64,000 bases of DNA from Thermoplasmatota archaeon (GTDB taxonomy: Archaea > Thermoplasmatota > Thermoplasmata > UBA10834). A program made the position numbers and the translations under genes. The notes under the pieces were generated by a model that was given only the letters and a program-made list of their open reading frames with translations, made no database searches and was not told the DNA's origin. Shown here piece by piece: positions 1 through 64,000 of this stretch. Numbering within the stretch: the stretch's first letter is position 1; each line of letters begins with the position of its first letter. The stretch is taken from NCBI GenBank assembly GCA_018818785.1, contig JAHIRF010000005.1, forward strand, positions 62,001 to 126,000, read 5' to 3'.

Positions 1-300
1 TATCGCGTCCTCGGCCGCGCCGAGGGACCGCGCAGGATTTGTCAGCGTGTAATTGGCAAGGTCTGGATCGAACTTCTCAATGGATGAGAACTCAACGTAT
101 ATACTTCGCACGTCTGGATATAGGTCGGCGATGGTGGAGACTTGGTGCCTTCGCTCCTGATCTCCGAGGAACTCTTCCCATATCGCTACTAGATCTTCAG
201 GTGTGTAATCCTTGGGCGTCGGTTCTCCCCCCGTTTCAGTCGATGAAGCATGATTCCGATAGACCCTTAAGAAGGGGTATGGAATGGCAGTTTGATACAA
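1..300 (-). CDS. mcm: Replicative helicase MCM, N-terminal part (runs off the window; no ATG, TTG at 298-300 possible start)
   Basis: Manual minus-strand translation gives ...TPKDYTPEDLVAIWEEFLGDQERRHQVSTIADLYPDVRSIYVEFSSIEKFDPDLANYTLTNPARSLGAAEDAI, resembling archaeal MCM N-termini (YP..RS..V.F..+..FD..LA...+..P...L..AE.AI). Absent from the ORF track. Confidence 0.65.
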   Translation of the reverse strand, partial: MYQTAIPYPFLRVYRNHASSTETGGEPTPKDYTPEDLVAIWEEFLGDQERRHQVSTIADLYPDVRSIYVEFSSIEKFDPDLANYTLTNPARSLGAAEDAI

Positions 301-340
301 ATGGTTTTGCTACTCTATATCCGCCCTTACAAGTATAGTC

Positions 341-862
341 TCAGGGCGCACGTCCCACGATATCGTTCTGGATCGCACAGACTTCGGCACTAGTCTCTAC
401 GGATGCGTACGCGTCAAGTATCTCTCTGTTCACCTCTATGAACACTGGCCCCCACTTGAACCTGGACATCACCCTCTCGGCCTGCTCCGGGAAACCGAGT
501 ATATAAATAGCCGCGGCGAGCGCCTCTGCAGTCGTCAGCTTCTGTGCCTTGCCGAAGTTGGTCGGGTTCGCGGCGAGGACGAACGGGAGAGCACGGTGTC
601 TGAGCCCCGCGCGGACGAACGGGAACTTCGAGAGCTGGTTCCAGGAGCAATCGACAGCGAGAAGACCCAGCTTCATCACGGCATCCCGGTCCTCCCTCGA
701 TATGGACTTCTCGGCTTCCGGGTCGAGGACTATCGAGCCACCCGGTATGCGTGACCTGTCCCTGACCGACCTCGCCTCTTCGAACTTCGTGAGCCTCGCG
801 GCGGTACATTTGCGGGGGTCGTCTTCGTGCTCCATCAAGATGTATAGACGTATCTGCTGCAT
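341..862 (-). CDS. tsr3: 16S rRNA aminocarboxypropyltransferase Tsr3 (DUF367)
   Basis: ORF 173 aa with KCTAARL, LLAVDCSW, LPFVLAANPTNFGKAQKLTTAEALAAAIYILG motifs typical of Tsr3. Confidence 0.9.
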   Translation of the reverse strand: MQQIRLYILMEHEDDPRKCTAARLTKFEEARSVRDRSRIPGGSIVLDPEAEKSISREDRDAVMKLGLLAVDCSWNQLSKFPFVRAGLRHRALPFVLAANPTNFGKAQKLTTAEALAAAIYILGFPEQAERVMSRFKWGPVFIEVNREILDAYASVETSAEVCAIQNDIVGRAP

Positions 863-1070
863 CTCGTTGAGTGAGTGACAGCCATAGTATTTTAGGATAT
901 GTCGGGAGAGCTGGACAAGGGTTCATAAAGGTGGGATGGATATGTGATAGTGCCACCGTGACGAAAGAATTCCTGCTGATGTGATGATGAAAGACGGGCG
1001 ATCGGAGTGGCAGAGCTGGGCATCTCACGAGATGCCGATGTTCGGACATCGGAAAAGGATGGAAGTCTGC

Positions 1071-1505
1071 ATGGTCACTGGATTCGACTACCTTAGCCAC
1101 GACAGGGCTTTGCGTGAGCATTGGCTGAAACGGTTTGTAGCCCTGATGATAGATTTCGCCATAGTGTACACGCCGATTTGGATCGTATGGATCGCGCTCG
1201 GTCTTCCGCTGCTATTCCCAGGCTACTTCGCCGGTGTGGCACTGTTCGCATATTCATTCCTCTTCGAATCCACAATAGGAGGGACCGTGGGGAAGATGAT
1301 GGTCCACATGAAAGCGGTTCCGATCCATGGGACCATGTCTCCGTCACAGGCGCTCATAAGGAACTTCACCAAGGTGTTCCCGATCTTCCTCATCCTCGAC
1401 TGGATAATAGGGATGGCGGTCGACACTAAGGATCCCAGGCAGAAATGGACGGACCAAGTCGCGCACACTGCGGTCATCGTCTACGACCATCCGAGAGCGC
1501 CTTGA
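1071..1505 (+). CDS. RDD family membrane protein
   Basis: LKRFVALMIDFAIVY start and GGTVGKMMVHMKAV core typical of RDD domain; ORF opens at 981, start at 1071 (MVTGFDYL) judged more likely. Confidence 0.75.
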   Translation: MVTGFDYLSHDRALREHWLKRFVALMIDFAIVYTPIWIVWIALGLPLLFPGYFAGVALFAYSFLFESTIGGTVGKMMVHMKAVPIHGTMSPSQALIRNFTKVFPIFLILDWIIGMAVDTKDPRQKWTDQVAHTAVIVYDHPRAP

Positions 1506-1508
1506 GAG

Positions 1509-1757
1509 TCATTCGGGGAGGCTCCACAGCCAACCCCGCCTCTCGTGCGACACTTCTCCTCGGATGAGTCCCTTCCTCCGCATCTTCGTAAGGAAGATCA
1601 CGGTCTGATCGGGACACTTCTTCTCCTGTGCAGCTGCGAGCAGCTCGATCTCCATGGTCGTCAATGGTCCTCTCGAACGCAATATGGCGATGACGAAAGA
1701 CTCGGCGTCGGAGGGGGTCATCGATACGATCGAATCGTGGCCCATCGAATCCCCCAT
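1509..1757 (-). CDS. Small winged-helix-like protein
   Basis: 82 aa; SFVIAILRSRGPLTTMEIELLAA...VIFLTKMRRKGLIRGEV pattern of a wHTH. Confidence 0.5.
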   Translation of the reverse strand: MGDSMGHDSIVSMTPSDAESFVIAILRSRGPLTTMEIELLAAAQEKKCPDQTVIFLTKMRRKGLIRGEVSHERRGWLWSLPE

Positions 1758-1919
1758 GTGTGTGGATGTTAATCCCTGTTGCCGTCATTAAGAGATGATA
1801 CGGGGGGATCCTCGGGACTGGAGTCGTGAAAATGGAATCGCGAGAAGATGATGATGAAGAATCGAGAAATAGTAGAAATGGAAGGGGTTTTATTTGACCA
1901 ACTCAAGCACACGATCCGT

Positions 1920-2435
1920 CTAACCGTTGAAGTTGATGGAAGTCATCGAGCTTGCGGTCGGACCGTATATCAGGGTTATCGTGTAGGTGCTTGTGCTCAA
2001 GAACGAGACTGCAGTCACGGAGAAATAGTCGCCCTGGTTCGCGTATCCGTTACCAGATAGATCCGTCACGCTCAGAGACACCACAAGAGTGCCCAGAGTC
2101 ACTGTCCCGAAGTAGTTCCTGTCACCAGCGCCATCATCGAGGTCGCCCTGTGTGAGGTTTGTCCAACCCTCGTCGTTCGTTCCGTCAGATATCAGAACGT
2201 CTACATCTGTCCACAACGTCTCAATGCTCACGGCTGCCAAGGTCAACTTCACACCATTCGTGATGGTGCCCTTTGTCAGCTGAGTGGTCGGTGTCTGCTG
2301 GCTAGTACCTCCGAATCCCAGAACCATCACGTACAAGACGGCTGCTAGGACGACGGTGATCGCGACCATCAAGATGGTAGCAATAACCGGAGATACTGCT
2401 TCGGCATCCTTGCGGATTGCCCAAATTCGCTTCAT
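1920..2435 (-). CDS. Archaeal type IV pilin-like protein (pilin N-terminal domain)
   Basis: AVSPVIATILMVAITVVLAAVLYVMVLGF N-terminal class III signal/hydrophobic helix; SD GGAGG upstream and TATA-like GCTATATAAGC (minus) near 2492. Confidence 0.85.
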   Translation of the reverse strand: MKRIWAIRKDAEAVSPVIATILMVAITVVLAAVLYVMVLGFGGTSQQTPTTQLTKGTITNGVKLTLAAVSIETLWTDVDVLISDGTNDEGWTNLTQGDLDDGAGDRNYFGTVTLGTLVVSLSVTDLSGNGYANQGDYFSVTAVSFLSTSTYTITLIYGPTASSMTSINFNG

Positions 2436-2697
2436 GTTATGTCCTCCTTGCGAACCTTTCGGCCCGCTTGAAGGTATTAACCGCTGGGCAGGGCTTATAT
2501 AGCTTTCCGGCTGGTTATCATCATCGAGCGTTCACGACTTCGCTCAATGCCGAAGTGGAACATCTGGCTATGTCGCAAAATCATGAAGCTAAAGAAGACT
2601 TAGTCTTCTTACTACAGTATTATCGTTTAAATAACGTCGCTTTTTGCCGAAACGTCGCCATTGTGATAACGGCGTTACTGGTTCCAGATGGACTTTT

Positions 2698-3423
2698 TCA
2701 GCAGGTCCGGATGCCCGTCTGATCGAATGTGCACGGCAGGATCCCGACTAAGCCTGGCCTGTTTCGGACCTTCTGCACGACGATGTACTTCTTGAACTCC
2801 TGTCCGATCTTCTCCCTGTCGAGCTCGAATATCACGTCCGCGAGGTCCTCAATGCTGCTCTGGATACGGGACTCGTGGACGCCCTTGAGCATAGTCATCA
2901 AAGTGACGCTCTCCGAGTGCTGCGTATGCGCCTTTATCGTGCGCATGGCCATGAGCACCTCCGAGCTGTCATAGTTCTCGAGGAAGAAGTCAAGCGAGTT
3001 GATGACCACCCTGAAAGGAGGTGTGATCTTCGATATCTCATATGCGAGGAAGGTCAGGAAGTTCTCTTCCTTGCCCGCGTCCTTGTCCTTGATCCGTCGG
3101 ATATCCTGGAGCGTTATACCTTCCTGCCTGAACTTGCTGATCTCAAGTTTCTTTGCGAGCACGTTCTCATAGTACTTCGTGCCGATATTGACTATGTTGA
3201 TATCCGTCCTCCACCCGTGCTCGCGCATTATGCTCATGACGTCCTCGTCCCTCTCCGTTGACGTGAAGTAGGTCACCGGCTCCTGTCCCGTGGATGCGAA
3301 CTGCTTCGCGAAGAATTCTGCTCCAGATCCAGGACCCCCTACGACCAGGACGGTCGATCCCTTCAGGACGCCTCCGCCGAGGTGGTCGTTGAGAGCGGGT
3401 ATGCCCATGCTCGTCAGGTTCAT
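2698..3423 (-). CDS. KaiC/RecA-like ATPase-fold protein with degenerate Walker A (GGPGSGAE)
   Basis: KaiC-like N-terminus (TSMGIPALNDHLGGGVLKGSTVLVVGGPGSGAEFFAKQF), Walker-B-like VVINSLDFF. Confidence 0.8.
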   Translation of the reverse strand: MNLTSMGIPALNDHLGGGVLKGSTVLVVGGPGSGAEFFAKQFASTGQEPVTYFTSTERDEDVMSIMREHGWRTDINIVNIGTKYYENVLAKKLEISKFRQEGITLQDIRRIKDKDAGKEENFLTFLAYEISKITPPFRVVINSLDFFLENYDSSEVLMAMRTIKAHTQHSESVTLMTMLKGVHESRIQSSIEDLADVIFELDREKIGQEFKKYIVVQKVRNRPGLVGILPCTFDQTGIRTC

Positions 3424-3424
3424 C

Positions 3425-4015
3425 TCAGTCCCCCGGCTTGCCTATTCGTATGACCTGGTCGCAGACCAGGTTCACCAGGTTCACGATCTCGGGTGTCGAG
3501 TGCTCCTCGACAGACAATATGATCGTGTATGCATCCTTCGCCCTGAGCCCGGACACCAATATGTGAAGGAACTCGGAGAGGATCCAGTTGTTGTTGTGGA
3601 TAGAGAGGGAGTTGATCGAATCTAGCACGACCAGCTTGTTCTTCGACGGTGACATCCTTATGAGATATTCGACTTTCAGCATGATGTTCTCGAGCATCGT
3701 GGGACTCTCGACCAGGGATGCGTGCTCGTCCTTCTGCGCGGCCGTGGTGCCCATCATTATGTGCGAGATGCAATCGACGAAGTACATGCGAGATGTGTCA
3801 ATGTCGAGGGCATCCAACACTCGTTTTATGGCCTCGAACGAGATGGTCGCCGTGACGTATATCGTGTCCATGTCCTTCTTGCGGGCGAAGATGTCCAGCA
3901 CCCCGCGCATGACTTCGAGGTAGCTATCGACGCTCATCTGCAACGAGACTGCTGACCCTGGGGAGAGTTCGGAAAGCTGTGCGGCTATCCCCTGCGGGGT
4001 ATTGGCGTCGCTCAT
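3425..4015 (-). CDS. RecA/KaiC-like fold protein lacking a Walker A motif
   Basis: KLVVLDSINSLSIHNN Walker-B-like strand, DIDTSRMYFVDCIS; no GxxxxGK; abuts the two KaiC genes. Confidence 0.7.
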   Translation of the reverse strand: MSDANTPQGIAAQLSELSPGSAVSLQMSVDSYLEVMRGVLDIFARKKDMDTIYVTATISFEAIKRVLDALDIDTSRMYFVDCISHIMMGTTAAQKDEHASLVESPTMLENIMLKVEYLIRMSPSKNKLVVLDSINSLSIHNNNWILSEFLHILVSGLRAKDAYTIILSVEEHSTPEIVNLVNLVCDQVIRIGKPGD

Positions 4016-4767
4016 GTCCCAGCACTCCCTCCTTTCAGAAGTGGCACGAGAAGCACACCTACCGGTGTCAGATCGAGCACGTATTTCGCTCGGCTGTGCA
4101 TGGTTCCGCGCATCTTGATCACCTGCAGTGTGCGCAGGAGGTCTCCTCTCCGTTCCAGGTTCGACATGAGCATGATACCGTCGGCAATTGCCTCCTCGAC
4201 GCCGAACAGGGAGTATGCATTGGAATGCGGTGCCACCTCACTCACAAGTATCGATGTGCACCTGAGGTCCGAGAGCGCCTTGCTCAATTTGAGGACGAAG
4301 TCGCGTATCTTCTCCGGCGTCTTGAGCTTGTAGCATACGGAAGTGATGGAATCTATGACCAACCGCTTGGTGTTCAGCTCCCTGACCAGGCTGCTTATCG
4401 ACGCGACGAGGAGGTCGATCTCCTCCATCGACAGCTCCGCCTTGGTCATGCCCAGCCGATCATACATGGCGGGGAGGTCGACGAAGACCAGTTTGCCCGA
4501 CTTCAATAGGTCCTTATCGAAGAATCTGTAGGGTATTATGTTCGCCAGGAGTTTCTCGGAGTTCTCGGTCACTGATATGAACAACGAGTTCTCGTTGTTC
4601 AGAGCGCCGTGGATGAGAAACTCGAGAGCGAGAGATGTCTTGCCAGTGCCACAACTGCCAGTGAGAATGACAGTGTTGTCTGTGGGTATGCCACCATACA
4701 ATATGGTGTCGAGACCGTCGATACCTGTCGCGCAGCGGACGCGATCACCTGTTCTCGGCTCCATCAT
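4012..4767 (-). CDS. KaiC-family ATPase (intact P-loop)
   Basis: TGIDGLDTILYGGIPTDNTVILTGSCGTGKTSLALEFLIHGA; RLVIDSITSV. Confidence 0.9.
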   Translation of the reverse strand: MMEPRTGDRVRCATGIDGLDTILYGGIPTDNTVILTGSCGTGKTSLALEFLIHGALNNENSLFISVTENSEKLLANIIPYRFFDKDLLKSGKLVFVDLPAMYDRLGMTKAELSMEEIDLLVASISSLVRELNTKRLVIDSITSVCYKLKTPEKIRDFVLKLSKALSDLRCTSILVSEVAPHSNAYSLFGVEEAIADGIMLMSNLERRGDLLRTLQVIKMRGTMHSRAKYVLDLTPVGVLLVPLLKGGSAGT

Positions 4768-4876
4768 TCTTTATGAATACCATGGTTCGCATATTATTGT
4801 TTCTTATGCGTAGGCACGTGCACATCATTGGATGATGCGACACTTTTTTATCAGGGCAGGTGGGTCATTCATCTCG

Positions 4877-6169
4877 ATGAAACCCGTACTTCAGGTCGCG
4901 CTCGACCTAGTGCAAGGCGAGAGGGCCCTCGAGATCGCTAAGGAGGCGGTCAGTGGGGGAGTCGACTGGATAGAGGCGGGCACTCCATTGATCAAGAGCG
5001 AAGGAGTGGAAATCATCAGAAAGCTCAAGAAGAGCTTTCCTGCAAATACGATAGTTGCAGATATGAAGACCATCGATGTCGGTGGAGCTGAGGTCGAGAT
5101 AGCTGCGAAGTCAGGTGCCGATGTTGTGGTCATACTGGGCCTGTCGTCCGACCCCACGATAACCGAGGCGATCCTGAGCGCCAGGCAATACGGCGCCAAG
5201 ATCATGGTCGACCTGTTCAACGTCGAGGACAAACCTGCGAGGGCTAAGAGGGTCGAGGAGATGGGGGCCGATTACGTCTGCGTCCATGTAGGAGTGGATG
5301 AGCAGATGGTCGGAGGTTCGCCCCTCGGAGAGCTCAAGAGCGTGGTCGAGGCGGTGAGGATCCCGGTGGCTGCCGCGGGCGGCATAAACAGTGAGACCGC
5401 CACGGATGTGATGGATGCTGGGGCGATGATCGTCATCGTCGGTGGAGCCATAATAAAAGCGATGGATGTGCCGTCTGCCACGAAGACGATCAAGGATGCG
5501 ATGGTATCCGGCGAGAAGAGGATGTCCGAGCTGTTCAGGAAATACTCCGCGGATGAGCTCTTCGAAGCTTTCTCGAAGGTATCGTCCCCCAACGTGACCG
5601 ATGCCCAACACAAGAGAGGTGCCATGAAGGGTATACTCCCCCGGATAGCTCATAACGTGAAGATGGTCGGGCGCGCCGTCACAGTCCAGACGTTCAACGG
5701 GGACTGGGCGAAATCAGTGGAAGCCGTCGACCGCGCGTCCGAAGGCGATGTGATAGTGGTCGATGCCTGTGGCGGAGACATCGCGGTCTGGGGAGAACTG
5801 GCTTCATGGAGCTGCAAGACGAAAGGAGTCGCGGGTGTGGTGATCGATGGCGCCACCAGGGACGTCGACTCCATAATCGACATGGGATTCCCATGCTTCT
5901 CAAGACATATATCGTCCAACGCCGGGGAACCGAAGGGATATGGCGGGATAGGTCAGGAGATCGTTTGCGGTGGTATCACGGTCCGCACTGGCGATTGGGT
6001 GATAGGTGACGAGAGTGGCGTCGTCGTGGTGCCGCAGGAGAACGCCGTCGAGGTGGCGAACCGGGCATTGGATGTCATGGAGAGAGAGAACCGTATTCGA
6101 GAGGAGATAAAACGGGGCGGTACACTCTCAAGTGTTCTTAAGCTCGAGAAATGGGAAAAGGTTGGTTGA
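4877..6169 (+). CDS. Bifunctional 3-hexulose-6-phosphate synthase / RraA-like domain protein
   Basis: N-terminal Hps (LQVALDLVQGERALEIAKEAVSGGVDWIEAGTPLIKSEG), C-terminal RraA-like (VVDACGGDIAVWGELAS...GVAGVVIDGATRDVDSI); start at MKPVLQVALDL. Confidence 0.9.
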   Translation: MKPVLQVALDLVQGERALEIAKEAVSGGVDWIEAGTPLIKSEGVEIIRKLKKSFPANTIVADMKTIDVGGAEVEIAAKSGADVVVILGLSSDPTITEAILSARQYGAKIMVDLFNVEDKPARAKRVEEMGADYVCVHVGVDEQMVGGSPLGELKSVVEAVRIPVAAAGGINSETATDVMDAGAMIVIVGGAIIKAMDVPSATKTIKDAMVSGEKRMSELFRKYSADELFEAFSKVSSPNVTDAQHKRGAMKGILPRIAHNVKMVGRAVTVQTFNGDWAKSVEAVDRASEGDVIVVDACGGDIAVWGELASWSCKTKGVAGVVIDGATRDVDSIIDMGFPCFSRHISSNAGEPKGYGGIGQEIVCGGITVRTGDWVIGDESGVVVVPQENAVEVANRALDVMERENRIREEIKRGGTLSSVLKLEKWEKVG

Positions 6170-6181
6170 AAGCGTTTCTGA

Positions 6182-7057
6182 TCAGCCTATGAAGCCCGTC
6201 TCGTCTGCGAGTTCGCGGAGACGCTTAATCCTCACATCCATCGGCGGGTGTGTCATGAACAGTGAGATCATCATCCCACCGCCCCTGAAGGGGTTCACGA
6301 TGAACAGCGAGGACGTTGCTGGGCTCCCACGTTGCATCGGCTTGCGCATGTTGCCTTTCTCGAGCTTCTCGAGGGCGCGTGCGAGAGCGAGCGGGCGCTG
6401 TATCATCAACGCTCCTTCGCGGTCGGCTTTGTACTCCCTGTTACGGGATATGGCCAGCTGGATCAACATGGCTGCGATCGGGGCCGTTACGGCGACCACC
6501 AGCAGTAGGATCATGTTTCCATTCCCCCTCCTGCCGAAAAGCGAGTTCCACAAGACCATGCGAGAGGCGAACGCTATGGCGCCCGCGATCGTGGCAGCGA
6601 CGGACATGATCAGGATGTCCCTGTTCTTGACATGGGCCATCTCATGCGCGAGCACCCCCTCGAGCTCATCGTCGCTCAGGAGCACCATTATCCCCTCAGT
6701 GGCCGCGACCACGGCGTTCTTCTTGTTGCGACCGGTCGCGAAGGCGTTCGGGTTCTGCGTCGGGACTATGGCGATTCTGGGCATCGGCAGGTCGGCCTTG
6801 AGGCAGATGCCCCTGACCAGCTTGTGAAGCCTCGGTGCCTCCGCCTCGGAGACGATCTTCGCACGGTATGACCATAGTACTATCTTGGCGCTCAGGAAAT
6901 AGGATATCACGTTCATGATGGCGGCGAGTCCAAGGAACAGTGCTGCACCGAGGATCCAGTTACCTTCCATGAAGACGCCGCCCAGCACGTAACCGATGCC
7001 CGTGAAGAGCAGCATCAGCACCATGAAGAGGCCCATCGTTCGCAAAGTGACGTTCAT
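6182..7057 (-). CDS. htpX: HtpX-like M48 family membrane zinc metalloprotease
   Basis: HEMAHVKNRD zinc-binding motif, N-terminal TM helices, NPNAFATGR. Confidence 0.92.
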   Translation of the reverse strand: MNVTLRTMGLFMVLMLLFTGIGYVLGGVFMEGNWILGAALFLGLAAIMNVISYFLSAKIVLWSYRAKIVSEAEAPRLHKLVRGICLKADLPMPRIAIVPTQNPNAFATGRNKKNAVVAATEGIMVLLSDDELEGVLAHEMAHVKNRDILIMSVAATIAGAIAFASRMVLWNSLFGRRGNGNMILLLVVAVTAPIAAMLIQLAISRNREYKADREGALMIQRPLALARALEKLEKGNMRKPMQRGSPATSSLFIVNPFRGGGMMISLFMTHPPMDVRIKRLRELADETGFIG

Positions 7058-7199
7058 TCTCTACCTCACCCCAGCATAGGTATTAGCAGTTCAATGCTTC
7101 GAGGACAATCACACAAGGGGCAGATAAGAATGTTTCGACGTGAAGCCACCCGATTTCACCGAAAATGAGGCTCTGACTCGACCGTTTTTGCTGTTGAAA

Positions 7200-7284
7200 C
7201 GTATATATTTATTGGGAATGACCGCTTTCCTCCAAAGGTGGTTAAGGCCACCCAGTAACCGGTCATCACCTGAAAGGTGTTATA
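7200..7284 (+). promoter_or_regulatory. Promoter and structured leader of the FAD-oxidase gene: TATA (gtatatattta), hairpin GGTGG-ttaagg-CCACC, SD-sequestering hairpin CACCT-GAA-AGGTG
   Basis: Direct reading: inverted repeats 7237-7252, 7267-7279; TGACCG 7219-7224 / CGGTCA 7260-7265. Confidence 0.55.
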
Positions 7285-8748
7285 ATGGATACTTCGAACG
7301 ATAAACTCGAGAGGAGAATGTATAGCCATGACCTCGCCCCGCTCCCGAAGGAGATGGACGTGATATTCAAGACCATGCCGGATCAGGTAGTAAGACCTGG
7401 TTACACGGAAGAGGTCGTTCAGATGGTCAAGAAGGCCATCGCGACGAGGAAGCCTATCGTTCCCAGGGGGGCCGGGACCTGGGGGCTCGGTGGGTCCGTG
7501 CCGGTCAAGGGTGGCATCGTCCTGGACATGACCGCCATGAACAAGATCATCTCAATAGACGAGAAGAATCTCGTCGTCACCGTTCAACCTGGCATCACCT
7601 GGAAGGCTCTGGCTGATGCTCTGGACGAGAAAGGATTGTTCCTGCCCTGCTATCCGAGCAGCGCACCATCCGCGACCATAGGCGGATGGATTGGGACCGG
7701 GGGAACTGGTATAGGCGCGTACAAATACGGAAGCGCTGGAGACCTCATCAGGGACCTCGAGGTGGTCCTTCCGACGGGTGCAGTCGTTCACACAGGGGAT
7801 AGATTCGTGCCATCCAACGGCGGTGGCCCGAACCTCAACTGGCTATTCGTAGGGTCCGAAGGAATCCTCGGCGTGGTGACTGAAGCCACTTTGTCCATAG
7901 TACCCAAGCCAGCGGAGTTCAGAGTCGTCGCGTATTCTTTTGAGGACCTATCCAAGTTCGCACCTGCGATGAGGAAGGTCACGAGGACGCACGTCGCCCC
8001 TATGCACATCATGTTCGGCGACCGTGCGCATTTCGAGTATTTGAGGGCGGCCGGAAAGCATGCCCCAGATGTCGGCTGCATGATCACGATGGCCCTGACT
8101 GGCTCGAAAGAGTCGGTCGATGTCGAGGAGAAGATTCTCGATGAGATCATGGCTTCGTCCGAAGGTGCCAAAATGCCGAAGGACGTGGCCGATCACGAAT
8201 GGTCCGAGAGGAGCTACGAGTTCAGGGTCAGGGAGATGGGTGTCGGCGCGATACCTGGAGAGATACTGATCCCCATCGAGAACTTCGAAAAGGTCCTGTC
8301 TGAGATGCAGAAGCTCGTGAAAGAAATGAAGCTCAAGGCGCCGACCATAGGCACCATCGTGGACAACAACACCGTCATGTTGATGCCTTACTACCTCACG
8401 GACGAGCACAACTTCCTGCGCTCGACTGCAGCAATGGGCTTCGGCAAGAAGCTTGGGGATATCGCCTTCGAGAACGGCGGTAGACCGGTCGGGCTGGGCA
8501 TCTTCTTCGCTGGCAACCTTGCCAAGTACCGTGGCAAGGAGGGCGCTGAGTTGATAAGGTCGATCAAGGCCATGATGGATCCGAACGACATAATGAACCC
8601 TGGAAAACTGGTCGAGACGGGAACCAGATACGGCATCTCCCTCCCTGCGTTCATGATGAACTTCGGGATGAACATGATGGCGGGAATGAAGCGGCTCATG
8701 CCCAGGGACAAAGTAGGCGAGAGAGAGATCGCGAAGCTGAAGAAGTAG
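7285..8748 (+). CDS. FAD-binding oxidoreductase, GlcD-like (glycolate/D-lactate dehydrogenase family)
   Basis: PIVPRGAGTWGLGGSVPVKGGIVLDMTAMNKI FAD_binding_4 motif; C-terminal MDPNDIMNPGKL. Confidence 0.9.
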   Translation: MDTSNDKLERRMYSHDLAPLPKEMDVIFKTMPDQVVRPGYTEEVVQMVKKAIATRKPIVPRGAGTWGLGGSVPVKGGIVLDMTAMNKIISIDEKNLVVTVQPGITWKALADALDEKGLFLPCYPSSAPSATIGGWIGTGGTGIGAYKYGSAGDLIRDLEVVLPTGAVVHTGDRFVPSNGGGPNLNWLFVGSEGILGVVTEATLSIVPKPAEFRVVAYSFEDLSKFAPAMRKVTRTHVAPMHIMFGDRAHFEYLRAAGKHAPDVGCMITMALTGSKESVDVEEKILDEIMASSEGAKMPKDVADHEWSERSYEFRVREMGVGAIPGEILIPIENFEKVLSEMQKLVKEMKLKAPTIGTIVDNNTVMLMPYYLTDEHNFLRSTAAMGFGKKLGDIAFENGGRPVGLGIFFAGNLAKYRGKEGAELIRSIKAMMDPNDIMNPGKLVETGTRYGISLPAFMMNFGMNMMAGMKRLMPRDKVGEREIAKLKK

Positions 8749-8777
8749 TCGCGCCCGGCACATTCTACCATGCAGTC

Positions 8778-9353
8778 TTACTTGGGGAGTCGGATGGATT
8801 TCCTGACATAGTGAGCTAGTACGAACCCGAGGGTCCCGCCGATTGCGACCTGTGGGATGTTGACTGTCAGCATCTCAGACAGGGCATATCCTATCCCGGT
8901 ATCGAGTATTATCACTTCGGCCAGGAAGTATATGGATACCATACAGGATCCTCCGCAGAAGATGCCTAGCACTGATGACCACTTCTTGCCACCGTTCAAC
9001 CTGGCAATTGTACCAGTAACTAGCCCCTCCACTCCTTTCGCCGTGAGGGTGATGGGCGCGAAATAGCCGTACCCTATGATGACATCCGCGATCGCGGAGC
9101 CGACGCCACCGCATATCGCGCCGGCCCTCCAGCCGAATATGAGCGCTGAGAAGAACACCATCGCTTCTCCGAGGTTGAAATACCCTTTGGTCGGAGGGAA
9201 TGGTATGACTGTGATGATGGTTATCGCAGCGGTCAGTGCTGTGAGAACACCATAGATGGCCACTGTCTTCGGAGATACGAAATTCGCTTGGGGCGCCTGA
9301 GCAAGGGGCGGTTGCGCGACAGGCGGTCCTCCCTGCGAGTGGTCTTCTGTCAT
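8778..9353 (-). CDS. ECF transporter S component (substrate unknown)
   Basis: Multi-TM protein with KGYFNLGEAMVFFSALIFGWRAGAICGGVGSAIADVI typical of ECF S components; adjacent to T and A components; start at MTEDHSQ. Confidence 0.85.
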   Translation of the reverse strand: MTEDHSQGGPPVAQPPLAQAPQANFVSPKTVAIYGVLTALTAAITIITVIPFPPTKGYFNLGEAMVFFSALIFGWRAGAICGGVGSAIADVIIGYGYFAPITLTAKGVEGLVTGTIARLNGGKKWSSVLGIFCGGSCMVSIYFLAEVIILDTGIGYALSEMLTVNIPQVAIGGTLGFVLAHYVRKSIRLPK

Positions 9354-9431
9354 GCCGGCATCCGCAAGCAACGGCAGACTACATAAAAGCTGACTCGTCG
9401 TAAGGTCGATTTGCGCATCCAATCTACGAAA

Positions 9432-10220
9432 TCAGATCGCAGCCCCGAAGACGAATTTTGCAACTGCAGGAATTGCGAACAGCAGTACGACGATCACTAG
9501 CGATACGAGGTCGGAGCTCCTCATCCGTATCTCCCGCATGTATGTCCGATCCTTCCTCGCGCCGTACGCTCTGGACTGAAGGGACAATGAGAGGGTCTCG
9601 GCAGTCCTTAATGCGTAAACGACCGCCGGTATCAGGACCGCGATATAGTTCTTAGACCTGCGGATGATAGAACCCTTGTCGAACTCCAGGCCACGCGCCC
9701 GTTGGGCGTCTTTTATAGATTCGATCGTGAATCCGAAGGTCGGGATGAATCTGAGAGATATCGCGAGTGCGAGGCCGAAGTCGTATCTCAACCCCATCTT
9801 TACCAGCGCCCGTACAAGATCGCGCTGAGTAGTGGTGAACATGAGGATGTACCAAACGGTTGCGAGGCAGCCGATCCTGATGGCGGATGTCAGTCCGCGC
9901 CATATCGCCGGTTCGGTTATCTTGATAGGCCCCAGTGCGGCCAACACAGGTGTCCCAGACTGGTCGAACAATGGCCAGAGGACCGTTATGAGGACCATCA
10001 ACCTCAATACGAACTTCAACGCGAAGTACGCTTTGCTGAAGGTGGATCGGGTCAAGTACAGCAGAAGGATGATGAAACAGAGCAGAGTGAACAGTGGGAT
10101 CAGATTCGTCATGATGAAACCCAACAGGCTGAGGAACAGAACTGCGAGTATCTTCACTCGAGGATCGAGCCGGTGTAGGAATGTGTCTCGGGCAGTGTAT
10201 AGATCGAACACGCCTTTCAT
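9432..10220 (-). CDS. ecfT: ECF transporter transmembrane protein EcfT
   Basis: FLHRLDPRVKILAVLFLSL; SLSLQSRAYGARKDRTYMRE coupling helix (ARG-like motif). Confidence 0.92.
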   Translation of the reverse strand: MKGVFDLYTARDTFLHRLDPRVKILAVLFLSLLGFIMTNLIPLFTLLCFIILLLYLTRSTFSKAYFALKFVLRLMVLITVLWPLFDQSGTPVLAALGPIKITEPAIWRGLTSAIRIGCLATVWYILMFTTTQRDLVRALVKMGLRYDFGLALAISLRFIPTFGFTIESIKDAQRARGLEFDKGSIIRRSKNYIAVLIPAVVYALRTAETLSLSLQSRAYGARKDRTYMREIRMRSSDLVSLVIVVLLFAIPAVAKFVFGAAI

Positions 10221-11071
10221 CTGGACCCATACCTCCGAGATAATTCGAACACGAATTCGTCCGATGTGAGGAGGTCGCGCGAAATGCCTATCGAAGAGAT
10301 CCTGCTGGCCAATAAGGTCACAGGTGGGGGAAGGAGCCTGCTGGCCTTCAGTATCTCCAGATCAGAGAACGCTCCACGGACATCGGAATCTAGCAGGATG
10401 TGGCCATCGGAAAGGATGATCACGCGATCTGCGTGCTCGGCTACAAGCTTCATCTCATGAGTGATGAGAATGATCGTTCTCCCATCAGCGTTCAACTTTC
10501 GAATCAGTGCCATTAGTTCCGACGATTCGTCCGCGTCCAAACCAGTCGTGGGCTCGTCGAGTATCATGACCTGAGGCGTCATCGCCAAGATTGATGCGAT
10601 AGTGACTCTACGCCTTTCGCTGAGGCTCAGAGAGAAAGGTGACATTGTCTTGAGTGAGAAAATGCCCATCAGCGAGAGGGCGCGCTCCATGCGCTCCCGT
10701 GACTCCTCAAGCCCGATCCCGAGGTTCTTCGGACCGAACATCACCTCATCCTCGACGCTCGTACAGAATAGTTGATGATCTGGATTCTGAAAGCAGTAGC
10801 CGACCGTCTTCGATAATTCGGCTATCGATTGACTCTCCGCGGGAGCACCTGATATCTTGATCGATCCGCTCGATGGTCGGAGCAAACCATTCATTAGTTT
10901 GGCTAAGGTAGTCTTTCCCGAACCGTTCCCGCCGACGATTGCGAGGAATTCACCGCTCGATATCTTGAGGGAGACGCTTCGAAGGGCCTCCACGCCGGCT
11001 TCGTACGTGAATCCCACATTGTCCATCTCGATCATCCTTTTGGATCGGTCGGCGCCCGGTTTGGGAATCAT
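10217..11071 (-). CDS. ecfA: ECF transporter ATP-binding protein
   Basis: Walker A GGNGSGKTTLAKL, Walker B VMILDEPTTGLD. Confidence 0.92.
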   Translation of the reverse strand: MIPKPGADRSKRMIEMDNVGFTYEAGVEALRSVSLKISSGEFLAIVGGNGSGKTTLAKLMNGLLRPSSGSIKISGAPAESQSIAELSKTVGYCFQNPDHQLFCTSVEDEVMFGPKNLGIGLEESRERMERALSLMGIFSLKTMSPFSLSLSERRRVTIASILAMTPQVMILDEPTTGLDADESSELMALIRKLNADGRTIILITHEMKLVAEHADRVIILSDGHILLDSDVRGAFSDLEILKASRLLPPPVTLLASRISSIGISRDLLTSDEFVFELSRRYGSR

Positions 11072-11949
11072 CTCGTATCACCGCGCCTCGGCAATGACGG
11101 AACCCTCGACAACAGCTCGGCCTCAGCCTCGTCAAGAGTGGTGAAGGAAAAATCGACACCGGTCAGTCTAGAATTCAACAAGGATGCGATCTCGAATATT
11201 TGGGGAGGCGGGACACGAATCGCTCGGAAATTACGGATGTCGCGGAGGATCTCGGATGGAGGAGCCACGGTCAGTATACGGCCAGAATTCATCAGAACGA
11301 CCTTGTCCGAGAACTCTAGTATGTTTTCCGAATCACGGTCCATCAGCAGGACTGCCATCCCATGCTTCTCGGTCAACGAACGAAGAAGCGCGTACAGCTC
11401 TATCCTGCCGACAGGATCGAGCGCATAGGCCGGCTCGTCCAGAACCAGCATCTTTGGACGCATTGCGAGTGCGGCGGCTATTGCGAGACGCTGTTTCTGA
11501 CCGCCAGAGAGCGTCGCGGGAGAGCGCTCGTTTAATCCTTTGAGACCGACGAGGTCCAGTGCCCACTCCACGCGCTTGAAGAGCTCGTCGCGAGGGATCG
11601 CCAAGTTCTCCGGGCCGAAGGCCACCTCCTCTTCCACGCTCATGCAGAACAATTGGCTCTCAGGTTCTTGGAATACCATCCCAACTAGGGTCGAGAGCTG
11701 GGCGACGGTGTGCTTGGATATGTCGTATCCGAATACCTTGACTGAACCTTCGAGGGTGCCTTTGATCGCGTGAGGGATCAGACCGTTCGATAACATGGCG
11801 AGTGTTGTCTTGCCGGCGCCGTTTGCGCCGAGGACCGTCACGAACTCGCCTTCGTCGATTGAAACGGAGATGTCGTCGAGCGCATGACCTTCAGCACCCT
11901 CGTAGACAAAACTCACTCCGCTCATCTTCAACGCATACATTCGATGCAC
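11068..11949 (-). CDS. ecfA: ECF transporter ATP-binding protein
   Basis: GANGAGKTTLAML; LSGGQKQRLAIAAALAMRPKMLVLDEPAYALD. Confidence 0.92.
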   Translation of the reverse strand: MHRMYALKMSGVSFVYEGAEGHALDDISVSIDEGEFVTVLGANGAGKTTLAMLSNGLIPHAIKGTLEGSVKVFGYDISKHTVAQLSTLVGMVFQEPESQLFCMSVEEEVAFGPENLAIPRDELFKRVEWALDLVGLKGLNERSPATLSGGQKQRLAIAAALAMRPKMLVLDEPAYALDPVGRIELYALLRSLTEKHGMAVLLMDRDSENILEFSDKVVLMNSGRILTVAPPSEILRDIRNFRAIRVPPPQIFEIASLLNSRLTGVDFSFTTLDEAEAELLSRVPSLPRRGDTR

Positions 11950-12028
11950 TGGTTCCGCTCGTCCAATCGGATGGGTTCTGTATTAAACCTTCGTCGATTC
12001 GCAGAAGCCAGAAGCCAGAGGATGTGCT

Positions 12029-12907
12029 TCAGGCAGGATAGAAGAGTGCCCTGTTGCCCTTGCGCACTACACGGATCCGACCCTTCTTGGACAGCGAAGC
12101 CAACGCCTTTGTGGCCTGTTCTGGTGGCAACCGGCTGGCCCGGGCCAACTGCACCTTAGTGGAACCATTCGGTCTCAATGCGTTCATTATGCGCTCCTCC
12201 GCATCCTCCTCGCCCGCGGCATCCAACACTTTCAGCGGTTTGCGCATAGGAGGGGCTGGAGGCGGCACGAGTCTGTATATCTCCGTCTTGCCAGTGCTGT
12301 CCAGGATCGTGCTTCCGGCAGAGATCAACCTGCCGAGAGAGAGCGTGATCTGTTCCTCGGAGTAGCCAGTCAATGCCATCAGATCAGGGAGGGTCTTCCC
12401 TTCTTCTGTGATCAGCGACAGAATGTCACCATCGATCAGATTCTGCGGAGGATGCTTGTCCTTCACGACAGATATGCTATCCAGATGCGTCTTCAGGAAA
12501 GTCCTGCTCGCGACCTTGAACTTATCAAGGTCCTCGTCCAGGAGCTGTTCGAGTTCATCGACGTCCAGACCCATCTCCCGCCATCGTTCCAGCTTGGCCC
12601 TGTAGAGCTTCTTGCGCAGCTCCACCGGTTTCTGATCAATCATGTGGGTTATTTCACGGATCCCGTTGTTCATAGCAGCTTTATCGACGTCGGTTCTGGT
12701 TGTGATGGTGTACCTTACGCTTGAGCCCCTCAGCACGTGATGAATGTCCTCGAGTTTGTCGAAAAGTCTCTCATCCTCGCCCAGGCTTAATTCGAAATCG
12801 TATTCGCCGATGACCGGCACTGCGTCTATCTGTCTCATCCGCTCGATTATCTGCTTGGGCGATTCGCCCTCGCTGCTGAGTTCGACCCGTATGTATGTCT
12901 TTATCAT
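12029..12907 (-). CDS. Lrp/AsnC ligand-binding-like domain followed by C-terminal winged-helix domains
   Basis: MIKTYIRVELSSEG..QIIERMRQIDAVPVIGEYDFELSLG resembles RAM/AsnC ligand-binding fold; C-terminal HTH-like KVQLARASRLPPEQATKALASLSKKGRIRVVRKGNRALFYPA. Confidence 0.6.
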   Translation of the reverse strand: MIKTYIRVELSSEGESPKQIIERMRQIDAVPVIGEYDFELSLGEDERLFDKLEDIHHVLRGSSVRYTITTRTDVDKAAMNNGIREITHMIDQKPVELRKKLYRAKLERWREMGLDVDELEQLLDEDLDKFKVASRTFLKTHLDSISVVKDKHPPQNLIDGDILSLITEEGKTLPDLMALTGYSEEQITLSLGRLISAGSTILDSTGKTEIYRLVPPPAPPMRKPLKVLDAAGEEDAEERIMNALRPNGSTKVQLARASRLPPEQATKALASLSKKGRIRVVRKGNRALFYPA

Positions 12908-13033
12908 TGGGGACCACTTAGCTGGAAGACACAATAGCCTCTCTCTTTGATATTGTTTTCGAATCAGGATAGTACAAGTACATGTACGGCAGATGTGAGG
13001 TTAATATACGAGTCAGCAACATAACACTGGCGC

Positions 13034-14263
13034 ATGCCTCCTGACGCGAACAAACGGTTCCTAATGACCGCTTTTTCGAGACATTACAGAGATGTCTCCA
13101 TCGCCATGCCGGATAGATTTGCGCGAAGGGAGTTCGGATTCATGTTCTTCGACCGAGACTATGTGATGAGACACCTGGGGTTCGCGAAGAGAGCTGAGCT
13201 GAAAAACTACCTCGTCGATAATGTGCCATCTCACGCATACTACTCATGCGCATATTACGAGAAGCCGAATGCCCCCACTATGCCTGAAAAGAAATGGCTG
13301 GGCGCAGACCTCATATTCGATCTGGATGCGGATCACGTCGAAGGGACGAAAGGGATGACCTACGAGAATATGCTGAAAAGGGTCAAAGAGGAGGTGATTC
13401 GACTCATGGACGAATTCCTCCTAGGAGACCTAGGCTTCGATTATGATTCGCTTAAGGTGGTGTTCTCCGGAGGCCGGGGATATCACGTCCACATCAATGA
13501 CCCGAGGGTCTTCCGATTGTCGAGTCATGAGAGGAGGGAGATTGTGGATTATGTGACGGGGACGGACCTCGACATCGATTGGATATTCCCCGAAACCTCT
13601 TTCGAGATGGCGAGGTTCAAGGATAGGCCTTCGATAGCGCGTAAGAGGACCATGCCGAAGCTCGAGGATGGTGGGTGGCGGCGGCGTATGAGACGTGGCA
13701 TCGATGAACTACTGAAGGAGTTGGAGGACGCCGACGAAACAACTGCCAAGGGCGTCCTTGCCAAGATTTCCGAGGAGGGGCCCAAGGAGATAGGTGTGAA
13801 GACCCTGGAGGGCGTGTACGACGACCTCTTCAAAGGTAGCCAGGGAAAGAGAGGGGTGGACAGGATGAGAGATGACGACACCTTCGAGGTATTTTCCGAG
13901 AAGAGACGGGCGGACGCATTCATATCAATCGTGGAGATGAGGGTTAAGGGACGAATGAAAGGTGAGACGGACGAACCAGTCACTTCGGACATAAAACGAC
14001 TGATAAGACTGCCGTCGTCGTTGCACGGCAAGACGGGATTCGAGGTCATCCCCATGAAAAGAGACGATGTCGAGGATTTCGATCCGTTCATATCGGCGGT
14101 CTCGGCTACATTCGGAGAGGAGCCAGTCCGCGTCAGTTGCAAGGAACCGGTCGAAATGTCCCTCAAGGAGCGCAAGTTCACGTTGGACGAGGGGCAGAAC
14201 ACTGTGCCAGAGTATGCTGCCATCTACCTAATATGCAGAAAGCTGGCGACTTTTGATTTCTGA
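13034..14263 (+). CDS. priS: DNA primase small (catalytic) subunit PriS
   Basis: GADLIFDLDADH catalytic acidic motif and VFSGGRGYHVHI; C-terminal RLPSSLHGKTGFEV. Confidence 0.95.
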   Translation: MPPDANKRFLMTAFSRHYRDVSIAMPDRFARREFGFMFFDRDYVMRHLGFAKRAELKNYLVDNVPSHAYYSCAYYEKPNAPTMPEKKWLGADLIFDLDADHVEGTKGMTYENMLKRVKEEVIRLMDEFLLGDLGFDYDSLKVVFSGGRGYHVHINDPRVFRLSSHERREIVDYVTGTDLDIDWIFPETSFEMARFKDRPSIARKRTMPKLEDGGWRRRMRRGIDELLKELEDADETTAKGVLAKISEEGPKEIGVKTLEGVYDDLFKGSQGKRGVDRMRDDDTFEVFSEKRRADAFISIVEMRVKGRMKGETDEPVTSDIKRLIRLPSSLHGKTGFEVIPMKRDDVEDFDPFISAVSATFGEEPVRVSCKEPVEMSLKERKFTLDEGQNTVPEYAAIYLICRKLATFDF

Positions 14264-14304
14264 TGCACAAAATATTAATTCGAACTACGTCATCTTAATT
14301 CGCG

Positions 14305-15132
14305 ATGCCCTTATCAAAAAAGGTCCTGGAGGATTCGGTCAGGTTGACCAGGATTCACCGGATCAAGATCATGTTATACATGCTCCAGGTGGCCATCCTG
14401 GTGGCACTGGCGTTCCTCGTCGTATTCATCATAGGGGATGCGAAGATCAAGCCGAGTCTATACCTTCCCCTCGACTCCTTCGCCGCTGTGGTCGTCTTGA
14501 TTCTGTTTGTCATCTGCGTCGAAGGATTCTTCTTTAGAATACTGGAGATACGGTTTGCCAGGAGCTCCAGCGCCAGGCACCTTATGGCCAATACCTCGAT
14601 GAAGAGGTCGATACTGATAGCGATCATAAGCGCAGCAATCACGTTTGTGCTCATGGTACCACCGATACTGTCGGTGGTCGAGGACGCCACGGAGAGGACG
14701 GTCGCGATCACCAGTGGCACAGACTATTCTTTCTGGTCGAGGGACCCGATCGCATTGTTGAGGGCCTCTGAGATCAGGGCCACCTCGCAGGACATTGTCC
14801 AGCTATACCTGGTCAAGGATGCGGTATATCGGGAATATAATGGTAGCTTGGACGAAATGTACTCGATGAGATTGAATCATGATAACTACGTGATCGACGG
14901 GGAGCTGACCATCACGATACCATTCGCCGATCACACCCTCTTCCATCTGGTGCTCAATGACCTGGATAATCCTGGTGCAATCATCACCGTGACCCTGTCT
15001 AACGAAGTATCCGAAACACTCACCGGGCTCGTATCACTCCTCACCCTTGCGTTTGTGGTAGCGAACATAGCATGGGTCGCATATCTAGTCCCGATAGAGA
15101 GGAAATACGCTCACGGATCCATCTACAAGTAG
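14305..15132 (+). CDS. Uncharacterised multi-pass membrane protein
   Basis: 275 aa, several hydrophobic segments; GC3-consistent coding. Confidence 0.65.
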   Translation: MPLSKKVLEDSVRLTRIHRIKIMLYMLQVAILVALAFLVVFIIGDAKIKPSLYLPLDSFAAVVVLILFVICVEGFFFRILEIRFARSSSARHLMANTSMKRSILIAIISAAITFVLMVPPILSVVEDATERTVAITSGTDYSFWSRDPIALLRASEIRATSQDIVQLYLVKDAVYREYNGSLDEMYSMRLNHDNYVIDGELTITIPFADHTLFHLVLNDLDNPGAIITVTLSNEVSETLTGLVSLLTLAFVVANIAWVAYLVPIERKYAHGSIYK

Positions 15133-15977
15133 CCGTACAGGGAACAGCAGGTTTCGCGTCGCCTTATCGTGAAACCGGATTTCTTCAGAAGAGCCACAGT
15201 GGACTCCGAGGGCATCACGATCCCATCCAAGCCGGCCTGGACCGCATCGAACTCCCAGGACCTGTTCCGCTTCGATCTCATGCAACCAAAGACGATCTTG
15301 GTCTCGGGCATCCGTTCGCGTGCGAGAGAGATGATCCCGATCATGTCGCTGGGAGACGGGGGCAACAAGCTCGCATAGCACGTGCCTTCCGTCGGGATCA
15401 GGGATATCAGGACCAGGACCGGAACCCCGACATCGGCAATTTCTGCGATCGCTCTCCTCTCACCCCTCAGCTGCCCACCATGAACCCCCACGCATACGTG
15501 CGGAACGACCAAGGGAGCCCTGAAGGATTTGAGAGATTTCAGAACGCACATGTAGTCCTCGACAGTGGCCTGCAACCCCAAGACCTCTGCAATGGTCTCA
15601 TCCGACCCGTATATGTCGACAGAGAAAGCGTCGATGCCACTTCGAACGAGCTCGGCCAACTCGTCTCCGGTTGTGAGACCGATATGCGCATTGATCTTGA
15701 GGGATGTCTCGGTCTTTATGCGCGCAATTGTCGAGGCGAAATCACTCAGGGGGACTCGGCCATTCGCATCCGATCCACCGCTGAGCAAGAATCCCTTCGC
15801 ACCTCTCGCTTCGAGGGCCTTGGCGAATCTGAGCAGATCTTCCGGGGTGGTGACCGGCACCATCCCTTCGAGATATTTCGCACCACAGTGCTTGCATCTG
15901 AGAGCGCAGATCGGACCTGTGACGGAGACTGAAGGGAAGCTGCGTCCGGGGTAGAAGCACTCTATCTCTCGCAACAC
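15123..15977 (-). CDS. Radical SAM protein
   Basis: CALRCKHCGAKY (CxxxCxxC) and FLLSGGSDANGRVPL. Confidence 0.85.
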   Translation of the reverse strand: MLREIECFYPGRSFPSVSVTGPICALRCKHCGAKYLEGMVPVTTPEDLLRFAKALEARGAKGFLLSGGSDANGRVPLSDFASTIARIKTETSLKINAHIGLTTGDELAELVRSGIDAFSVDIYGSDETIAEVLGLQATVEDYMCVLKSLKSFRAPLVVPHVCVGVHGGQLRGERRAIAEIADVGVPVLVLISLIPTEGTCYASLLPPSPSDMIGIISLARERMPETKIVFGCMRSKRNRSWEFDAVQAGLDGIVMPSESTVALLKKSGFTIRRRETCCSLYGYL

Positions 15978-16094
15978 GATCCCTTAGCAACGCCCAGTCG
16001 GCATATCAAGCTTATGAGGGAGGCAGGCCGGAAAGGGGTTGTCCAGGCAAAAGCTTTATTTGCGACCCTTTCTCTAGGGCCCCTGCTGGTCTGC

Positions 16095-16328
16095 ATGAAA
16101 GCTTTCGAAGTTAAGGGTCAGTTCAGACTATCGGTCAAGGAATGGCAACCTTTCACTATTGAGGTTGCGTCAACTGATGAAAAAGGCGCTGTAGATAAAC
16201 TGCTGGCATTGATCGGCAGCAGGCACAACGTCAAGCGGGCGTTCATCAAGATCGACGGCGTTAAACTCCTCAAATCAGAGGAGATCACGAATCATACCGT
16301 GAAATACCTGCTGGAGGCAAAGAAGTGA
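16095..16328 (+). CDS. rplX: Large ribosomal subunit protein LX / L18a-like
   Basis: MKAFEVKGQFRLSVKEWQPFTIEVASTDEKGAVDKLLALIGSRHNVKRAFIKIDGVK; start at 16095. Confidence 0.9.
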   Translation: MKAFEVKGQFRLSVKEWQPFTIEVASTDEKGAVDKLLALIGSRHNVKRAFIKIDGVKLLKSEEITNHTVKYLLEAKK

Positions 16329-16756
16329 TTGATGAGACGGCTCTCAGAGAGAACATGATGAAGCTCGACACGGCCAAGGCACAGCTGGAAGGGCTTGCTA
16401 GGCAGCAGGAACTGATCCAGCTCGCCATCGAGGAGCACGTCAAGGCCCGCGAGACCGTGAAGAGCCTTTCCACAGGAGCTTCAGGAGATGACCTGATGAT
16501 ACCAATAGGTGCCGATTCGTACATTTATGCCAAGGCGTCTGAGAGGAAGGACGTTGTCATCGGCGTGGGTTCTGGGGTGTCGGTCCAGAGGAACGCTGTG
16601 GAAGCGCAAAAACTATTGGATACCAGAATAGAGGAGCTGTCCCAAGGGTTCCAGAAGGTCTCTGAGAAGGCAAACCAGGTAGAGGCCACCGTTCAGCAAT
16701 TGTCACAGTTGGTTCAGAGTCAATACGAAGAGATGCAGGCAGGCCAAATAGCCTGA
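16325..16756 (+). CDS. pfdA: Prefoldin alpha subunit
   Basis: Coiled-coil/beta/coiled-coil with LMIPIGADSYIYAKASERKDVVIGVGSGVSVQRNAVEA. Confidence 0.9.
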   Translation: MIDETALRENMMKLDTAKAQLEGLARQQELIQLAIEEHVKARETVKSLSTGASGDDLMIPIGADSYIYAKASERKDVVIGVGSGVSVQRNAVEAQKLLDTRIEELSQGFQKVSEKANQVEATVQQLSQLVQSQYEEMQAGQIA

Positions 16757-16765
16757 GGGCGTATC

Positions 16766-17731
16766 ATGTTCCGAGCGCTGAAAGAGAAATTCTCCGCCAC
16801 ATCCAAAGTCGCGGAGAGCAGGTCGATCGACGACATCTCAGAAGTCGCTGGTGATTCTGGAAGGAGGCTCAGGGAGAGCGTCCTTGACGATGTTCTCCAT
16901 GAGCTGGAGATGGGACTTCTCGAATCAGATGTCGCTCTATCGGTCGCCGAGGAACTCACGAAGAGTGTGAGAATGGCATTGGTGGGCAAGAGGATCGATA
17001 AAGGGTTCAAGATCGATGAGGCGATTGAACTAGCACTGCGGGTCGCCGTGAGAGATGTCCTGCAGGCCAACACATTCTCCCTGAAGGATGTGCTGGCTTC
17101 GAAGGATCCGCCTTATGTCATCATGTTTGTAGGCATAAACGGAACCGGGAAGACCACAGTCATTGCCAAGATGGCGAGCAGGCTGAAGACTCACGGATAC
17201 AGTGTCGTTCTCGCTGCAGCAGACACTTTCAGGGCGGGCGCGATAGAGCAGCTGACGATACACTCAGAGAGACTTGAATGCAAGATAATCAAACATCAGG
17301 CAGGAGGGGACCCCGCGGCCGTTGCATATGACGCAATCGAGCATGCGAAGGCCCGCAAGAGAGGAATCGTCCTGATCGACACTGCGGGTCGGATGCAAAC
17401 CAATGCGAACCTGATGGATGAGATGAAGAAGATCAAGCGCGTCGCGAAACCGGACCTCATCGTGTTCGTAGGCGATTCGCTCGCGGGATCCGATGCGGTA
17501 ATCCAGGCCAAGAAGTTCGACGAAGCCGTCGGAATCGATGCAGTTGTGTTGACGAAGATAGATGCCGATGCGAAAGGTGGCGCGGCGCTGTCCATCGCGA
17601 AGACGGTCGGCAAGCCCATCGCATATGTGAGCTTCGGCCAGGAATACGATCAATTCCGGCGCTTCGACGCGGACTGGATGGTCGGAAGGATTTTCGGGGA
17701 CAAGCAATCCGCGTCCACTCAGGATTCCTGA
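16766..17731 (+). CDS. ftsY: Signal recognition particle receptor FtsY
   Basis: VGINGTGKTTVIAKMA, AADTFRAGAIEQL, DTAGRMQTNANLMDEM, TKIDADAKGGAALSI. Confidence 0.95.
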   Translation: MFRALKEKFSATSKVAESRSIDDISEVAGDSGRRLRESVLDDVLHELEMGLLESDVALSVAEELTKSVRMALVGKRIDKGFKIDEAIELALRVAVRDVLQANTFSLKDVLASKDPPYVIMFVGINGTGKTTVIAKMASRLKTHGYSVVLAAADTFRAGAIEQLTIHSERLECKIIKHQAGGDPAAVAYDAIEHAKARKRGIVLIDTAGRMQTNANLMDEMKKIKRVAKPDLIVFVGDSLAGSDAVIQAKKFDEAVGIDAVVLTKIDADAKGGAALSIAKTVGKPIAYVSFGQEYDQFRRFDADWMVGRIFGDKQSASTQDS

Positions 17732-18966
17732 GCAGAGGATATCGCGTCACCTGCAAAGAGCAGGGCGAAGACTTTCGTGTCGGACATCAAGTTATCGATC
17801 ACACAGTATTCATTCGCATCGTGTGCCATGGAGTCTAGAGACGCCCAGACCACTGCGTCGATTCCTTCGCGCCTGAATGGAGTGGCGCATGTGCCGCCGC
17901 CCATGCCAGTGGGGCGTGGCTCCACTTTCTTGATCGTCCTGACAGCAACGGATAGCCTCTTCACGACCTCTGAGTCCACGCTGGTCCTCGGGGGCGCGTC
18001 GGCCCTCTGTTCGACGTCCAGCACGATCCTGGCACCGCTCTCGGATTCGATTCCTTTGGCGACCCGGTTCATATCGGCCAGAATCTCATCCAAGCGGTAT
18101 TCCGGAAGGACCCTGAAATCAAATGCGAACCTCTGTTTCCCGGGGATCGTATTGATGTTCGGGCCGTTTGATTCGCATCTCGTCGCAACGAATGTGCTCG
18201 GAGGGGGGTTGAAAAGTGGATCGCTATCTGCATATTTTGCACGCAGTTCGTCTGTTACCTTCAACATGTATTTGGCAGCAACCTCGAGGGCGTTGACGCC
18301 ATCGTCAGGGGTGCTTGCGTGGGTCTGCTTCCCGAGGACCTCGACGTTCACCCATAGAATGCTCTTCTCCACTACCTCCAGTTCGGACCCATCGGACGCC
18401 CCATGGTCGGGGACCACCGCGAGATCGCCTTTCTTGAACAATCCCTTTGAGAGCAGGAACTCGATCCCGTGATCGTTGCCCTGCTCCTCGTCGGCAACGA
18501 AGGCGAGATTGATGTTCATCTCAGGCACAATCCCCGCAGCCTTGACCGTCGCCAGCGCGAAGAGAGAGGCGATGAGCTCCTGCCCGTTGTCCTCAGACCC
18601 TCGGCCATATATCCGGCCATCCTTGACCAGAGGGTCGAATGGTGGAGAGGCCCAGGCGGAGATATCACCTTCCGGGACCGTGTCCATGTGTGTTACGACC
18701 CAAAGATCCTTGTCGGTGCGCCCCGCGAGCCGGAGTATGATGTTCGGCCGGCCACCGGAAGGAACCCGTGGGTCGCTCGAGCACAATACTTCGGCTTTGC
18801 CTAGGCCGAGGTCGGCTGCCAACTTGACAAGGAATTCCGCGCGGGCCTGCTCGCCTTCACCTCCGCTATCAGGTGCGATCGCTTTTATTCTGAGCATCGA
18901 GCAGAAATCCTTGATCATGCCATCTTTCCGCGCGTCGACCAGTTGCGAAAGCTGCTCAGTATCCAT
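17719..18966 (-). CDS. M20 family metallo-hydrolase (ArgE/DapE-like peptidase)
   Basis: LWVVTHMDTVPEGD, YGRGSEDNGQ, ADEEQGNDHGIEFLL. Confidence 0.9.
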   Translation of the reverse strand: MDTEQLSQLVDARKDGMIKDFCSMLRIKAIAPDSGGEGEQARAEFLVKLAADLGLGKAEVLCSSDPRVPSGGRPNIILRLAGRTDKDLWVVTHMDTVPEGDISAWASPPFDPLVKDGRIYGRGSEDNGQELIASLFALATVKAAGIVPEMNINLAFVADEEQGNDHGIEFLLSKGLFKKGDLAVVPDHGASDGSELEVVEKSILWVNVEVLGKQTHASTPDDGVNALEVAAKYMLKVTDELRAKYADSDPLFNPPPSTFVATRCESNGPNINTIPGKQRFAFDFRVLPEYRLDEILADMNRVAKGIESESGARIVLDVEQRADAPPRTSVDSEVVKRLSVAVRTIKKVEPRPTGMGGGTCATPFRREGIDAVVWASLDSMAHDANEYCVIDNLMSDTKVFALLFAGDAISSAQES

Positions 18967-19033
18967 GCAATCCTCACATCCCTTTGGGCAGGATATCAGG
19001 GATCGCCCATATGACGGTTGCTGATTATCGACA

Positions 19034-20209
19034 TCACATCTCGATCAGCATACCGACCGCGTTCCCCCCACCTAGGCAGAGGGTTGCCAGACCACGGTGC
19101 GCGCCGCGGTTCTTCATGGCATAGACCAGCGTGGTCAGGACACGTGCGCCGCTGCATCCGATTGGATGGCCGAGGGCGACTGCGCCACCGTTCACGTTGA
19201 ACCGATCCAGAGGGACGGCGAGCGCGCGGATCACGGCGACCGAGGCTGTCGAGAATGCTTCGTTGTGTTCGAACAGGTCGATATCCTCTATGGTCAGCTT
19301 GTTCCGCTCGAGAAGCTTGCGAACGGCATCGATCGGGGCCTCCATCAGAAGCTCCGGTTTCGTTCCCGTCGTTACATAATCCACAATCCTGGCCAGCGGA
19401 GTGATTCCTTTCTCGCGGGCGACTTCTCCATCCATTATGACTAGAGCCGAAGCCCCGTCGTTGATGCTCGATGAATTGCCGGCAGTCAGGATACCGTCGT
19501 TGCGAAACACGGGTTTGAGCTTCCCCAGCGATTCGATCGATGCGTCCTCTCGCGGACCCTCATCGGTCGAGAATATGATGTTACCCTTCTTCGAGGGTAT
19601 CTCCACGTCGACCGTCTCGGCCCTGAATGCCCCGGCCTTGATGGCGGCGATGGACTTCTTGTGGCTGCCACATGAGAATTCGTCGGCTTCGAGCCTCGTG
19701 ATGCCGTGCTTCTGTGCGACTATCTCGCCAGTGTTGCCCATGTGGAAATCGTTGAACACGTCCCACAGACCATCCCTCACCATGGAATCGATGAGTTTGG
19801 AATCGAACAACTTGTACCCGAACCGCGCCTTCTCCAGAAGGTAGGGTGCGTTCGACATGCTTTCCATGCCGCCTGCGACGATGATCTTCTCACGGCCGGC
19901 TAGAATCGCATCGCTTGCAAGCATCACTGCCTTCATGCCGGATCCACAGACCTTGTTTATTGTCAGCGCAGACACGGAATCTGGCAGCCCTGCCCAAAGA
20001 GCGGCCTGCCGGCCAGGGTTCTGGCCCAGACCTGCAGGTAGGACATTGCCCATAATGCATTCTTCGACTTCTCCCGGCTCGATTCCCGCGCGTCGTACGG
20101 CTTCCTTGACGGTCACGGCGCCCAAACGTGGTGCGCTCATGTCCTTCAGTGCTCCTCCGAACTTGCCAATGGCAGTCCTCGTCGCACTTGCGATTACCGG
20201 TTGTGTCAT
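19034..20209 (-). CDS. Acetyl-CoA C-acetyltransferase (thiolase)
   Basis: NKVCGSGMKAVMLA, GGMESMSNAPY, GGAVALGHPIGCSGARVL, CLGGGNAVGMLIE. Confidence 0.95.
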   Translation of the reverse strand: MTQPVIASATRTAIGKFGGALKDMSAPRLGAVTVKEAVRRAGIEPGEVEECIMGNVLPAGLGQNPGRQAALWAGLPDSVSALTINKVCGSGMKAVMLASDAILAGREKIIVAGGMESMSNAPYLLEKARFGYKLFDSKLIDSMVRDGLWDVFNDFHMGNTGEIVAQKHGITRLEADEFSCGSHKKSIAAIKAGAFRAETVDVEIPSKKGNIIFSTDEGPREDASIESLGKLKPVFRNDGILTAGNSSSINDGASALVIMDGEVAREKGITPLARIVDYVTTGTKPELLMEAPIDAVRKLLERNKLTIEDIDLFEHNEAFSTASVAVIRALAVPLDRFNVNGGAVALGHPIGCSGARVLTTLVYAMKNRGAHRGLATLCLGGGNAVGMLIEM

Positions 20210-20278
20210 TGTTTATCACACTCCCAGCACCCCTGGCTGTCGATGCAGGATGTGGTCAATTGATTCGAATATCTGTAT

Positions 20279-21643
20279 TTATATTTTGTTGATGGCACCC
20301 TTCGACATTCGCCGAATCGGCTTGTGAAGATGGCGCCTAGAAGATACCGGGGGCTCGTACCACCCAAGGGCTAACCTCCTAGGTTCCTCGACTCTCACCG
20401 ACGAGGAGTCGGATGCGCGAGATCCGCACTTCTTGCACCTGAAGCCCTGGCCACGGCCCATCGACCCCATGGATTTCCCGCATTTCACACATGCCGGATT
20501 TCTCACCTTTTTGACATCCCGGGACAGGTTCTTGATCTGCAGCTTCTCGACATTCAATGTCCGTGGTGATGATCTGACCGATCCGAATGCGACCACCTCG
20601 TCCCCGGGAATCAGCGATCTGGCGACCTCCCTGAAGCTCTTGGATGGTTCGTAGAACGCTGCATCGATTTCTGAACCGTCGGAGATCCTGATGACGACAT
20701 GACCGCCAGGGATTGTCACCGGCATCGTAGTCACGCGGGCCTCGACCTTGACCGAATCACCGGGACGAAGCTGGCGGATCCTCTTCCTGACGATATGGTC
20801 CTCGGTCCCCTGATTCGAGAGATACACCAGCCATCGTTCGGGCTTCTCACCCCGGATCATATCGCTTGCGAGCAGAAGGTCGCTCTGAGAATCACCCCGG
20901 ATTCCATATAGGACAGGGCAGGGAGATCCAGGAACTATCGCCACGTGGCCGTTCTCATGATCATAGTTGTTGAATGTGCTCGCGACGCTCTTGTCCATCA
21001 CAATGACACTGGCATCATCGATCACCCTCTCTTTGCCGAGCATGGAGGGATGCCGGTAAGTGATGACCTCCCATGTGCGGTCCCGTGGTCTCCAGGCAGC
21101 AGCTGCAGCGGCCCCGATTAGTCCTCTGCCGCCTTTGTACACCTTCCACTTGGCCCCGCATCCTCGAAGGATCGTCTCTACATCCTCCAGTCGGACTATC
21201 TCCCTCACTGCCTTCCAATACAGCGAAGGGGGTGGGCGATTCAATGTGCATAGGATGCCAGGGTTCGTGCTATGATATTCGAAACGGGCATTTGATTCCA
21301 GAACCTCTGCCGCACGGGCAAGAAGTTGTTCGGGGTCGACCGGAGTGCCGCTTCTGAAACACTTGATCGTGCGGCCTCCGATGTGACCGCAGACGGCCTC
21401 TCGTCCCGTTCCAGTCCCGAGCTGGATGCTCACCGCAGCATTGCCTCTCGTCTTCCAGGGGACGTTCGGGTTCAGCCTCACCAGCCTAGGCAGACCTATG
21501 AGATCATAGTCCCTCAACTCGTCTAGCATCAGGGTTGCGAGGTATGTCGTGCACATACCCTCGGGTGAGTCCGTATCATCGAAGGCGAGCGTTGTCCCGG
21601 GCACAATTCGCCGAACGTCCGCAACCAACAAAAGGGTTGCCAT
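20279..21643 (-). CDS. tiaS: tRNA(Ile2) 2-agmatinylcytidine synthetase TiaS
   Basis: LAFDDTDSPEGMCTTYLATL, OB domain and C-terminal zinc ribbon CVKCGKSMGSMGRGQGFRCKKCG; MATLLL start gives TGATG overlap with the upstream gene. Confidence 0.92.
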   Translation of the reverse strand: MATLLLVADVRRIVPGTTLAFDDTDSPEGMCTTYLATLMLDELRDYDLIGLPRLVRLNPNVPWKTRGNAAVSIQLGTGTGREAVCGHIGGRTIKCFRSGTPVDPEQLLARAAEVLESNARFEYHSTNPGILCTLNRPPPSLYWKAVREIVRLEDVETILRGCGAKWKVYKGGRGLIGAAAAAAWRPRDRTWEVITYRHPSMLGKERVIDDASVIVMDKSVASTFNNYDHENGHVAIVPGSPCPVLYGIRGDSQSDLLLASDMIRGEKPERWLVYLSNQGTEDHIVRKRIRQLRPGDSVKVEARVTTMPVTIPGGHVVIRISDGSEIDAAFYEPSKSFREVARSLIPGDEVVAFGSVRSSPRTLNVEKLQIKNLSRDVKKVRNPACVKCGKSMGSMGRGQGFRCKKCGSRASDSSSVRVEEPRRLALGWYEPPVSSRRHLHKPIRRMSKGAINKI

Positions 21644-22287
21644 CAGGCCACGGGGCGAATCGCCCAAACTTGGAGACCTGTGACAAATACATCACTATCA
21701 AAGACCAGGGTGCAATCCAGTATCCAGAAACCGTCCCGCAGAGTCCCCAAAGACTCGCAAGGCCATAGAGCTATACTCGATTCGCGGTGTTCGTCGAACA
21801 GGCGATAGGCCCCGTCCGAATCATGTTCGACCAGACCTGTCAGATTGAATCGATCGCCTTCGAAGAGCTGCCAGGATGCGCGGAGTGTGGAGAGTTCCAG
21901 CGCATTCTCCGAAGAGGATATCTGTTCGATCTTGCCATAGACGGTAAAAAGGGTGGGCCCTTCTTCGTCGAATGATATCTCGCCTTCTGCTCTGATCTCG
22001 TCACCTATGGACACCTGGCTGCTGGGAGGGGAAGCTGCAGAGGGGGTGCAAACGACCTTCAACGAGTATCGCCCGGATTCGTCGATCATCATGAGGATCT
22101 CGGTGCCTGACTCGTATCGCTTCAGGCTCGTGAGTATGCCATGGGTCACCACCCTGGCCCCGTCAAAGTCGGAGGATAACTCATCGATGGAGAGTACAGT
22201 CGTTTCTACCCCGTATGAGAGCAGCAACACGGAGGATATGGCAAGGGCGGCGATCGCGGCATTGCATCTCGGCCCTGGCAGATCCAT
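21643..22287 (-). CDS. Membrane-anchored/secreted OB-fold-like protein
   Basis: N-terminal hydrophobic helix then IDELSSDFDGARVVTHGILTSLKRYESGTEILMMIDESG..IGDEIRAEGEIS pattern of nucleic-acid-binding OB folds. Confidence 0.55.
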   Translation of the reverse strand: MDLPGPRCNAAIAALAISSVLLLSYGVETTVLSIDELSSDFDGARVVTHGILTSLKRYESGTEILMMIDESGRYSLKVVCTPSAASPPSSQVSIGDEIRAEGEISFDEEGPTLFTVYGKIEQISSSENALELSTLRASWQLFEGDRFNLTGLVEHDSDGAYRLFDEHRESSIALWPCESLGTLRDGFWILDCTLVFDSDVFVTGLQVWAIRPVA

Positions 22288-22547
22288 GCGTTTCCGATTC
22301 GCGAGGGGATGCTATAGGATGTGGGCTGCATGTAGCGGTCTGCGAGCGATTCTGTCAATCATCGGGAGGTGGTCGCTCGGACCCACCGTTCGATCGATCC
22401 TTGTATGTACGATCATTTGCACCTGGCAGCCAGTGGGACATCGGGCTCTTGATGCTGAACACCACGTGTATCACCCGTGCAAAGATAGAACCGCTGGAGC
22501 AAATCCTTTTAACATTATTCAGATTACCATCCCTCTAAGGTGAGCGA

Positions 22548-22931
22548 TTGACCAAGAGGATAACGATTGAATATCGATTCGAACTGAGCGTGCTCATGGT
22601 TATAGTGTTCGCTTTGGTGACACTTGTTGGAATCGTCGGCGTATTCTTCGAGGATTCGCTGCCATCATCCATCTCGTTCCTGAGCGATATATCGACGCCT
22701 TTTGGGGCCTGGGTGTATTGGCTGGTCATCATGGGCCCGATCGGCCTGGTCTCTGGGATATGGTGGCTCTATGATTACGTGAAGAAGTCCAGGAAACTCG
22801 GGAACCTGATGAAGACCCCGAGCAAGGCGAAATTCGTACGGAACCTGGACGACATCGAGTATCTCGCATGGTCACTGCCGCAGCGATTCGAGGATCGTGT
22901 ATTGGATCGCAAGAAGGGGTTCGGGCTCTAG
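22548..22931 (+). CDS. Small membrane protein, archaeal conserved type (possibly DUF3198-like)
   Basis: 127 aa, two TM segments and basic C-terminus; SD-like GGTGA upstream. Confidence 0.6.
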   Translation: MTKRITIEYRFELSVLMVIVFALVTLVGIVGVFFEDSLPSSISFLSDISTPFGAWVYWLVIMGPIGLVSGIWWLYDYVKKSRKLGNLMKTPSKAKFVRNLDDIEYLAWSLPQRFEDRVLDRKKGFGL

Positions 22932-22985
22932 GCACCGTACAGGCCCCCCTGTGGTTCTACTGGAGGAGTTATACCCTACACTGCC

Positions 22986-24269
22986 TCACGAAAGGGGCGG
23001 GGGCTGAACGAGGATCGTCCCATTTGATGCTCTCAACCAACCAATGATCTTCTCGGAATCATCGATATTGCACCTCACGCTCAGTCGAATATGATCTTCC
23101 TTGATATCGCTGATGACATCCGATAATGGATGAAGTCTAGAAATCAGACTGTAACTCTCATCAACGATTGGGAGTGATGCTTCGATGACATGATTCCTTC
23201 CCTGCATCTCATGTATACGTTCTCTTATGAGATCCAATCCATCTTTTGTGAAAGAGGATACGAATATCAATTGTCTTGAGCCTATAATCCCTTGAATAAT
23301 CTTACGTGATTCTTCTATCTTCTCTGAGGAAATCTTATCCATCTTTGAACCGATAGCTACGATTGGTGTGTCGCCTACCTTTGGAAGGAGTATGTCGAAA
23401 GCAGTCCTCATCTTCATCTCAAGAATCTCAGTATCATCGCTTGAATCGAATACGAACAGGACGAGATCTGAATAGAATATCTCTTCAAGGGTTGATTTGA
23501 AAGCATTGATGAGGTCTGGAGGAAGATCTCTAATGAATCCAACCGTATCTATCATCAGTACATTCCCTTTCATTCCAGGGATTCTCCTGGTCGTTGTCGA
23601 CAGAGAAGAGAATAGTTCAGAACTGACTTCGACATCTGAACCACATAATGCATTCATCAACGCGGATTTCCCTGCGTTCGTATATCCTGCCAATGAAACA
23701 AGCAGATAACCTTGTTCATGACGTCTCGATCTTTTCACTCCTCTACCTTCTGATATATCTATCAACTTCTTCTCTAAACGTTTGATATGAGTTCTTGCAT
23801 GTTCATAGTACACATCAGTTGCATATGCACCACCAGATAGGAACCCTGGTCGTTCACCGCTCTTGGCCTTGTTTACCCATTCACGCAAGAAAGGTTGCTC
23901 ATATCTCAATCTGGCCAATTGCACCTGTGCGATTGCCTCAGGAGTCTGAGCATGTTCTGAGAATATTCTGAGGATCACTCCAACCCGATCGATGCACTCC
24001 TTCTGGAATCTCATCTCGAGGACATGATGTTGTGATGGTTTGAGATGACCATTGATCACAATGACATCTGGGTCAATTCCCTTGATTTCTTCTACAATCT
24101 CGTCTATCTTCCCAGGACCAAAATGGCTCGCACTATGAGGGACGTCGCGCTTCTGAACGAATTCCTTCACGATTTCGTATTTCAGAGTATGAAGCAGCGA
24201 GTACAGTTCAGATAGGTCTGTGGTTATCGATAGTATGACTGCGCGCATTTGATGCGAACCATGTAACAT
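22986..24269 (-). CDS. hflX: GTPase HflX
   Basis: ARLRYEQPFLREWVNKAKSGERPGFLSGGAY, SLAGYTNAGKSALMNAL, DTVGFIRDLPPDLINAFKSTLEE. Confidence 0.95.
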   Translation of the reverse strand: MLHGSHQMRAVILSITTDLSELYSLLHTLKYEIVKEFVQKRDVPHSASHFGPGKIDEIVEEIKGIDPDVIVINGHLKPSQHHVLEMRFQKECIDRVGVILRIFSEHAQTPEAIAQVQLARLRYEQPFLREWVNKAKSGERPGFLSGGAYATDVYYEHARTHIKRLEKKLIDISEGRGVKRSRRHEQGYLLVSLAGYTNAGKSALMNALCGSDVEVSSELFSSLSTTTRRIPGMKGNVLMIDTVGFIRDLPPDLINAFKSTLEEIFYSDLVLFVFDSSDDTEILEMKMRTAFDILLPKVGDTPIVAIGSKMDKISSEKIEESRKIIQGIIGSRQLIFVSSFTKDGLDLIRERIHEMQGRNHVIEASLPIVDESYSLISRLHPLSDVISDIKEDHIRLSVRCNIDDSEKIIGWLRASNGTILVQPPPLS

Positions 24270-24299
24270 AATCGTGAATGATAATGCATTCTATGCCGG

Positions 24300-24625
24300 A
24301 ATTCGACTGGAAACGGGGGTATCTCGACCGAACCTTCCGATGGAATTTTCTACACTCCGTACGCTGAGGGGTCGGAAAAACACCTCCATATGAAATGAAG
24401 GGGGGTCTCTACTCTGATGTATGCGTGTATACATTCCTCTGTTATGATCAAAATGCACATTTCTCGAGGTTTGCTGGCCAAATCAAAACCTAGAAATTCT
24501 GGGCCTGCGGGAAAAATGGGATTTGTAGATAATATTAACACTTAAGTACGGTGCCCCGTATTCCCCAAATCCCACCGTTTCAAGTGGATTCCGAGAACGG
24601 CTTCCACAGGAAGCAGCGGGGAGGG
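24300..24625. other. oriC: Candidate replication origin region with ORB-like elements upstream of orc1/cdc6
   Basis: ORB-like: TTCGACTGGAAACGGGGGT (24302-24320), TCCATATGAAATGAAGGGGGGT (24385-24406), minus-strand ATCCACTTGAAACGGTGGG (24571-24589), TTCCACAGGAAGCAGCGGGG (24602-24621); AT-richer stretch ~24420-24545. Confidence 0.6.
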
Positions 24626-24655
24626 GAAAGACCTTTTGGCTTTCGGGGGCTATCG

Positions 24656-25891
24656 ATGCAGGACACCATATTTCAACAGTACATAAGGTCCAAATCAATT
24701 TTCAAAGGCGACAGGGATGTGTTGCGGCCATCATACATACCCGACGAGCTACCGCACAGGGAAGAGCAGATAAATCAGCTCGCCTCCATCCTCGTCACCG
24801 CCTTGGAAGGGCAGAGGCCCTCGAACGTATTGTTGTTCGGTAAGACTGGAACTGGAAAGACCGCCACCATCAAGTATATCGGCAAGGAAATCAAAAAGGC
24901 CAGGTCAGACCTCCGCAACGTGCACTTCCTATACATGAACTGCGAAGTGGTGGATACACAATACGGCGTCTTGCAGAACATCGGCAACGAGTTCATCGAG
25001 GATTTCGAACAGAGAATACCATTCACTGGGTGGAGCACGGAACGCGTCTATAACATCCTGCGGGAGAAGATAGACGAGGACCGGAGGGTCATCGTCATCG
25101 CCTTGGACGAGATCGACAAGCTCGTCTCGAAGAGCGGAGATGATGTGCTGTACCATCTATGCAGGATCAACGATGACCTGAAGAACGCAAAAGTGAGCGT
25201 GATAGGCATATCCAACGATCTCAAGTTCACCGAATTCCTTGACCCCCGGGTCAAGAGTTCATTGAGTGAGGAGAAGATGGTCTTCCCTCCATACAACGCC
25301 GAACAGTTGCGAGACATACTCGCGCAGAGGTCCGCACTGGTATTCGAGGAGAACGTCCTGGAACCATCGGTCATACCTCTCTGCGCCGCGCTGGCCGCGC
25401 AGGAGCATGGGGACGCCAGACGAGCGCTGGACCTGCTGAGAGTCTCGGCGGAGATCGCAGAGAGGAATCATCTGTCCATCGTGAACGAATCCGATGTGAC
25501 CAAGGCAAAAAACAAGATCGAACTGGACTGCGTCACCGAAGCCATACGTACGCTGCCACTGCAATCCAAGATGATATTGATGGGCGTGGTGCTCAGCGGT
25601 GAGCGCGGGTGCGGAAAACTGACCACCGGCGACCTTTATGAGACCTACAAAGAACTCTCCCAATGTACGTCGACCGCGGTATTGACCCAGCGCAGGGTGA
25701 CGGACTTGGTGTCCGAACTCGACATGCTCGGACTCGTGCACGCGCGCGTCAAATCCTTCGGTCGCGGAGGCCGGACGAAGGAGATCGAGCTCAGCGTCCC
25801 GCAGCATGATGCCAAGAAATCTCTCGAAGAGGATGAGACACTGGGTCAGCTGAAGAACTATCGGCTGAGGTATCAGACGACTCTCATGTAA
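24656..25891 (+). CDS. cdc6: Orc1/Cdc6 replication initiator
   Basis: LLFGKTGTGKTATIKYIGKEI, VIVIALDEIDKLV, C-terminal wHTH; start at MQDTIFQQ proposed (ORF opens at 24551). Confidence 0.95.
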   Translation: MQDTIFQQYIRSKSIFKGDRDVLRPSYIPDELPHREEQINQLASILVTALEGQRPSNVLLFGKTGTGKTATIKYIGKEIKKARSDLRNVHFLYMNCEVVDTQYGVLQNIGNEFIEDFEQRIPFTGWSTERVYNILREKIDEDRRVIVIALDEIDKLVSKSGDDVLYHLCRINDDLKNAKVSVIGISNDLKFTEFLDPRVKSSLSEEKMVFPPYNAEQLRDILAQRSALVFEENVLEPSVIPLCAALAAQEHGDARRALDLLRVSAEIAERNHLSIVNESDVTKAKNKIELDCVTEAIRTLPLQSKMILMGVVLSGERGCGKLTTGDLYETYKELSQCTSTAVLTQRRVTDLVSELDMLGLVHARVKSFGRGGRTKEIELSVPQHDAKKSLEEDETLGQLKNYRLRYQTTLM

Positions 25892-25900
25892 GGCCCGATT

Positions 25901-26947
25901 TCATAGGTTCTCATCTGGAGGCGGGACCGGTTCCGTCGCAGGCGGTTCAGGTGGCGGTGTCTCCACGGGCTCCGTCGCTCCGATTTGTTGCTGCGCATCG
26001 AATTCGTGTTGAGCCGTCTCTCTCCTCTTGGCGATCTTCTTCCTTATTCTGAATGTGAGCACCACATCGACTACGATGGGTGCGGCCACGATGAATGCCA
26101 TGCTTATCCAGAGGTTCCTAACACTGTTCTCTGGGGCAGGGCTACCGAGCGAGTCCGTAGCCCACAGTTTCAGAAGTCCGAACCATGGCATCTCACCTCT
26201 TGCGATGCCAACTACCCAATCCAACTTGACTGGGCTGTATCTGCTCGCCAGAGATTGGTCGACATTGAGATTGTGATCTCCCTTCGTGATGTATCCGCTC
26301 GGAAGCGTCGAATATTGTCGGAATGCGGTTATGATCCTGCCAATGTCGATTGATGTGGACGTGTCCCTGTATCCGACGTTTCGTATCGTGAGTGTGCTTG
26401 TCAGATGATCCCAGGTATCCGATGGGTTGGAAGTGCTCCACTTGTTGTCCTCATCGGGTATATCCTTCAGGGACGGCGCGCTGTAGCTGACCCCGTCCGC
26501 GTTGCCCTGTAGGTATATCATCGCCCTATGGATGATGGGCGTGCTAGTCAACTGACCGTTCACCCTGTAGATGACGACGTCTCCGTAATCCCCGTAGGTC
26601 TTATGCCCCGAGGTGTAGCCGTCCATGTATGTCTGGATATCTGTAACGGAATCGACGTCCTTGACCAGAACCAGATCTCCGGTATCGATTGCCCCGATGT
26701 AACTGGTGTTATCATTACTGTGCATCATACTGTCCGATTCGACGACCACGAGCGGTGGCCATAGACCCGTATATGCGTACATGACGACGAGGATGCTCAA
26801 AACGAGTGCCAAAGCTATGCCTGCATCCCTCAGGAATTGGAGCCCGGGGGATAGTTTCTTCTTGCGCTCTGGCACACTTCCCTCGCTCGCCACAACGCCA
26901 TGAGTGGAAGTAAGGTATAAAATGAATATGGTGCGCCCAGAAGTCAT
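25901..26947 (-). CDS. Archaeal signal peptidase I with Pro/Glu-rich cytoplasmic tail
   Basis: VVVESDSMMHSND catalytic Ser motif, GDLVLVKDV, TKGDHNLNVDQ. Confidence 0.88.
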   Translation of the reverse strand: MTSGRTIFILYLTSTHGVVASEGSVPERKKKLSPGLQFLRDAGIALALVLSILVVMYAYTGLWPPLVVVESDSMMHSNDNTSYIGAIDTGDLVLVKDVDSVTDIQTYMDGYTSGHKTYGDYGDVVIYRVNGQLTSTPIIHRAMIYLQGNADGVSYSAPSLKDIPDEDNKWSTSNPSDTWDHLTSTLTIRNVGYRDTSTSIDIGRIITAFRQYSTLPSGYITKGDHNLNVDQSLASRYSPVKLDWVVGIARGEMPWFGLLKLWATDSLGSPAPENSVRNLWISMAFIVAAPIVVDVVLTFRIRKKIAKRRETAQHEFDAQQQIGATEPVETPPPEPPATEPVPPPDENL

Positions 26948-27018
26948 CGGTTCAGCCCGGTGTCATCAAAAACAGTGAAACTGATGTCGAAAAGGGTTTG
27001 ATCGACGGCCACGCCCGT

Positions 27019-27300
27019 TCAGCTGCAAGTGCAGTTGTTAGCGGGGCAGTCGTTCACTACATCGTAGTCGTAGGTGTAGTTGTAGTCGTAGTTGAACTCA
27101 TGAGGGGTCTGCGTCGTGTCTCCGCCGAACGCCCACTGCCACATGTGCTGCCACATGTTCATGTGACCGGCCCCGTCGTTTGTGCCCATGCCCTTCGAGT
27201 CCGAGCTCGAGGCGGTCAGGGCGCCGCTCGCTGCTGCGATCCCGGCGAACCCGAGAACTGCGACCACTCCGACAATCGCGACTATGATTGTTGCCTTCAT
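27019..27300 (-). CDS. Small secreted/anchored peptide with Met/His/Trp-rich and Tyr/Asp-rich segments and Cys-rich C-terminus
   Basis: 93 aa: signal-like helix then GHMNMWQHMWQWAFGG, NYDYNYTYDYD, CPANNCTCS; SD GAGGTG upstream. Confidence 0.6.
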   Translation of the reverse strand: MKATIIVAIVGVVAVLGFAGIAAASGALTASSSDSKGMGTNDGAGHMNMWQHMWQWAFGGDTTQTPHEFNYDYNYTYDYDVVNDCPANNCTCS

Positions 27301-27403
27301 TTCTTATTCACCTCTCTCTTTCGGCGCTTGGAGCCCGGATACCCCGGTCGCCCTTCGCGCCTCTTGAGTCTATACTTCGGTGAAAGGGTATTTGGACCTA
27401 TGC

Positions 27404-27454
27404 TGAAAAGTGGCTCGTACCTTTGCACCTCGGTGAAAAGTGAGATGAAAAGTG
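27404..27454. repeat. Three direct repeats TGAAAAGTG (27404, 27434, 27446) in intergenic DNA
   Basis: Exact 9-mers read directly. Confidence 0.85.
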
Positions 27455-27463
27455 CCATATGGG

Positions 27464-28069
27464 CTATCTTCTGAGGTTGATCCTGATCTTGTTGGTGGAG
27501 CCGTGCCTCTCCTTGGAGATGACCCCCTTCTGCTCGAGTCGTTCGAGGACCCTAGATACCTTGGCATTGGACATTTTCGTACGTTGCATGAGATCCTTCT
27601 GCAGGGCTTCTCCCCCAGAATCCATGACCGATTTGAACATGGTCCTCTCATCCCCCGAAAGCAATCTCAGGGCGAGGTACCTCTCCTCCATGTCCTTGTC
27701 CTCAGAAACGGTTGCCTCTTCGATGACGGGCGATGAAACCTTCTCTTCCTCGACCGCAGATTTCGGAGACGCCACCTTGTCCTTAGTCACGAGGGCCCTC
27801 TCGTCCTCTGGTGGTGGAGGCAAGGTCATCGAGGGCGGGAGGGGCACATACTCCTCTCGAAGGAGTATGAACATCACCGCGACGGCGATGATCAAAGATG
27901 CTAGGATGATCAGGGCGAGGTTGGACGTGGAATATGTATGGACATTATCCCACATGCCCTTCTGGTCCTCCGTGGTGTCGGTTGGCGTGTTGTTGAGGAT
28001 GGCGTAGGCCAACAGCGCTATCGCGATGATTGCGAGGACTGCGGCGATGATCTTTGTCCATTTAGTCAT
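27464..28069 (-). CDS. Membrane-anchored winged-helix (MarR-like) regulator
   Basis: Two TM segments then ALRLLSGDERTMFKSVMDSGGEALQKDLMQRTKMSNAKVSRVLERLEQKGVISKERHGSTNKIRI; start at MTKWTK proposed. Confidence 0.85.
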   Translation of the reverse strand: MTKWTKIIAAVLAIIAIALLAYAILNNTPTDTTEDQKGMWDNVHTYSTSNLALIILASLIIAVAVMFILLREEYVPLPPSMTLPPPPEDERALVTKDKVASPKSAVEEEKVSSPVIEEATVSEDKDMEERYLALRLLSGDERTMFKSVMDSGGEALQKDLMQRTKMSNAKVSRVLERLEQKGVISKERHGSTNKIRINLRR

Positions 28070-28190
28070 CCGGATCACTCTGATATCTCGGAGAATGTAG
28101 AACCTGATAGAATAAGTAAACGTTGGTCTGCCCCGATCGACGGAAAGATAGAAATCCATTCAGCGTCTTCACACAGCCTGGGCAGAGACC

Positions 28191-28673
28191 GTGTCAGGCA
28201 AGAACAACAGGCGCATATCGAAGGACGAGTACTTCATGAACATCGCCATCGAAGTCTCGCGCAGGAGCACGTGCACCCGCAGGCAGATCGGCGCTATCAT
28301 AGTCAGCCCACACGGGGAGATCAAGAGCACTGGATACAACGGCAATCCGAGAGGGCTGCCTCACTGCGAGGAGATGGGGTGCATCCGAGACAAACTGAAC
28401 ATCCCCTCCGGAACGCGTCTGGAGACCTGCACCGCAGTTCACGCCGAGCAGAACGCACTGATCCAGGCAGGGACCAATGCTCAAGGTTCTACGATGTATT
28501 CTACAATTGTGCCCTGCCCAATATGCGCTAGGATGATACTCAACTCACAGATCGTACAAGTGGTTTTCATAGGGGATTATTCGGACCTATCCGGCTTGGA
28601 GTTGCTAAAGCAGGGCGGAATCAAGGTGACCAGACTGGACAAAGCCTCCTTCGAGGGCCGTCTCCCACACTGA
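28191..28673 (+). CDS. dCMP / ComE-type cytidine deaminase family
   Basis: TAVHAEQNALIQAG and CPICARMILNSQIVQVV zinc motifs. Confidence 0.93.
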   Translation: MSGKNNRRISKDEYFMNIAIEVSRRSTCTRRQIGAIIVSPHGEIKSTGYNGNPRGLPHCEEMGCIRDKLNIPSGTRLETCTAVHAEQNALIQAGTNAQGSTMYSTIVPCPICARMILNSQIVQVVFIGDYSDLSGLELLKQGGIKVTRLDKASFEGRLPH

Positions 28674-28835
28674 CAGGGCATTCTCTTACCTCTGGACCTT
28701 GCACATATACGCGTGCCAAATCGTCGAATGTCGAAAATTGTCGCCAGATTACTGAGACTCACTCGTCGAATCGTCGATGTACATAGAAACAATTATCCGC
28801 AAAAGACCGTTATCCAAAAAACTGAAGTGGCTTTC

Positions 28836-29162
28836 ATGGGGAAGGCAGAGATCCTCCAGAAGATCAAGATCGCGGAGGAGCAGGTCCGCGCGATGATTAA
28901 GCAGGCCGAGGAGAAGCGGAAAGCGCTGCAGGCAGAGGGAAAGCGGATGACCATAGAGGTGGTCGACGCTGCTGACGCCGAACTGAAAAAGCAGATCGAC
29001 CGTCGCATCGCTGACGCAAAGAATGCCATCGGAGCGAAGAAGAAGGCAATCCTCGCAGAGGGTGTCAGGAAGGCAGATGCTCTGGAATCACGCGCTCGTG
29101 CTAACTCTAGCAATGTCCGGGCCTTGGTTCTAACGGAGTTCGAGAGGACCGCAGATGCTTAA
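28836..29162 (+). CDS. atpH: A-type ATP synthase peripheral stalk subunit H
   Basis: Charged coiled-coil MGKAEILQKIKIAEEQVRAMIKQAEEKRKALQAEGKRM; first gene of the ATPase operon. Confidence 0.85.
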   Translation: MGKAEILQKIKIAEEQVRAMIKQAEEKRKALQAEGKRMTIEVVDAADAELKKQIDRRIADAKNAIGAKKKAILAEGVRKADALESRARANSSNVRALVLTEFERTADA

Positions 29163-31146
29163 GCCGGAAGAAATGACCCGTGCGGTAGTAGTCGGGTCAA
29201 TCGAGAGTCTCGATGTCACGATCGAGGGTCTGTACGTGCTTGGAGTATTGCACCTCATCGATTTCAACGAACAGGATGAGGACTTCAAGATCGGCCAACC
29301 ATTGGAGAAGGCATCGGATGCGTCGAAGAAGCTCATCAAGCTCCGGTCGATGATTCGAGCGCTCGAGATAGAACCACACAAGCTACGTGAGAAGATGCCC
29401 GTCTCCGAGATCACCAAGACTCTGGAGCAGGCGCTCGTCACACTCGACCTCAACACTTCAAAGAAAGCCGAGAACAGGCAGAGGATACAGTCACTCATCC
29501 ACGAGAAGAGGATCGAGATAACCTCACTCGAACCTTTTGCGCCTTTTGGAATCGCCATCGAAGACTTCGGAGGCTACGAATCGATTATCTCATTCGTGGG
29601 TCTTTGCACGGCCGACCCTACCCTGGCGTTCAGCAGCAAGCTTCGTGAATCGGAGATATTCACCAATCCGCGCAAGAGCGATATCGCGATCGCAGCCTTT
29701 GTCGGGACAGACGACCGGGCAGAAGCGCAACGGATATTGTCTGAACATGGTTTCCAGGAAGCGAAGATCCCACAGGTGACCGGCGCTCCTGGAGACGTCA
29801 TTGCCAGGAACAAGTCCGAGATAGCGGACCTGGAGAAGGACCTCGAGCGAACGGAGGCGGACCTCGATGCTATCAGGAAGAAATTCGCAGGCCTCATCAT
29901 CTCGTCCGAGGAACATCTGTCTATCGAGGTGCTCAAGGCGGAGACGCCTCTCAAGATAGCGACCACTATGAATTCGTTCGTAATCGACGGATGGATCCCC
30001 AGCAGCAAGGTCAAGATGCTTCAGGATTCCCTGAACCGGCAATGTTGCGGACTTGCGTTCGTTGAGACCCTTCCAAGCGAGAAGGGGGATGAACCACCCG
30101 TCAAGCTGAAGAACGCAAAACCGGTCAAACCATTCGAGTTCTTCCTTGATCTCGTGTCGACCCCAAAGTACGACGAGGTCGACCCGACGCTCATCCTGTT
30201 CATAACATTCCCCGTCTTCTTCGGGTTCATGATTGGCGACCTCGGGTTCGGGCTGGGCCTCATGGCGCTCGGCGCCTTCATGAGGTTCAAGCTCAAGGAT
30301 TCGCCAGACCTGAAGATGCTCGGCACGATCATCATCGTCAGCGGTTTGATGGCGAGTCTGTTCGGCCTGTTCGTGTTCGCCGAAGCGTTCGGCGTCCCGT
30401 TCCATCCACCGGAGGCCAACCCGGACGAGCACTCGTGGGAATCCGTCGCCAACATTCCGATACATCCGTTGCTGGACAAGATGCACGACATCAAGGAGAT
30501 GCTCGCGCTGTCGCTGCTCGCAGGATGGGTGCATCTCACGGCCGGCTTCATACTCGGGTTCGTGAATCAATATCATCACAATAAGAAGCACGCGATGGCA
30601 AAGATCGCATGGCTCTTCCTGCTCTTTGGTCTGTTCATCGAGATGATGACGATCGCAGGCTCCGCGACGGTCACGAGCGAGTTCATCAACGGCACCATAC
30701 TCAGTCCCGTGCCAGATATGACCGCTACTCTGACCGGGATCTCCGTCTCCATTCCAGCAGTCGTGTTGATACTGATAGGTGTGATCGGGCTCCCGCTGAC
30801 CGAGGGGCCTCTAGCCATGACGGAGATCATAGGGTTGTTCACCAACCTGGTCTCCTATACCAGGCTGGCCGCTCTCGCAGTAGGCAAGGGCGCGATGGCA
30901 CTGGCGTTCAACACCATGCTCTTCCCTCTGATATTCGAGAGCCACAATATCGCATTCATCGTCCTGGGAGCACTCGCCCTGTTCGTTACCCAGATGTTCT
31001 TCGTCTTCTTCCTCGGCGCATTGTCCGCAGGGATTCAAGCTATCAGATTGAACTATGTTGAATTCTTCCTCAAGTTCTTCGAGGGCGGTGGGACGGAATT
31101 CTCCCCGCTCAGATACATTAGGAAGTACTCGGTCGAAACGAAATAA
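29155..31146 (+). CDS. atpI: A-type ATP synthase subunit I/a
   Basis: 663 aa; FGFMIGDLGFGLG, TNLVSYTRLAALAVGKGAMALAFN. Confidence 0.95.
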   Translation: MLKPEEMTRAVVVGSIESLDVTIEGLYVLGVLHLIDFNEQDEDFKIGQPLEKASDASKKLIKLRSMIRALEIEPHKLREKMPVSEITKTLEQALVTLDLNTSKKAENRQRIQSLIHEKRIEITSLEPFAPFGIAIEDFGGYESIISFVGLCTADPTLAFSSKLRESEIFTNPRKSDIAIAAFVGTDDRAEAQRILSEHGFQEAKIPQVTGAPGDVIARNKSEIADLEKDLERTEADLDAIRKKFAGLIISSEEHLSIEVLKAETPLKIATTMNSFVIDGWIPSSKVKMLQDSLNRQCCGLAFVETLPSEKGDEPPVKLKNAKPVKPFEFFLDLVSTPKYDEVDPTLILFITFPVFFGFMIGDLGFGLGLMALGAFMRFKLKDSPDLKMLGTIIIVSGLMASLFGLFVFAEAFGVPFHPPEANPDEHSWESVANIPIHPLLDKMHDIKEMLALSLLAGWVHLTAGFILGFVNQYHHNKKHAMAKIAWLFLLFGLFIEMMTIAGSATVTSEFINGTILSPVPDMTATLTGISVSIPAVVLILIGVIGLPLTEGPLAMTEIIGLFTNLVSYTRLAALAVGKGAMALAFNTMLFPLIFESHNIAFIVLGALALFVTQMFFVFFLGALSAGIQAIRLNYVEFFLKFFEGGGTEFSPLRYIRKYSVETK

Positions 31147-31158
31147 GGAGGTAAGAAA

Positions 31159-31380
31159 ATGGACCCAACACAAATGGGAATGGCGTTGGTCGGCGCAGGT
31201 ATCGCGATAGGCGCAGCAGGTATCGGAACCGGCATCGCCCAAGGACAGGTAGGCGCGGCAGCGGTCGGTGCGACCGCCGAGAACCCGAAGATGTTCGGAA
31301 AGGGTATGATCCTGATGGTTCTGCCCGAAACCATAGTCATCCTCGGTTTCGTCGTTGCATTCCTGATAATGAACGCGTGA
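31159..31380 (+). CDS. atpK: A-type ATP synthase membrane rotor subunit K/c
   Basis: 73 aa two-helix hairpin; GAGIAIGAAGIGTGIAQGQVGAAAVGATAENPKMFGKGMILMVLPETIVILG. Confidence 0.95.
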   Translation: MDPTQMGMALVGAGIAIGAAGIGTGIAQGQVGAAAVGATAENPKMFGKGMILMVLPETIVILGFVVAFLIMNA

Positions 31381-31444
31381 GGCATCGAAAGTCAGAATGA
31401 ATGGTATGCTAGACGACCCAGGCGGTCTGCGGAGTTGAAGAACT

Positions 31445-32002
31445 ATGGGCTTGGACAAGGTAGTCGAGGACATCCTTCGCCGAGGCGAGGAGCGGAAGAG
31501 CGAGATAATTCGCCAAGGGGAGCGCGAGCGGGATGAGCAGTTGGCACAGACGAGTGCCATGATCGCGGAGCACCGCAAGAACGCTGAGCGGCGAGCCGAG
31601 AACGTCATCGCTCAGATGGAACAGCAGGAGCTATCCAGCGGGGAACTCGAAGCGAAGAAGTCACTCCTGGCGGCTCAGATGCGTGTGATGGAGGAGCTCA
31701 AAACGCAGGTGCTGGTAGAGTTGGCGAACTACCCTGCGGACAAGCGCAAGAAGCTGTATGGCCGACTAATGCAGAACGCTATGACGGAATTGGGAGCATG
31801 CTACGTGTACTCCAATTCCTCGGACAAGGCTCTCTTGAAACCCATCGCAGGCGTGACAGATGGTGGTGTGATGGAGTGCATGGGGGGTCTCGTCTTCGAG
31901 AGCAAGGACCGTAGTGTCAGACTCGACTACAGGTTCGAGAGCATCCTTGAGGGTGTGTGGAACAACAAGATCCAGGAGATATACTCCAGTCTGTTCGGGT
32001 GA
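31445..32002 (+). CDS. atpE: A-type ATP synthase subunit E
   Basis: 185 aa with N-terminal helix and LDYRFESILEGVWNNKIQEIYSSLFG; operon context. Confidence 0.9.
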   Translation: MGLDKVVEDILRRGEERKSEIIRQGERERDEQLAQTSAMIAEHRKNAERRAENVIAQMEQQELSSGELEAKKSLLAAQMRVMEELKTQVLVELANYPADKRKKLYGRLMQNAMTELGACYVYSNSSDKALLKPIAGVTDGGVMECMGGLVFESKDRSVRLDYRFESILEGVWNNKIQEIYSSLFG

Positions 32003-32010
32003 GATTGAGA

Positions 32011-33069
32011 ATGAGGCTCTTCGGCGGGAAAGGGAACTATGCATATGCGTGCGCACGAGTGAAAGCGCGCAAGAGTTTCCTCCTATCGAAGGACACCTAT
32101 TCGCGGATGATGGTGATGGACATACACGAGATTGGCCGGTTCCTCGGTGAGACCCAATACAGGGAGGAGATGTCCCTGTATGGTGGCAAGTACTCAGGAG
32201 CCAGCCTCGTCGAGGTCGCGGTGACAAGGAGCCTAGCTAGCACATACTCTGACGTGCTCGCGTTTACGACCGGGCATCTGCGCGAGATGGTCGGCAACTA
32301 TCTGAGAAGGTGGGACACATTCAACGTGAAGACCATCCTGAGAGGCAAGGTGTCCAAAGCAAGTAACGATGAGATCATCGACACGCTCGTCCCCGCGGGG
32401 GCCTTCTCCGAGGAATATCTGAAGACGCTGGTGGCGATGCCTTCTCTTCAGGAGATCACCGACTCGCTCATGAAGCAACCCGCCCTCAGATTGACCCTCG
32501 AGATGCAGAGGGACGTCGTCGAATTGGGCAAGCTCGCCCCGATGGAAGATCACCTGGACAAGATGCTCTACTACGACCTTCTCGATGTGATCGAACCGAC
32601 CAAGAACCCTGAGCGCCTGCTACGGGACTTCATCAGGAGGGAGGTGGACGTCACCAACCTCAAAGTCCTGTTGAAGCTCAAGGCCGAGCGGATACCCGAG
32701 GACCGCATCCAGAGATATCTGATTCCTGGAGGGTTCGAATACGGCCTGGACAAGCTCAAGACACTCGCGCAGGGTGGGGACGTATCGACCATAGTCGCAG
32801 AGCTGGAGAAGTCATCATTGTTCGAGGAGTCCAGGCCTGCCTTGGAACGATATAGGGCAGACGCGCACATGTCCACGCTCACGATAGCATTGGACAAATC
32901 GTTGATAGGTCAGAGTGAGAAGTTCGCCCACTTCTATCCTCTATCCGTGCTCCCGATCGTGAACTACATGATACGGAAGAAGGTGGAAGTGGACAATATC
33001 AGGATAATCGCGAGAGGAAAAGAGAGCGGCCTCTCCAGCAAAGTGATCGAAGAGCTCTTGGTGATGTGA
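32011..33069 (+). CDS. atpC: A-type ATP synthase subunit C
   Basis: GNYAYACARVKARKSFLLSKDTYSRMM, NVKTILRGK, VTNLKVLLKLKAERI; start MRLFGG. Confidence 0.93.
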   Translation: MRLFGGKGNYAYACARVKARKSFLLSKDTYSRMMVMDIHEIGRFLGETQYREEMSLYGGKYSGASLVEVAVTRSLASTYSDVLAFTTGHLREMVGNYLRRWDTFNVKTILRGKVSKASNDEIIDTLVPAGAFSEEYLKTLVAMPSLQEITDSLMKQPALRLTLEMQRDVVELGKLAPMEDHLDKMLYYDLLDVIEPTKNPERLLRDFIRREVDVTNLKVLLKLKAERIPEDRIQRYLIPGGFEYGLDKLKTLAQGGDVSTIVAELEKSSLFEESRPALERYRADAHMSTLTIALDKSLIGQSEKFAHFYPLSVLPIVNYMIRKKVEVDNIRIIARGKESGLSSKVIEELLVM

Positions 33070-33369
33070 ATGGAGATCGCAGTGGTAGGGTCTGAGGAGT
33101 TCGTCGTCGGCTTCAGACTCGCTGGGATAAGGAAGGTGTACGGCGTGGAACCCGACAAGTTGCAGGAGACGATATTGCAGCTGTTGGAGGAGAAGAGCGT
33201 CGGCATACTAGCAGTCCACTCGAAGGACATCGAGAGGCTGCCCCAGCCGCTGCGCGACAGGATGATGGCAAGCGTGGATCCCGTGGTCATCCCCGTCGGT
33301 GAGGAAGAAGGCGACATGAGAGACAAGATCAGAAGGGCGATGGGAATCGACCTTTACAAGACGAAATGA
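33070..33369 (+). CDS. atpF: A-type ATP synthase subunit F
   Basis: 99 aa; VVGSEEFVVGFRLAGIRKVY. Confidence 0.93.
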   Translation: MEIAVVGSEEFVVGFRLAGIRKVYGVEPDKLQETILQLLEEKSVGILAVHSKDIERLPQPLRDRMMASVDPVVIPVGEEEGDMRDKIRRAMGIDLYKTK

Positions 33370-33384
33370 GAGGAAGTGTTCCGT

Positions 33385-35121
33385 ATGGCGGATGAGATGA
33401 GAGGGAAGATCAGCAGAGTCGCAGGTCCCGTGGTGACTGCCGAGGGCATCTCGCCCAGGATGTACGACGTCGTGCTAGTCGGCGAGATGAAACTCATGGG
33501 TGAGGTCATCAAGCTCGTGGGCGACAAGACCGTCATCCAGGTCTATGAGGACACGTCGGGCATCCGCCCTGGTGAGGAGGTCGTCGACACAGGCGCCCCT
33601 CTGCAGGTGGAGTTGGGACCCGGCCTGCTATCGAGCATCTACGACGGAGTCCAGAGACCGCTGCCCGTCCTGAGGGACAAGCAAGGCGATTTCGTATCGA
33701 GAGGAGTGACAGCTCCTGGTCTCGACCGCACGAAGAAATGGAAGTTCAAACCGACAGTCAAGAAAGGAGACGACCTTCATGGCGGCATGGTCGTGGGCGA
33801 GGTCCCCGAGGGGAACATCGTACACAAGATCATGCTCCCTCCGAATGCGAAGGGTAAGGTAGTCAGGATCTCCGAAGGGGATTTCACAATAGAGGAGATC
33901 ATCGGCGAGCTCGACTCCGGCCACAAGATCATGATGTTGCAGAAGTGGGCTGTCAGGAAGTCGAGGCCATATGTCGAGAAGCTCCTTCCGGACATCCCTC
34001 TCGTCACAGGTCAGAGGGTCCTGGACATGCTCTTCCCATTGGCAAAGGGCGGAACGGCCGCCATCCCCGGCGGGTTCGGGACCGGGAAGACGGTCACATC
34101 ACAGCAACTCTCCAAGTGGAGCGATGCGCAGATAGTGGTCTATGTCGGATGCGGCGAGCGCGGGAACGAGATGACCGAGGTGCTCACAACATTCCCGGAG
34201 CTGGAGGACCCGAAGAGTGGGAAACCTCTCATGGGCAGAACGATCCTCATCGCGAACACGTCGAACATGCCAGTCGCTGCGCGAGAAGCCTCCGTTTATA
34301 CTGGTATCACAGTCGCCGAATATTACCGGGACATGGGATATGATGTCTCTCTGATGGCCGATTCGACATCCAGATGGGCCGAGGCCATGAGGGAGATCTC
34401 GTCCAGGCTCGAGGAGATGCCAGGCGAGGAAGGATACCCTGCCTATCTCGCATCTAGATTGTCAGAATTCTATGAGAGATGCGGTCGCGTGAACACACTC
34501 GCAGGACCGACCGGCTCCATATCGGTCATCGGCGCAGTATCGCCATCCGGCGGAGATTTCAGCGAGCCTGTCACTCAGAGCACCCTCAGGATCGTGAAGG
34601 TCTTCTGGGCGCTCGACTCCAAGCTCAGGGAACGGAGACATTTCCCTGCCATCAACTGGTTGACCTCTTACAGCCTGTACAGCCCGATCCTGGAGGAATG
34701 GTACCGCCAGAACGTCGCGGAAGACTGGAATCCGCTCAGGCTCTGGGCCATGGACAATCTCCAGAAGGAGTCCGAGCTGCAGGAGATCGTCCAGCTGGTC
34801 GGATCAGATGCGTTGCCGGACGAGCAGAGGCTGACTTTGGAGGTCGCAAGGATGATCCGGGAATTCTTCCTGCAGCAGAGTGCGTACCACGCGGTGGACA
34901 CATACAGTCCGTTGAGACGTCAGTATGATTACATGAACGCGATCCGCAGGTATGCGGAACTCGCCAAGAAGGCTCTGGCTCTCGAGGTGCCCTTGGAGAA
35001 GGTCATCTCTCTCACGGTCAGGTCGGACCTCGGCAAATTGAAGTTCGAAGAGACGATCGACAAGGACCTTAAGTCGATCCTGGGTGAGATGGACAGACAG
35101 TTCTCAGAGCTGGGGGTGTGA
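33385..35121 (+). CDS. atpA: A-type ATP synthase subunit A
   Basis: [55 protein letters not shown]. Confidence 0.98.
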
Positions 35122-35125
35122 TGTA

Positions 35126-36505
35126 ATGGTCAAGGAATACCACACGATAAGCCAGGTCGCAGGCCCGCTGGTCTTCGTCAAGAAAACCGAGCCAATATCC
35201 TACGGGGAATTGGTCTCGATCAGCCTGCCGGACGGGTCGACCAAGAGAGGCCAGGTCCTAGACACATCGAACGAAGTGGTCGTCGTGCAGGTCTTCGAAG
35301 GTACTGGCGGCATCAACCGTTCGTCGGGCGTCAAATTCCTGGGCGAGACCGTCAAGATGCCGGTCTCCAAGGACATGCTCGGAAGGATACTCTCCGGCTC
35401 GGGGGACCCGCTGGACAAAGGCCCACCTATCATCCCTGAGAAGCGGCTCGAGATCATCGGCGCGGCGATCAATCCATATGCCAGGGACAATCCTCAAGAG
35501 TTCATCCAGACCGGCATCTCATCGATCGACGGCATGAACACCCTGGTCCGAGGACAGAAACTGCCAATCTTCTCAGGGTCCGGTCTTCCACATAACGACA
35601 TCGCTCTGCAGATCGCGCGACAGGCCAAGGTGCTAGGTGAGAAAGAGGAGTTCGCCGTCGTCTTCGCAGCCATGGGTATAACGAGCGAAGAGGCACAGTA
35701 TTTCATGAAGGATTTCGAAAGGACGGGCGCGCTCAAGCGAGCGGTCGTGTTCCTCAACCTCGCGGACGATCCGGCGATCGAGAGGCTGCTCACGCCGAAG
35801 CTGGCACTGACGACCGCAGAGTACCTCGCATTCGATCTCGGGATGCACGTGTTGGTCATTCTGACCGATATCACGAACTATTGCGAGGCGCTCAGGCAGA
35901 TCGGTGCGGCAAGGGAGGAGGTCCCTGCTCGGAGAGGCTATCCTGGGTACATGTACACCGACCTGGCGGGTATGTACGAGCGCGCTGGGAGGATCAAGGA
36001 CAAGGCAGGGTCGATCACCCAGTTCCCCATACTGTCCATGCCGGGCGATGATATCACTCATCCGATACCCGATCTGACGGGATACATAACGGAAGGGCAG
36101 ATCGTGGCTTCCAGGGAATTGCACAGGCAGGGCATTTATCCGCCGGTCGCGGTAGAGCGGTCGTTGTCACGTCTGATGGGCCAAGGTATCGGTCCCGGTC
36201 GTACGAGGGAGGATCACCGAGCCGTATCCGATCAGCTCTATGCCGCCTATGCCGAGGGCAGGGATCTGAGAGGGCTCGTTGCGATCGTTGGCAAGGAGGC
36301 GTTGTCCGATAGGGACAGGAATTTCCTGAACTTCGCAGAATCCTTCGAGGACAGGTTCATCCGTCAGGCGAAGGATGAGGACCGGACAATAGACCAAACG
36401 CTGGACCTCGGCTGGGAACTGCTCTCGGTGCTCCCGATAGATTCCCTGACGAAGATCGACAGGAAGTTCATCGAGAAGTATCACCCCGCGAACAAGAAGA
36501 AGTGA
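35126..36505 (+). CDS. atpB: A-type ATP synthase subunit B
   Basis: [33 protein letters not shown]; start [10 protein letters not shown]. Confidence 0.98.
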
Positions 36506-36511
36506 GTTCAG

Positions 36512-37153
36512 ATGGCCGTCAGAGAGATACAGCCTACCAGGTCGGAACTGCTCGAGACCACGAGGAAGATCAGGCTGACCAAGAACGGGCACAAGATCCT
36601 CAAGCTGAAGAGGGACGGCCTTATCCTAGAGTTCTTCAACATACTCGATCAGGCGAAGAACCTGAGACAGGAGATCGCGGGACTTTACAAGACGGCGAAG
36701 GAGACGATCGCCATCGCGTCCGCGGTGGACGGCGTGATCGCGGTCCGGTCGGCTGCCTATGCCCTCACGGTGCACCCTGAGATCCAGCTCCGCAGCAGGA
36801 ACCTGATGGGGGTCGTGGTCCCCGAGATAACATCATCCCGTATCGTGGCTCCGCTCGACGAGAGAGGTTACGGGATTATAGGGACGTCTCCCAGGATCGA
36901 CGAGGCCGCGGATGCCTACGAGAAGCTGGTCGAGACGGTCGTGAAGGCGGCCGAACTGGAGACCACGATGAAGAAGCTCTTGGAGGAGATCGAGAGGACG
37001 AAGAGGCGAGTGAACGCCCTGGAGTTCAAGGTCTTGCCGGAGCTGGAGGAGATCGAACGTTTCATCAGATTCAGACTGGAGGAGTTGGAACGTGACAACA
37101 TATTCCGTTTGAAGCGGATCAAGAACAAGACCGCTGCGAAGACCGAGGCATGA
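36512..37153 (+). CDS. atpD: A-type ATP synthase subunit D
   Basis: PTRSELLETTRKIRLTKNGHKILKLKRDGLI; C-terminal coiled coil RRVNALEFKVLPELEEIERFI. Confidence 0.95.
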   Translation: MAVREIQPTRSELLETTRKIRLTKNGHKILKLKRDGLILEFFNILDQAKNLRQEIAGLYKTAKETIAIASAVDGVIAVRSAAYALTVHPEIQLRSRNLMGVVVPEITSSRIVAPLDERGYGIIGTSPRIDEAADAYEKLVETVVKAAELETTMKKLLEEIERTKRRVNALEFKVLPELEEIERFIRFRLEELERDNIFRLKRIKNKTAAKTEA

Positions 37154-37157
37154 GGAC

Positions 37158-37283
37158 TTGCGACTGTTCGATATATTCCATGATAGGGTGAAGCTCATCA
37201 AACTCTTCTACATCGCATTCTGGGTCAGCCTGGTGTTCCTAGGGATCGGTTATGCGATCATCATCACGGATCTGTTCGGCTAG
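37158..37283 (+). CDS. Candidate 41-aa single-pass membrane peptide immediately after atpD (TTG or internal GTG start)
   Basis: Manual translation LRLFDIFHDRVKLIKLFYIAFWVSLVFLGIGYAIIITDLFG*; stop shares CTAG with the convergent glnA stop; below ORF-track threshold. Confidence 0.5.
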   Translation: MRLFDIFHDRVKLIKLFYIAFWVSLVFLGIGYAIIITDLFG

Positions 37284-38614
37284 AGCACCTTGAGATAGTT
37301 CTCGATCTCCCATCTGGTGACCTGGGTCCTGTAAGTGTCCCACTCCCTCTGCTTGATCACGATGAAGTGGTTGAACGCGTGTTCCCCCAAGGTATCCTTC
37401 ATCAATTCGCTCTTCGCGAAATAGCTCAGGGCATGGCCCAGGTTCGCGGGCAGGGACTCTATCCCGTTCTTCTCGCGGTCCTTCTGCGACATCGCGAACA
37501 GGTCCTTCTCCACAGGGTCCGGTGGGTCCAATCTCTTCTTGATGCCATCGAGGCCAGATGCCAGCATCACGGCGAACTGCAGATACGGATTGCCGGCGGG
37601 ATCAGGGTTCCTCACCTCTATCCTCGTGGCGGCTCCCCGGCCTGCAGGCACGCGGACCAGCGCGCTCCTGTTCCTGTTGGCCCATGATATATATGCCGGT
37701 GCCTCGAATCCCGGGACTATCCTCTTGTACGAATTGACCCACGAATTCAAAATCGCGCAGTTATCCTTCGCGTGGTTCAGTATTCCTGCTATGTAATGGG
37801 TCATCGTCTTCGAGAGCTCGTTCTTCGCTTTGGGATCGTAGAACGCGTTCTCGCCTTCGGCCGTGAATAATGACTGGTGCACATGCATCCCACTTCCGTT
37901 CACTCCGTACACTGGCTTGGGCATGAATGTGGCCCAGAGGTTGTGCTGCAGTGCGACCGTCTTGATCGCGTGCTTGAGCATCAGTATCCTGTCAGCTATC
38001 GAGAGCGCATCGTCGTATCTCAAGTCTATCTCGTGCTGCCCAGGTGACACCTCGTGTGTGGTCCTCTCCACATTGAACTTGAGCTGGTCCAGATAAAGAG
38101 CGGTCTCCTTTCTGACGCGTTCTGCCTGGTCCAAGGGCAACAGGTCGAAGTAGCCTCCGTGATCGGTGGGGGTGGTCGTAGGCTCACCATGTTCATCTAG
38201 CTTGAACAGGAAGAACTCGAACTCGGGGCCGGTGTTGAATACGAACCCGAGCTCCTTGGCCTTGTCCATCTGTCGTTGGAGTATGTATCTCGGGTCTCCT
38301 CTGAACCTCTTGCCATCTATCGTGAAGATGTCACATATCATCCTGGCAGTCTTCATCCTCCCCTCGGTCCATGGGAATATCAGGAATGTGTCATGGTCCG
38401 GATGCGCCCGCATATCGGACTCGTCGATCGTCGCGTAACCGACTATGGATGATCCATCGAATAATATCCCCTCATCGAGCGCCCGTTCCATCCTGGCGAC
38501 CGGCACGGACATGCACTTGACGGTGCCCAAGATGTCCATGAACTGGAATTCTATGAACTCTACCTCCTCCTTCTCGACCACTTCGAGAAGCTCCTCTTTA
38601 GTAGGTTTCGCCAT
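37280..38614 (-). CDS. glnA: Glutamine synthetase
   Basis: FQFMDILGTVKCMSVP, DGSSIVGYATIDESDM, NGSGMHVHQS, NRSALVRVP. Confidence 0.97.
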   Translation of the reverse strand: MAKPTKEELLEVVEKEEVEFIEFQFMDILGTVKCMSVPVARMERALDEGILFDGSSIVGYATIDESDMRAHPDHDTFLIFPWTEGRMKTARMICDIFTIDGKRFRGDPRYILQRQMDKAKELGFVFNTGPEFEFFLFKLDEHGEPTTTPTDHGGYFDLLPLDQAERVRKETALYLDQLKFNVERTTHEVSPGQHEIDLRYDDALSIADRILMLKHAIKTVALQHNLWATFMPKPVYGVNGSGMHVHQSLFTAEGENAFYDPKAKNELSKTMTHYIAGILNHAKDNCAILNSWVNSYKRIVPGFEAPAYISWANRNRSALVRVPAGRGAATRIEVRNPDPAGNPYLQFAVMLASGLDGIKKRLDPPDPVEKDLFAMSQKDREKNGIESLPANLGHALSYFAKSELMKDTLGEHAFNHFIVIKQREWDTYRTQVTRWEIENYLKVL

Positions 38615-38637
38615 ACCATCTCCTCCTGGACTTTCTC

Positions 38638-40077
38638 CTACTTGGTTCTGCCCTTACCTCTCTCAGATAGGCAGCCATTCTTCGTCGGTTCAGGGTGATC
38701 GATGCCCATCTTGTCTAGCCACTTTCCTCGCTCAGAGAGTGCATGCAATGCTGTGATCCCTCTCTCAGGGACAGACATGACCGGTATCCCCCTCGAATCA
38801 AGATATTGTTCCGATTCCTGATCGAAGATTCCGGCAAAACACGCAACCGTCGGCTTGCCGCTCAGCTTCGATGTGATGGCTATCCATTTGGCTATCTGGA
38901 ACAAGTTCGTCGCGGCCTGTCTCGCAGCTATCACCATGATCGCCTTGACCTCCGGCGCCCTGCCCACCGCGGTGAGGACCTTGGCGTATCTGGAAGTATC
39001 TGCGTCCCCTATGATGTCGATCGGGTTCCCCCAGCTCCAGGTCGGTGGGCAAGCCTTTCCGATGTCCTGGAGCGTTTCATCGGACAGCTCCGCGAGCTTG
39101 AGATTCATATCGAAAGCGAAATCCGTCGCGATCACTCCCATGCCGCCGGCATTCGTCACGATCGCAACGCCTTCTCCTTTCATGGGCGGCTGGTTGGCAA
39201 GCGCCTGAGCCGCATCGAACAGCTCGAACATGGTCTTGGCCCTGTATACGCCGGTCTGTTTGAACGCCCCGTCATAGGCGGAATCAGAACCGGCCAGAGC
39301 ACCAGTGTGCGATCTGGCAGCCTTCGCTCCTCTCTCAGTCCTCCCCGCCTTGAGGATCACGATCGGTTTCTTCTTGGAGGCTCTCTTGAGCGAGTCGAAG
39401 AGCGCGTGTCCATCCTTCGTAGACTCCATGTACGCTGCGATGCAGGTGGTCCTCTTATCTGATGCGAAGTGATCCACCAGATCCGAATCTCCCACGTCTG
39501 CCTTATTTCCAGAACTGACGAATGCTGAGAACCCGAGCATCTCCCTTACGGAGTATTCTATCGCCGCAGTGCAGAATGCGCCACTCTGCGAGAAGAATGC
39601 GATCGGCCCCTTCAAAGGCGAGGTCCTGGCGAAAGACGCGTTCATCTTATGGTGTGGTGAGATCACTCCGAGGGAATTGGGCCCCACTATCCTCATCCTG
39701 TGTTTTTTGGATATTTCTAAGATGAGGTTCTCTCTGTCTCGTCCCTCCTGGTCACCTTCCGAGAAGCCCGCGGATATCACCACCGCCCCTTTGACCTTCT
39801 TCCTCCCTGCCTGCTCAAGAACATCGGGCACTATCTTCGCAGGGACGACTACTATGGCGAGATCAACACTATCCGGACAATCGGTTATCTTCGGATAACA
39901 TGGCATCCCCAGGATTTCGTCATAGTTCGGGTTCACGAAGTGTATCCTGCCATCGTATCCCTCTCCATAGAGGTTCTCTATTACGATGTTGCCTATCTTT
40001 CCCGGGGTCGGGGTGGCACCTATCACAGCGACCGATCTTGGCTTGAAGAAGACCTCCAACTCTCGCATGAGTCTCAA
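38638..40077 (-). CDS. CoA-binding/succinyl-CoA-ligase-like protein: ADP-forming acetyl-CoA synthetase alpha subunit
   Basis: RSVAVIGATPTPGKIGN, FFSQSGAFCTAA, RSHTGALAGSDSAYDGAFKQTG. Confidence 0.88.
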   Translation of the reverse strand: MRLMRELEVFFKPRSVAVIGATPTPGKIGNIVIENLYGEGYDGRIHFVNPNYDEILGMPCYPKITDCPDSVDLAIVVVPAKIVPDVLEQAGRKKVKGAVVISAGFSEGDQEGRDRENLILEISKKHRMRIVGPNSLGVISPHHKMNASFARTSPLKGPIAFFSQSGAFCTAAIEYSVREMLGFSAFVSSGNKADVGDSDLVDHFASDKRTTCIAAYMESTKDGHALFDSLKRASKKKPIVILKAGRTERGAKAARSHTGALAGSDSAYDGAFKQTGVYRAKTMFELFDAAQALANQPPMKGEGVAIVTNAGGMGVIATDFAFDMNLKLAELSDETLQDIGKACPPTWSWGNPIDIIGDADTSRYAKVLTAVGRAPEVKAIMVIAARQAATNLFQIAKWIAITSKLSGKPTVACFAGIFDQESEQYLDSRGIPVMSVPERGITALHALSERGKWLDKMGIDHPEPTKNGCLSERGKGRTK

Positions 40078-40116
40078 TCCCGCTCACACGATATCAAATA
40101 TACTCTCATAAAGGGT

Positions 40117-41574
40117 TCAGTACGAGAAATCTTCGATCCACGACTCCCCAGTACCCAGGTTTATCATGGGTACTCTGGCGGGGTCAGGGACCACGTTGTG
40201 CATCCTCTGGAACTCCGTCTGGGATTGCCAGGTGGATGCGTTGATCAGTTTGATCCCCCTGTACTCCGAGACGCCACACGAATGCACGTGACCGGTCACG
40301 AATATGTTCGGCACACGATCGATTATCATGTAGTCCTTCTGCTCGGGCGCGATCGCCGTACGCTCGCCATATACAGGAGCGAGATGCCTTCTCTTCAGCA
40401 TCTCCTTCATCGCATCCAAGGGTGCGGAATAGGATAGGCTGGGCACACTGGCTATGAAATCGTCCATGCTTCGGCCATGATATGCCAGGATCGAACGTCC
40501 TTCTATCTCCAGGTAGCACGGGTTCCCGGCGAACATCACGCGGGAGTCGAATATGTTCTGGATCTCTTTCGACAGGGCTGGCTGAGGTTCGGCGAGGCGG
40601 ACGGCGTCATGGTTGCCAGGCATCATCACGATCTTGATCCAGTCCGGGATCGGTTCGATCAATTTCGACAAAGCCTCATATTGCGCAAAGACATCTTCTA
40701 TGAGGAGCTCGTCCTCCTGACCCGGGTATATCCCGATGCCGTCAACGAGGTCTCCTGGCATCACCATGTATCTTATCTTCTTCGCCGACGGATCCTTGTT
40801 CAACCACTCGAGGAACCTGTTCCATTTCTCCGGCAGGAATGTATCGCTGCCGACATGGATGTCCGAGACGAAAGCAATGACCGAATCCGAACCGTTCGGA
40901 ATCATCGCACTGTTCATGGGAACATCTGGTCTGATGATCTCCTTTGCGATTATTATCTCGCCATCCTTGCTGAACGAGCCGATCACGCCGATCACTTCGT
41001 CCTTGAGGAAAGCCTCTCTGATCTTCCTGGAACCCTTCATGATGAGTATCTGGATCTTGTCCGCCTCGTCTTCGAGCTCCAGGAGTGTGTGCCCGTTCTT
41101 TGTCGTCCTTATTTCGTTGACCATGCCCACTATCTTGATGTCCCTCTGAACCTTCTTCGCTCTGGAGATCGAGATGATGCCCGCGAGTTCCCTTCTTCTA
41201 TAGAGCATCTTACGTATGGTAGAATAACGGTCGTTGAATAGCTTCGCGAAGTCGATCACGTTGCCAACACAAGTGGAATCCCCGGTGATGTCCCTGACCA
41301 CGATGACCTCATGTTTCTTCACGGTCGTCTCGGCCGCTGCCATCTTCTTCTTGGGTTCCGATACCTTCCTAGGTTCGGCGATCGTCTTCTCGGACACACA
41401 ATGGGCATATTGCTCGACATCTTCCTTGGAGAGTATGAGTGGTCGGTTGTCAGGGTCCTTCAAGATGTGCTTCACGCAACCAATCGGATCAGGCAATGTG
41501 CAGAGCATGTCCACAGCCGCCGGGTCGACGAGTATCCCACCTCCAGTCAGCAGCTCCAAAATGCGCTTCTTCAT
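40117..41574 (-). CDS. polB: DNA polymerase D (PolD) small subunit DP1
   Basis: Calcineurin-like exonuclease motifs FVSDIHVGSDTF, MPGDLVDGIG, MPGNHDAV, VTGHVHSCG; N-terminal OB domain. Confidence 0.94.
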   Translation of the reverse strand: MKKRILELLTGGGILVDPAAVDMLCTLPDPIGCVKHILKDPDNRPLILSKEDVEQYAHCVSEKTIAEPRKVSEPKKKMAAAETTVKKHEVIVVRDITGDSTCVGNVIDFAKLFNDRYSTIRKMLYRRRELAGIISISRAKKVQRDIKIVGMVNEIRTTKNGHTLLELEDEADKIQILIMKGSRKIREAFLKDEVIGVIGSFSKDGEIIIAKEIIRPDVPMNSAMIPNGSDSVIAFVSDIHVGSDTFLPEKWNRFLEWLNKDPSAKKIRYMVMPGDLVDGIGIYPGQEDELLIEDVFAQYEALSKLIEPIPDWIKIVMMPGNHDAVRLAEPQPALSKEIQNIFDSRVMFAGNPCYLEIEGRSILAYHGRSMDDFIASVPSLSYSAPLDAMKEMLKRRHLAPVYGERTAIAPEQKDYMIIDRVPNIFVTGHVHSCGVSEYRGIKLINASTWQSQTEFQRMHNVVPDPARVPMINLGTGESWIEDFSY

Positions 41575-41727
41575 CTCGGCAAACCTAGCGCGGACGTCTT
41601 TAAATATCTTTCACTGGGCAAAATGGTGTCGTTGAACTTCTCGGATGAAAGATTACAGGAAGAATCGCGATGACGACAGTAATCCGGAAAGCAGACTCTA
41701 GATTATGTGTCGTGAGGAATGAGGGAC

Positions 41728-43074
41728 TCAACTCTCTTTCGCTTGTCTGTATTTCAGTATGCGGACAAGACCGTACGAAGCGACCGCGACGCTATTCACA
41801 ACGACAAGTATAATCAGGGAGATTTCGGTCCTATCCGGCTCCGAGGATGGTATGAGCGCATGTACTTCTGCCCCGCAGCTATAGTAGACAGTTTCATCAC
41901 TACCCAAGCAAACGAAGCTGTAACCATCTAGATCAGCGCGATGCCTCCAAGCAACGGCCCCATCAGAATCGATCCTCTTGATTGAGGAATCATCCTTGGC
42001 CAGCAGACCTCCTGAATGGAATCTATCCACCATAATGCCGAGGAAAGGTTTCACCCAGAGTATTGCCCCGCTAGGATCCAATGAATAAGAGTATCTGTCG
42101 TCGACATCATCGCAGAAGAGCTTGCCCTCGACATCTACTATGGCCAGTGAGAGTTGATAGCTCCCCGGTGAGAGATGATCAGGATTGTCGGAGTAGTGCA
42201 GGAGTGTTTTCCATTCTATAGAGCCATTCAATAGGCTCAGTGCATAGACACTGATTGCGGTGGTCTCATTGTCGATACCCTCCTTCCTCACCTCATACAT
42301 TCTTGTCCCGTCTGAGCTCAGAGGGCGATATGGAGGGTAATTGTAGTAATCTCCCTCCTCTATGTAGGCTAGAATCCCGTCCTTGGTAATACCCACCAGG
42401 TAGCTGCTGTAGTCTTGAAATCCAATCATTTCGAATGTGCCATTCTCGGCCACTCTCTGGTTTGTCCAAATCGTGTCGGTGATTGGCACGTCCATGCTCC
42501 AGACCTCCGACCCTGTGCTCGAGATAGCTATTATTCGGTCGACAGTGACCACCCACTCATCGGAGATGTAGTTGTACTCATTATCGTGGTGATACGCAAT
42601 CACTCGACCATCAGGGTAGATCCCCCACAGTTCCAAGGTGCCATTTGGCGTCACGAAACTCCATTTGAATTCACCGTTGGCATCAAGCGCCGTGATGTTG
42701 GACCACGCTGCCATAGAAGGACTGCTTGTATTCCAATCCTGGTAGTAGTATCCTCCATCAGGCCCTTCCACAATTTGCGGGCGCGCATTTGTATCTGCCC
42801 TCCACAGGAGCATACCATTCGCATCGATGGCCAAGAAGCCCGACCAATCATCCAGGATTAGATTGCCCCTGCTATCGAAATAGCATCCCCAGCTCAGCTC
42901 CCGCTCGTTCCCGTAAGAATCGAGATTGCGATACACCCATCTGTCTTCCATCCCCCCCCATTCAGAATCATAGGCAATGATAGCCGCACCGATGAAGGCA
43001 GATGATACTAGCAGAAGTACAAGAGCAATTGCCGCAACTCCAATAGCAGAAGCGCCAATCCTCACCGATTCCAC
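41728..43074 (-). CDS. Surface beta-propeller-like (PQQ/WD-like) protein with N- and C-terminal TM segments
   Basis: Repeating LDANGEFKWSF / SSTGSEVWSM / LDPSGAILWVKP / DSDGAVAWRH units; TM at both ends. Confidence 0.65.
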   Translation of the reverse strand: MESVRIGASAIGVAAIALVLLLVSSAFIGAAIIAYDSEWGGMEDRWVYRNLDSYGNERELSWGCYFDSRGNLILDDWSGFLAIDANGMLLWRADTNARPQIVEGPDGGYYYQDWNTSSPSMAAWSNITALDANGEFKWSFVTPNGTLELWGIYPDGRVIAYHHDNEYNYISDEWVVTVDRIIAISSTGSEVWSMDVPITDTIWTNQRVAENGTFEMIGFQDYSSYLVGITKDGILAYIEEGDYYNYPPYRPLSSDGTRMYEVRKEGIDNETTAISVYALSLLNGSIEWKTLLHYSDNPDHLSPGSYQLSLAIVDVEGKLFCDDVDDRYSYSLDPSGAILWVKPFLGIMVDRFHSGGLLAKDDSSIKRIDSDGAVAWRHRADLDGYSFVCLGSDETVYYSCGAEVHALIPSSEPDRTEISLIILVVVNSVAVASYGLVRILKYRQAKES

Positions 43075-43158
43075 CTTGCCTCACAGACAACAGATGGACT
43101 ATATTACATCTCTGATGAATCGTCCTCAATCTGCGAAAGCTGACAAACGGATCTGAGC

Positions 43159-43298
43159 GCTAGACGATTGCCTATCGCAGGATAGGGTCTAGCAAAGGGT
43201 GTAACTCTGGCGATTCTCCATCTGATTGAAATCAGAAAAAGGGCATCTGGCTAGCTCAGGGTGTGCGGCCCGGCGGCCGCACGTTCAGCCTTCCTGAG
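43159..43298. other. Intergenic multi-hairpin region (possible ncRNA or terminator cluster)
   Basis: Inverted repeats GCTAGAC/GTCTAGC with inner CCTATC/GATAGG; TCTGATT/AATCAGA; CTCAGG/CCTGAG with inner GTGCGGCC/GGCCGCAC. Confidence 0.45.
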
Positions 43299-43432
43299 AA
43301 AAGGTCATAAGGGGCAAAAGGAAAGGGGTTTGAGGGGACGGACGAGACGGGTCATGGGAACGCTTCAACTGGCGCGGTTTTACGTCGCGAGAACGCACAG
43401 TTAAATATCTTTTCGAGCATGGTCAGCACATC

Positions 43433-43810
43433 ATGGATATAAGGGCAGTGGCCAGATGCTATCCCACTGAGGATCGGTCGAAGGTGGTTCAGGCCATTCT
43501 CTCCATCTTCCCCGACGCAGTAATCGACGGTGATGATGAGATCATAGCGAGAACCTCTTCATTTGAGCATTTCAGTGAAATGTTGCAGAAGCAGAGGATA
43601 CGATCAGCGGCTAGGTCGGCACTGAGGAGGAGCATGATGCCCGGGTCCATACGGTTCAATCTCAATAAGCAGGTGGCCACCATCGGCAAGATATCTTTCT
43701 CTGAAGAGTGTCGACCGTTGGGGGACATCGTAGTCGAGGTCTCGTGCGAGGATCCGGAAGGGCTCATCGATTCGATCGCCCCGCTCCCCGTGAAGGAGGG
43801 GCCGAAGTGA
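43433..43810 (+). CDS. UPF0201-like (RNA-binding-domain) protein
   Basis: ARCYPTEDRSKVVQAILSIFPDA..., LQKQRIRSAARSALRRSM, FNLNKQVATIGKISF...PLGDIVVEV. Confidence 0.75.
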   Translation: MDIRAVARCYPTEDRSKVVQAILSIFPDAVIDGDDEIIARTSSFEHFSEMLQKQRIRSAARSALRRSMMPGSIRFNLNKQVATIGKISFSEECRPLGDIVVEVSCEDPEGLIDSIAPLPVKEGPK

Positions 43811-44565
43811 TCGGCGTCGCCTCCCCTGCCTTCTGCGCCAAGCCGTTCGATGAGACGTTAGCGACTATCTCCAAACACTTCTCACTCTGGGAAATACTCC
43901 CGGAAGGCGAACATCATCTGAACGAGATCGAGAAGGGGATATTATACGGCCGAGATTCATTGGATCTGAAGTTCCAGATCCATGCGCCGATGACTGATGT
44001 GAACATCGGTAGCGTATACGAGCCGATGAGACTGGCAGCATTGAAGGAGATTCGAAACGTCATATCTGTCTGCAGGGAACTGGATATCCGACTCGTGACC
44101 ATCCATCCGGGTTTCGTGAACGGCATCGCTTTCCTGGACAGATCGAAGGTGTTCGAGGCAACAAAACGCTCGGTTCGCGAACTGGCTCCGTTCGCCAAGG
44201 ATAATTCCGTTCACCTAGCTCTTGAGAACATGCCTGCGAACATCAACGCGACATGCACAGCCGCGGCAGATCTGGTCGAAGCGGTTCAGGGGACTGACGT
44301 CGGCCTGTGCTTTGACATGGGGCATGCGAACACCTCGAATCAGCTCGACGAGATGCTTAAGCACAAATCGGAATTCAGAAACGTCCATCTCCACAATAAT
44401 GATGGCCAGTGGGACCAACACAACAGGATCGACCACGGCACTGCTGACCTGGACCGGGTTCTCAGAGCCTTGAAAGGTTCTTACGATGGCAATCTGATCA
44501 TAGAAGCGACCGGCCTCGATGAGGGGATTGAGAGCAAGAGGATATTGGAGGACCGACTACTGTAG
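43807..44565 (+). CDS. Sugar phosphate isomerase/epimerase (xylose isomerase-like TIM barrel)
   Basis: VTIHPGF, LALENMPANI, VGLCFDMGHAN, NVHLHNNDG; GTG start at 43807 overlapping the upstream stop. Confidence 0.88.
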   Translation: MIGVASPAFCAKPFDETLATISKHFSLWEILPEGEHHLNEIEKGILYGRDSLDLKFQIHAPMTDVNIGSVYEPMRLAALKEIRNVISVCRELDIRLVTIHPGFVNGIAFLDRSKVFEATKRSVRELAPFAKDNSVHLALENMPANINATCTAAADLVEAVQGTDVGLCFDMGHANTSNQLDEMLKHKSEFRNVHLHNNDGQWDQHNRIDHGTADLDRVLRALKGSYDGNLIIEATGLDEGIESKRILEDRLL

Positions 44566-45918
44566 CGAGCCGCACCTGAGGCACTGGAACCGTCCATCGA
44601 GCCATCTCGCCTGCGTGCTGCCGCATACGGGGCATATGAACACCGCTCCGAACCCAGGTATTGCGTTTTGCGTCGTGACAGGTTCGCGTCGGTCGGGTTC
44701 TGGGCTTCTCGTGACTGATGGAGTCTCCCTTTGCAGTTGCGTAATCTGCCCACCGTACGAATGAGTGTAGTGTACTGGCTGTGGCGCGGGTCGATCCTCG
44801 AAGTACTTGCGTTTGGTGACGAATTCCGCCATGCGTGTCAGGTAGTATCCGAAGAATACGCTGCCCATCCCGATCCATAGGAGCACTGCCACTCCCAGGA
44901 ACACGAGTATGCTCAGGGATGCCCCTGGGAAGACATCGGACGGGAGTGAGAGGTAGTCGAATCCGAAATGCAGCATGATCGAGGCGGCGAGTCCATGCCT
45001 CAGGAACATGTACCCGAATGCGAGTCCCGCCACCGCCGTAGGGAACACTTTCCATGCGCCCCATCCTTCGTAGTGCCCCATGCCAAACATGGCAGATGAG
45101 AATATCAGAAGGGCTGCTTCCGGGATCCCTATGCTTATCCCTCCGCCTAGAACATACTTGTGAGGTTTGTACGGTAGCGCTCTTCCGCTGAACGCGCGTC
45201 TTAGGAGATCGATGGCCATCAGAGGCAGGCCGATCATGAGCACCCGTACTATGAGTTCTTCCCAGACGGATGCATTGGCCAGCAGGAAGAGGAGTTCCCA
45301 TAGGTCCCTGTCCTCAACGGGCGAGGTCACCTCGTTGCCGAACATCCCCATCACAAGTATCACGACCATGTTCAGGAAGATTACTGCGAACATCAGTCCG
45401 CAGAGATCGAATATCGCGCTATGCTTTCTGGATTCGGCCCTCATCCCAAGTTCCTTCCTGAAAGGCCTCGCGCTGGTCGCAAACAGCCAAAAGGCGCTCA
45501 TCAAGATCGCCGCGACGATGAGGAGATAGTACACACCCAGCGCATCGCCGGATATCCTGCCTATCTCGACCAGGTTTGGTGTGATGATTATCATCGAGAA
45601 CGTATGTTTGACGATCTCCGGGAGCACTATCGTTATCCCATATATCAGGGTGACAAGAGCGAGGATGAACTGGGCCAGCAATGTAATCATCGAATATGCC
45701 GACCCAGTTTTGAAGAGCCTACGCCACGAAGGCCCTGTCTTCACGGGAACGGTTCTGGCCATGGGGAACGGTGACTGGGTAGGATCGGAAGCCCTCAGAG
45801 ACGCCCTTATCGCCCCACATCTCGGGCAGAAATTACCTGTCGGCGGTATCCAAGCACCGCATAATGTGCAGTACTCGCCGGGCGTATTCTGACATGCTGG
45901 CCGTGGCTCCTCTGACAC
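44557..45918 (-). CDS. CPBP (CAAX-type) intramembrane protease with zinc ribbons at both termini
   Basis: N-term CTLCGAWIPPTGNFCPRCG, central SVWEELIVRVLMIGLP...AMFGMGHYEGWGAWKVF, C-term FICPVCGSTQARWLDGRFQCLRCGSLQ. Confidence 0.85.
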   Translation of the reverse strand: MSEEPRPACQNTPGEYCTLCGAWIPPTGNFCPRCGAIRASLRASDPTQSPFPMARTVPVKTGPSWRRLFKTGSAYSMITLLAQFILALVTLIYGITIVLPEIVKHTFSMIIITPNLVEIGRISGDALGVYYLLIVAAILMSAFWLFATSARPFRKELGMRAESRKHSAIFDLCGLMFAVIFLNMVVILVMGMFGNEVTSPVEDRDLWELLFLLANASVWEELIVRVLMIGLPLMAIDLLRRAFSGRALPYKPHKYVLGGGISIGIPEAALLIFSSAMFGMGHYEGWGAWKVFPTAVAGLAFGYMFLRHGLAASIMLHFGFDYLSLPSDVFPGASLSILVFLGVAVLLWIGMGSVFFGYYLTRMAEFVTKRKYFEDRPAPQPVHYTHSYGGQITQLQRETPSVTRSPEPDRREPVTTQNAIPGFGAVFICPVCGSTQARWLDGRFQCLRCGSLQ

Positions 45919-46114
45919 GACCGAACCAACCTGCTCGTCACTATATTATGATTTGTATATCCGCCAACAGCCATGAAAGTCCGGGGCAATCCTCGTGGAT
46001 ATGAATTCGGGCCATCTCATTGTGCATAAACGTGTACGGTGTCCCATATCCTCCGCCAACGTTTATATGACCGGAACGGTGTTTTCACTGCCGCCACATC
46101 ACGGAGGCAACCAA

Positions 46115-46363
46115 ATGGATGATGAGAAGGGAGCAAAGGTCCGTTTTGAGACGTTGAGCGCTGAGAAGATTCCTTTTGGAAAGAACAATTTCTTGGAAGT
46201 CGCGCGAAAGAAGGCAATAACTGATGAGGGCGACAGTGAGTTCATCTCTGTGTCCAGGGGTTACTTCCTTCCGGATGGTAGCGAGAAATACAAGAAATCG
46301 ATCACCATCCCGGACGAACCCGCGATCAAGACCTTCGTGACGGAGAAAATAAACACGCTCTGA
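46115..46363 (+). CDS. Small conserved archaeal protein, function unknown
   Basis: MDDEKGAKVRFETLSAEKIPFGKNNFLEVARKKAI...; SD GGAGG upstream; TATA-like gtttatatg upstream. Confidence 0.75.
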   Translation: MDDEKGAKVRFETLSAEKIPFGKNNFLEVARKKAITDEGDSEFISVSRGYFLPDGSEKYKKSITIPDEPAIKTFVTEKINTL

Positions 46364-46448
46364 AACCTCCGTCAATCAAACGAGTTCGCGTCAATCCGTA
46401 GTTGATCGACGAGGGGATGGACCCTCGTTCCTAGTGTTACCGAGAGTC

Positions 46449-47060
46449 CTAGTCCTTGGCTTTCTGAAGCGTCAGCTCGAGATATGTTCGCGGTTCCATC
46501 TTCGATAGTGCCAGTTCGGCTCGGAGCTGCTCTATGAGTCTCTCCGCTCTCTTTGGTTCCTCGGTGATGAGCTCAAGCTCTACATACTCTCCGAGACCAT
46601 CGACATCGTCCACGGCGATCCTTATCTTATCGTAGATGTAATTCACGCGTCTCTTCTTGATGGTCATGAATTCCGCGAACCCGAGTCTCTCCACGATCCT
46701 CTGCATCGCGAGGGGGTTCTCCATCTTCATCGTGATCTCCTCCCTCGCCTTGGTGTGCTGCATATGCATCCTCGGGCCCTTGTATGTCAGTTCGGAGGAA
46801 TCCCCCATCTTCCGCAATCTGAGGGCTTCGTCCGTCTTGCCGAAATCCCTGACTGGATGGCGATAATAGATGTCCTCCATCTCCTCCTCGGAGGTCTTGA
46901 CCGCCCCGATCCTCTGAAGGGTCTTCTCGATCTTGTCGTTGCCCGGAGACAGGTACTTGCTCTCTACTTCCAACACGGCTCCAGATATCTTCTGATGGTA
47001 GATTAACTTCTCCCGGAGGAAACAAAGCGTATCACTGAGAACTGGAGAAGGGCCAACCAA
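46449..47060 (-). CDS. cyaB: CYTH-domain / class IV adenylate cyclase-like protein
   Basis: LEVESKYLSPG..KIEKTLQRIGA, DIYYRHPVRDFGKTDEALRLRK, DDVDGLGEYVELELI. Confidence 0.88.
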   Translation of the reverse strand: MVGPSPVLSDTLCFLREKLIYHQKISGAVLEVESKYLSPGNDKIEKTLQRIGAVKTSEEEMEDIYYRHPVRDFGKTDEALRLRKMGDSSELTYKGPRMHMQHTKAREEITMKMENPLAMQRIVERLGFAEFMTIKKRRVNYIYDKIRIAVDDVDGLGEYVELELITEEPKRAERLIEQLRAELALSKMEPRTYLELTLQKAKD

Positions 47061-47105
47061 AAGTTATAAGTCTCGACTCATTGATAGATGGGACCCCCGG
47101 TATAG

Positions 47106-47522
47106 GTGAATATCATGGAGCAACCAGACCGCGCCATAAAGATGCGCAAGGAGGAGCTCGTAGAGATCAAGCGGCTTTACGAAACAGTCATGACTTTTGC
47201 ATCCCACGGAATGTTCTACAGGAGCGGAAGGATAATGGGCAATCGTATCGTCAAGACGACGGGCACTGACTTGGGCAGGATACGAGAAGTCCTGATCAAG
47301 GAAGGCTGGGCGATCGACCTCGTCTTTGAAGGCGATACCGTGTCCATATCCGGCTCTATCGAGGTGCACAGTTCTGACATGCCGACCTGTCATATGCTCA
47401 GGGGCATACTCGCAAAGGTGTTCGAGGAACGCACAGGCAAGGATGTGTATTGCCACGAGCGGAAGTGCGTATCCAAAGGAGACGATAAATGCGTCTTCAT
47501 CATAGATACAGAGGTGCTGTAG
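47106..47522 (+). CDS. V4R (4-vinyl reductase) domain sensor-like protein
   Basis: YRSGRIMGNRIV..., CHMLRGILAKVFEERTGKDVYCHERKCVSKGDDKCVFII. Confidence 0.88.
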   Translation: MNIMEQPDRAIKMRKEELVEIKRLYETVMTFASHGMFYRSGRIMGNRIVKTTGTDLGRIREVLIKEGWAIDLVFEGDTVSISGSIEVHSSDMPTCHMLRGILAKVFEERTGKDVYCHERKCVSKGDDKCVFIIDTEVL

Positions 47523-48197
47523 ATGTCTAGGAAGACCTCTGGAATACCAGGTCTGGATGGAATGCTCCAGGGAGGTTTCCCGTTCCCATCCGCAGTGCTC
47601 GTCGCTGGCGAGCCAGGTACTGGAAAGACCACCTTCGCGGTCCAGAGCCTGTTCCACGGTGCCCGCGAGGGCGAGAAGGGTCTTTACATAACTGCAATAT
47701 CGGAACCGCAATGGCTCGTGCAGAAATTCCTTTCATCGTTCTCATTCTACGACCAGCAGCTGGTCGAGCGTGGGATTGTGAACTTCATCGATATCGGACC
47801 GACGCTCATGAAGAACCCGAGCGATATGCTGGGCACTATAAAGAAGCAGATCGAACAGCACCATCCCGCCAGGATAGTGATCGACCCCATCACTCCGATG
47901 ACCGATATGCTGCAATGGCGTGGCGAGACGAGGGAGTTCATGCACGAACTGTTCGCTTACCTGAAAGCGTTCGAATCGCTCGCGATCATCACCGCGGAGC
48001 TGTCATACGATGACATCTCCCACAGCCAGGAATCTTACATGGTCGATGGAGTCGTGATGCTCTCCTACCCTGAGGAAGAGAAGGTCAGGCGGAAGTTCCT
48101 CGAAGTCTTGAAGATGAGGGGGACCAAGCACACGACTGGAAGACAGTTGATCGACATCACCGACGAGGGGTTGGCTGTCCAGGCAGGCTTGAGGTAA
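47523..48197 (+). CDS. KaiC-family ATPase (intact P-loop)
   Basis: TSGIPGLDGMLQGGFPFPSAVLVAGEPGTGKTTFAVQSLFHGA; RIVIDPITPM. Confidence 0.92.
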   Translation: MSRKTSGIPGLDGMLQGGFPFPSAVLVAGEPGTGKTTFAVQSLFHGAREGEKGLYITAISEPQWLVQKFLSSFSFYDQQLVERGIVNFIDIGPTLMKNPSDMLGTIKKQIEQHHPARIVIDPITPMTDMLQWRGETREFMHELFAYLKAFESLAIITAELSYDDISHSQESYMVDGVVMLSYPEEEKVRRKFLEVLKMRGTKHTTGRQLIDITDEGLAVQAGLR

Positions 48198-48205
48198 GTC
48201 ATTTC

Positions 48206-48715
48206 ATGAGTGGCGGATATAGCCCTGCTCTCATCAACGGCAACTCGTACCTGTTCACGAAGAAGGGCGTCGAACAGGCCTATGATGCCATGAAGAAGAT
48301 GCTCGCTGAGGGCAGGCGTGGGCTTGTGATCACCCGCACCCATCCGAGTCGGGTGCAGCAGCTGTACGGCTTGGACTGCCCCATCATGTGGATCGCCAAG
48401 AACATCAAGACGACCACAACCACCAGTGGTGTGATCAACCTCGAACCGACTAGGTTGATGAAGATACACAGCACGATCTCGGATTTCATAAAGGCGAACC
48501 CCGGAGCGACAGTCCTCCTCGACGGTCTTGAGTACCTGATAACCGAGAACGGTTTCTCGACAGTCATGAAGGCGATACAACTCACGAACGAGGAGGTGGC
48601 GATGTCCGGAGCCCTCCTTCTTGTTCCAGTCGACCCGAGAACCCTGGAGACGCAACAGTTGGGATACCTCGAGCGCGAGTTCTCTCTGCCAGAGGATAAC
48701 AACAGGGACCGATGA
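48206..48715 (+). CDS. DUF835 domain protein
   Basis: NGNSYLF, GLVITRTHPSRVQQLYGLDCPIMWIAK, TVLLDGLEYLITENGFSTVMKAIQ, VPVDPRTLE. Confidence 0.88.
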   Translation: MSGGYSPALINGNSYLFTKKGVEQAYDAMKKMLAEGRRGLVITRTHPSRVQQLYGLDCPIMWIAKNIKTTTTTSGVINLEPTRLMKIHSTISDFIKANPGATVLLDGLEYLITENGFSTVMKAIQLTNEEVAMSGALLLVPVDPRTLETQQLGYLEREFSLPEDNNRDR

Positions 48716-48759
48716 ATCAGCCCAAGCGATTTTCTAGTCGGACGCTACTCCCATTCTCG

Positions 48760-49290
48760 ATGTCTGAGGTAAAGGGCTTGGGCAAGATCCACGTCATCAC
48801 TGGGCCTGGCAAGGGCAAGACCACCGCAGCTTTCGGGTCGGCCATACGTGCAGCCGGCCACGGCATCCGAGTCGGCATTGTGCAGTTCATGAAAGCCGAC
48901 GGCAGCGGAGAGGTCATCTCTGCAAGACATCTTGACAACATCGAAGTAGTGCAGTTCGGGACTGGCAACTTCATCGATTTTGGCCACGCTCGCGAGCACG
49001 ATACCGCGAAGGCTGGCGAGGGTTTGCGACAGGCCGAGAAATTCTTGACATCCGGTGATTATGGTCTCGTGATCCTGGATGAGATAAGCGTCGCGGTCGA
49101 CTTCGGATTGTTGAGCGCGGATGAGGTGCTCGCGGTCATCCGGTCGAGGAAAAGTGGCGTTGAGGTCATCCTGACGGGTAGGAACGTGCCGAAGTCATTC
49201 GTGTCTGAAGCAGACTATGTCTCCTTCATCCAAAGCGTGAAGCATCCGTTCGATAAAGGCGGCGAGGCCCGACGTGGGATAGAATGGTAG
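48760..49290 (+). CDS. cobO: Cob(I)yrinic acid a,c-diamide adenosyltransferase (CobO/BtuR family)
   Basis: GKIHVITGPGKGKTTAAFGSAIRAAGHG, QFMKAD, LVILDEISVAVDFGLL, VEVILTGRNVP; start MSEVKG. Confidence 0.92.
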   Translation: MSEVKGLGKIHVITGPGKGKTTAAFGSAIRAAGHGIRVGIVQFMKADGSGEVISARHLDNIEVVQFGTGNFIDFGHAREHDTAKAGEGLRQAEKFLTSGDYGLVILDEISVAVDFGLLSADEVLAVIRSRKSGVEVILTGRNVPKSFVSEADYVSFIQSVKHPFDKGGEARRGIEW

Positions 49291-49293
49291 CGG

Positions 49294-50427
49294 TCAGCCC
49301 TTCTTATCCTTGAGGAAGAGGAGGTAGCGTGCCTCCTCTGTCGTGAAGACCGTGTTCTTCTTAAGCCCTTCATAATCGCCATCCGCGAGCATCCTCAGGA
49401 TCATGGGTTGACCTCGGCTCATCATGAATATCCTTCTGAACGCGTCCTTCTCTATCTTCTCGTTACCCAGGAGTCTCATGGCGCTCTTCTCATCGAGCCC
49501 TTTGATTCTGAGCACCCTGACGGTCTCGTCATCGACATGCTTCTTGTGGTAGAACCAGTTATATGCTGGCGTCTCCTCCCTCGCGGTCACTATGATCTTC
49601 GTCCTTCCGTCGGATTCGATCATGGTCGTGAGGAACTCGACGACCTCTTCGGTTACTGTGAAGAAATCATCGAAAATTATGACGCTCTCCTCCAGATCAA
49701 GGGCCCGCTCATTCTCCGCGGATTGTCCTGTCACCTTCTCGGCGAATCGACGCAGCTTAACAAGGATCTCTTCGAGGGAGGTCTGCGAGTCCAGAGGGAC
49801 CCATAGCGCATTGGTCTCGTCATGGGTCTGTATCAACCTTCTTGCGATGGTGGATGTGCCGGAGCCGCGATTGCCCAAGATGACCATTGCACGCGAATCA
49901 GACCTGAGGAAGTCTTCCCCACTCCTAAGCTCATCATCTCTTCCATAGAACTCTACAGGCTCTGGGGAATCGTCCATCATCCTGATGGGCTCAGTCTGCT
50001 TCTTCCCTATGTCGACGACCCCATCTTTTATGCGTGATACAATGGCAAGAGCCTTCTTCTTGCCCACCAGCTCCTCGATCTGAGCGCCTGTCATGGATTC
50101 CGCACTCTCTCCGCGCTGGACTTTGAGATGGGAATTCGAGATATCTCTCCAAAGCTCCGAGGCGGTCTTGACACCTTCTGCGGTGACCGCATAGACACTC
50201 ATCCTTCTCTCATGACCCGTGACTCGGGCCCTCGACTCATCGACAAAACCCTGCTTCATTAGCCCCTTGACCGCTCTCGGGGCATGGGTTCGTGATATGC
50301 CGATGGCCGCTGCTATCCCTGCCTGTGTACACTCCGACGGGAATTCCGTAGGTGGTACGTCGGTAGCGAACCTGAGCAGGTGTAGAAGCACCCTATCATT
50401 GACGCTGAGCTGGCCAGCTTCAGACAT
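49294..50427 (-). CDS. Winged-helix regulator with STAND-like ATPase domain; Walker A lysine absent (GNRGSGTST)
   Basis: N-terminal wHTH (ECTQAGIAAAIGISRTHAPRAVKGLMKQGFVDE), EFYGRDDEL, LGNRGSGTSTIARRL, SVIIFDDFF; start MSEAGQ. Confidence 0.8.
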   Translation of the reverse strand: MSEAGQLSVNDRVLLHLLRFATDVPPTEFPSECTQAGIAAAIGISRTHAPRAVKGLMKQGFVDESRARVTGHERRMSVYAVTAEGVKTASELWRDISNSHLKVQRGESAESMTGAQIEELVGKKKALAIVSRIKDGVVDIGKKQTEPIRMMDDSPEPVEFYGRDDELRSGEDFLRSDSRAMVILGNRGSGTSTIARRLIQTHDETNALWVPLDSQTSLEEILVKLRRFAEKVTGQSAENERALDLEESVIIFDDFFTVTEEVVEFLTTMIESDGRTKIIVTAREETPAYNWFYHKKHVDDETVRVLRIKGLDEKSAMRLLGNEKIEKDAFRRIFMMSRGQPMILRMLADGDYEGLKKNTVFTTEEARYLLFLKDKKG

Positions 50428-50532
50428 CAACCCGCGAAATACCCTTGAGCTTATATAACCGTGCGGTCGCGATCGGTACCTGACACATGGTGGCCGACCT
50501 CTCGTAAGGTAGTTGGTAATGACCGCAACACG

Positions 50533-50540
50533 TTTATATA
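50533..50540 (+). promoter_or_regulatory. TATA box-like TTTATATA for the giant surface-protein gene
   Basis: cgTTTATATAcgc about 62 nt before proposed start 50602. Confidence 0.5.
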
Positions 50541-50601
50541 CGCACTTATACGTTTGAAACCTAAGCTGGCAGGGCACTCCATCTCCCCGGAGGATGCATC
50601 G

Positions 50602-53600
50602 ATGAGTCTGAAACTATTCAAGAGAAAAGCATGGTCTGATGATAGCGCTGTTTCCGAAATTATCGGCAATATACTCATACTAATGATAACTGTGATGCTG
50701 TTCAGCGGGATCATGGTATTCGTCAATCAGATGCCCGTCCCTGAATTGGCCACGAAGACCGATTTCGTCGGCAGCGTTTCGTTCGATGCTTCGGGTACGG
50801 AGGCGACCCTGACCATCACTCACTCCGGAGGTGCAGTACTTCCTGCCAATTACACGACCGTTTTCATCCTCATCGACGACGTGAGCTACACATACAAACT
50901 CTCTGAGGATGCAGAATTCACCCATGATTATTGGGCCACTGGTCTTGATTGGACCAAGACCTTCAATAGCACTTCATATTCAAGCGTAATAACCGTTACA
51001 GTCATCGACGATGTCAAGCACTCTGCCGTCTGGGTCAGCCAGCTCAGTGGCGGAATGGGTGGCGGACCACCTACCATCCTCCAGAGATATGTCGATTCCA
51101 ATGTGAACACCCCGACTGCGGATTACATCAAAGCCGGAGATGATTTCTCACTGTTCGTCAAGGTCATCGATCTTGATGGCGATCTGGACACTACCACGAG
51201 TGGTGTCTGGGTCGATTCGAGAAGTATAGGTGGCGTCGAAAATGATACGTACGAGGTGGCAAGCGGAGGATGGTTCCGCTGGGATTACACGGATGTGACC
51301 GATGATGTGGTCAGTGTCGATGGAAAGGTTCTCATCATCCATGCTAAGGACACCGCAGGTCACGAATCCATATCCAATTTCAAGATATCTGTAATCGTGC
51401 TTCCTGTTGAACCCGGTGATGTGACCCTTATCGAAACTCCAACCGACGAAGGGGGCTTGCCGTCATATCTGACCTTCTCATCACCCATACTCGGCTCAGG
51501 CTACGGCGTCTATGGCGAGAACTTGACGAACAACACGCCTACGGAGAGGGCTGATGTGAACGATGCGAGGACAACCTTCGACAAGGATGAGAGAGTGTTC
51601 GTCCGGGTCGCGAGCACCCAGATGACCAACATCATGGGCCGGAACGATTTGACCCTTAAGGACACAAGGACGGGCCTCACTTACATCCCGACCTTCTTCA
51701 ACCAGAGCGCTGTCAATGTCGATAACCCGTTCTATGTCTATGGATCGGCCGGATCAGCCCAGATATATCAAGCCAAGTTCAACACGTCCGGTCTGCCACC
51801 GAGTGCATACAGTATGAACATTTACCTGAGAAGTGCAGGTACTGACGAGGTCGTGTTCCAGACGGATATTACGCTCATAATCCAGCAGGAAGGCTCACCT
51901 ATCACCTTCATCCCGCAAATCTATCTGTTCTCGGATGCAACGATGACCATTCCTTTCGGGACAAAGACGACTCCATACGATGTCAACGGTGGGACGCATA
52001 CCATTTACGCAAGCATGAATGTGCAGGATGCCCAGAGCACCCCGCCATACCCTGTTGTCGGTGAGATACGGATCGAGGATTTGACCGGTGGGGCGGAGAT
52101 ATACGGAACCCCACCTGCTGGTGCGATGATCAGCAACTTCGTGCAGGATGCGACCAATGCATCACACCAGAGATACAGTTTCACGATAGATCTGAGAATC
52201 AACAATGCAGACCAATGGCTCTCTGGCAGCAACACTTATACCCTACGCATATCCAGTTTCAGTGACAATAATGAGGGGATATACAGCCTCGCGAAGCAGG
52301 TCTATATAAAGGCCAGCGTCAGCAAGATGGACTTCTTCACTGCGACGAACGGCATCTATTCGACCAGAGGTGGCAGTACCAACTTCGTGAACCCTGAATA
52401 CATCTACTATATCGAGAACAACAACTTCTTCACGACCAGGGTATTGCACGACCAATCCAATTCCCCCAGTGCAGCAGCTATGTACTACATGACCGCGATG
52501 GCCGTTGGCGACCTCGATGGTGACGCCGATGACGACCTCATAGCGGCCCAGTTCAAGCCGTCAGGGTCAGGTTATGTCGCAGAGGGGCATCTGCTATACT
52601 TCGAGAACTCCATGAACTCCTATGGTAATTGGCAAGCTCCATCGTTCATCACCAGAGCAAGTGCGGACGATACGACCGTGAAGATCGAATGGATTGCCGC
52701 AGGAGACACCAATGGCGATGGCGATATCGATATCATGTATGCAACGGAGGCGCACAAGTTGTTCATCTACAACAACACATATGGTGCAGCAGCGGTGCGA
52801 TTCCTCAGTTCCGCATATGGTTCGGGCAACGATGGCATCAGGAAGATCGATCTGAAGGACATGAACGGTGACGATGCTGCCGATCTCATCGTTCTTGCGA
52901 ACGGAATCGTGTACGTCTATGACATCAAGAATTGGAGGACCACCCCGATCGCCACGATCCAGGCGACCAGCGGCACTTCGAATATCGAAGACTTCGATAT
53001 CGCGGACGTCAATGGCGATGGGATGCTTGATGTCCTCACTGCGGATCCGAACAGTGCCTCTGGTAATAGCATCGAAGGCGTGTGGGTCAATTACTACAGA
53101 GAATCCACATCCCCAACGGTGAAGTTGCTGGACCAGACGTTCACTCCCGTTGTGACATATGGGGCTATCTCCCCGAGCACTCTCCCGACTTCGGTGACCT
53201 ATACCCAAGTCAATGACACTCAGGCCACGGCTGTTCAAGAGAGCGCAGTTTCTGGTATTGCATCCGCGACATTCAAGGTCCAAGCTCTCACGGCTGACAA
53301 AGACCAGATATTGCATGTGACCGCTAGAACGGTCGGGAACGACGAATCATTCTATATCTGGTATTCGATCGATTCGACGAACGGCATCGATGGCAAGTTC
53401 ACCCCAGTGATCGTGGTGACAAATGGCACCACTAATTGGAGGGAATACACATTCAGACTACCATCCAATGTCGCAGGTCACACCATGTTCATACGCGTGA
53501 CGGACTCGCTCAACTCATACGGTTCTCTCCAAGATTCCCTCGAACTGAACTATGTCTCAGTCCATTCGAGCGTGTTCGGATCGTATATGACGACCAGGAC

Positions 53601-54036
53601 GAATATCGTGACTGTCACGCCTGTATACGCATGCGTTAGAGCGATGAATATCGATGGCATCGGTTCACTCGAGATAGTTGCAGCGAAGAACGGCAATTGG
53701 TCGACATTCTATGCATCGGGCACAGGGCAATATGTCAGCGGCTGGAGCGTCACGAACTCGTACCTCTATATCTACGGTCCCGGTATGACATTGGTATCGC
53801 CGACATTATTCACCGTCGCTGATGTGAATGGTGACAGCTACTCCGATGTCGTGGCGTCCTTCACTCCGAGCAGTATCGGCAGTGCCTCTCAGATCTCCGT
53901 GATCGGCGTGTACATCAATATCGACAACTACTGGTATGTCCAGATCAAAGACCATTACGCTGGCTACCTCTCAGGAACCGAGACAGGATCGATTCTCTAC
54001 TTGCTGGTATCCGATGTCATGCACGAAAGTTCCTAG
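50602..54036 (+). CDS. Giant surface protein: type IV pilin-like N-terminus, Ig-like regions and FG-GAP/EF-hand-like repeats
   Basis: AVSEIIGNILILMITVMLFSGIMVF; repeats VGDLDGDADDDLIAAQF, AGDTNGDGDIDIMYAT, KDMNGDDAADLIVL, ADVNGDGMLDVLTAD, ADVNGDSYSDVVASF; start MSLKLFKRK. Confidence 0.85.
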   Translation: MSLKLFKRKAWSDDSAVSEIIGNILILMITVMLFSGIMVFVNQMPVPELATKTDFVGSVSFDASGTEATLTITHSGGAVLPANYTTVFILIDDVSYTYKLSEDAEFTHDYWATGLDWTKTFNSTSYSSVITVTVIDDVKHSAVWVSQLSGGMGGGPPTILQRYVDSNVNTPTADYIKAGDDFSLFVKVIDLDGDLDTTTSGVWVDSRSIGGVENDTYEVASGGWFRWDYTDVTDDVVSVDGKVLIIHAKDTAGHESISNFKISVIVLPVEPGDVTLIETPTDEGGLPSYLTFSSPILGSGYGVYGENLTNNTPTERADVNDARTTFDKDERVFVRVASTQMTNIMGRNDLTLKDTRTGLTYIPTFFNQSAVNVDNPFYVYGSAGSAQIYQAKFNTSGLPPSAYSMNIYLRSAGTDEVVFQTDITLIIQQEGSPITFIPQIYLFSDATMTIPFGTKTTPYDVNGGTHTIYASMNVQDAQSTPPYPVVGEIRIEDLTGGAEIYGTPPAGAMISNFVQDATNASHQRYSFTIDLRINNADQWLSGSNTYTLRISSFSDNNEGIYSLAKQVYIKASVSKMDFFTATNGIYSTRGGSTNFVNPEYIYYIENNNFFTTRVLHDQSNSPSAAAMYYMTAMAVGDLDGDADDDLIAAQFKPSGSGYVAEGHLLYFENSMNSYGNWQAPSFITRASADDTTVKIEWIAAGDTNGDGDIDIMYATEAHKLFIYNNTYGAAAVRFLSSAYGSGNDGIRKIDLKDMNGDDAADLIVLANGIVYVYDIKNWRTTPIATIQATSGTSNIEDFDIADVNGDGMLDVLTADPNSASGNSIEGVWVNYYRESTSPTVKLLDQTFTPVVTYGAISPSTLPTSVTYTQVNDTQATAVQESAVSGIASATFKVQALTADKDQILHVTARTVGNDESFYIWYSIDSTNGIDGKFTPVIVVTNGTTNWREYTFRLPSNVAGHTMFIRVTDSLNSYGSLQDSLELNYVSVHSSVFGSYMTTRTNIVTVTPVYACVRAMNIDGIGSLEIVAAKNGNWSTFYASGTGQYVSGWSVTNSYLYIYGPGMTLVSPTLFTVADVNGDSYSDVVASFTPSSIGSASQISVIGVYINIDNYWYVQIKDHYAGYLSGTETGSILYLLVSDVMHESS

Positions 54037-54086
54037 TTGACTGAACGCTCAAAACCATTTCTTACCCTTGTTTTCGCACTGGTCAG

Positions 54087-54713
54087 CTAGAGCGCTTCCT
54101 GTATCAACTCGCTGACTTCTTGCGCCCTCTCAAGCTCCAATACTGCTAGAAGCTCCTTCGAGTTCTTCGAAGCATCCAGTATGCCATTGGCCATGGCTTC
54201 GACCCGCTTGCTCTCTATGAGTCTGAACCCTTGCATGCCGTTTATCACACGGTCCCAGAGCATCACGAACTCCTCAGGTGTTTCCGCATTGAAACTTCTG
54301 TGCCTGAGAGCCCAGGTCCTCGTGGAATGTCTGAAGAGGGCGGAGCCCGTGACGGCCGCACAATAGAGGTCCGTGTAGCTGACCTCATCCAGATCCACCG
54401 GTACGAGGGGTATTCCGAAATGGTCCGATAGCTCCACGGCTGCCACATAACATGGTGGCGGCGCAGCGACCTCTCCATATCTGCCCAATCTGGAAACATA
54501 TATCTCCTCATATCTCGAGAGTTCAGGCTCGTAGTCATCGGGCAGGTTCCTCAAACCTTCTATCTCTTCCTTCGAGAGTGAGATCGCTACCTTGTTCGGC
54601 TGCACCTTCTCGAAAGCATCCTTGACCTTGTCCGTCTCGGATTTCAGACCTTTTATCACAGGGAGGATGTGGATCATGTGGCCATTCGCATTTATGGTGG
54701 TCATCGCTTTCAT
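54087..54713 (-). CDS. Conserved archaeal hypothetical protein (possibly TraB-like)
   Basis: 208 aa; HMIHILPVIKGLKSETDKVKDAFEKVQPNKVAISLSKEEIEGL; overlaps 4 nt with the regulator gene upstream. Confidence 0.6.
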   Translation of the reverse strand: MKAMTTINANGHMIHILPVIKGLKSETDKVKDAFEKVQPNKVAISLSKEEIEGLRNLPDDYEPELSRYEEIYVSRLGRYGEVAAPPPCYVAAVELSDHFGIPLVPVDLDEVSYTDLYCAAVTGSALFRHSTRTWALRHRSFNAETPEEFVMLWDRVINGMQGFRLIESKRVEAMANGILDASKNSKELLAVLELERAQEVSELIQEAL

Positions 54714-55735
54714 TGCATCGGCCTCTTCTCTCTCTTGAGTATGAGTTCCATCAGATCATCGGAATGGTCCACCCTTCTGAGCTCGTCCTTGGTCACGAGC
54801 GGTGTGCCATCGATCTCTTCGATGCTCGTACGTTTGTGTATGATTATGACGCTTTTCCTCTCCGTGACCCTCGAGAGGTTCCCGACGACCTTCGCCTTCT
54901 TCTCGGTCATCCTTGGATCCTCTCCTATGCCTGTGAGCAGAAGCAGCTCCTCTTCGCTCGCGAGAGCGTCGAATGGCGCCTTCCTGGTAGGGATGACGGA
55001 ATAGCCTATCTCCCTCAACATCTCGAATATGTCCTTGTTGTGCCCTTCGAAATCCTCGAGTACTTTTAGGTTCTCGGCGACCTCCGCAATATACGTGAAC
55101 GGATCGAGTGGGACCAGCAATGGCGCGTCAAGGAACTCCTCGATCCTTGATGCTATATCCATCATCGCACCCATTCCTGATTCGTACATCTGGATGGCCT
55201 TTCTAGACACGCCCGCTGCTTCAGCGAGGGTTCCCAATGACATGGCTCTCTCCTGCCTGATCTGCTTGAGCATCTCGCCATCGAGTCGGACATACAGTCC
55301 ACCCGGGGCGGCGTAGACCAGTGGAGGAACGCCTTCGAGCATGAATTCCGCGAAGGTGCCCTCGGACACGATGGGCACTCCGAACCTGGTGTAGAGGATG
55401 CCATCCTCCAGCTCCGCAGAGCTGGAGTGCAACCCTATCACCGCAGGGCTCGCATTGAGCAGTCTGCCAAGAGTCTTGAGTTCCTCGGCGTCCTCTGATG
55501 ATAATGAATCTATGTTGCACAGGGCCTTGACTATCAGCAGTTGTCTGTCTCTGCGCGCGACGAGGTCGAAGCTTATGCTCCTTAGATTGTGCGGGTTCGA
55601 TACGTAGAATCCGCACTTCGCGAGCGTCTCCCTGGTCCGCCTGATCAACTGATCCCTGTCACTGGCGACGGATCTCCCGTGCCTGACAGGTTTGGCTCTT
55701 TGTTCCTGTAAGTCCATCCCAAGCCTCTGTTTCAT
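54710..55735 (-). CDS. XRE-family HTH transcriptional regulator (archaeal COG1395-like)
   Basis: [33 protein letters not shown]-terminal restriction-endonuclease-like [24 protein letters not shown]. Confidence 0.85.
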
Positions 55736-57921
55736 CTGTACATCGCATTCGGCGACAGTTTCTCGTATCTCCGGATCTCGTTCTCGGTCATCGGTATGAC
55801 GTTCTCCATGGCCGCTTCGAAGTACTTCATGCCGACCTTGCGCCCCTTCATCTTCTCCTCGTCGAGGCCGCTTCCTTCAAGGACGTAATCCCTTATCGCC
55901 AGCATCACAGCTTCGTTGCACACGGCCGATATCTCAGCACCCGTGTAGTTCTCCATCTTTGAGGCCAGTTTGTCAAGGTCCACATCGTCGTCCAAAGGTT
56001 TACCCTTTGTGTGTATCCTCATTATCTCCTTCCTGGCAGCAAGATCAGGTGGCCCTATGTAGACCATCCTGTCGAACCTGCCCGGTCTCAGGAGCGCTGG
56101 ATCGATTATATCAGGTCGATTCGTCGCCGCGATCACCACCACGTTGTGGAGTGATTCAAGCCCGTCCATCTCCGTCAGCAACTGGCTTATGACCCTCTCG
56201 GTCACGCCGGAGTCGCTCGAAGTGCCTCTCACCGGCGCTATCGCGTCTATCTCATCCAGGAATATCACGCACGGTGCAGCCTGTCTGGCCTTCCTGAAGG
56301 TCTCGCGGACGGCTTTCTCGCTCTCGCCGACCCACTTGGATAGGAATTCCGGCCCCTTCACGCTTATGAAATTCGCCTCGCTCTCGCTCGCGACGGCCTT
56401 TGCAAGAAGCGTTTTGCCAGTGCCAGGTGGGCCGTAGAGCAACAACCCTTTCGGTGGCGTCGCATTCATGTGTCTGTATAAAGCGGAATATTTCATGGGC
56501 CATTCGACGGACTCCATCAATTCCTGCTTCGGTTTCTCGAGACCGCCGATCTCCTCCCATTTGACATTGGGCGATTCGACCAGGACCTCTCTGAGTGTGG
56601 AAGGCTGCATCTCGCGGTAAGCATCCATGAAATCCTCCATTCGGGTGCTCAGACCGTTCAGCACTTCGGTCGGTATAGACTCCGCCTCCAGGTCTATGGT
56701 CGGAAGGACCTTCCTCAGCGATCGCATCGCCGCTTCCCTGGTTAAAGCTGCGAGATCTGCACCGACATAGCCATGGGTCATGGACGCTAGCTTGTCCAGG
56801 TCGACGTCATCATCGAGAGGCATTCCACGGGTGTGTATCTGCAGTATCTGCAGCCTACCTTCCTTGTTCGGTATGCCCATCTCTATCTCGCGATCGAACC
56901 TTCCTGGTCTCCTCAGAGCGGGGTCGAGCGCGTTCGGCCTGTTCGTGGCCCCTATTACCACGACCTTCCCTCTGCCTTCGAGCCCATCCATGAGTGCCAG
57001 GAGTTGTGCGACCACCCTGCGCTCCGTCTCTGCAGTCACCTCGTCCCTCTTGGGCGCGATGCTGTCGATCTCATCTATGAATATGATGCTCGGCGCGTTC
57101 TCCGCTGCCTCTTTGAAGATGTCCCTGAGCCGCTCCTCGCTCTCTCCGTGGAACTTGCTCATTATCTCAGGTCCACCAATGGACGTGAAATTCGCGCTCG
57201 TTTCCGATGCGACTGCCTTCGCGAGCAGTGTCTTCCCCGTCCCTGGCGGACCGTGCAGGAGCACTCCTTTCGGCGCATCGACCCCGAGTTTCTCGAACAG
57301 TTCCGGATGCCTGAGCGGTAGCTCTATCATCTCTCTGACCCTGCTCACTTCGTCCGAGAGACCTCCGATGTCTTCGTAGGCGACCTTGGGTCCTTTCGCG
57401 GCCGCCTCCTTCGCGGGCTTCTCGCTGAGCTTGACCTCGGTGAAATTCTGGATCACGACCGCCTCTCCCGAAGGCTGATAGCTCTGGACCACGAGGTCGA
57501 ACCTCCTTCCCATGACGTTGACTTCCACGAGGTCGCCTTTGACCATCGGCCTGCCCTCGAGAGTCTGGACCAGATATTCTTCTCCTCCCAGGAGCTTGAG
57601 CGGTTGGGTAGGCGCAAAAGTGGCTTTCGTCGCTGGCTTGGGCACGATCTTCCTTATGCCGACCTTCTCGTCCAGACCGGCTCCCGCGTTCTTCCTGGTG
57701 GTCCCATCTATCCTGATGGTGCCTCTGTTCTCATCCTCTGGGTATCCTTGGTACACGGTCACCGCGGTATTCCTGGTCCCTTCTATCATGACCGTGTCTC
57801 CCTGATCGAGTTTTAGAATTCGCATCAGTGCAGGATCCACCCTGGCTATGCCCTTTCCGTCATCGCCCGTCTTGGCCTGCACCACCCTGAGTATCTTTTC
57901 CTTCTTTGTCATTTCAAGCAC
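55732..57921 (-). CDS. cdc48: CDC48/VAT AAA+ ATPase
   Basis: Two AAA modules: [18 protein letters not shown] and [18 protein letters not shown] with [30 protein letters not shown]-terminal double-psi barrel. Confidence 0.97.
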
Positions 57922-57985
57922 CGATCATTTCCTGTTGATGTCATTGAGAAATGTGAGATGAAAGCGATTTCATGTCCCTCTCAAA

Positions 57986-58498
57986 TCACTTTATCGCGAC
58001 TTTCCTGGCCTTCTTCTCTGGAGGGGCGGCCTTCGGTAGTCGCACGAAGAGCACTCCGTCCTTCAGCTCCGCCTCGACCTTGTCCATCCGTACATTCTCT
58101 GGCAGAGGCACGGATCGGTAGAACTTCGAGAACCTGCGCTCCCTTCGGATGTAGCCAGATCCCTTGTCCTCTTTCTTCTCATCGACCTGTGTCTCCCCAG
58201 ATATCTCAAGGCCTCTCTCGGTGACCTCGATCCTGAGGTCGTCTTTCTTGATGCCGGGGATCTCAGCCGTGACCAAGAAGTCCTTGCCGTTGTCCACTAG
58301 ATCGATCAAAGGCTGCCTGATCATATCTGTCGTCATCGTCTGCGGCATGACGAACATCGTCTCCCATTCCGATCTGAAATCATCGAATATGCGGTCCATG
58401 TCGGTAAGCAACGACCACGGACTCACCATGCTGGGACCCCAGTAGTCAGAGGTCACCAGTCCTTCGCGCCTGTCCTTCCTTCTTATCATCTCATCCAC
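57986..58498 (-). CDS. Hsp20/alpha-crystallin small heat shock protein
   Basis: DNGKDFLVTAEIPGIKKDDLRIEVTERGLEISGET; FYRSVPLPENVRMDKVEAELKDGVLFVRLPK. Confidence 0.93.
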   Translation of the reverse strand: MDEMIRRKDRREGLVTSDYWGPSMVSPWSLLTDMDRIFDDFRSEWETMFVMPQTMTTDMIRQPLIDLVDNGKDFLVTAEIPGIKKDDLRIEVTERGLEISGETQVDEKKEDKGSGYIRRERRFSKFYRSVPLPENVRMDKVEAELKDGVLFVRLPKAAPPEKKARKVAIK

Positions 58499-58666
58499 CT
58501 ATGAATTTCGATGAGGTTCTGGACCTCAAGGTAAATTATGTTTGCACTTCTATATGAAACTTATGGCTTGTTTGCGAGGGCCCCGCGCATTGCTCTCCTG
58601 CCGAGCAAGACTCCTCATGCCCTCTTCTGGAACACTAATAATACCTGGTTATGATATCCTCGCTGA

Positions 58667-59722
58667 ATGCCTGGAGTGCTCAAAGGCCGCGAAATCATCG
58701 TGGATGACCAATCCGAATCGAGTCAGGTCTACAACAAGGGGTACTACGGCGTCCCTCAATCTGGCGGAAGCCTCAGGATGGACATCATGGAAGCCACCTA
58801 CCTGGTCGAATGTGGGCGGCTGGAGGTCTTGTCCGATGGAAAGCTATTGAGCGCCGGCGAACTCCTGAGACTCGCCCACAAGACCTCGGAAGGTTTCGAA
58901 GTCAGATATCTCGTCTACAGGGAGCTGAGGCAGAGGGGCTATATCGTGAAGCTCAGCAGCCCCCCACTGGATTTCAGGGTGTTCCCCAGAGGCGGATCGC
59001 CCAACAAGACCCCCAGCAAGTGGTGGGTCGCAGCCATATCCGAACGGTCCACGTTCGACCTGGGCGACCTGTTGACCAATCTGGACCACACATCCGATGT
59101 CAGGAAGAAGCTGCTCCTCGCAGTCGTGGATGAGGAGAGCGATGTGACATATTACGATGTCAGGCGTATCTCACCAAAGGGCCGGTTGGGCGCTGTCGAT
59201 CTCAGTGTCCCATCCGAAGGTTTGCTCATGGCAGACAGGGTCCTCGTGGATGATCCAGACTCTTTGAAGGCTCTGCACGGAGGGCACTACTTCGGCAAGA
59301 TGATAGGTGCCACACTGCAGTTATCACTGATCGAGGCGGTCTTCCTGACGGAGCTTGGCGTCCTGAAGCTCAGGGACGCGAAGACGAACCGCCCGCTCAG
59401 CCTCGCGACTCTCAAGAAACGTGCGCGTGCCGTGCAACCAGATTTCGATTTGCGCCTCAACGCCTTCAAGGACCTGAAAGGAAAGGGGCTGATAGTCAAG
59501 ACCGGGTTCAAGTACGGTTCCCATTTCCGCGCATACGAGGGTGACCCTGACAAACAGCACGCACGGTTCCTTGTACATGCCGTGCCAGAGAATTATACCT
59601 CCATGTGGCCGGAGGTCAGCAGGGCCGTGCGATTAGCTCATGGTGTCAAGAAGGAGATACTCCTGGGACGCGTGAAGAAGGATGCGGTCGAATATGTCTG
59701 CCTGAACAGATTCAGACCGTGA
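58667..59722 (+). CDS. endA: tRNA-splicing endonuclease (fused two-repeat form)
   Basis: Duplicated domain; second half LRLNAFKDLKGKGLIVKTGFKYGSHFRAYEGDPDKQHARFLVHAVPE catalytic Y/H/K region. Confidence 0.92.
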   Translation: MPGVLKGREIIVDDQSESSQVYNKGYYGVPQSGGSLRMDIMEATYLVECGRLEVLSDGKLLSAGELLRLAHKTSEGFEVRYLVYRELRQRGYIVKLSSPPLDFRVFPRGGSPNKTPSKWWVAAISERSTFDLGDLLTNLDHTSDVRKKLLLAVVDEESDVTYYDVRRISPKGRLGAVDLSVPSEGLLMADRVLVDDPDSLKALHGGHYFGKMIGATLQLSLIEAVFLTELGVLKLRDAKTNRPLSLATLKKRARAVQPDFDLRLNAFKDLKGKGLIVKTGFKYGSHFRAYEGDPDKQHARFLVHAVPENYTSMWPEVSRAVRLAHGVKKEILLGRVKKDAVEYVCLNRFRP

Positions 59723-59881
59723 TCATATCCTGGAGCTTCCGCCTGATTTGTAGAGTTCATCTCTCCAGGGTACCTGTCTGTAGCGTTTGCAGTACTCGTC
59801 GATCCTGTTCCTGTGCTCCATCGGCGGCACTATGCCCTTGCACTCGATGCCGAAACGATCGCAGTCGTAGCAGGATACCAT
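59723..59881 (-). CDS. Candidate 52-aa Cys-rich small protein
   Basis: Manual translation MVSCYDCDRFGIECKGIVPPMEHRNRIDEYCKRYRQVPWRDELYKSGGSSRI*; fills the gap exactly to endA; below ORF-track threshold. Confidence 0.6.
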   Translation of the reverse strand: MVSCYDCDRFGIECKGIVPPMEHRNRIDEYCKRYRQVPWRDELYKSGGSSRI

Positions 59882-59937
59882 GGCATTGCTACTAGCCCGT
59901 GCGGACTAATAATCGTTGGCACGGCAATCCTAACGTA

Positions 59938-60948
59938 TCACAGGAGTTTGCCCGTGAGGTCCACGAGTCTGTTGGCGTATCCCCACTCGTTGTCATACCA
60001 TGACAGAATCTTCGCGGCATGACCCTTACCACCTATGACCATCGTGGAGAGGGAGTCTATCACGCTCGAGTGAGGGTTGCCAACGACATCCATCGAGACG
60101 ATCGGTTCTTCGCAGAACTCCATCACGCCCTTCATCGGTCCATCCGCCGCCTGCTTCAATGCTGCGTTGATCTCCTCCGCCGTGGCCTCCGCCTTCGTCG
60201 TGAAGCTCAGGTCGGTCACCGAGCCCACTGGTGTCGGCACCCTGAGCGCCAGACCGTTCATCTTGCCCATCAGCGCGGGAATCACCAATCCGATCGCCTT
60301 CGCGGCTCCGGTCGATGTCGGTATTATCGAGAGTGCGGCCGCCCTGCCCCTCCTCAGATCCTTGTGCGGAAGGTCGATGAGCTTCTGGTCCCCGGTGTAA
60401 GCATGGATTGTCGTCATCATGCCCTGCTCGATGCCGAATGTGTCGTTGATTATCTTCGCCGGAGGCGCCAGGCTTCCCGTTGTGCAGGACGCCATGCTCA
60501 CGACGTTGTGGATCGTCCTGTCATAAATGTCCATGTTGACGCCGATGACCAAGGTCGCATCTGCATCCTTGGACGGGGCGGATATGATGACCTTCCTCGC
60601 GCCGCCGACCATGTGCTTGGACGCCTTCTCCTTGTCAGTGAACAATCCAGTGGATTCTATGACGACATCGACACCGAACTTCCTCCACGGGATCTCAGAA
60701 GGCTCTCTGATCTGTGTGATCTCGAACCTGCTGTTGCCCACGGTGACCCCTGATGCGTCCTTCTTGACCTCTTTGCCGATCTTGCCGTAGACCGAGTCCC
60801 ACTTGAGCATGTATGCCAGTGAATCAAGGGGTGCGATGTCGTTGACCGCAACGATCTCGAAGTCCTTGCCGTACCCTTCCTTCTCGATCGCAGCCCTGTA
60901 AACGTTCCGTCCGATCCTACCGAATCCGTTTATCCCTATCTTGATCAA
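59938..60948 (-). CDS. gap: Type I glyceraldehyde-3-phosphate dehydrogenase (bacterial-type)
   Basis: IKIGINGFGRIGRNVYRAA; SMASCTTGSLAPPAKIIND; RRGRAAALSIIPTSTGAAKA; WYDNEWGYANR. Confidence 0.95.
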   Translation of the reverse strand: MIKIGINGFGRIGRNVYRAAIEKEGYGKDFEIVAVNDIAPLDSLAYMLKWDSVYGKIGKEVKKDASGVTVGNSRFEITQIREPSEIPWRKFGVDVVIESTGLFTDKEKASKHMVGGARKVIISAPSKDADATLVIGVNMDIYDRTIHNVVSMASCTTGSLAPPAKIINDTFGIEQGMMTTIHAYTGDQKLIDLPHKDLRRGRAAALSIIPTSTGAAKAIGLVIPALMGKMNGLALRVPTPVGSVTDLSFTTKAEATAEEINAALKQAADGPMKGVMEFCEEPIVSMDVVGNPHSSVIDSLSTMVIGGKGHAAKILSWYDNEWGYANRLVDLTGKLL

Positions 60949-61070
60949 AGTGTTCTCCCCGTCACGCCTAAGGTCAGGGCTGCATAAAAAGTTGTCCGTT
61001 TCACTATCTTGGTCTATGCATGAAAACGAAGACGAATCGGGTTTGGGGAAGGAGTTTTCCAGTCAGAATA

Positions 61071-62003
61071 TCAGAGCTGGACTTCGATACCGAGCTTCTC
61101 AGTGAGCTCCTTGTACCTGTTCCTGATGGTGACCTCAGTGACGCCGGCTACGTCCGCCACCTCTCTCTGCGTCCTGCGCTCGTTGCACAGGATCGACGAG
61201 ATGTAGATCGCGGCCGCGGCCACGCCCGTTGGTCCCCTTCCGGAGGTGAGTTCCTTCTTCGCGGCGTCCTTGAGTATCTCCGCCGCCTTGGCCTGGACCT
61301 CTCCGGAGAGTTTCAGCTCCGAGCAGAATCTGGACACGTAGTCCTGAGGCTTCGTAGGCATGAGCTTCAGCTTGAGCTCCCTCGTCATGAACCTGTATGT
61401 CCTGCCGATCTCCTTGCGACCGACCCTGGACGAGTTCGCGACTTCATCTAGGGTTCTGGGCACATTGCATTGCCTGCAAGCTGCGTACAACGATGCCGCG
61501 ACGACTCCCTCGATGCTCCTGCCACGTATGAGGTTCTTGTTGACCGCCTTCCTGTAAGTCATCGCGGCGGTCTCCCTCACATTCCTCGGCAGCCCCATCG
61601 AAGAGGCCATGCGATCGAGTTCGCTCAGTGCGAACGCGAGGTTCCTCTCGGTGGCGTTCGATACACGTATCCTGCGCTGCCACTTCCTCAATCTGTACAA
61701 CTGGGCCCTGTTCCTAGTCGGGATGCTCTTCCCGTAAGAATCCTTGTTCTTCCAAGATATCTCTGTGGAGAGACCCTTATCGTGGATGGTGTAGGTCATC
61801 GGCGCACCGGTCCTCGCCCTCTTCTCCCCCTGTTCCACATCGAAGGCCCTCCATTCGGGCCCTTGGTCTATCAGCTGGTCGTCCAGGACTATCCCGCAGT
61901 CCTCGCAGACGAGTTCTCCTCGCTCGTAGTCTCTCACCAGATGAGCGCTGTTGCATTCAGGGCATCTCTCGACCTGCTCAGTTTCTTCTCTTACCTTTGC
62001 CAT
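61071..62003 (-). CDS. tfb: Transcription initiation factor B (TFB)
   Basis: Zn ribbon [30 protein letters not shown]; cyclin repeats [22 protein letters not shown]; start MAKVRE. Confidence 0.97.
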
Positions 62004-62238
62004 GGTCCCACTCCTGTTGAACGTAGACTTCCTTGCCGAGCACAGCAAGGGTCCTGAGTTCTCTTCGCGGTTCTATTGCCACATAAGGCGACCGGGTCGG
62101 ACCAAAAACTTTCACCACTCTTCCGACCTCCCCCTTCAAGTTATCCCTCACGATGGTTCTTACATTCGGCGCGAACCGAGCTTTCACAATGAGCCTCCCG
62201 TCGTGGGAAATATCCTGAACCACTCCGAGAAGTTGCAC
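61978..62238 (-). CDS. gar1: H/ACA RNP component Gar1
   Basis: [28 protein letters not shown]...[19 protein letters not shown]; overlaps tfb start, a typical archaeal pairing. Confidence 0.88.
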
Positions 62239-62392
62239 CGTCTCACCGAATCGTATATATAATTTGTGCCGAGCGCCCTATGTGTATAGTTATATATAAT
62301 GTTTTTCTCAAGGTATTTAAGGTTTGAGCATATATCTGGGTCATACTGGAACCGGTCCCGTGCATGATCGATCGGCCTTGAGAAGGTTTACC

Positions 62393-63139
62393 ATGACGAA
62401 TATTCCCAAGAGTCATCCTCGATACGATTCCCTGGTGCTCAGGGAGCGGCTCGTCGCAGGCTATAACGATGGTATAGTGGCTACACAAGGACTGATAGCA
62501 CATGGGCGGGGAGAGATGTTCTACTACCTCCTCGGTGAGAGGACGACCAAGGAGGCTCGAACAGCAGAACGGGCCGCTGCTGCGCTCATGCTTCTGGCGA
62601 AGAACCCTGTCATATCCGTCAACGGGAATGTCGCTGCGCTGTGCCCTGGCGAGGTCGTTCGTCTGGCGGAGGTGACCGGTGCGAAGATCGAGGTCGGCCT
62701 CTTCCATAGGTCGGATCAGCGCGTTGCGAAGATACAGGCGGTTCTGGAAGATCATGGTGCGAAGGATGTGCTCGGCTTATTGCCCGATGCACGCATAGAT
62801 GGCGTCGACAGCATGCGAGGGCTCTGCTGCGGTGACGGCATCCACTCTGCTGACGTCGTGCTCATACCGCTCGAGGATGGGGACCGTGCCGAGGCACTGT
62901 CGAGGATGGGGAAGAAGACGATCGTCGTCGACCTGAATCCGCTGTCGCGGACTTCGCGGTCAGGAACTGTCGCAATCGTCGACGAAGTCACCAAAGCGCT
63001 ACCAGAGATATCTCTGTTCGCAGAGGAACTGGAAGATGATGCATCCGAGCAGGATCGCTTGCTGACGAATTATGATCGCGATGCCAATCTTCAAGCCGTG
63101 ATGAATGTCATGCAAGGCAACCTCGGCAAACTGGGCTGA
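62393..63139 (+). CDS. 4-phosphopantoate--beta-alanine ligase (archaeal phosphopantothenate synthetase, DUF137)
   Basis: IPKSHPRYDSLVLRERLVAGYNDGIVATQGLIAHGRGEMFYYLLGE; VVDLNPLSRTSR. Confidence 0.92.
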   Translation: MTNIPKSHPRYDSLVLRERLVAGYNDGIVATQGLIAHGRGEMFYYLLGERTTKEARTAERAAAALMLLAKNPVISVNGNVAALCPGEVVRLAEVTGAKIEVGLFHRSDQRVAKIQAVLEDHGAKDVLGLLPDARIDGVDSMRGLCCGDGIHSADVVLIPLEDGDRAEALSRMGKKTIVVDLNPLSRTSRSGTVAIVDEVTKALPEISLFAEELEDDASEQDRLLTNYDRDANLQAVMNVMQGNLGKLG

Positions 63140-63288
63140 TCCATTCTAGCCTTCGCCACCTGCGCGCAAGTGACGATGTAGATGACCGGTCGGATATTCT
63201 GCACACGATGCTTCTCTATTCATAGCGACTGAGATGTCGTGATTCGAAAACTGTTATCTACCATACAACCGATGCGATTCACGATATC

Positions 63289-64000
63289 ATGGCCAAGAAC
63301 GAGCTGGTCGAAAAGGGCGTACGCAGGATAGAATGGGCACGGGCGCATATGCCAGTGCTCGCGAAGATACGCGATAGGATGGTCAAGGAGCAGATCTTCG
63401 AGGGGCTCAAGGTCGCCATGGCCCTTCACACGGAGGCCAAGACTGCCGTGCTCGCATTGACGATACAAGAGGCGGGAGCGGAGGTCCGCCTGTCCAGCTG
63501 CAACCCTCTTTCGACCGACGATTCGGTCGCCGTCGCACTGAACGAGAAGTACGGGCTCGAGACCTATGCCAAGAAGGGGCAGAACAACAAGGACTACTAC
63601 GCCTCTCTCAACAAGGTGTTGGACATGAAGCCGGATTACGTCATCGACGATGGGGCCGATCTCATATTCCTGCTCCATACCAAGCGCAAGGAACTTCTTT
63701 CGAAGGTCAAGGGCGCGAACGAGGAGACCACCACCGGAGTGCTCCGCCTGAGGGCAATGGCACAACAGGGCGCGCTCAAGTTCCCAGTGATGTCCGTCAA
63801 CGACGCATATATGAAATACCTGTTCGACAACCGTTATGGCACTGGCCAGTCCACTATGGATGGCTTCATGGCCGCGACCAACCTGGTGATTGCTGGCAAG
63901 AACTTCGTGATCGCGGGCTACGGATGGTGCGGCCGCGGCATAGCCATGCGCGCGAAGGGCATGGGTGCAGATGTCACCATCTGCGAGGTGGACCCGATCC
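63289..64000 (+). CDS. ahcY: Adenosylhomocysteinase, N-terminal part (runs off the window)
   Basis: Manual translation MAKNELVEKGVRRIEWARAHMPVLAKIRDRM...ALHTEAKTAVL...DDGADLIFLLH...VMSVNDAYMKYLFDNRYGTGQSTMDG...IAGYGWCGRGIAMRAKGMGADVTICEVDPI. Confidence 0.96.
   Translation, partial: MAKNELVEKGVRRIEWARAHMPVLAKIRDRMVKEQIFEGLKVAMALHTEAKTAVLALTIQEAGAEVRLSSCNPLSTDDSVAVALNEKYGLETYAKKGQNNKDYYASLNKVLDMKPDYVIDDGADLIFLLHTKRKELLSKVKGANEETTTGVLRLRAMAQQGALKFPVMSVNDAYMKYLFDNRYGTGQSTMDGFMAATNLVIAGKNFVIAGYGWCGRGIAMRAKGMGADVTICEVDPI

Follow-up and report, generated by a model that had tools for sequence, protein, structure and literature searches.

Three adjacent genes of a Thermoplasmatota archaeon, designated K1, K2, and K3, are proposed from their sequences to encode constant members of a single heteromeric complex of the KaiC type, a reading to which we give a probability of about 0.5. 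The trio would have originated by duplication in the Thermoplasmatota ancestor and would form an asymmetric ring acting as an ArlH-like switch for pili. Active-site losses are patterned across the three proteins, as would fit a mixed, asymmetric ring whose only ATP site is that of K1, and pilin genes adjoin the trio, which suggests the role as a pilus switch. A fuller version of this proposal—an ancient hetero-ring of three KaiC paralogues, conserved across the phylum, with labour divided between an ATP site, a finger donor, and an inert subunit, whose dedicated function would be to regulate type IV pili, Elp456-like in architecture and ArlH-like in function—is advanced tentatively, at somewhat less than even odds.

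The genes lie near the start of the window, which is the whole 64,000-nucleotide stretch of DNA analysed here (Table 1); relatives of the source genome include the Thermoplasmata metagenome-assembled genomes RBG_19FT_COMBO_56_21 and RBG_13_57_23.

Table 1. The KaiC-type trio and the genes that follow it in the window.
Feature	Position	Strand	Length	Characteristics
K1	4012..4767	-	251 aa	Intact KaiC-family ATPase; P-loop GSCGTGKT, TE, LVIDS, KMRGTMHS; PF06745 1.4e-52
K2	3425..4015	-	196 aa	KaiC-fold; without P-loop and without C-terminal KxR finger; PF06745 2.8e-7
K3	2698..3423	-	241 aa	KaiC-family; degenerate P-loop PGSGAE; KxR finger QKVRN kept; PF06745 3.2e-20
Archaeal type IV pilin (Pilin_N)	1920..2435	-		PF07790 4.6e-13; 262 bp downstream of K3, same strand
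Protein after pilin	1509..1757	-	82 aa	Candidate small winged-helix regulator; Penicillinase_R match weak, E 0.13

A sequence-only reading of this DNA had described one intact KaiC ATPase followed by two paralogues with degenerate or missing P-loops, and its description of the three minus-strand frames proved exact, both in the coordinates and in the spacing, with the K1 and K2 frames overlapping by 4 nt and a gap of 1 nt between K2 and K3. The motifs that it named are likewise present: besides the P-loop and LVIDS of K1, K2 has no Walker A but possesses KLVVLDS, and K3 carries GGPGSGAE and VVINS. All three proteins score above the curated cut-off (26.6 bits) of PF06745, the KaiC/RadA-type P-loop ATPase family, at 178.8, 30.6, and 72.9 bits for K1, K2, and K3, respectively, which bears out the proposed kinship with KaiC. 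Judged by sequence, K2 and K3 belong to PF06745 by descent and are not predicted to be active ATPases. K2 also has a signature of its own, VESPTMLE...LDSIN...HN.

The AlphaFold model of K2, built with 15 close homologues, reached a pLDDT of 74 and a pTM of 0.75, and its best Foldseek matches in the PDB were KaiC and FlaH/ArlH (E 3.5e-7 and 4.2e-7, probability 1.00, TMq 0.6–0.69); the predicted fold of K2 is KaiC/FlaH/RecA-like. A K2 profile returned no match among PDB sequences, and the assignment thus rests on the Foldseek and Pfam matches; profile-profile comparison of K2 with K1 and with K3 gave weak similarity. The AlphaFold monomer model of K3 (14 close homologues) had a pLDDT of 34, while profile-profile comparison related K3 to K1 (E 7e-13) and to KaiC (E 1e-28). 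The RecA-like fold of K1 and K3 is assigned by sequence alone. Unrelated folds in the two degenerate proteins, which would have spoken against the proposed kinship, were therefore not found: K2 is predicted to share the KaiC/FlaH/RecA fold, and both sequence and profile comparisons place K3 in the KaiC family.

Residue conservation was scored phylum-wide for 64 K1, 72 K2, and 49 K3 sequences. In K1, the Walker A lysine and the Walker B aspartate are each conserved in 64/64, as are the lysine and histidine of a K-x-R...H element whose middle position is arginine or lysine in 61/64. This element aligns with K224, R226, and H230 of KaiC (numbered by counting along the alignment); in KaiC structures, these residues touch ATP from across the interface between subunits. 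Each ATP site of a KaiC-type ring combines one subunit's P-loop with the finger supplied by its neighbour. K2 homologues show no Walker A GK[ST] in any of the 72 sequences, and K2 terminates before the position of the KxR finger; D81 and D132 of K2 are nonetheless invariant (72/72), and L108, E109, and N141 nearly so.

GK[ST] is also missing from all 49 K3 homologues, so that neither family includes a member in which the motif is restored. The position of the P-loop Ser/Thr in K3 is occupied by Glu or Asp in 46/49, and two sequences of family f36 keep the lysine, with Glu in place of Thr (GSSGSGKE and GTSGAGKE). The finger of K3 is retained (K in 48/49; R or K in 44/48), its QKVRN aligning with IKMRG of K1 and with K224-L-R226 of KaiC, and the Glu after strand 2 is present in 48/49. 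The helix that follows the lost P-loop of K3 carries a lysine, K40, that does not vary (49/49) and that may stand in for the P-loop lysine or sit at a subunit interface. The sequence-only reading had counted two degenerate sites in K3, and these fared differently: loss of the P-loop is universal, but the Asp-to-Asn change is rejected as a family feature and is a local one, given that the Walker B position holds D in 39 of the 49 homologues, N in only 6, and H in 2. Taken across the trio, the losses in the aligned sequences are complementary, with K1 possessing a full ATP site, K3 a finger without a P-loop, and K2 neither.

Degenerate ATP-binding motifs of the kind seen in K2 and K3 might also be expected of decaying duplicates, pseudogenes, or sequencing errors. 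In comparisons of the window with three relatives, however, dN was 0.06–0.19 against a dS of 0.99–2.4 for all three genes, and because dN lies so far below dS, K1, K2, and K3 are under purifying selection. Together with conservation throughout the phylum, which extends to non-catalytic residues (K40 in 49/49 K3 sequences; D81 and D132 in 72/72 K2 sequences), this refutes the reading as pseudogenes or errors, and its probability is negligible.

The trio is widespread and its arrangement stable. Within the window's order, K3 homologues occur in 20/21 genomes (full-length copies 63%–90% identical), and on every contig of sufficient length the trio is syntenic, as a rule with the pilin included. 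A K2 profile detected K2 in 184/300 genomes of the class and in 60/91 genera, and a class-wide K2 profile found it in 229/393 genomes sampled from the phylum, although the weakest of these matches, with E values near 1e-8, could represent different KaiC proteins. At 36 class loci, a K1-type gene stands immediately before K2, in some cases with the two frames overlapping; at most of these loci, K3 comes next. The order K1-K2-K3 is kept across about 30 families of class Thermoplasmata (family counts come partly from draft genomes, some of them incomplete) and in sister classes. Outside the class, most sampled families have K1-K2-K3, a few have K1-K2 only, and some carry one gene between K2 and K3. 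The synteny across Thermoplasmatota on which the sequence-only reading had made its proposal depend is thus conserved.

Co-inheritance was scored in 200 class genomes, with thresholds of E <= 1e-55 for a K1 orthologue and E <= 1e-25 for K3. K2 was present in 137 genomes, K1 in 132, and K3 in 94; none of the 200 had K1 without K2, and none had K3 without both K1 and K2. Five genomes with K2 fell below the K1 threshold—four of family f20 and genome G130—and in these, a divergent K1 adjoins K2 (locus L106 in f20 and L185 in G130). No K3 was detected in 43 of the 137 K2-bearing genomes, some of which are drafts, and K3 is hence not indispensable. Such a distribution is what obligate partners would leave, with some families able to dispense with K3. 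In family f46, outside the class, loci L183, L179, and L182 contain extra tandem arrays of K2-like genes and a K1-like gene beside the standard operon, and L183 includes a KaiC match inside a 1064-aa frame with two P-loops; the module has thus been expanded in this family.

The suggestion that the active subunit works with pseudo-ATPase partners in a heteromeric complex is upheld in part, by the strict co-inheritance and by the complementary active-site losses read from the sequences. Within such a complex, K1 may bind and hydrolyse ATP as the sole complete ATP site of an asymmetric ring or ring segment. K3 would not hold ATP in the normal way, and its finger would complete or tune the K1 site in trans, while K2 would be non-catalytic and would set the order or register of the ring or dock a target. 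A mixed ring of this kind would be active only where the P-loop of K1 meets the finger of K1 or K3, with K2 forming a dead interface. The predicted outcome is an asymmetric ring or arc with polarity, in which K1 determines the ATP state and K3 tunes it.

K1 could alternatively be an ordinary homohexameric KaiC-like ATPase, with K2 and K3 performing separate roles, such as those of binding proteins or antagonists, and no mixed ring being formed. K1 holds both the cis and the trans elements, making a complete homo-ring possible, and K2 and K3 have diverged strongly. However, the finger kept by K3 would be useful mainly at the ATP site of a neighbour, and the gene order, overlaps, and co-inheritance are all strict; we regard this alternative as unlikely.

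With regard to function, the mixed K1-K2-K3 complex would, less certainly, switch type IV pilus assembly in the manner of ArlH, acting on the motor ATPase or on pilin supply. The literature already names KaiC-family ATPases as candidates for regulating type IV pili in archaea (PMC4858521). A pilin gene lies directly downstream of the trio, on the same strand, at 18/36 class loci and at four loci outside the class, a total of 22 or about 40% of loci. The gaps between trio and pilin range from -8 to 427 nt; in some lineages, gaps of -8, 4, 9, 28, and 42 nt point to a shared operon. Among the 200 class genomes, Pilin_N was found in 131/137 K2-positive against 25/63 K2-negative genomes (P 5e-18), and a strong match to the pilus-motor ATPase (E below 1e-28, a threshold set in this analysis) in 131/137 against 29/63 (P 3e-15), both P values ignoring shared ancestry. 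In family f6, G130 is, among the genomes listed, the sole genome with K2 and also the sole genome with Pilin_N genes. Conversely, genomes of family f18 possess pilins and motor ATPases without K2, and the trio is therefore not needed for pili in general; in addition, many trio loci have no adjoining pilin, as in families f3, f4, f9, f10, f14, and f16. The link to pili is thus real but partial, being statistical and partly phylogenetic. The earlier claim that the complex is pilus-linked is supported by the adjacent pilins and by co-occurrence with Pilin_N and motor genes, but weakened by the nature of that link and by pili that occur without the trio.

Further genes of interest lie around these. 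About 30–40 kb from the trio on the same contig (G000:C12:22099-37072, outside the window) is a cluster of two pilus-motor ATPases and two more KaiC-domain proteins. The pilus machinery of this genome, its motor ATPases included, is thus some 35 kb distant and outside the operon, which counts against a role of the trio as a pilus switch. The product of another window gene (50461-54036, +), 1191 aa long, combines FG-GAP repeats with a Pilin_N segment of archaeal type and may be a giant adhesin resembling pilins; large frames with Pilin_N are found repeatedly in the class. Divergent from K1, at 4832-6169 (+), is a gene that fuses an OMP decarboxylase/HUMPS-family domain to an RraA-like domain, and this gene family is found near the trio at 12/36 class loci. 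A second KaiC cassette (47106-48715, +) combines a V4R-domain protein with an intact KaiC ATPase at 47523-48197 and, at 48206-48715, a DUF835 protein. DUF835 is a known inactivated KaiC domain, and hence the window holds two independent gene sets of active plus inactive KaiC.

The frequency of loci without a pilin is also what would be expected if the trio were a GvpD-like module for signalling or transcription control, in which K1 senses nucleotide state, K2 and K3 serve as output adaptors, and pilins are among several targets, with the pilus motor left untouched. Archaeal KaiC proteins have been proposed as signalling hubs and iKaiC domains described as signalling parts (PMC5847659); K3 and K2 resemble the iKaiC families DUF7504 and DUF7090, and K3 is weakly like GvpD. 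Neither protein, nevertheless, reaches the Pfam cut-off of DUF7504 or of DUF7090, and the placement of these DUFs with iKaiC reflects weak K2/K3 similarity only. In the window's order, the pilin is followed by the candidate small regulator gene, whose 82-aa product is 51%–67% identical among the order's loci and had zero family matches above cut-off in the Pfam search; its conservation as a neighbour is confined to this order, and no regulator is consistently adjacent elsewhere. K1–K3 themselves contain no DNA-binding or sensor domain, and the strict co-inheritance of three KaiC folds points to a complex over a loose pathway. Such a module is a minority possibility, and we judge it rather improbable.

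The sequence-only reading did not recognise the complex as described, and no account of such an obligate KaiC trio was found in the literature searched, which did not include the main 2017 survey of archaeal KaiC; novelty is therefore provisional. Inactivated KaiC domains and links between KaiC and pili are already known. Archaeal KaiC-like proteins are proposed signalling hubs, few of which have known partners, and a fixed, phylum-wide trio offers a small, defined set for testing how inactive subunits steer one active ATPase. It also allows us to ask whether pili in archaea are governed by a KaiC switch much as the archaellum is by ArlH.

Of the known systems, KaiC itself is matched by K1 from end to end along its CI half, including the K224/R226/H230 element. 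K1 is, however, a single domain of 251 aa rather than a tandem CI-CII protein, matching one KaiC half at a time, and its equivalents of KaiC S431/T432 are, from the alignment, not Ser/Thr. The trio further differs from KaiC and from the single-domain archaeal KaiC proteins PH0186 and PH0284 in the two degenerate partner genes beside K1, and neither kaiA nor kaiB was noticed in the gene neighbourhoods viewed. Inactivated KaiC domains (iKaiC: DUF835, MEDS, and iKaiC-REC) serve archaeal signalling (PMC5847659), and K2 and K3 are similarly KaiC-derived with an inactivated ATP site; the described iKaiC domains are often fused to REC or PAS, whereas K2 and K3 stand alone beside one K1.

Elongator provides a ring of mixed composition: Elp456 is a hetero-hexamer of three different RecA folds without a consensus P-loop (PMC11050213). 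K2 and K3 could be archaeal orthologues of Elp5 and Elp4 that act in modifying tRNA, given that Elong_Iki1 of Pfam was matched by 34/39 K2 sequences and PAXNEB by 21/28 K3 sequences. The window proteins fall below cut-off for these profiles (K3 19.7 against 28 bits for PAXNEB; K2 16.5 against 22.5 bits for Elong_Iki1), and many other KaiC-type proteins of the same genomes match PAXNEB equally or better, making the match generic to the fold. Orthology with Elp4/Elp5 was rejected on this ground, and as the trio has pilin genes near it in many lineages, and not recognised tRNA-modification genes, a shared role is highly improbable. Elp456 thus has no specific sequence relationship to the trio, functions in tRNA modification, and lacks a partner with a canonical P-loop such as K1.

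ArlH/FlaH is likewise a single KaiC-like RecA domain tied to a type IV filament, and 4yds is among the best structural matches of K2. Unlike the trio, ArlH is one gene within the archaellum operon, and it retains its P-loop. K1 and K3, at 36.2 and 47.1 bits, do not reach the NCBIfam ArlH equivalog cut-off of 215 bits. ArlH sits as a hexamer on ArlI when unphosphorylated and leaves ArlI when phosphorylated (PMC8978795). The closest functional precedent for the trio is ArlH, and the closest architectural precedent Elp456.
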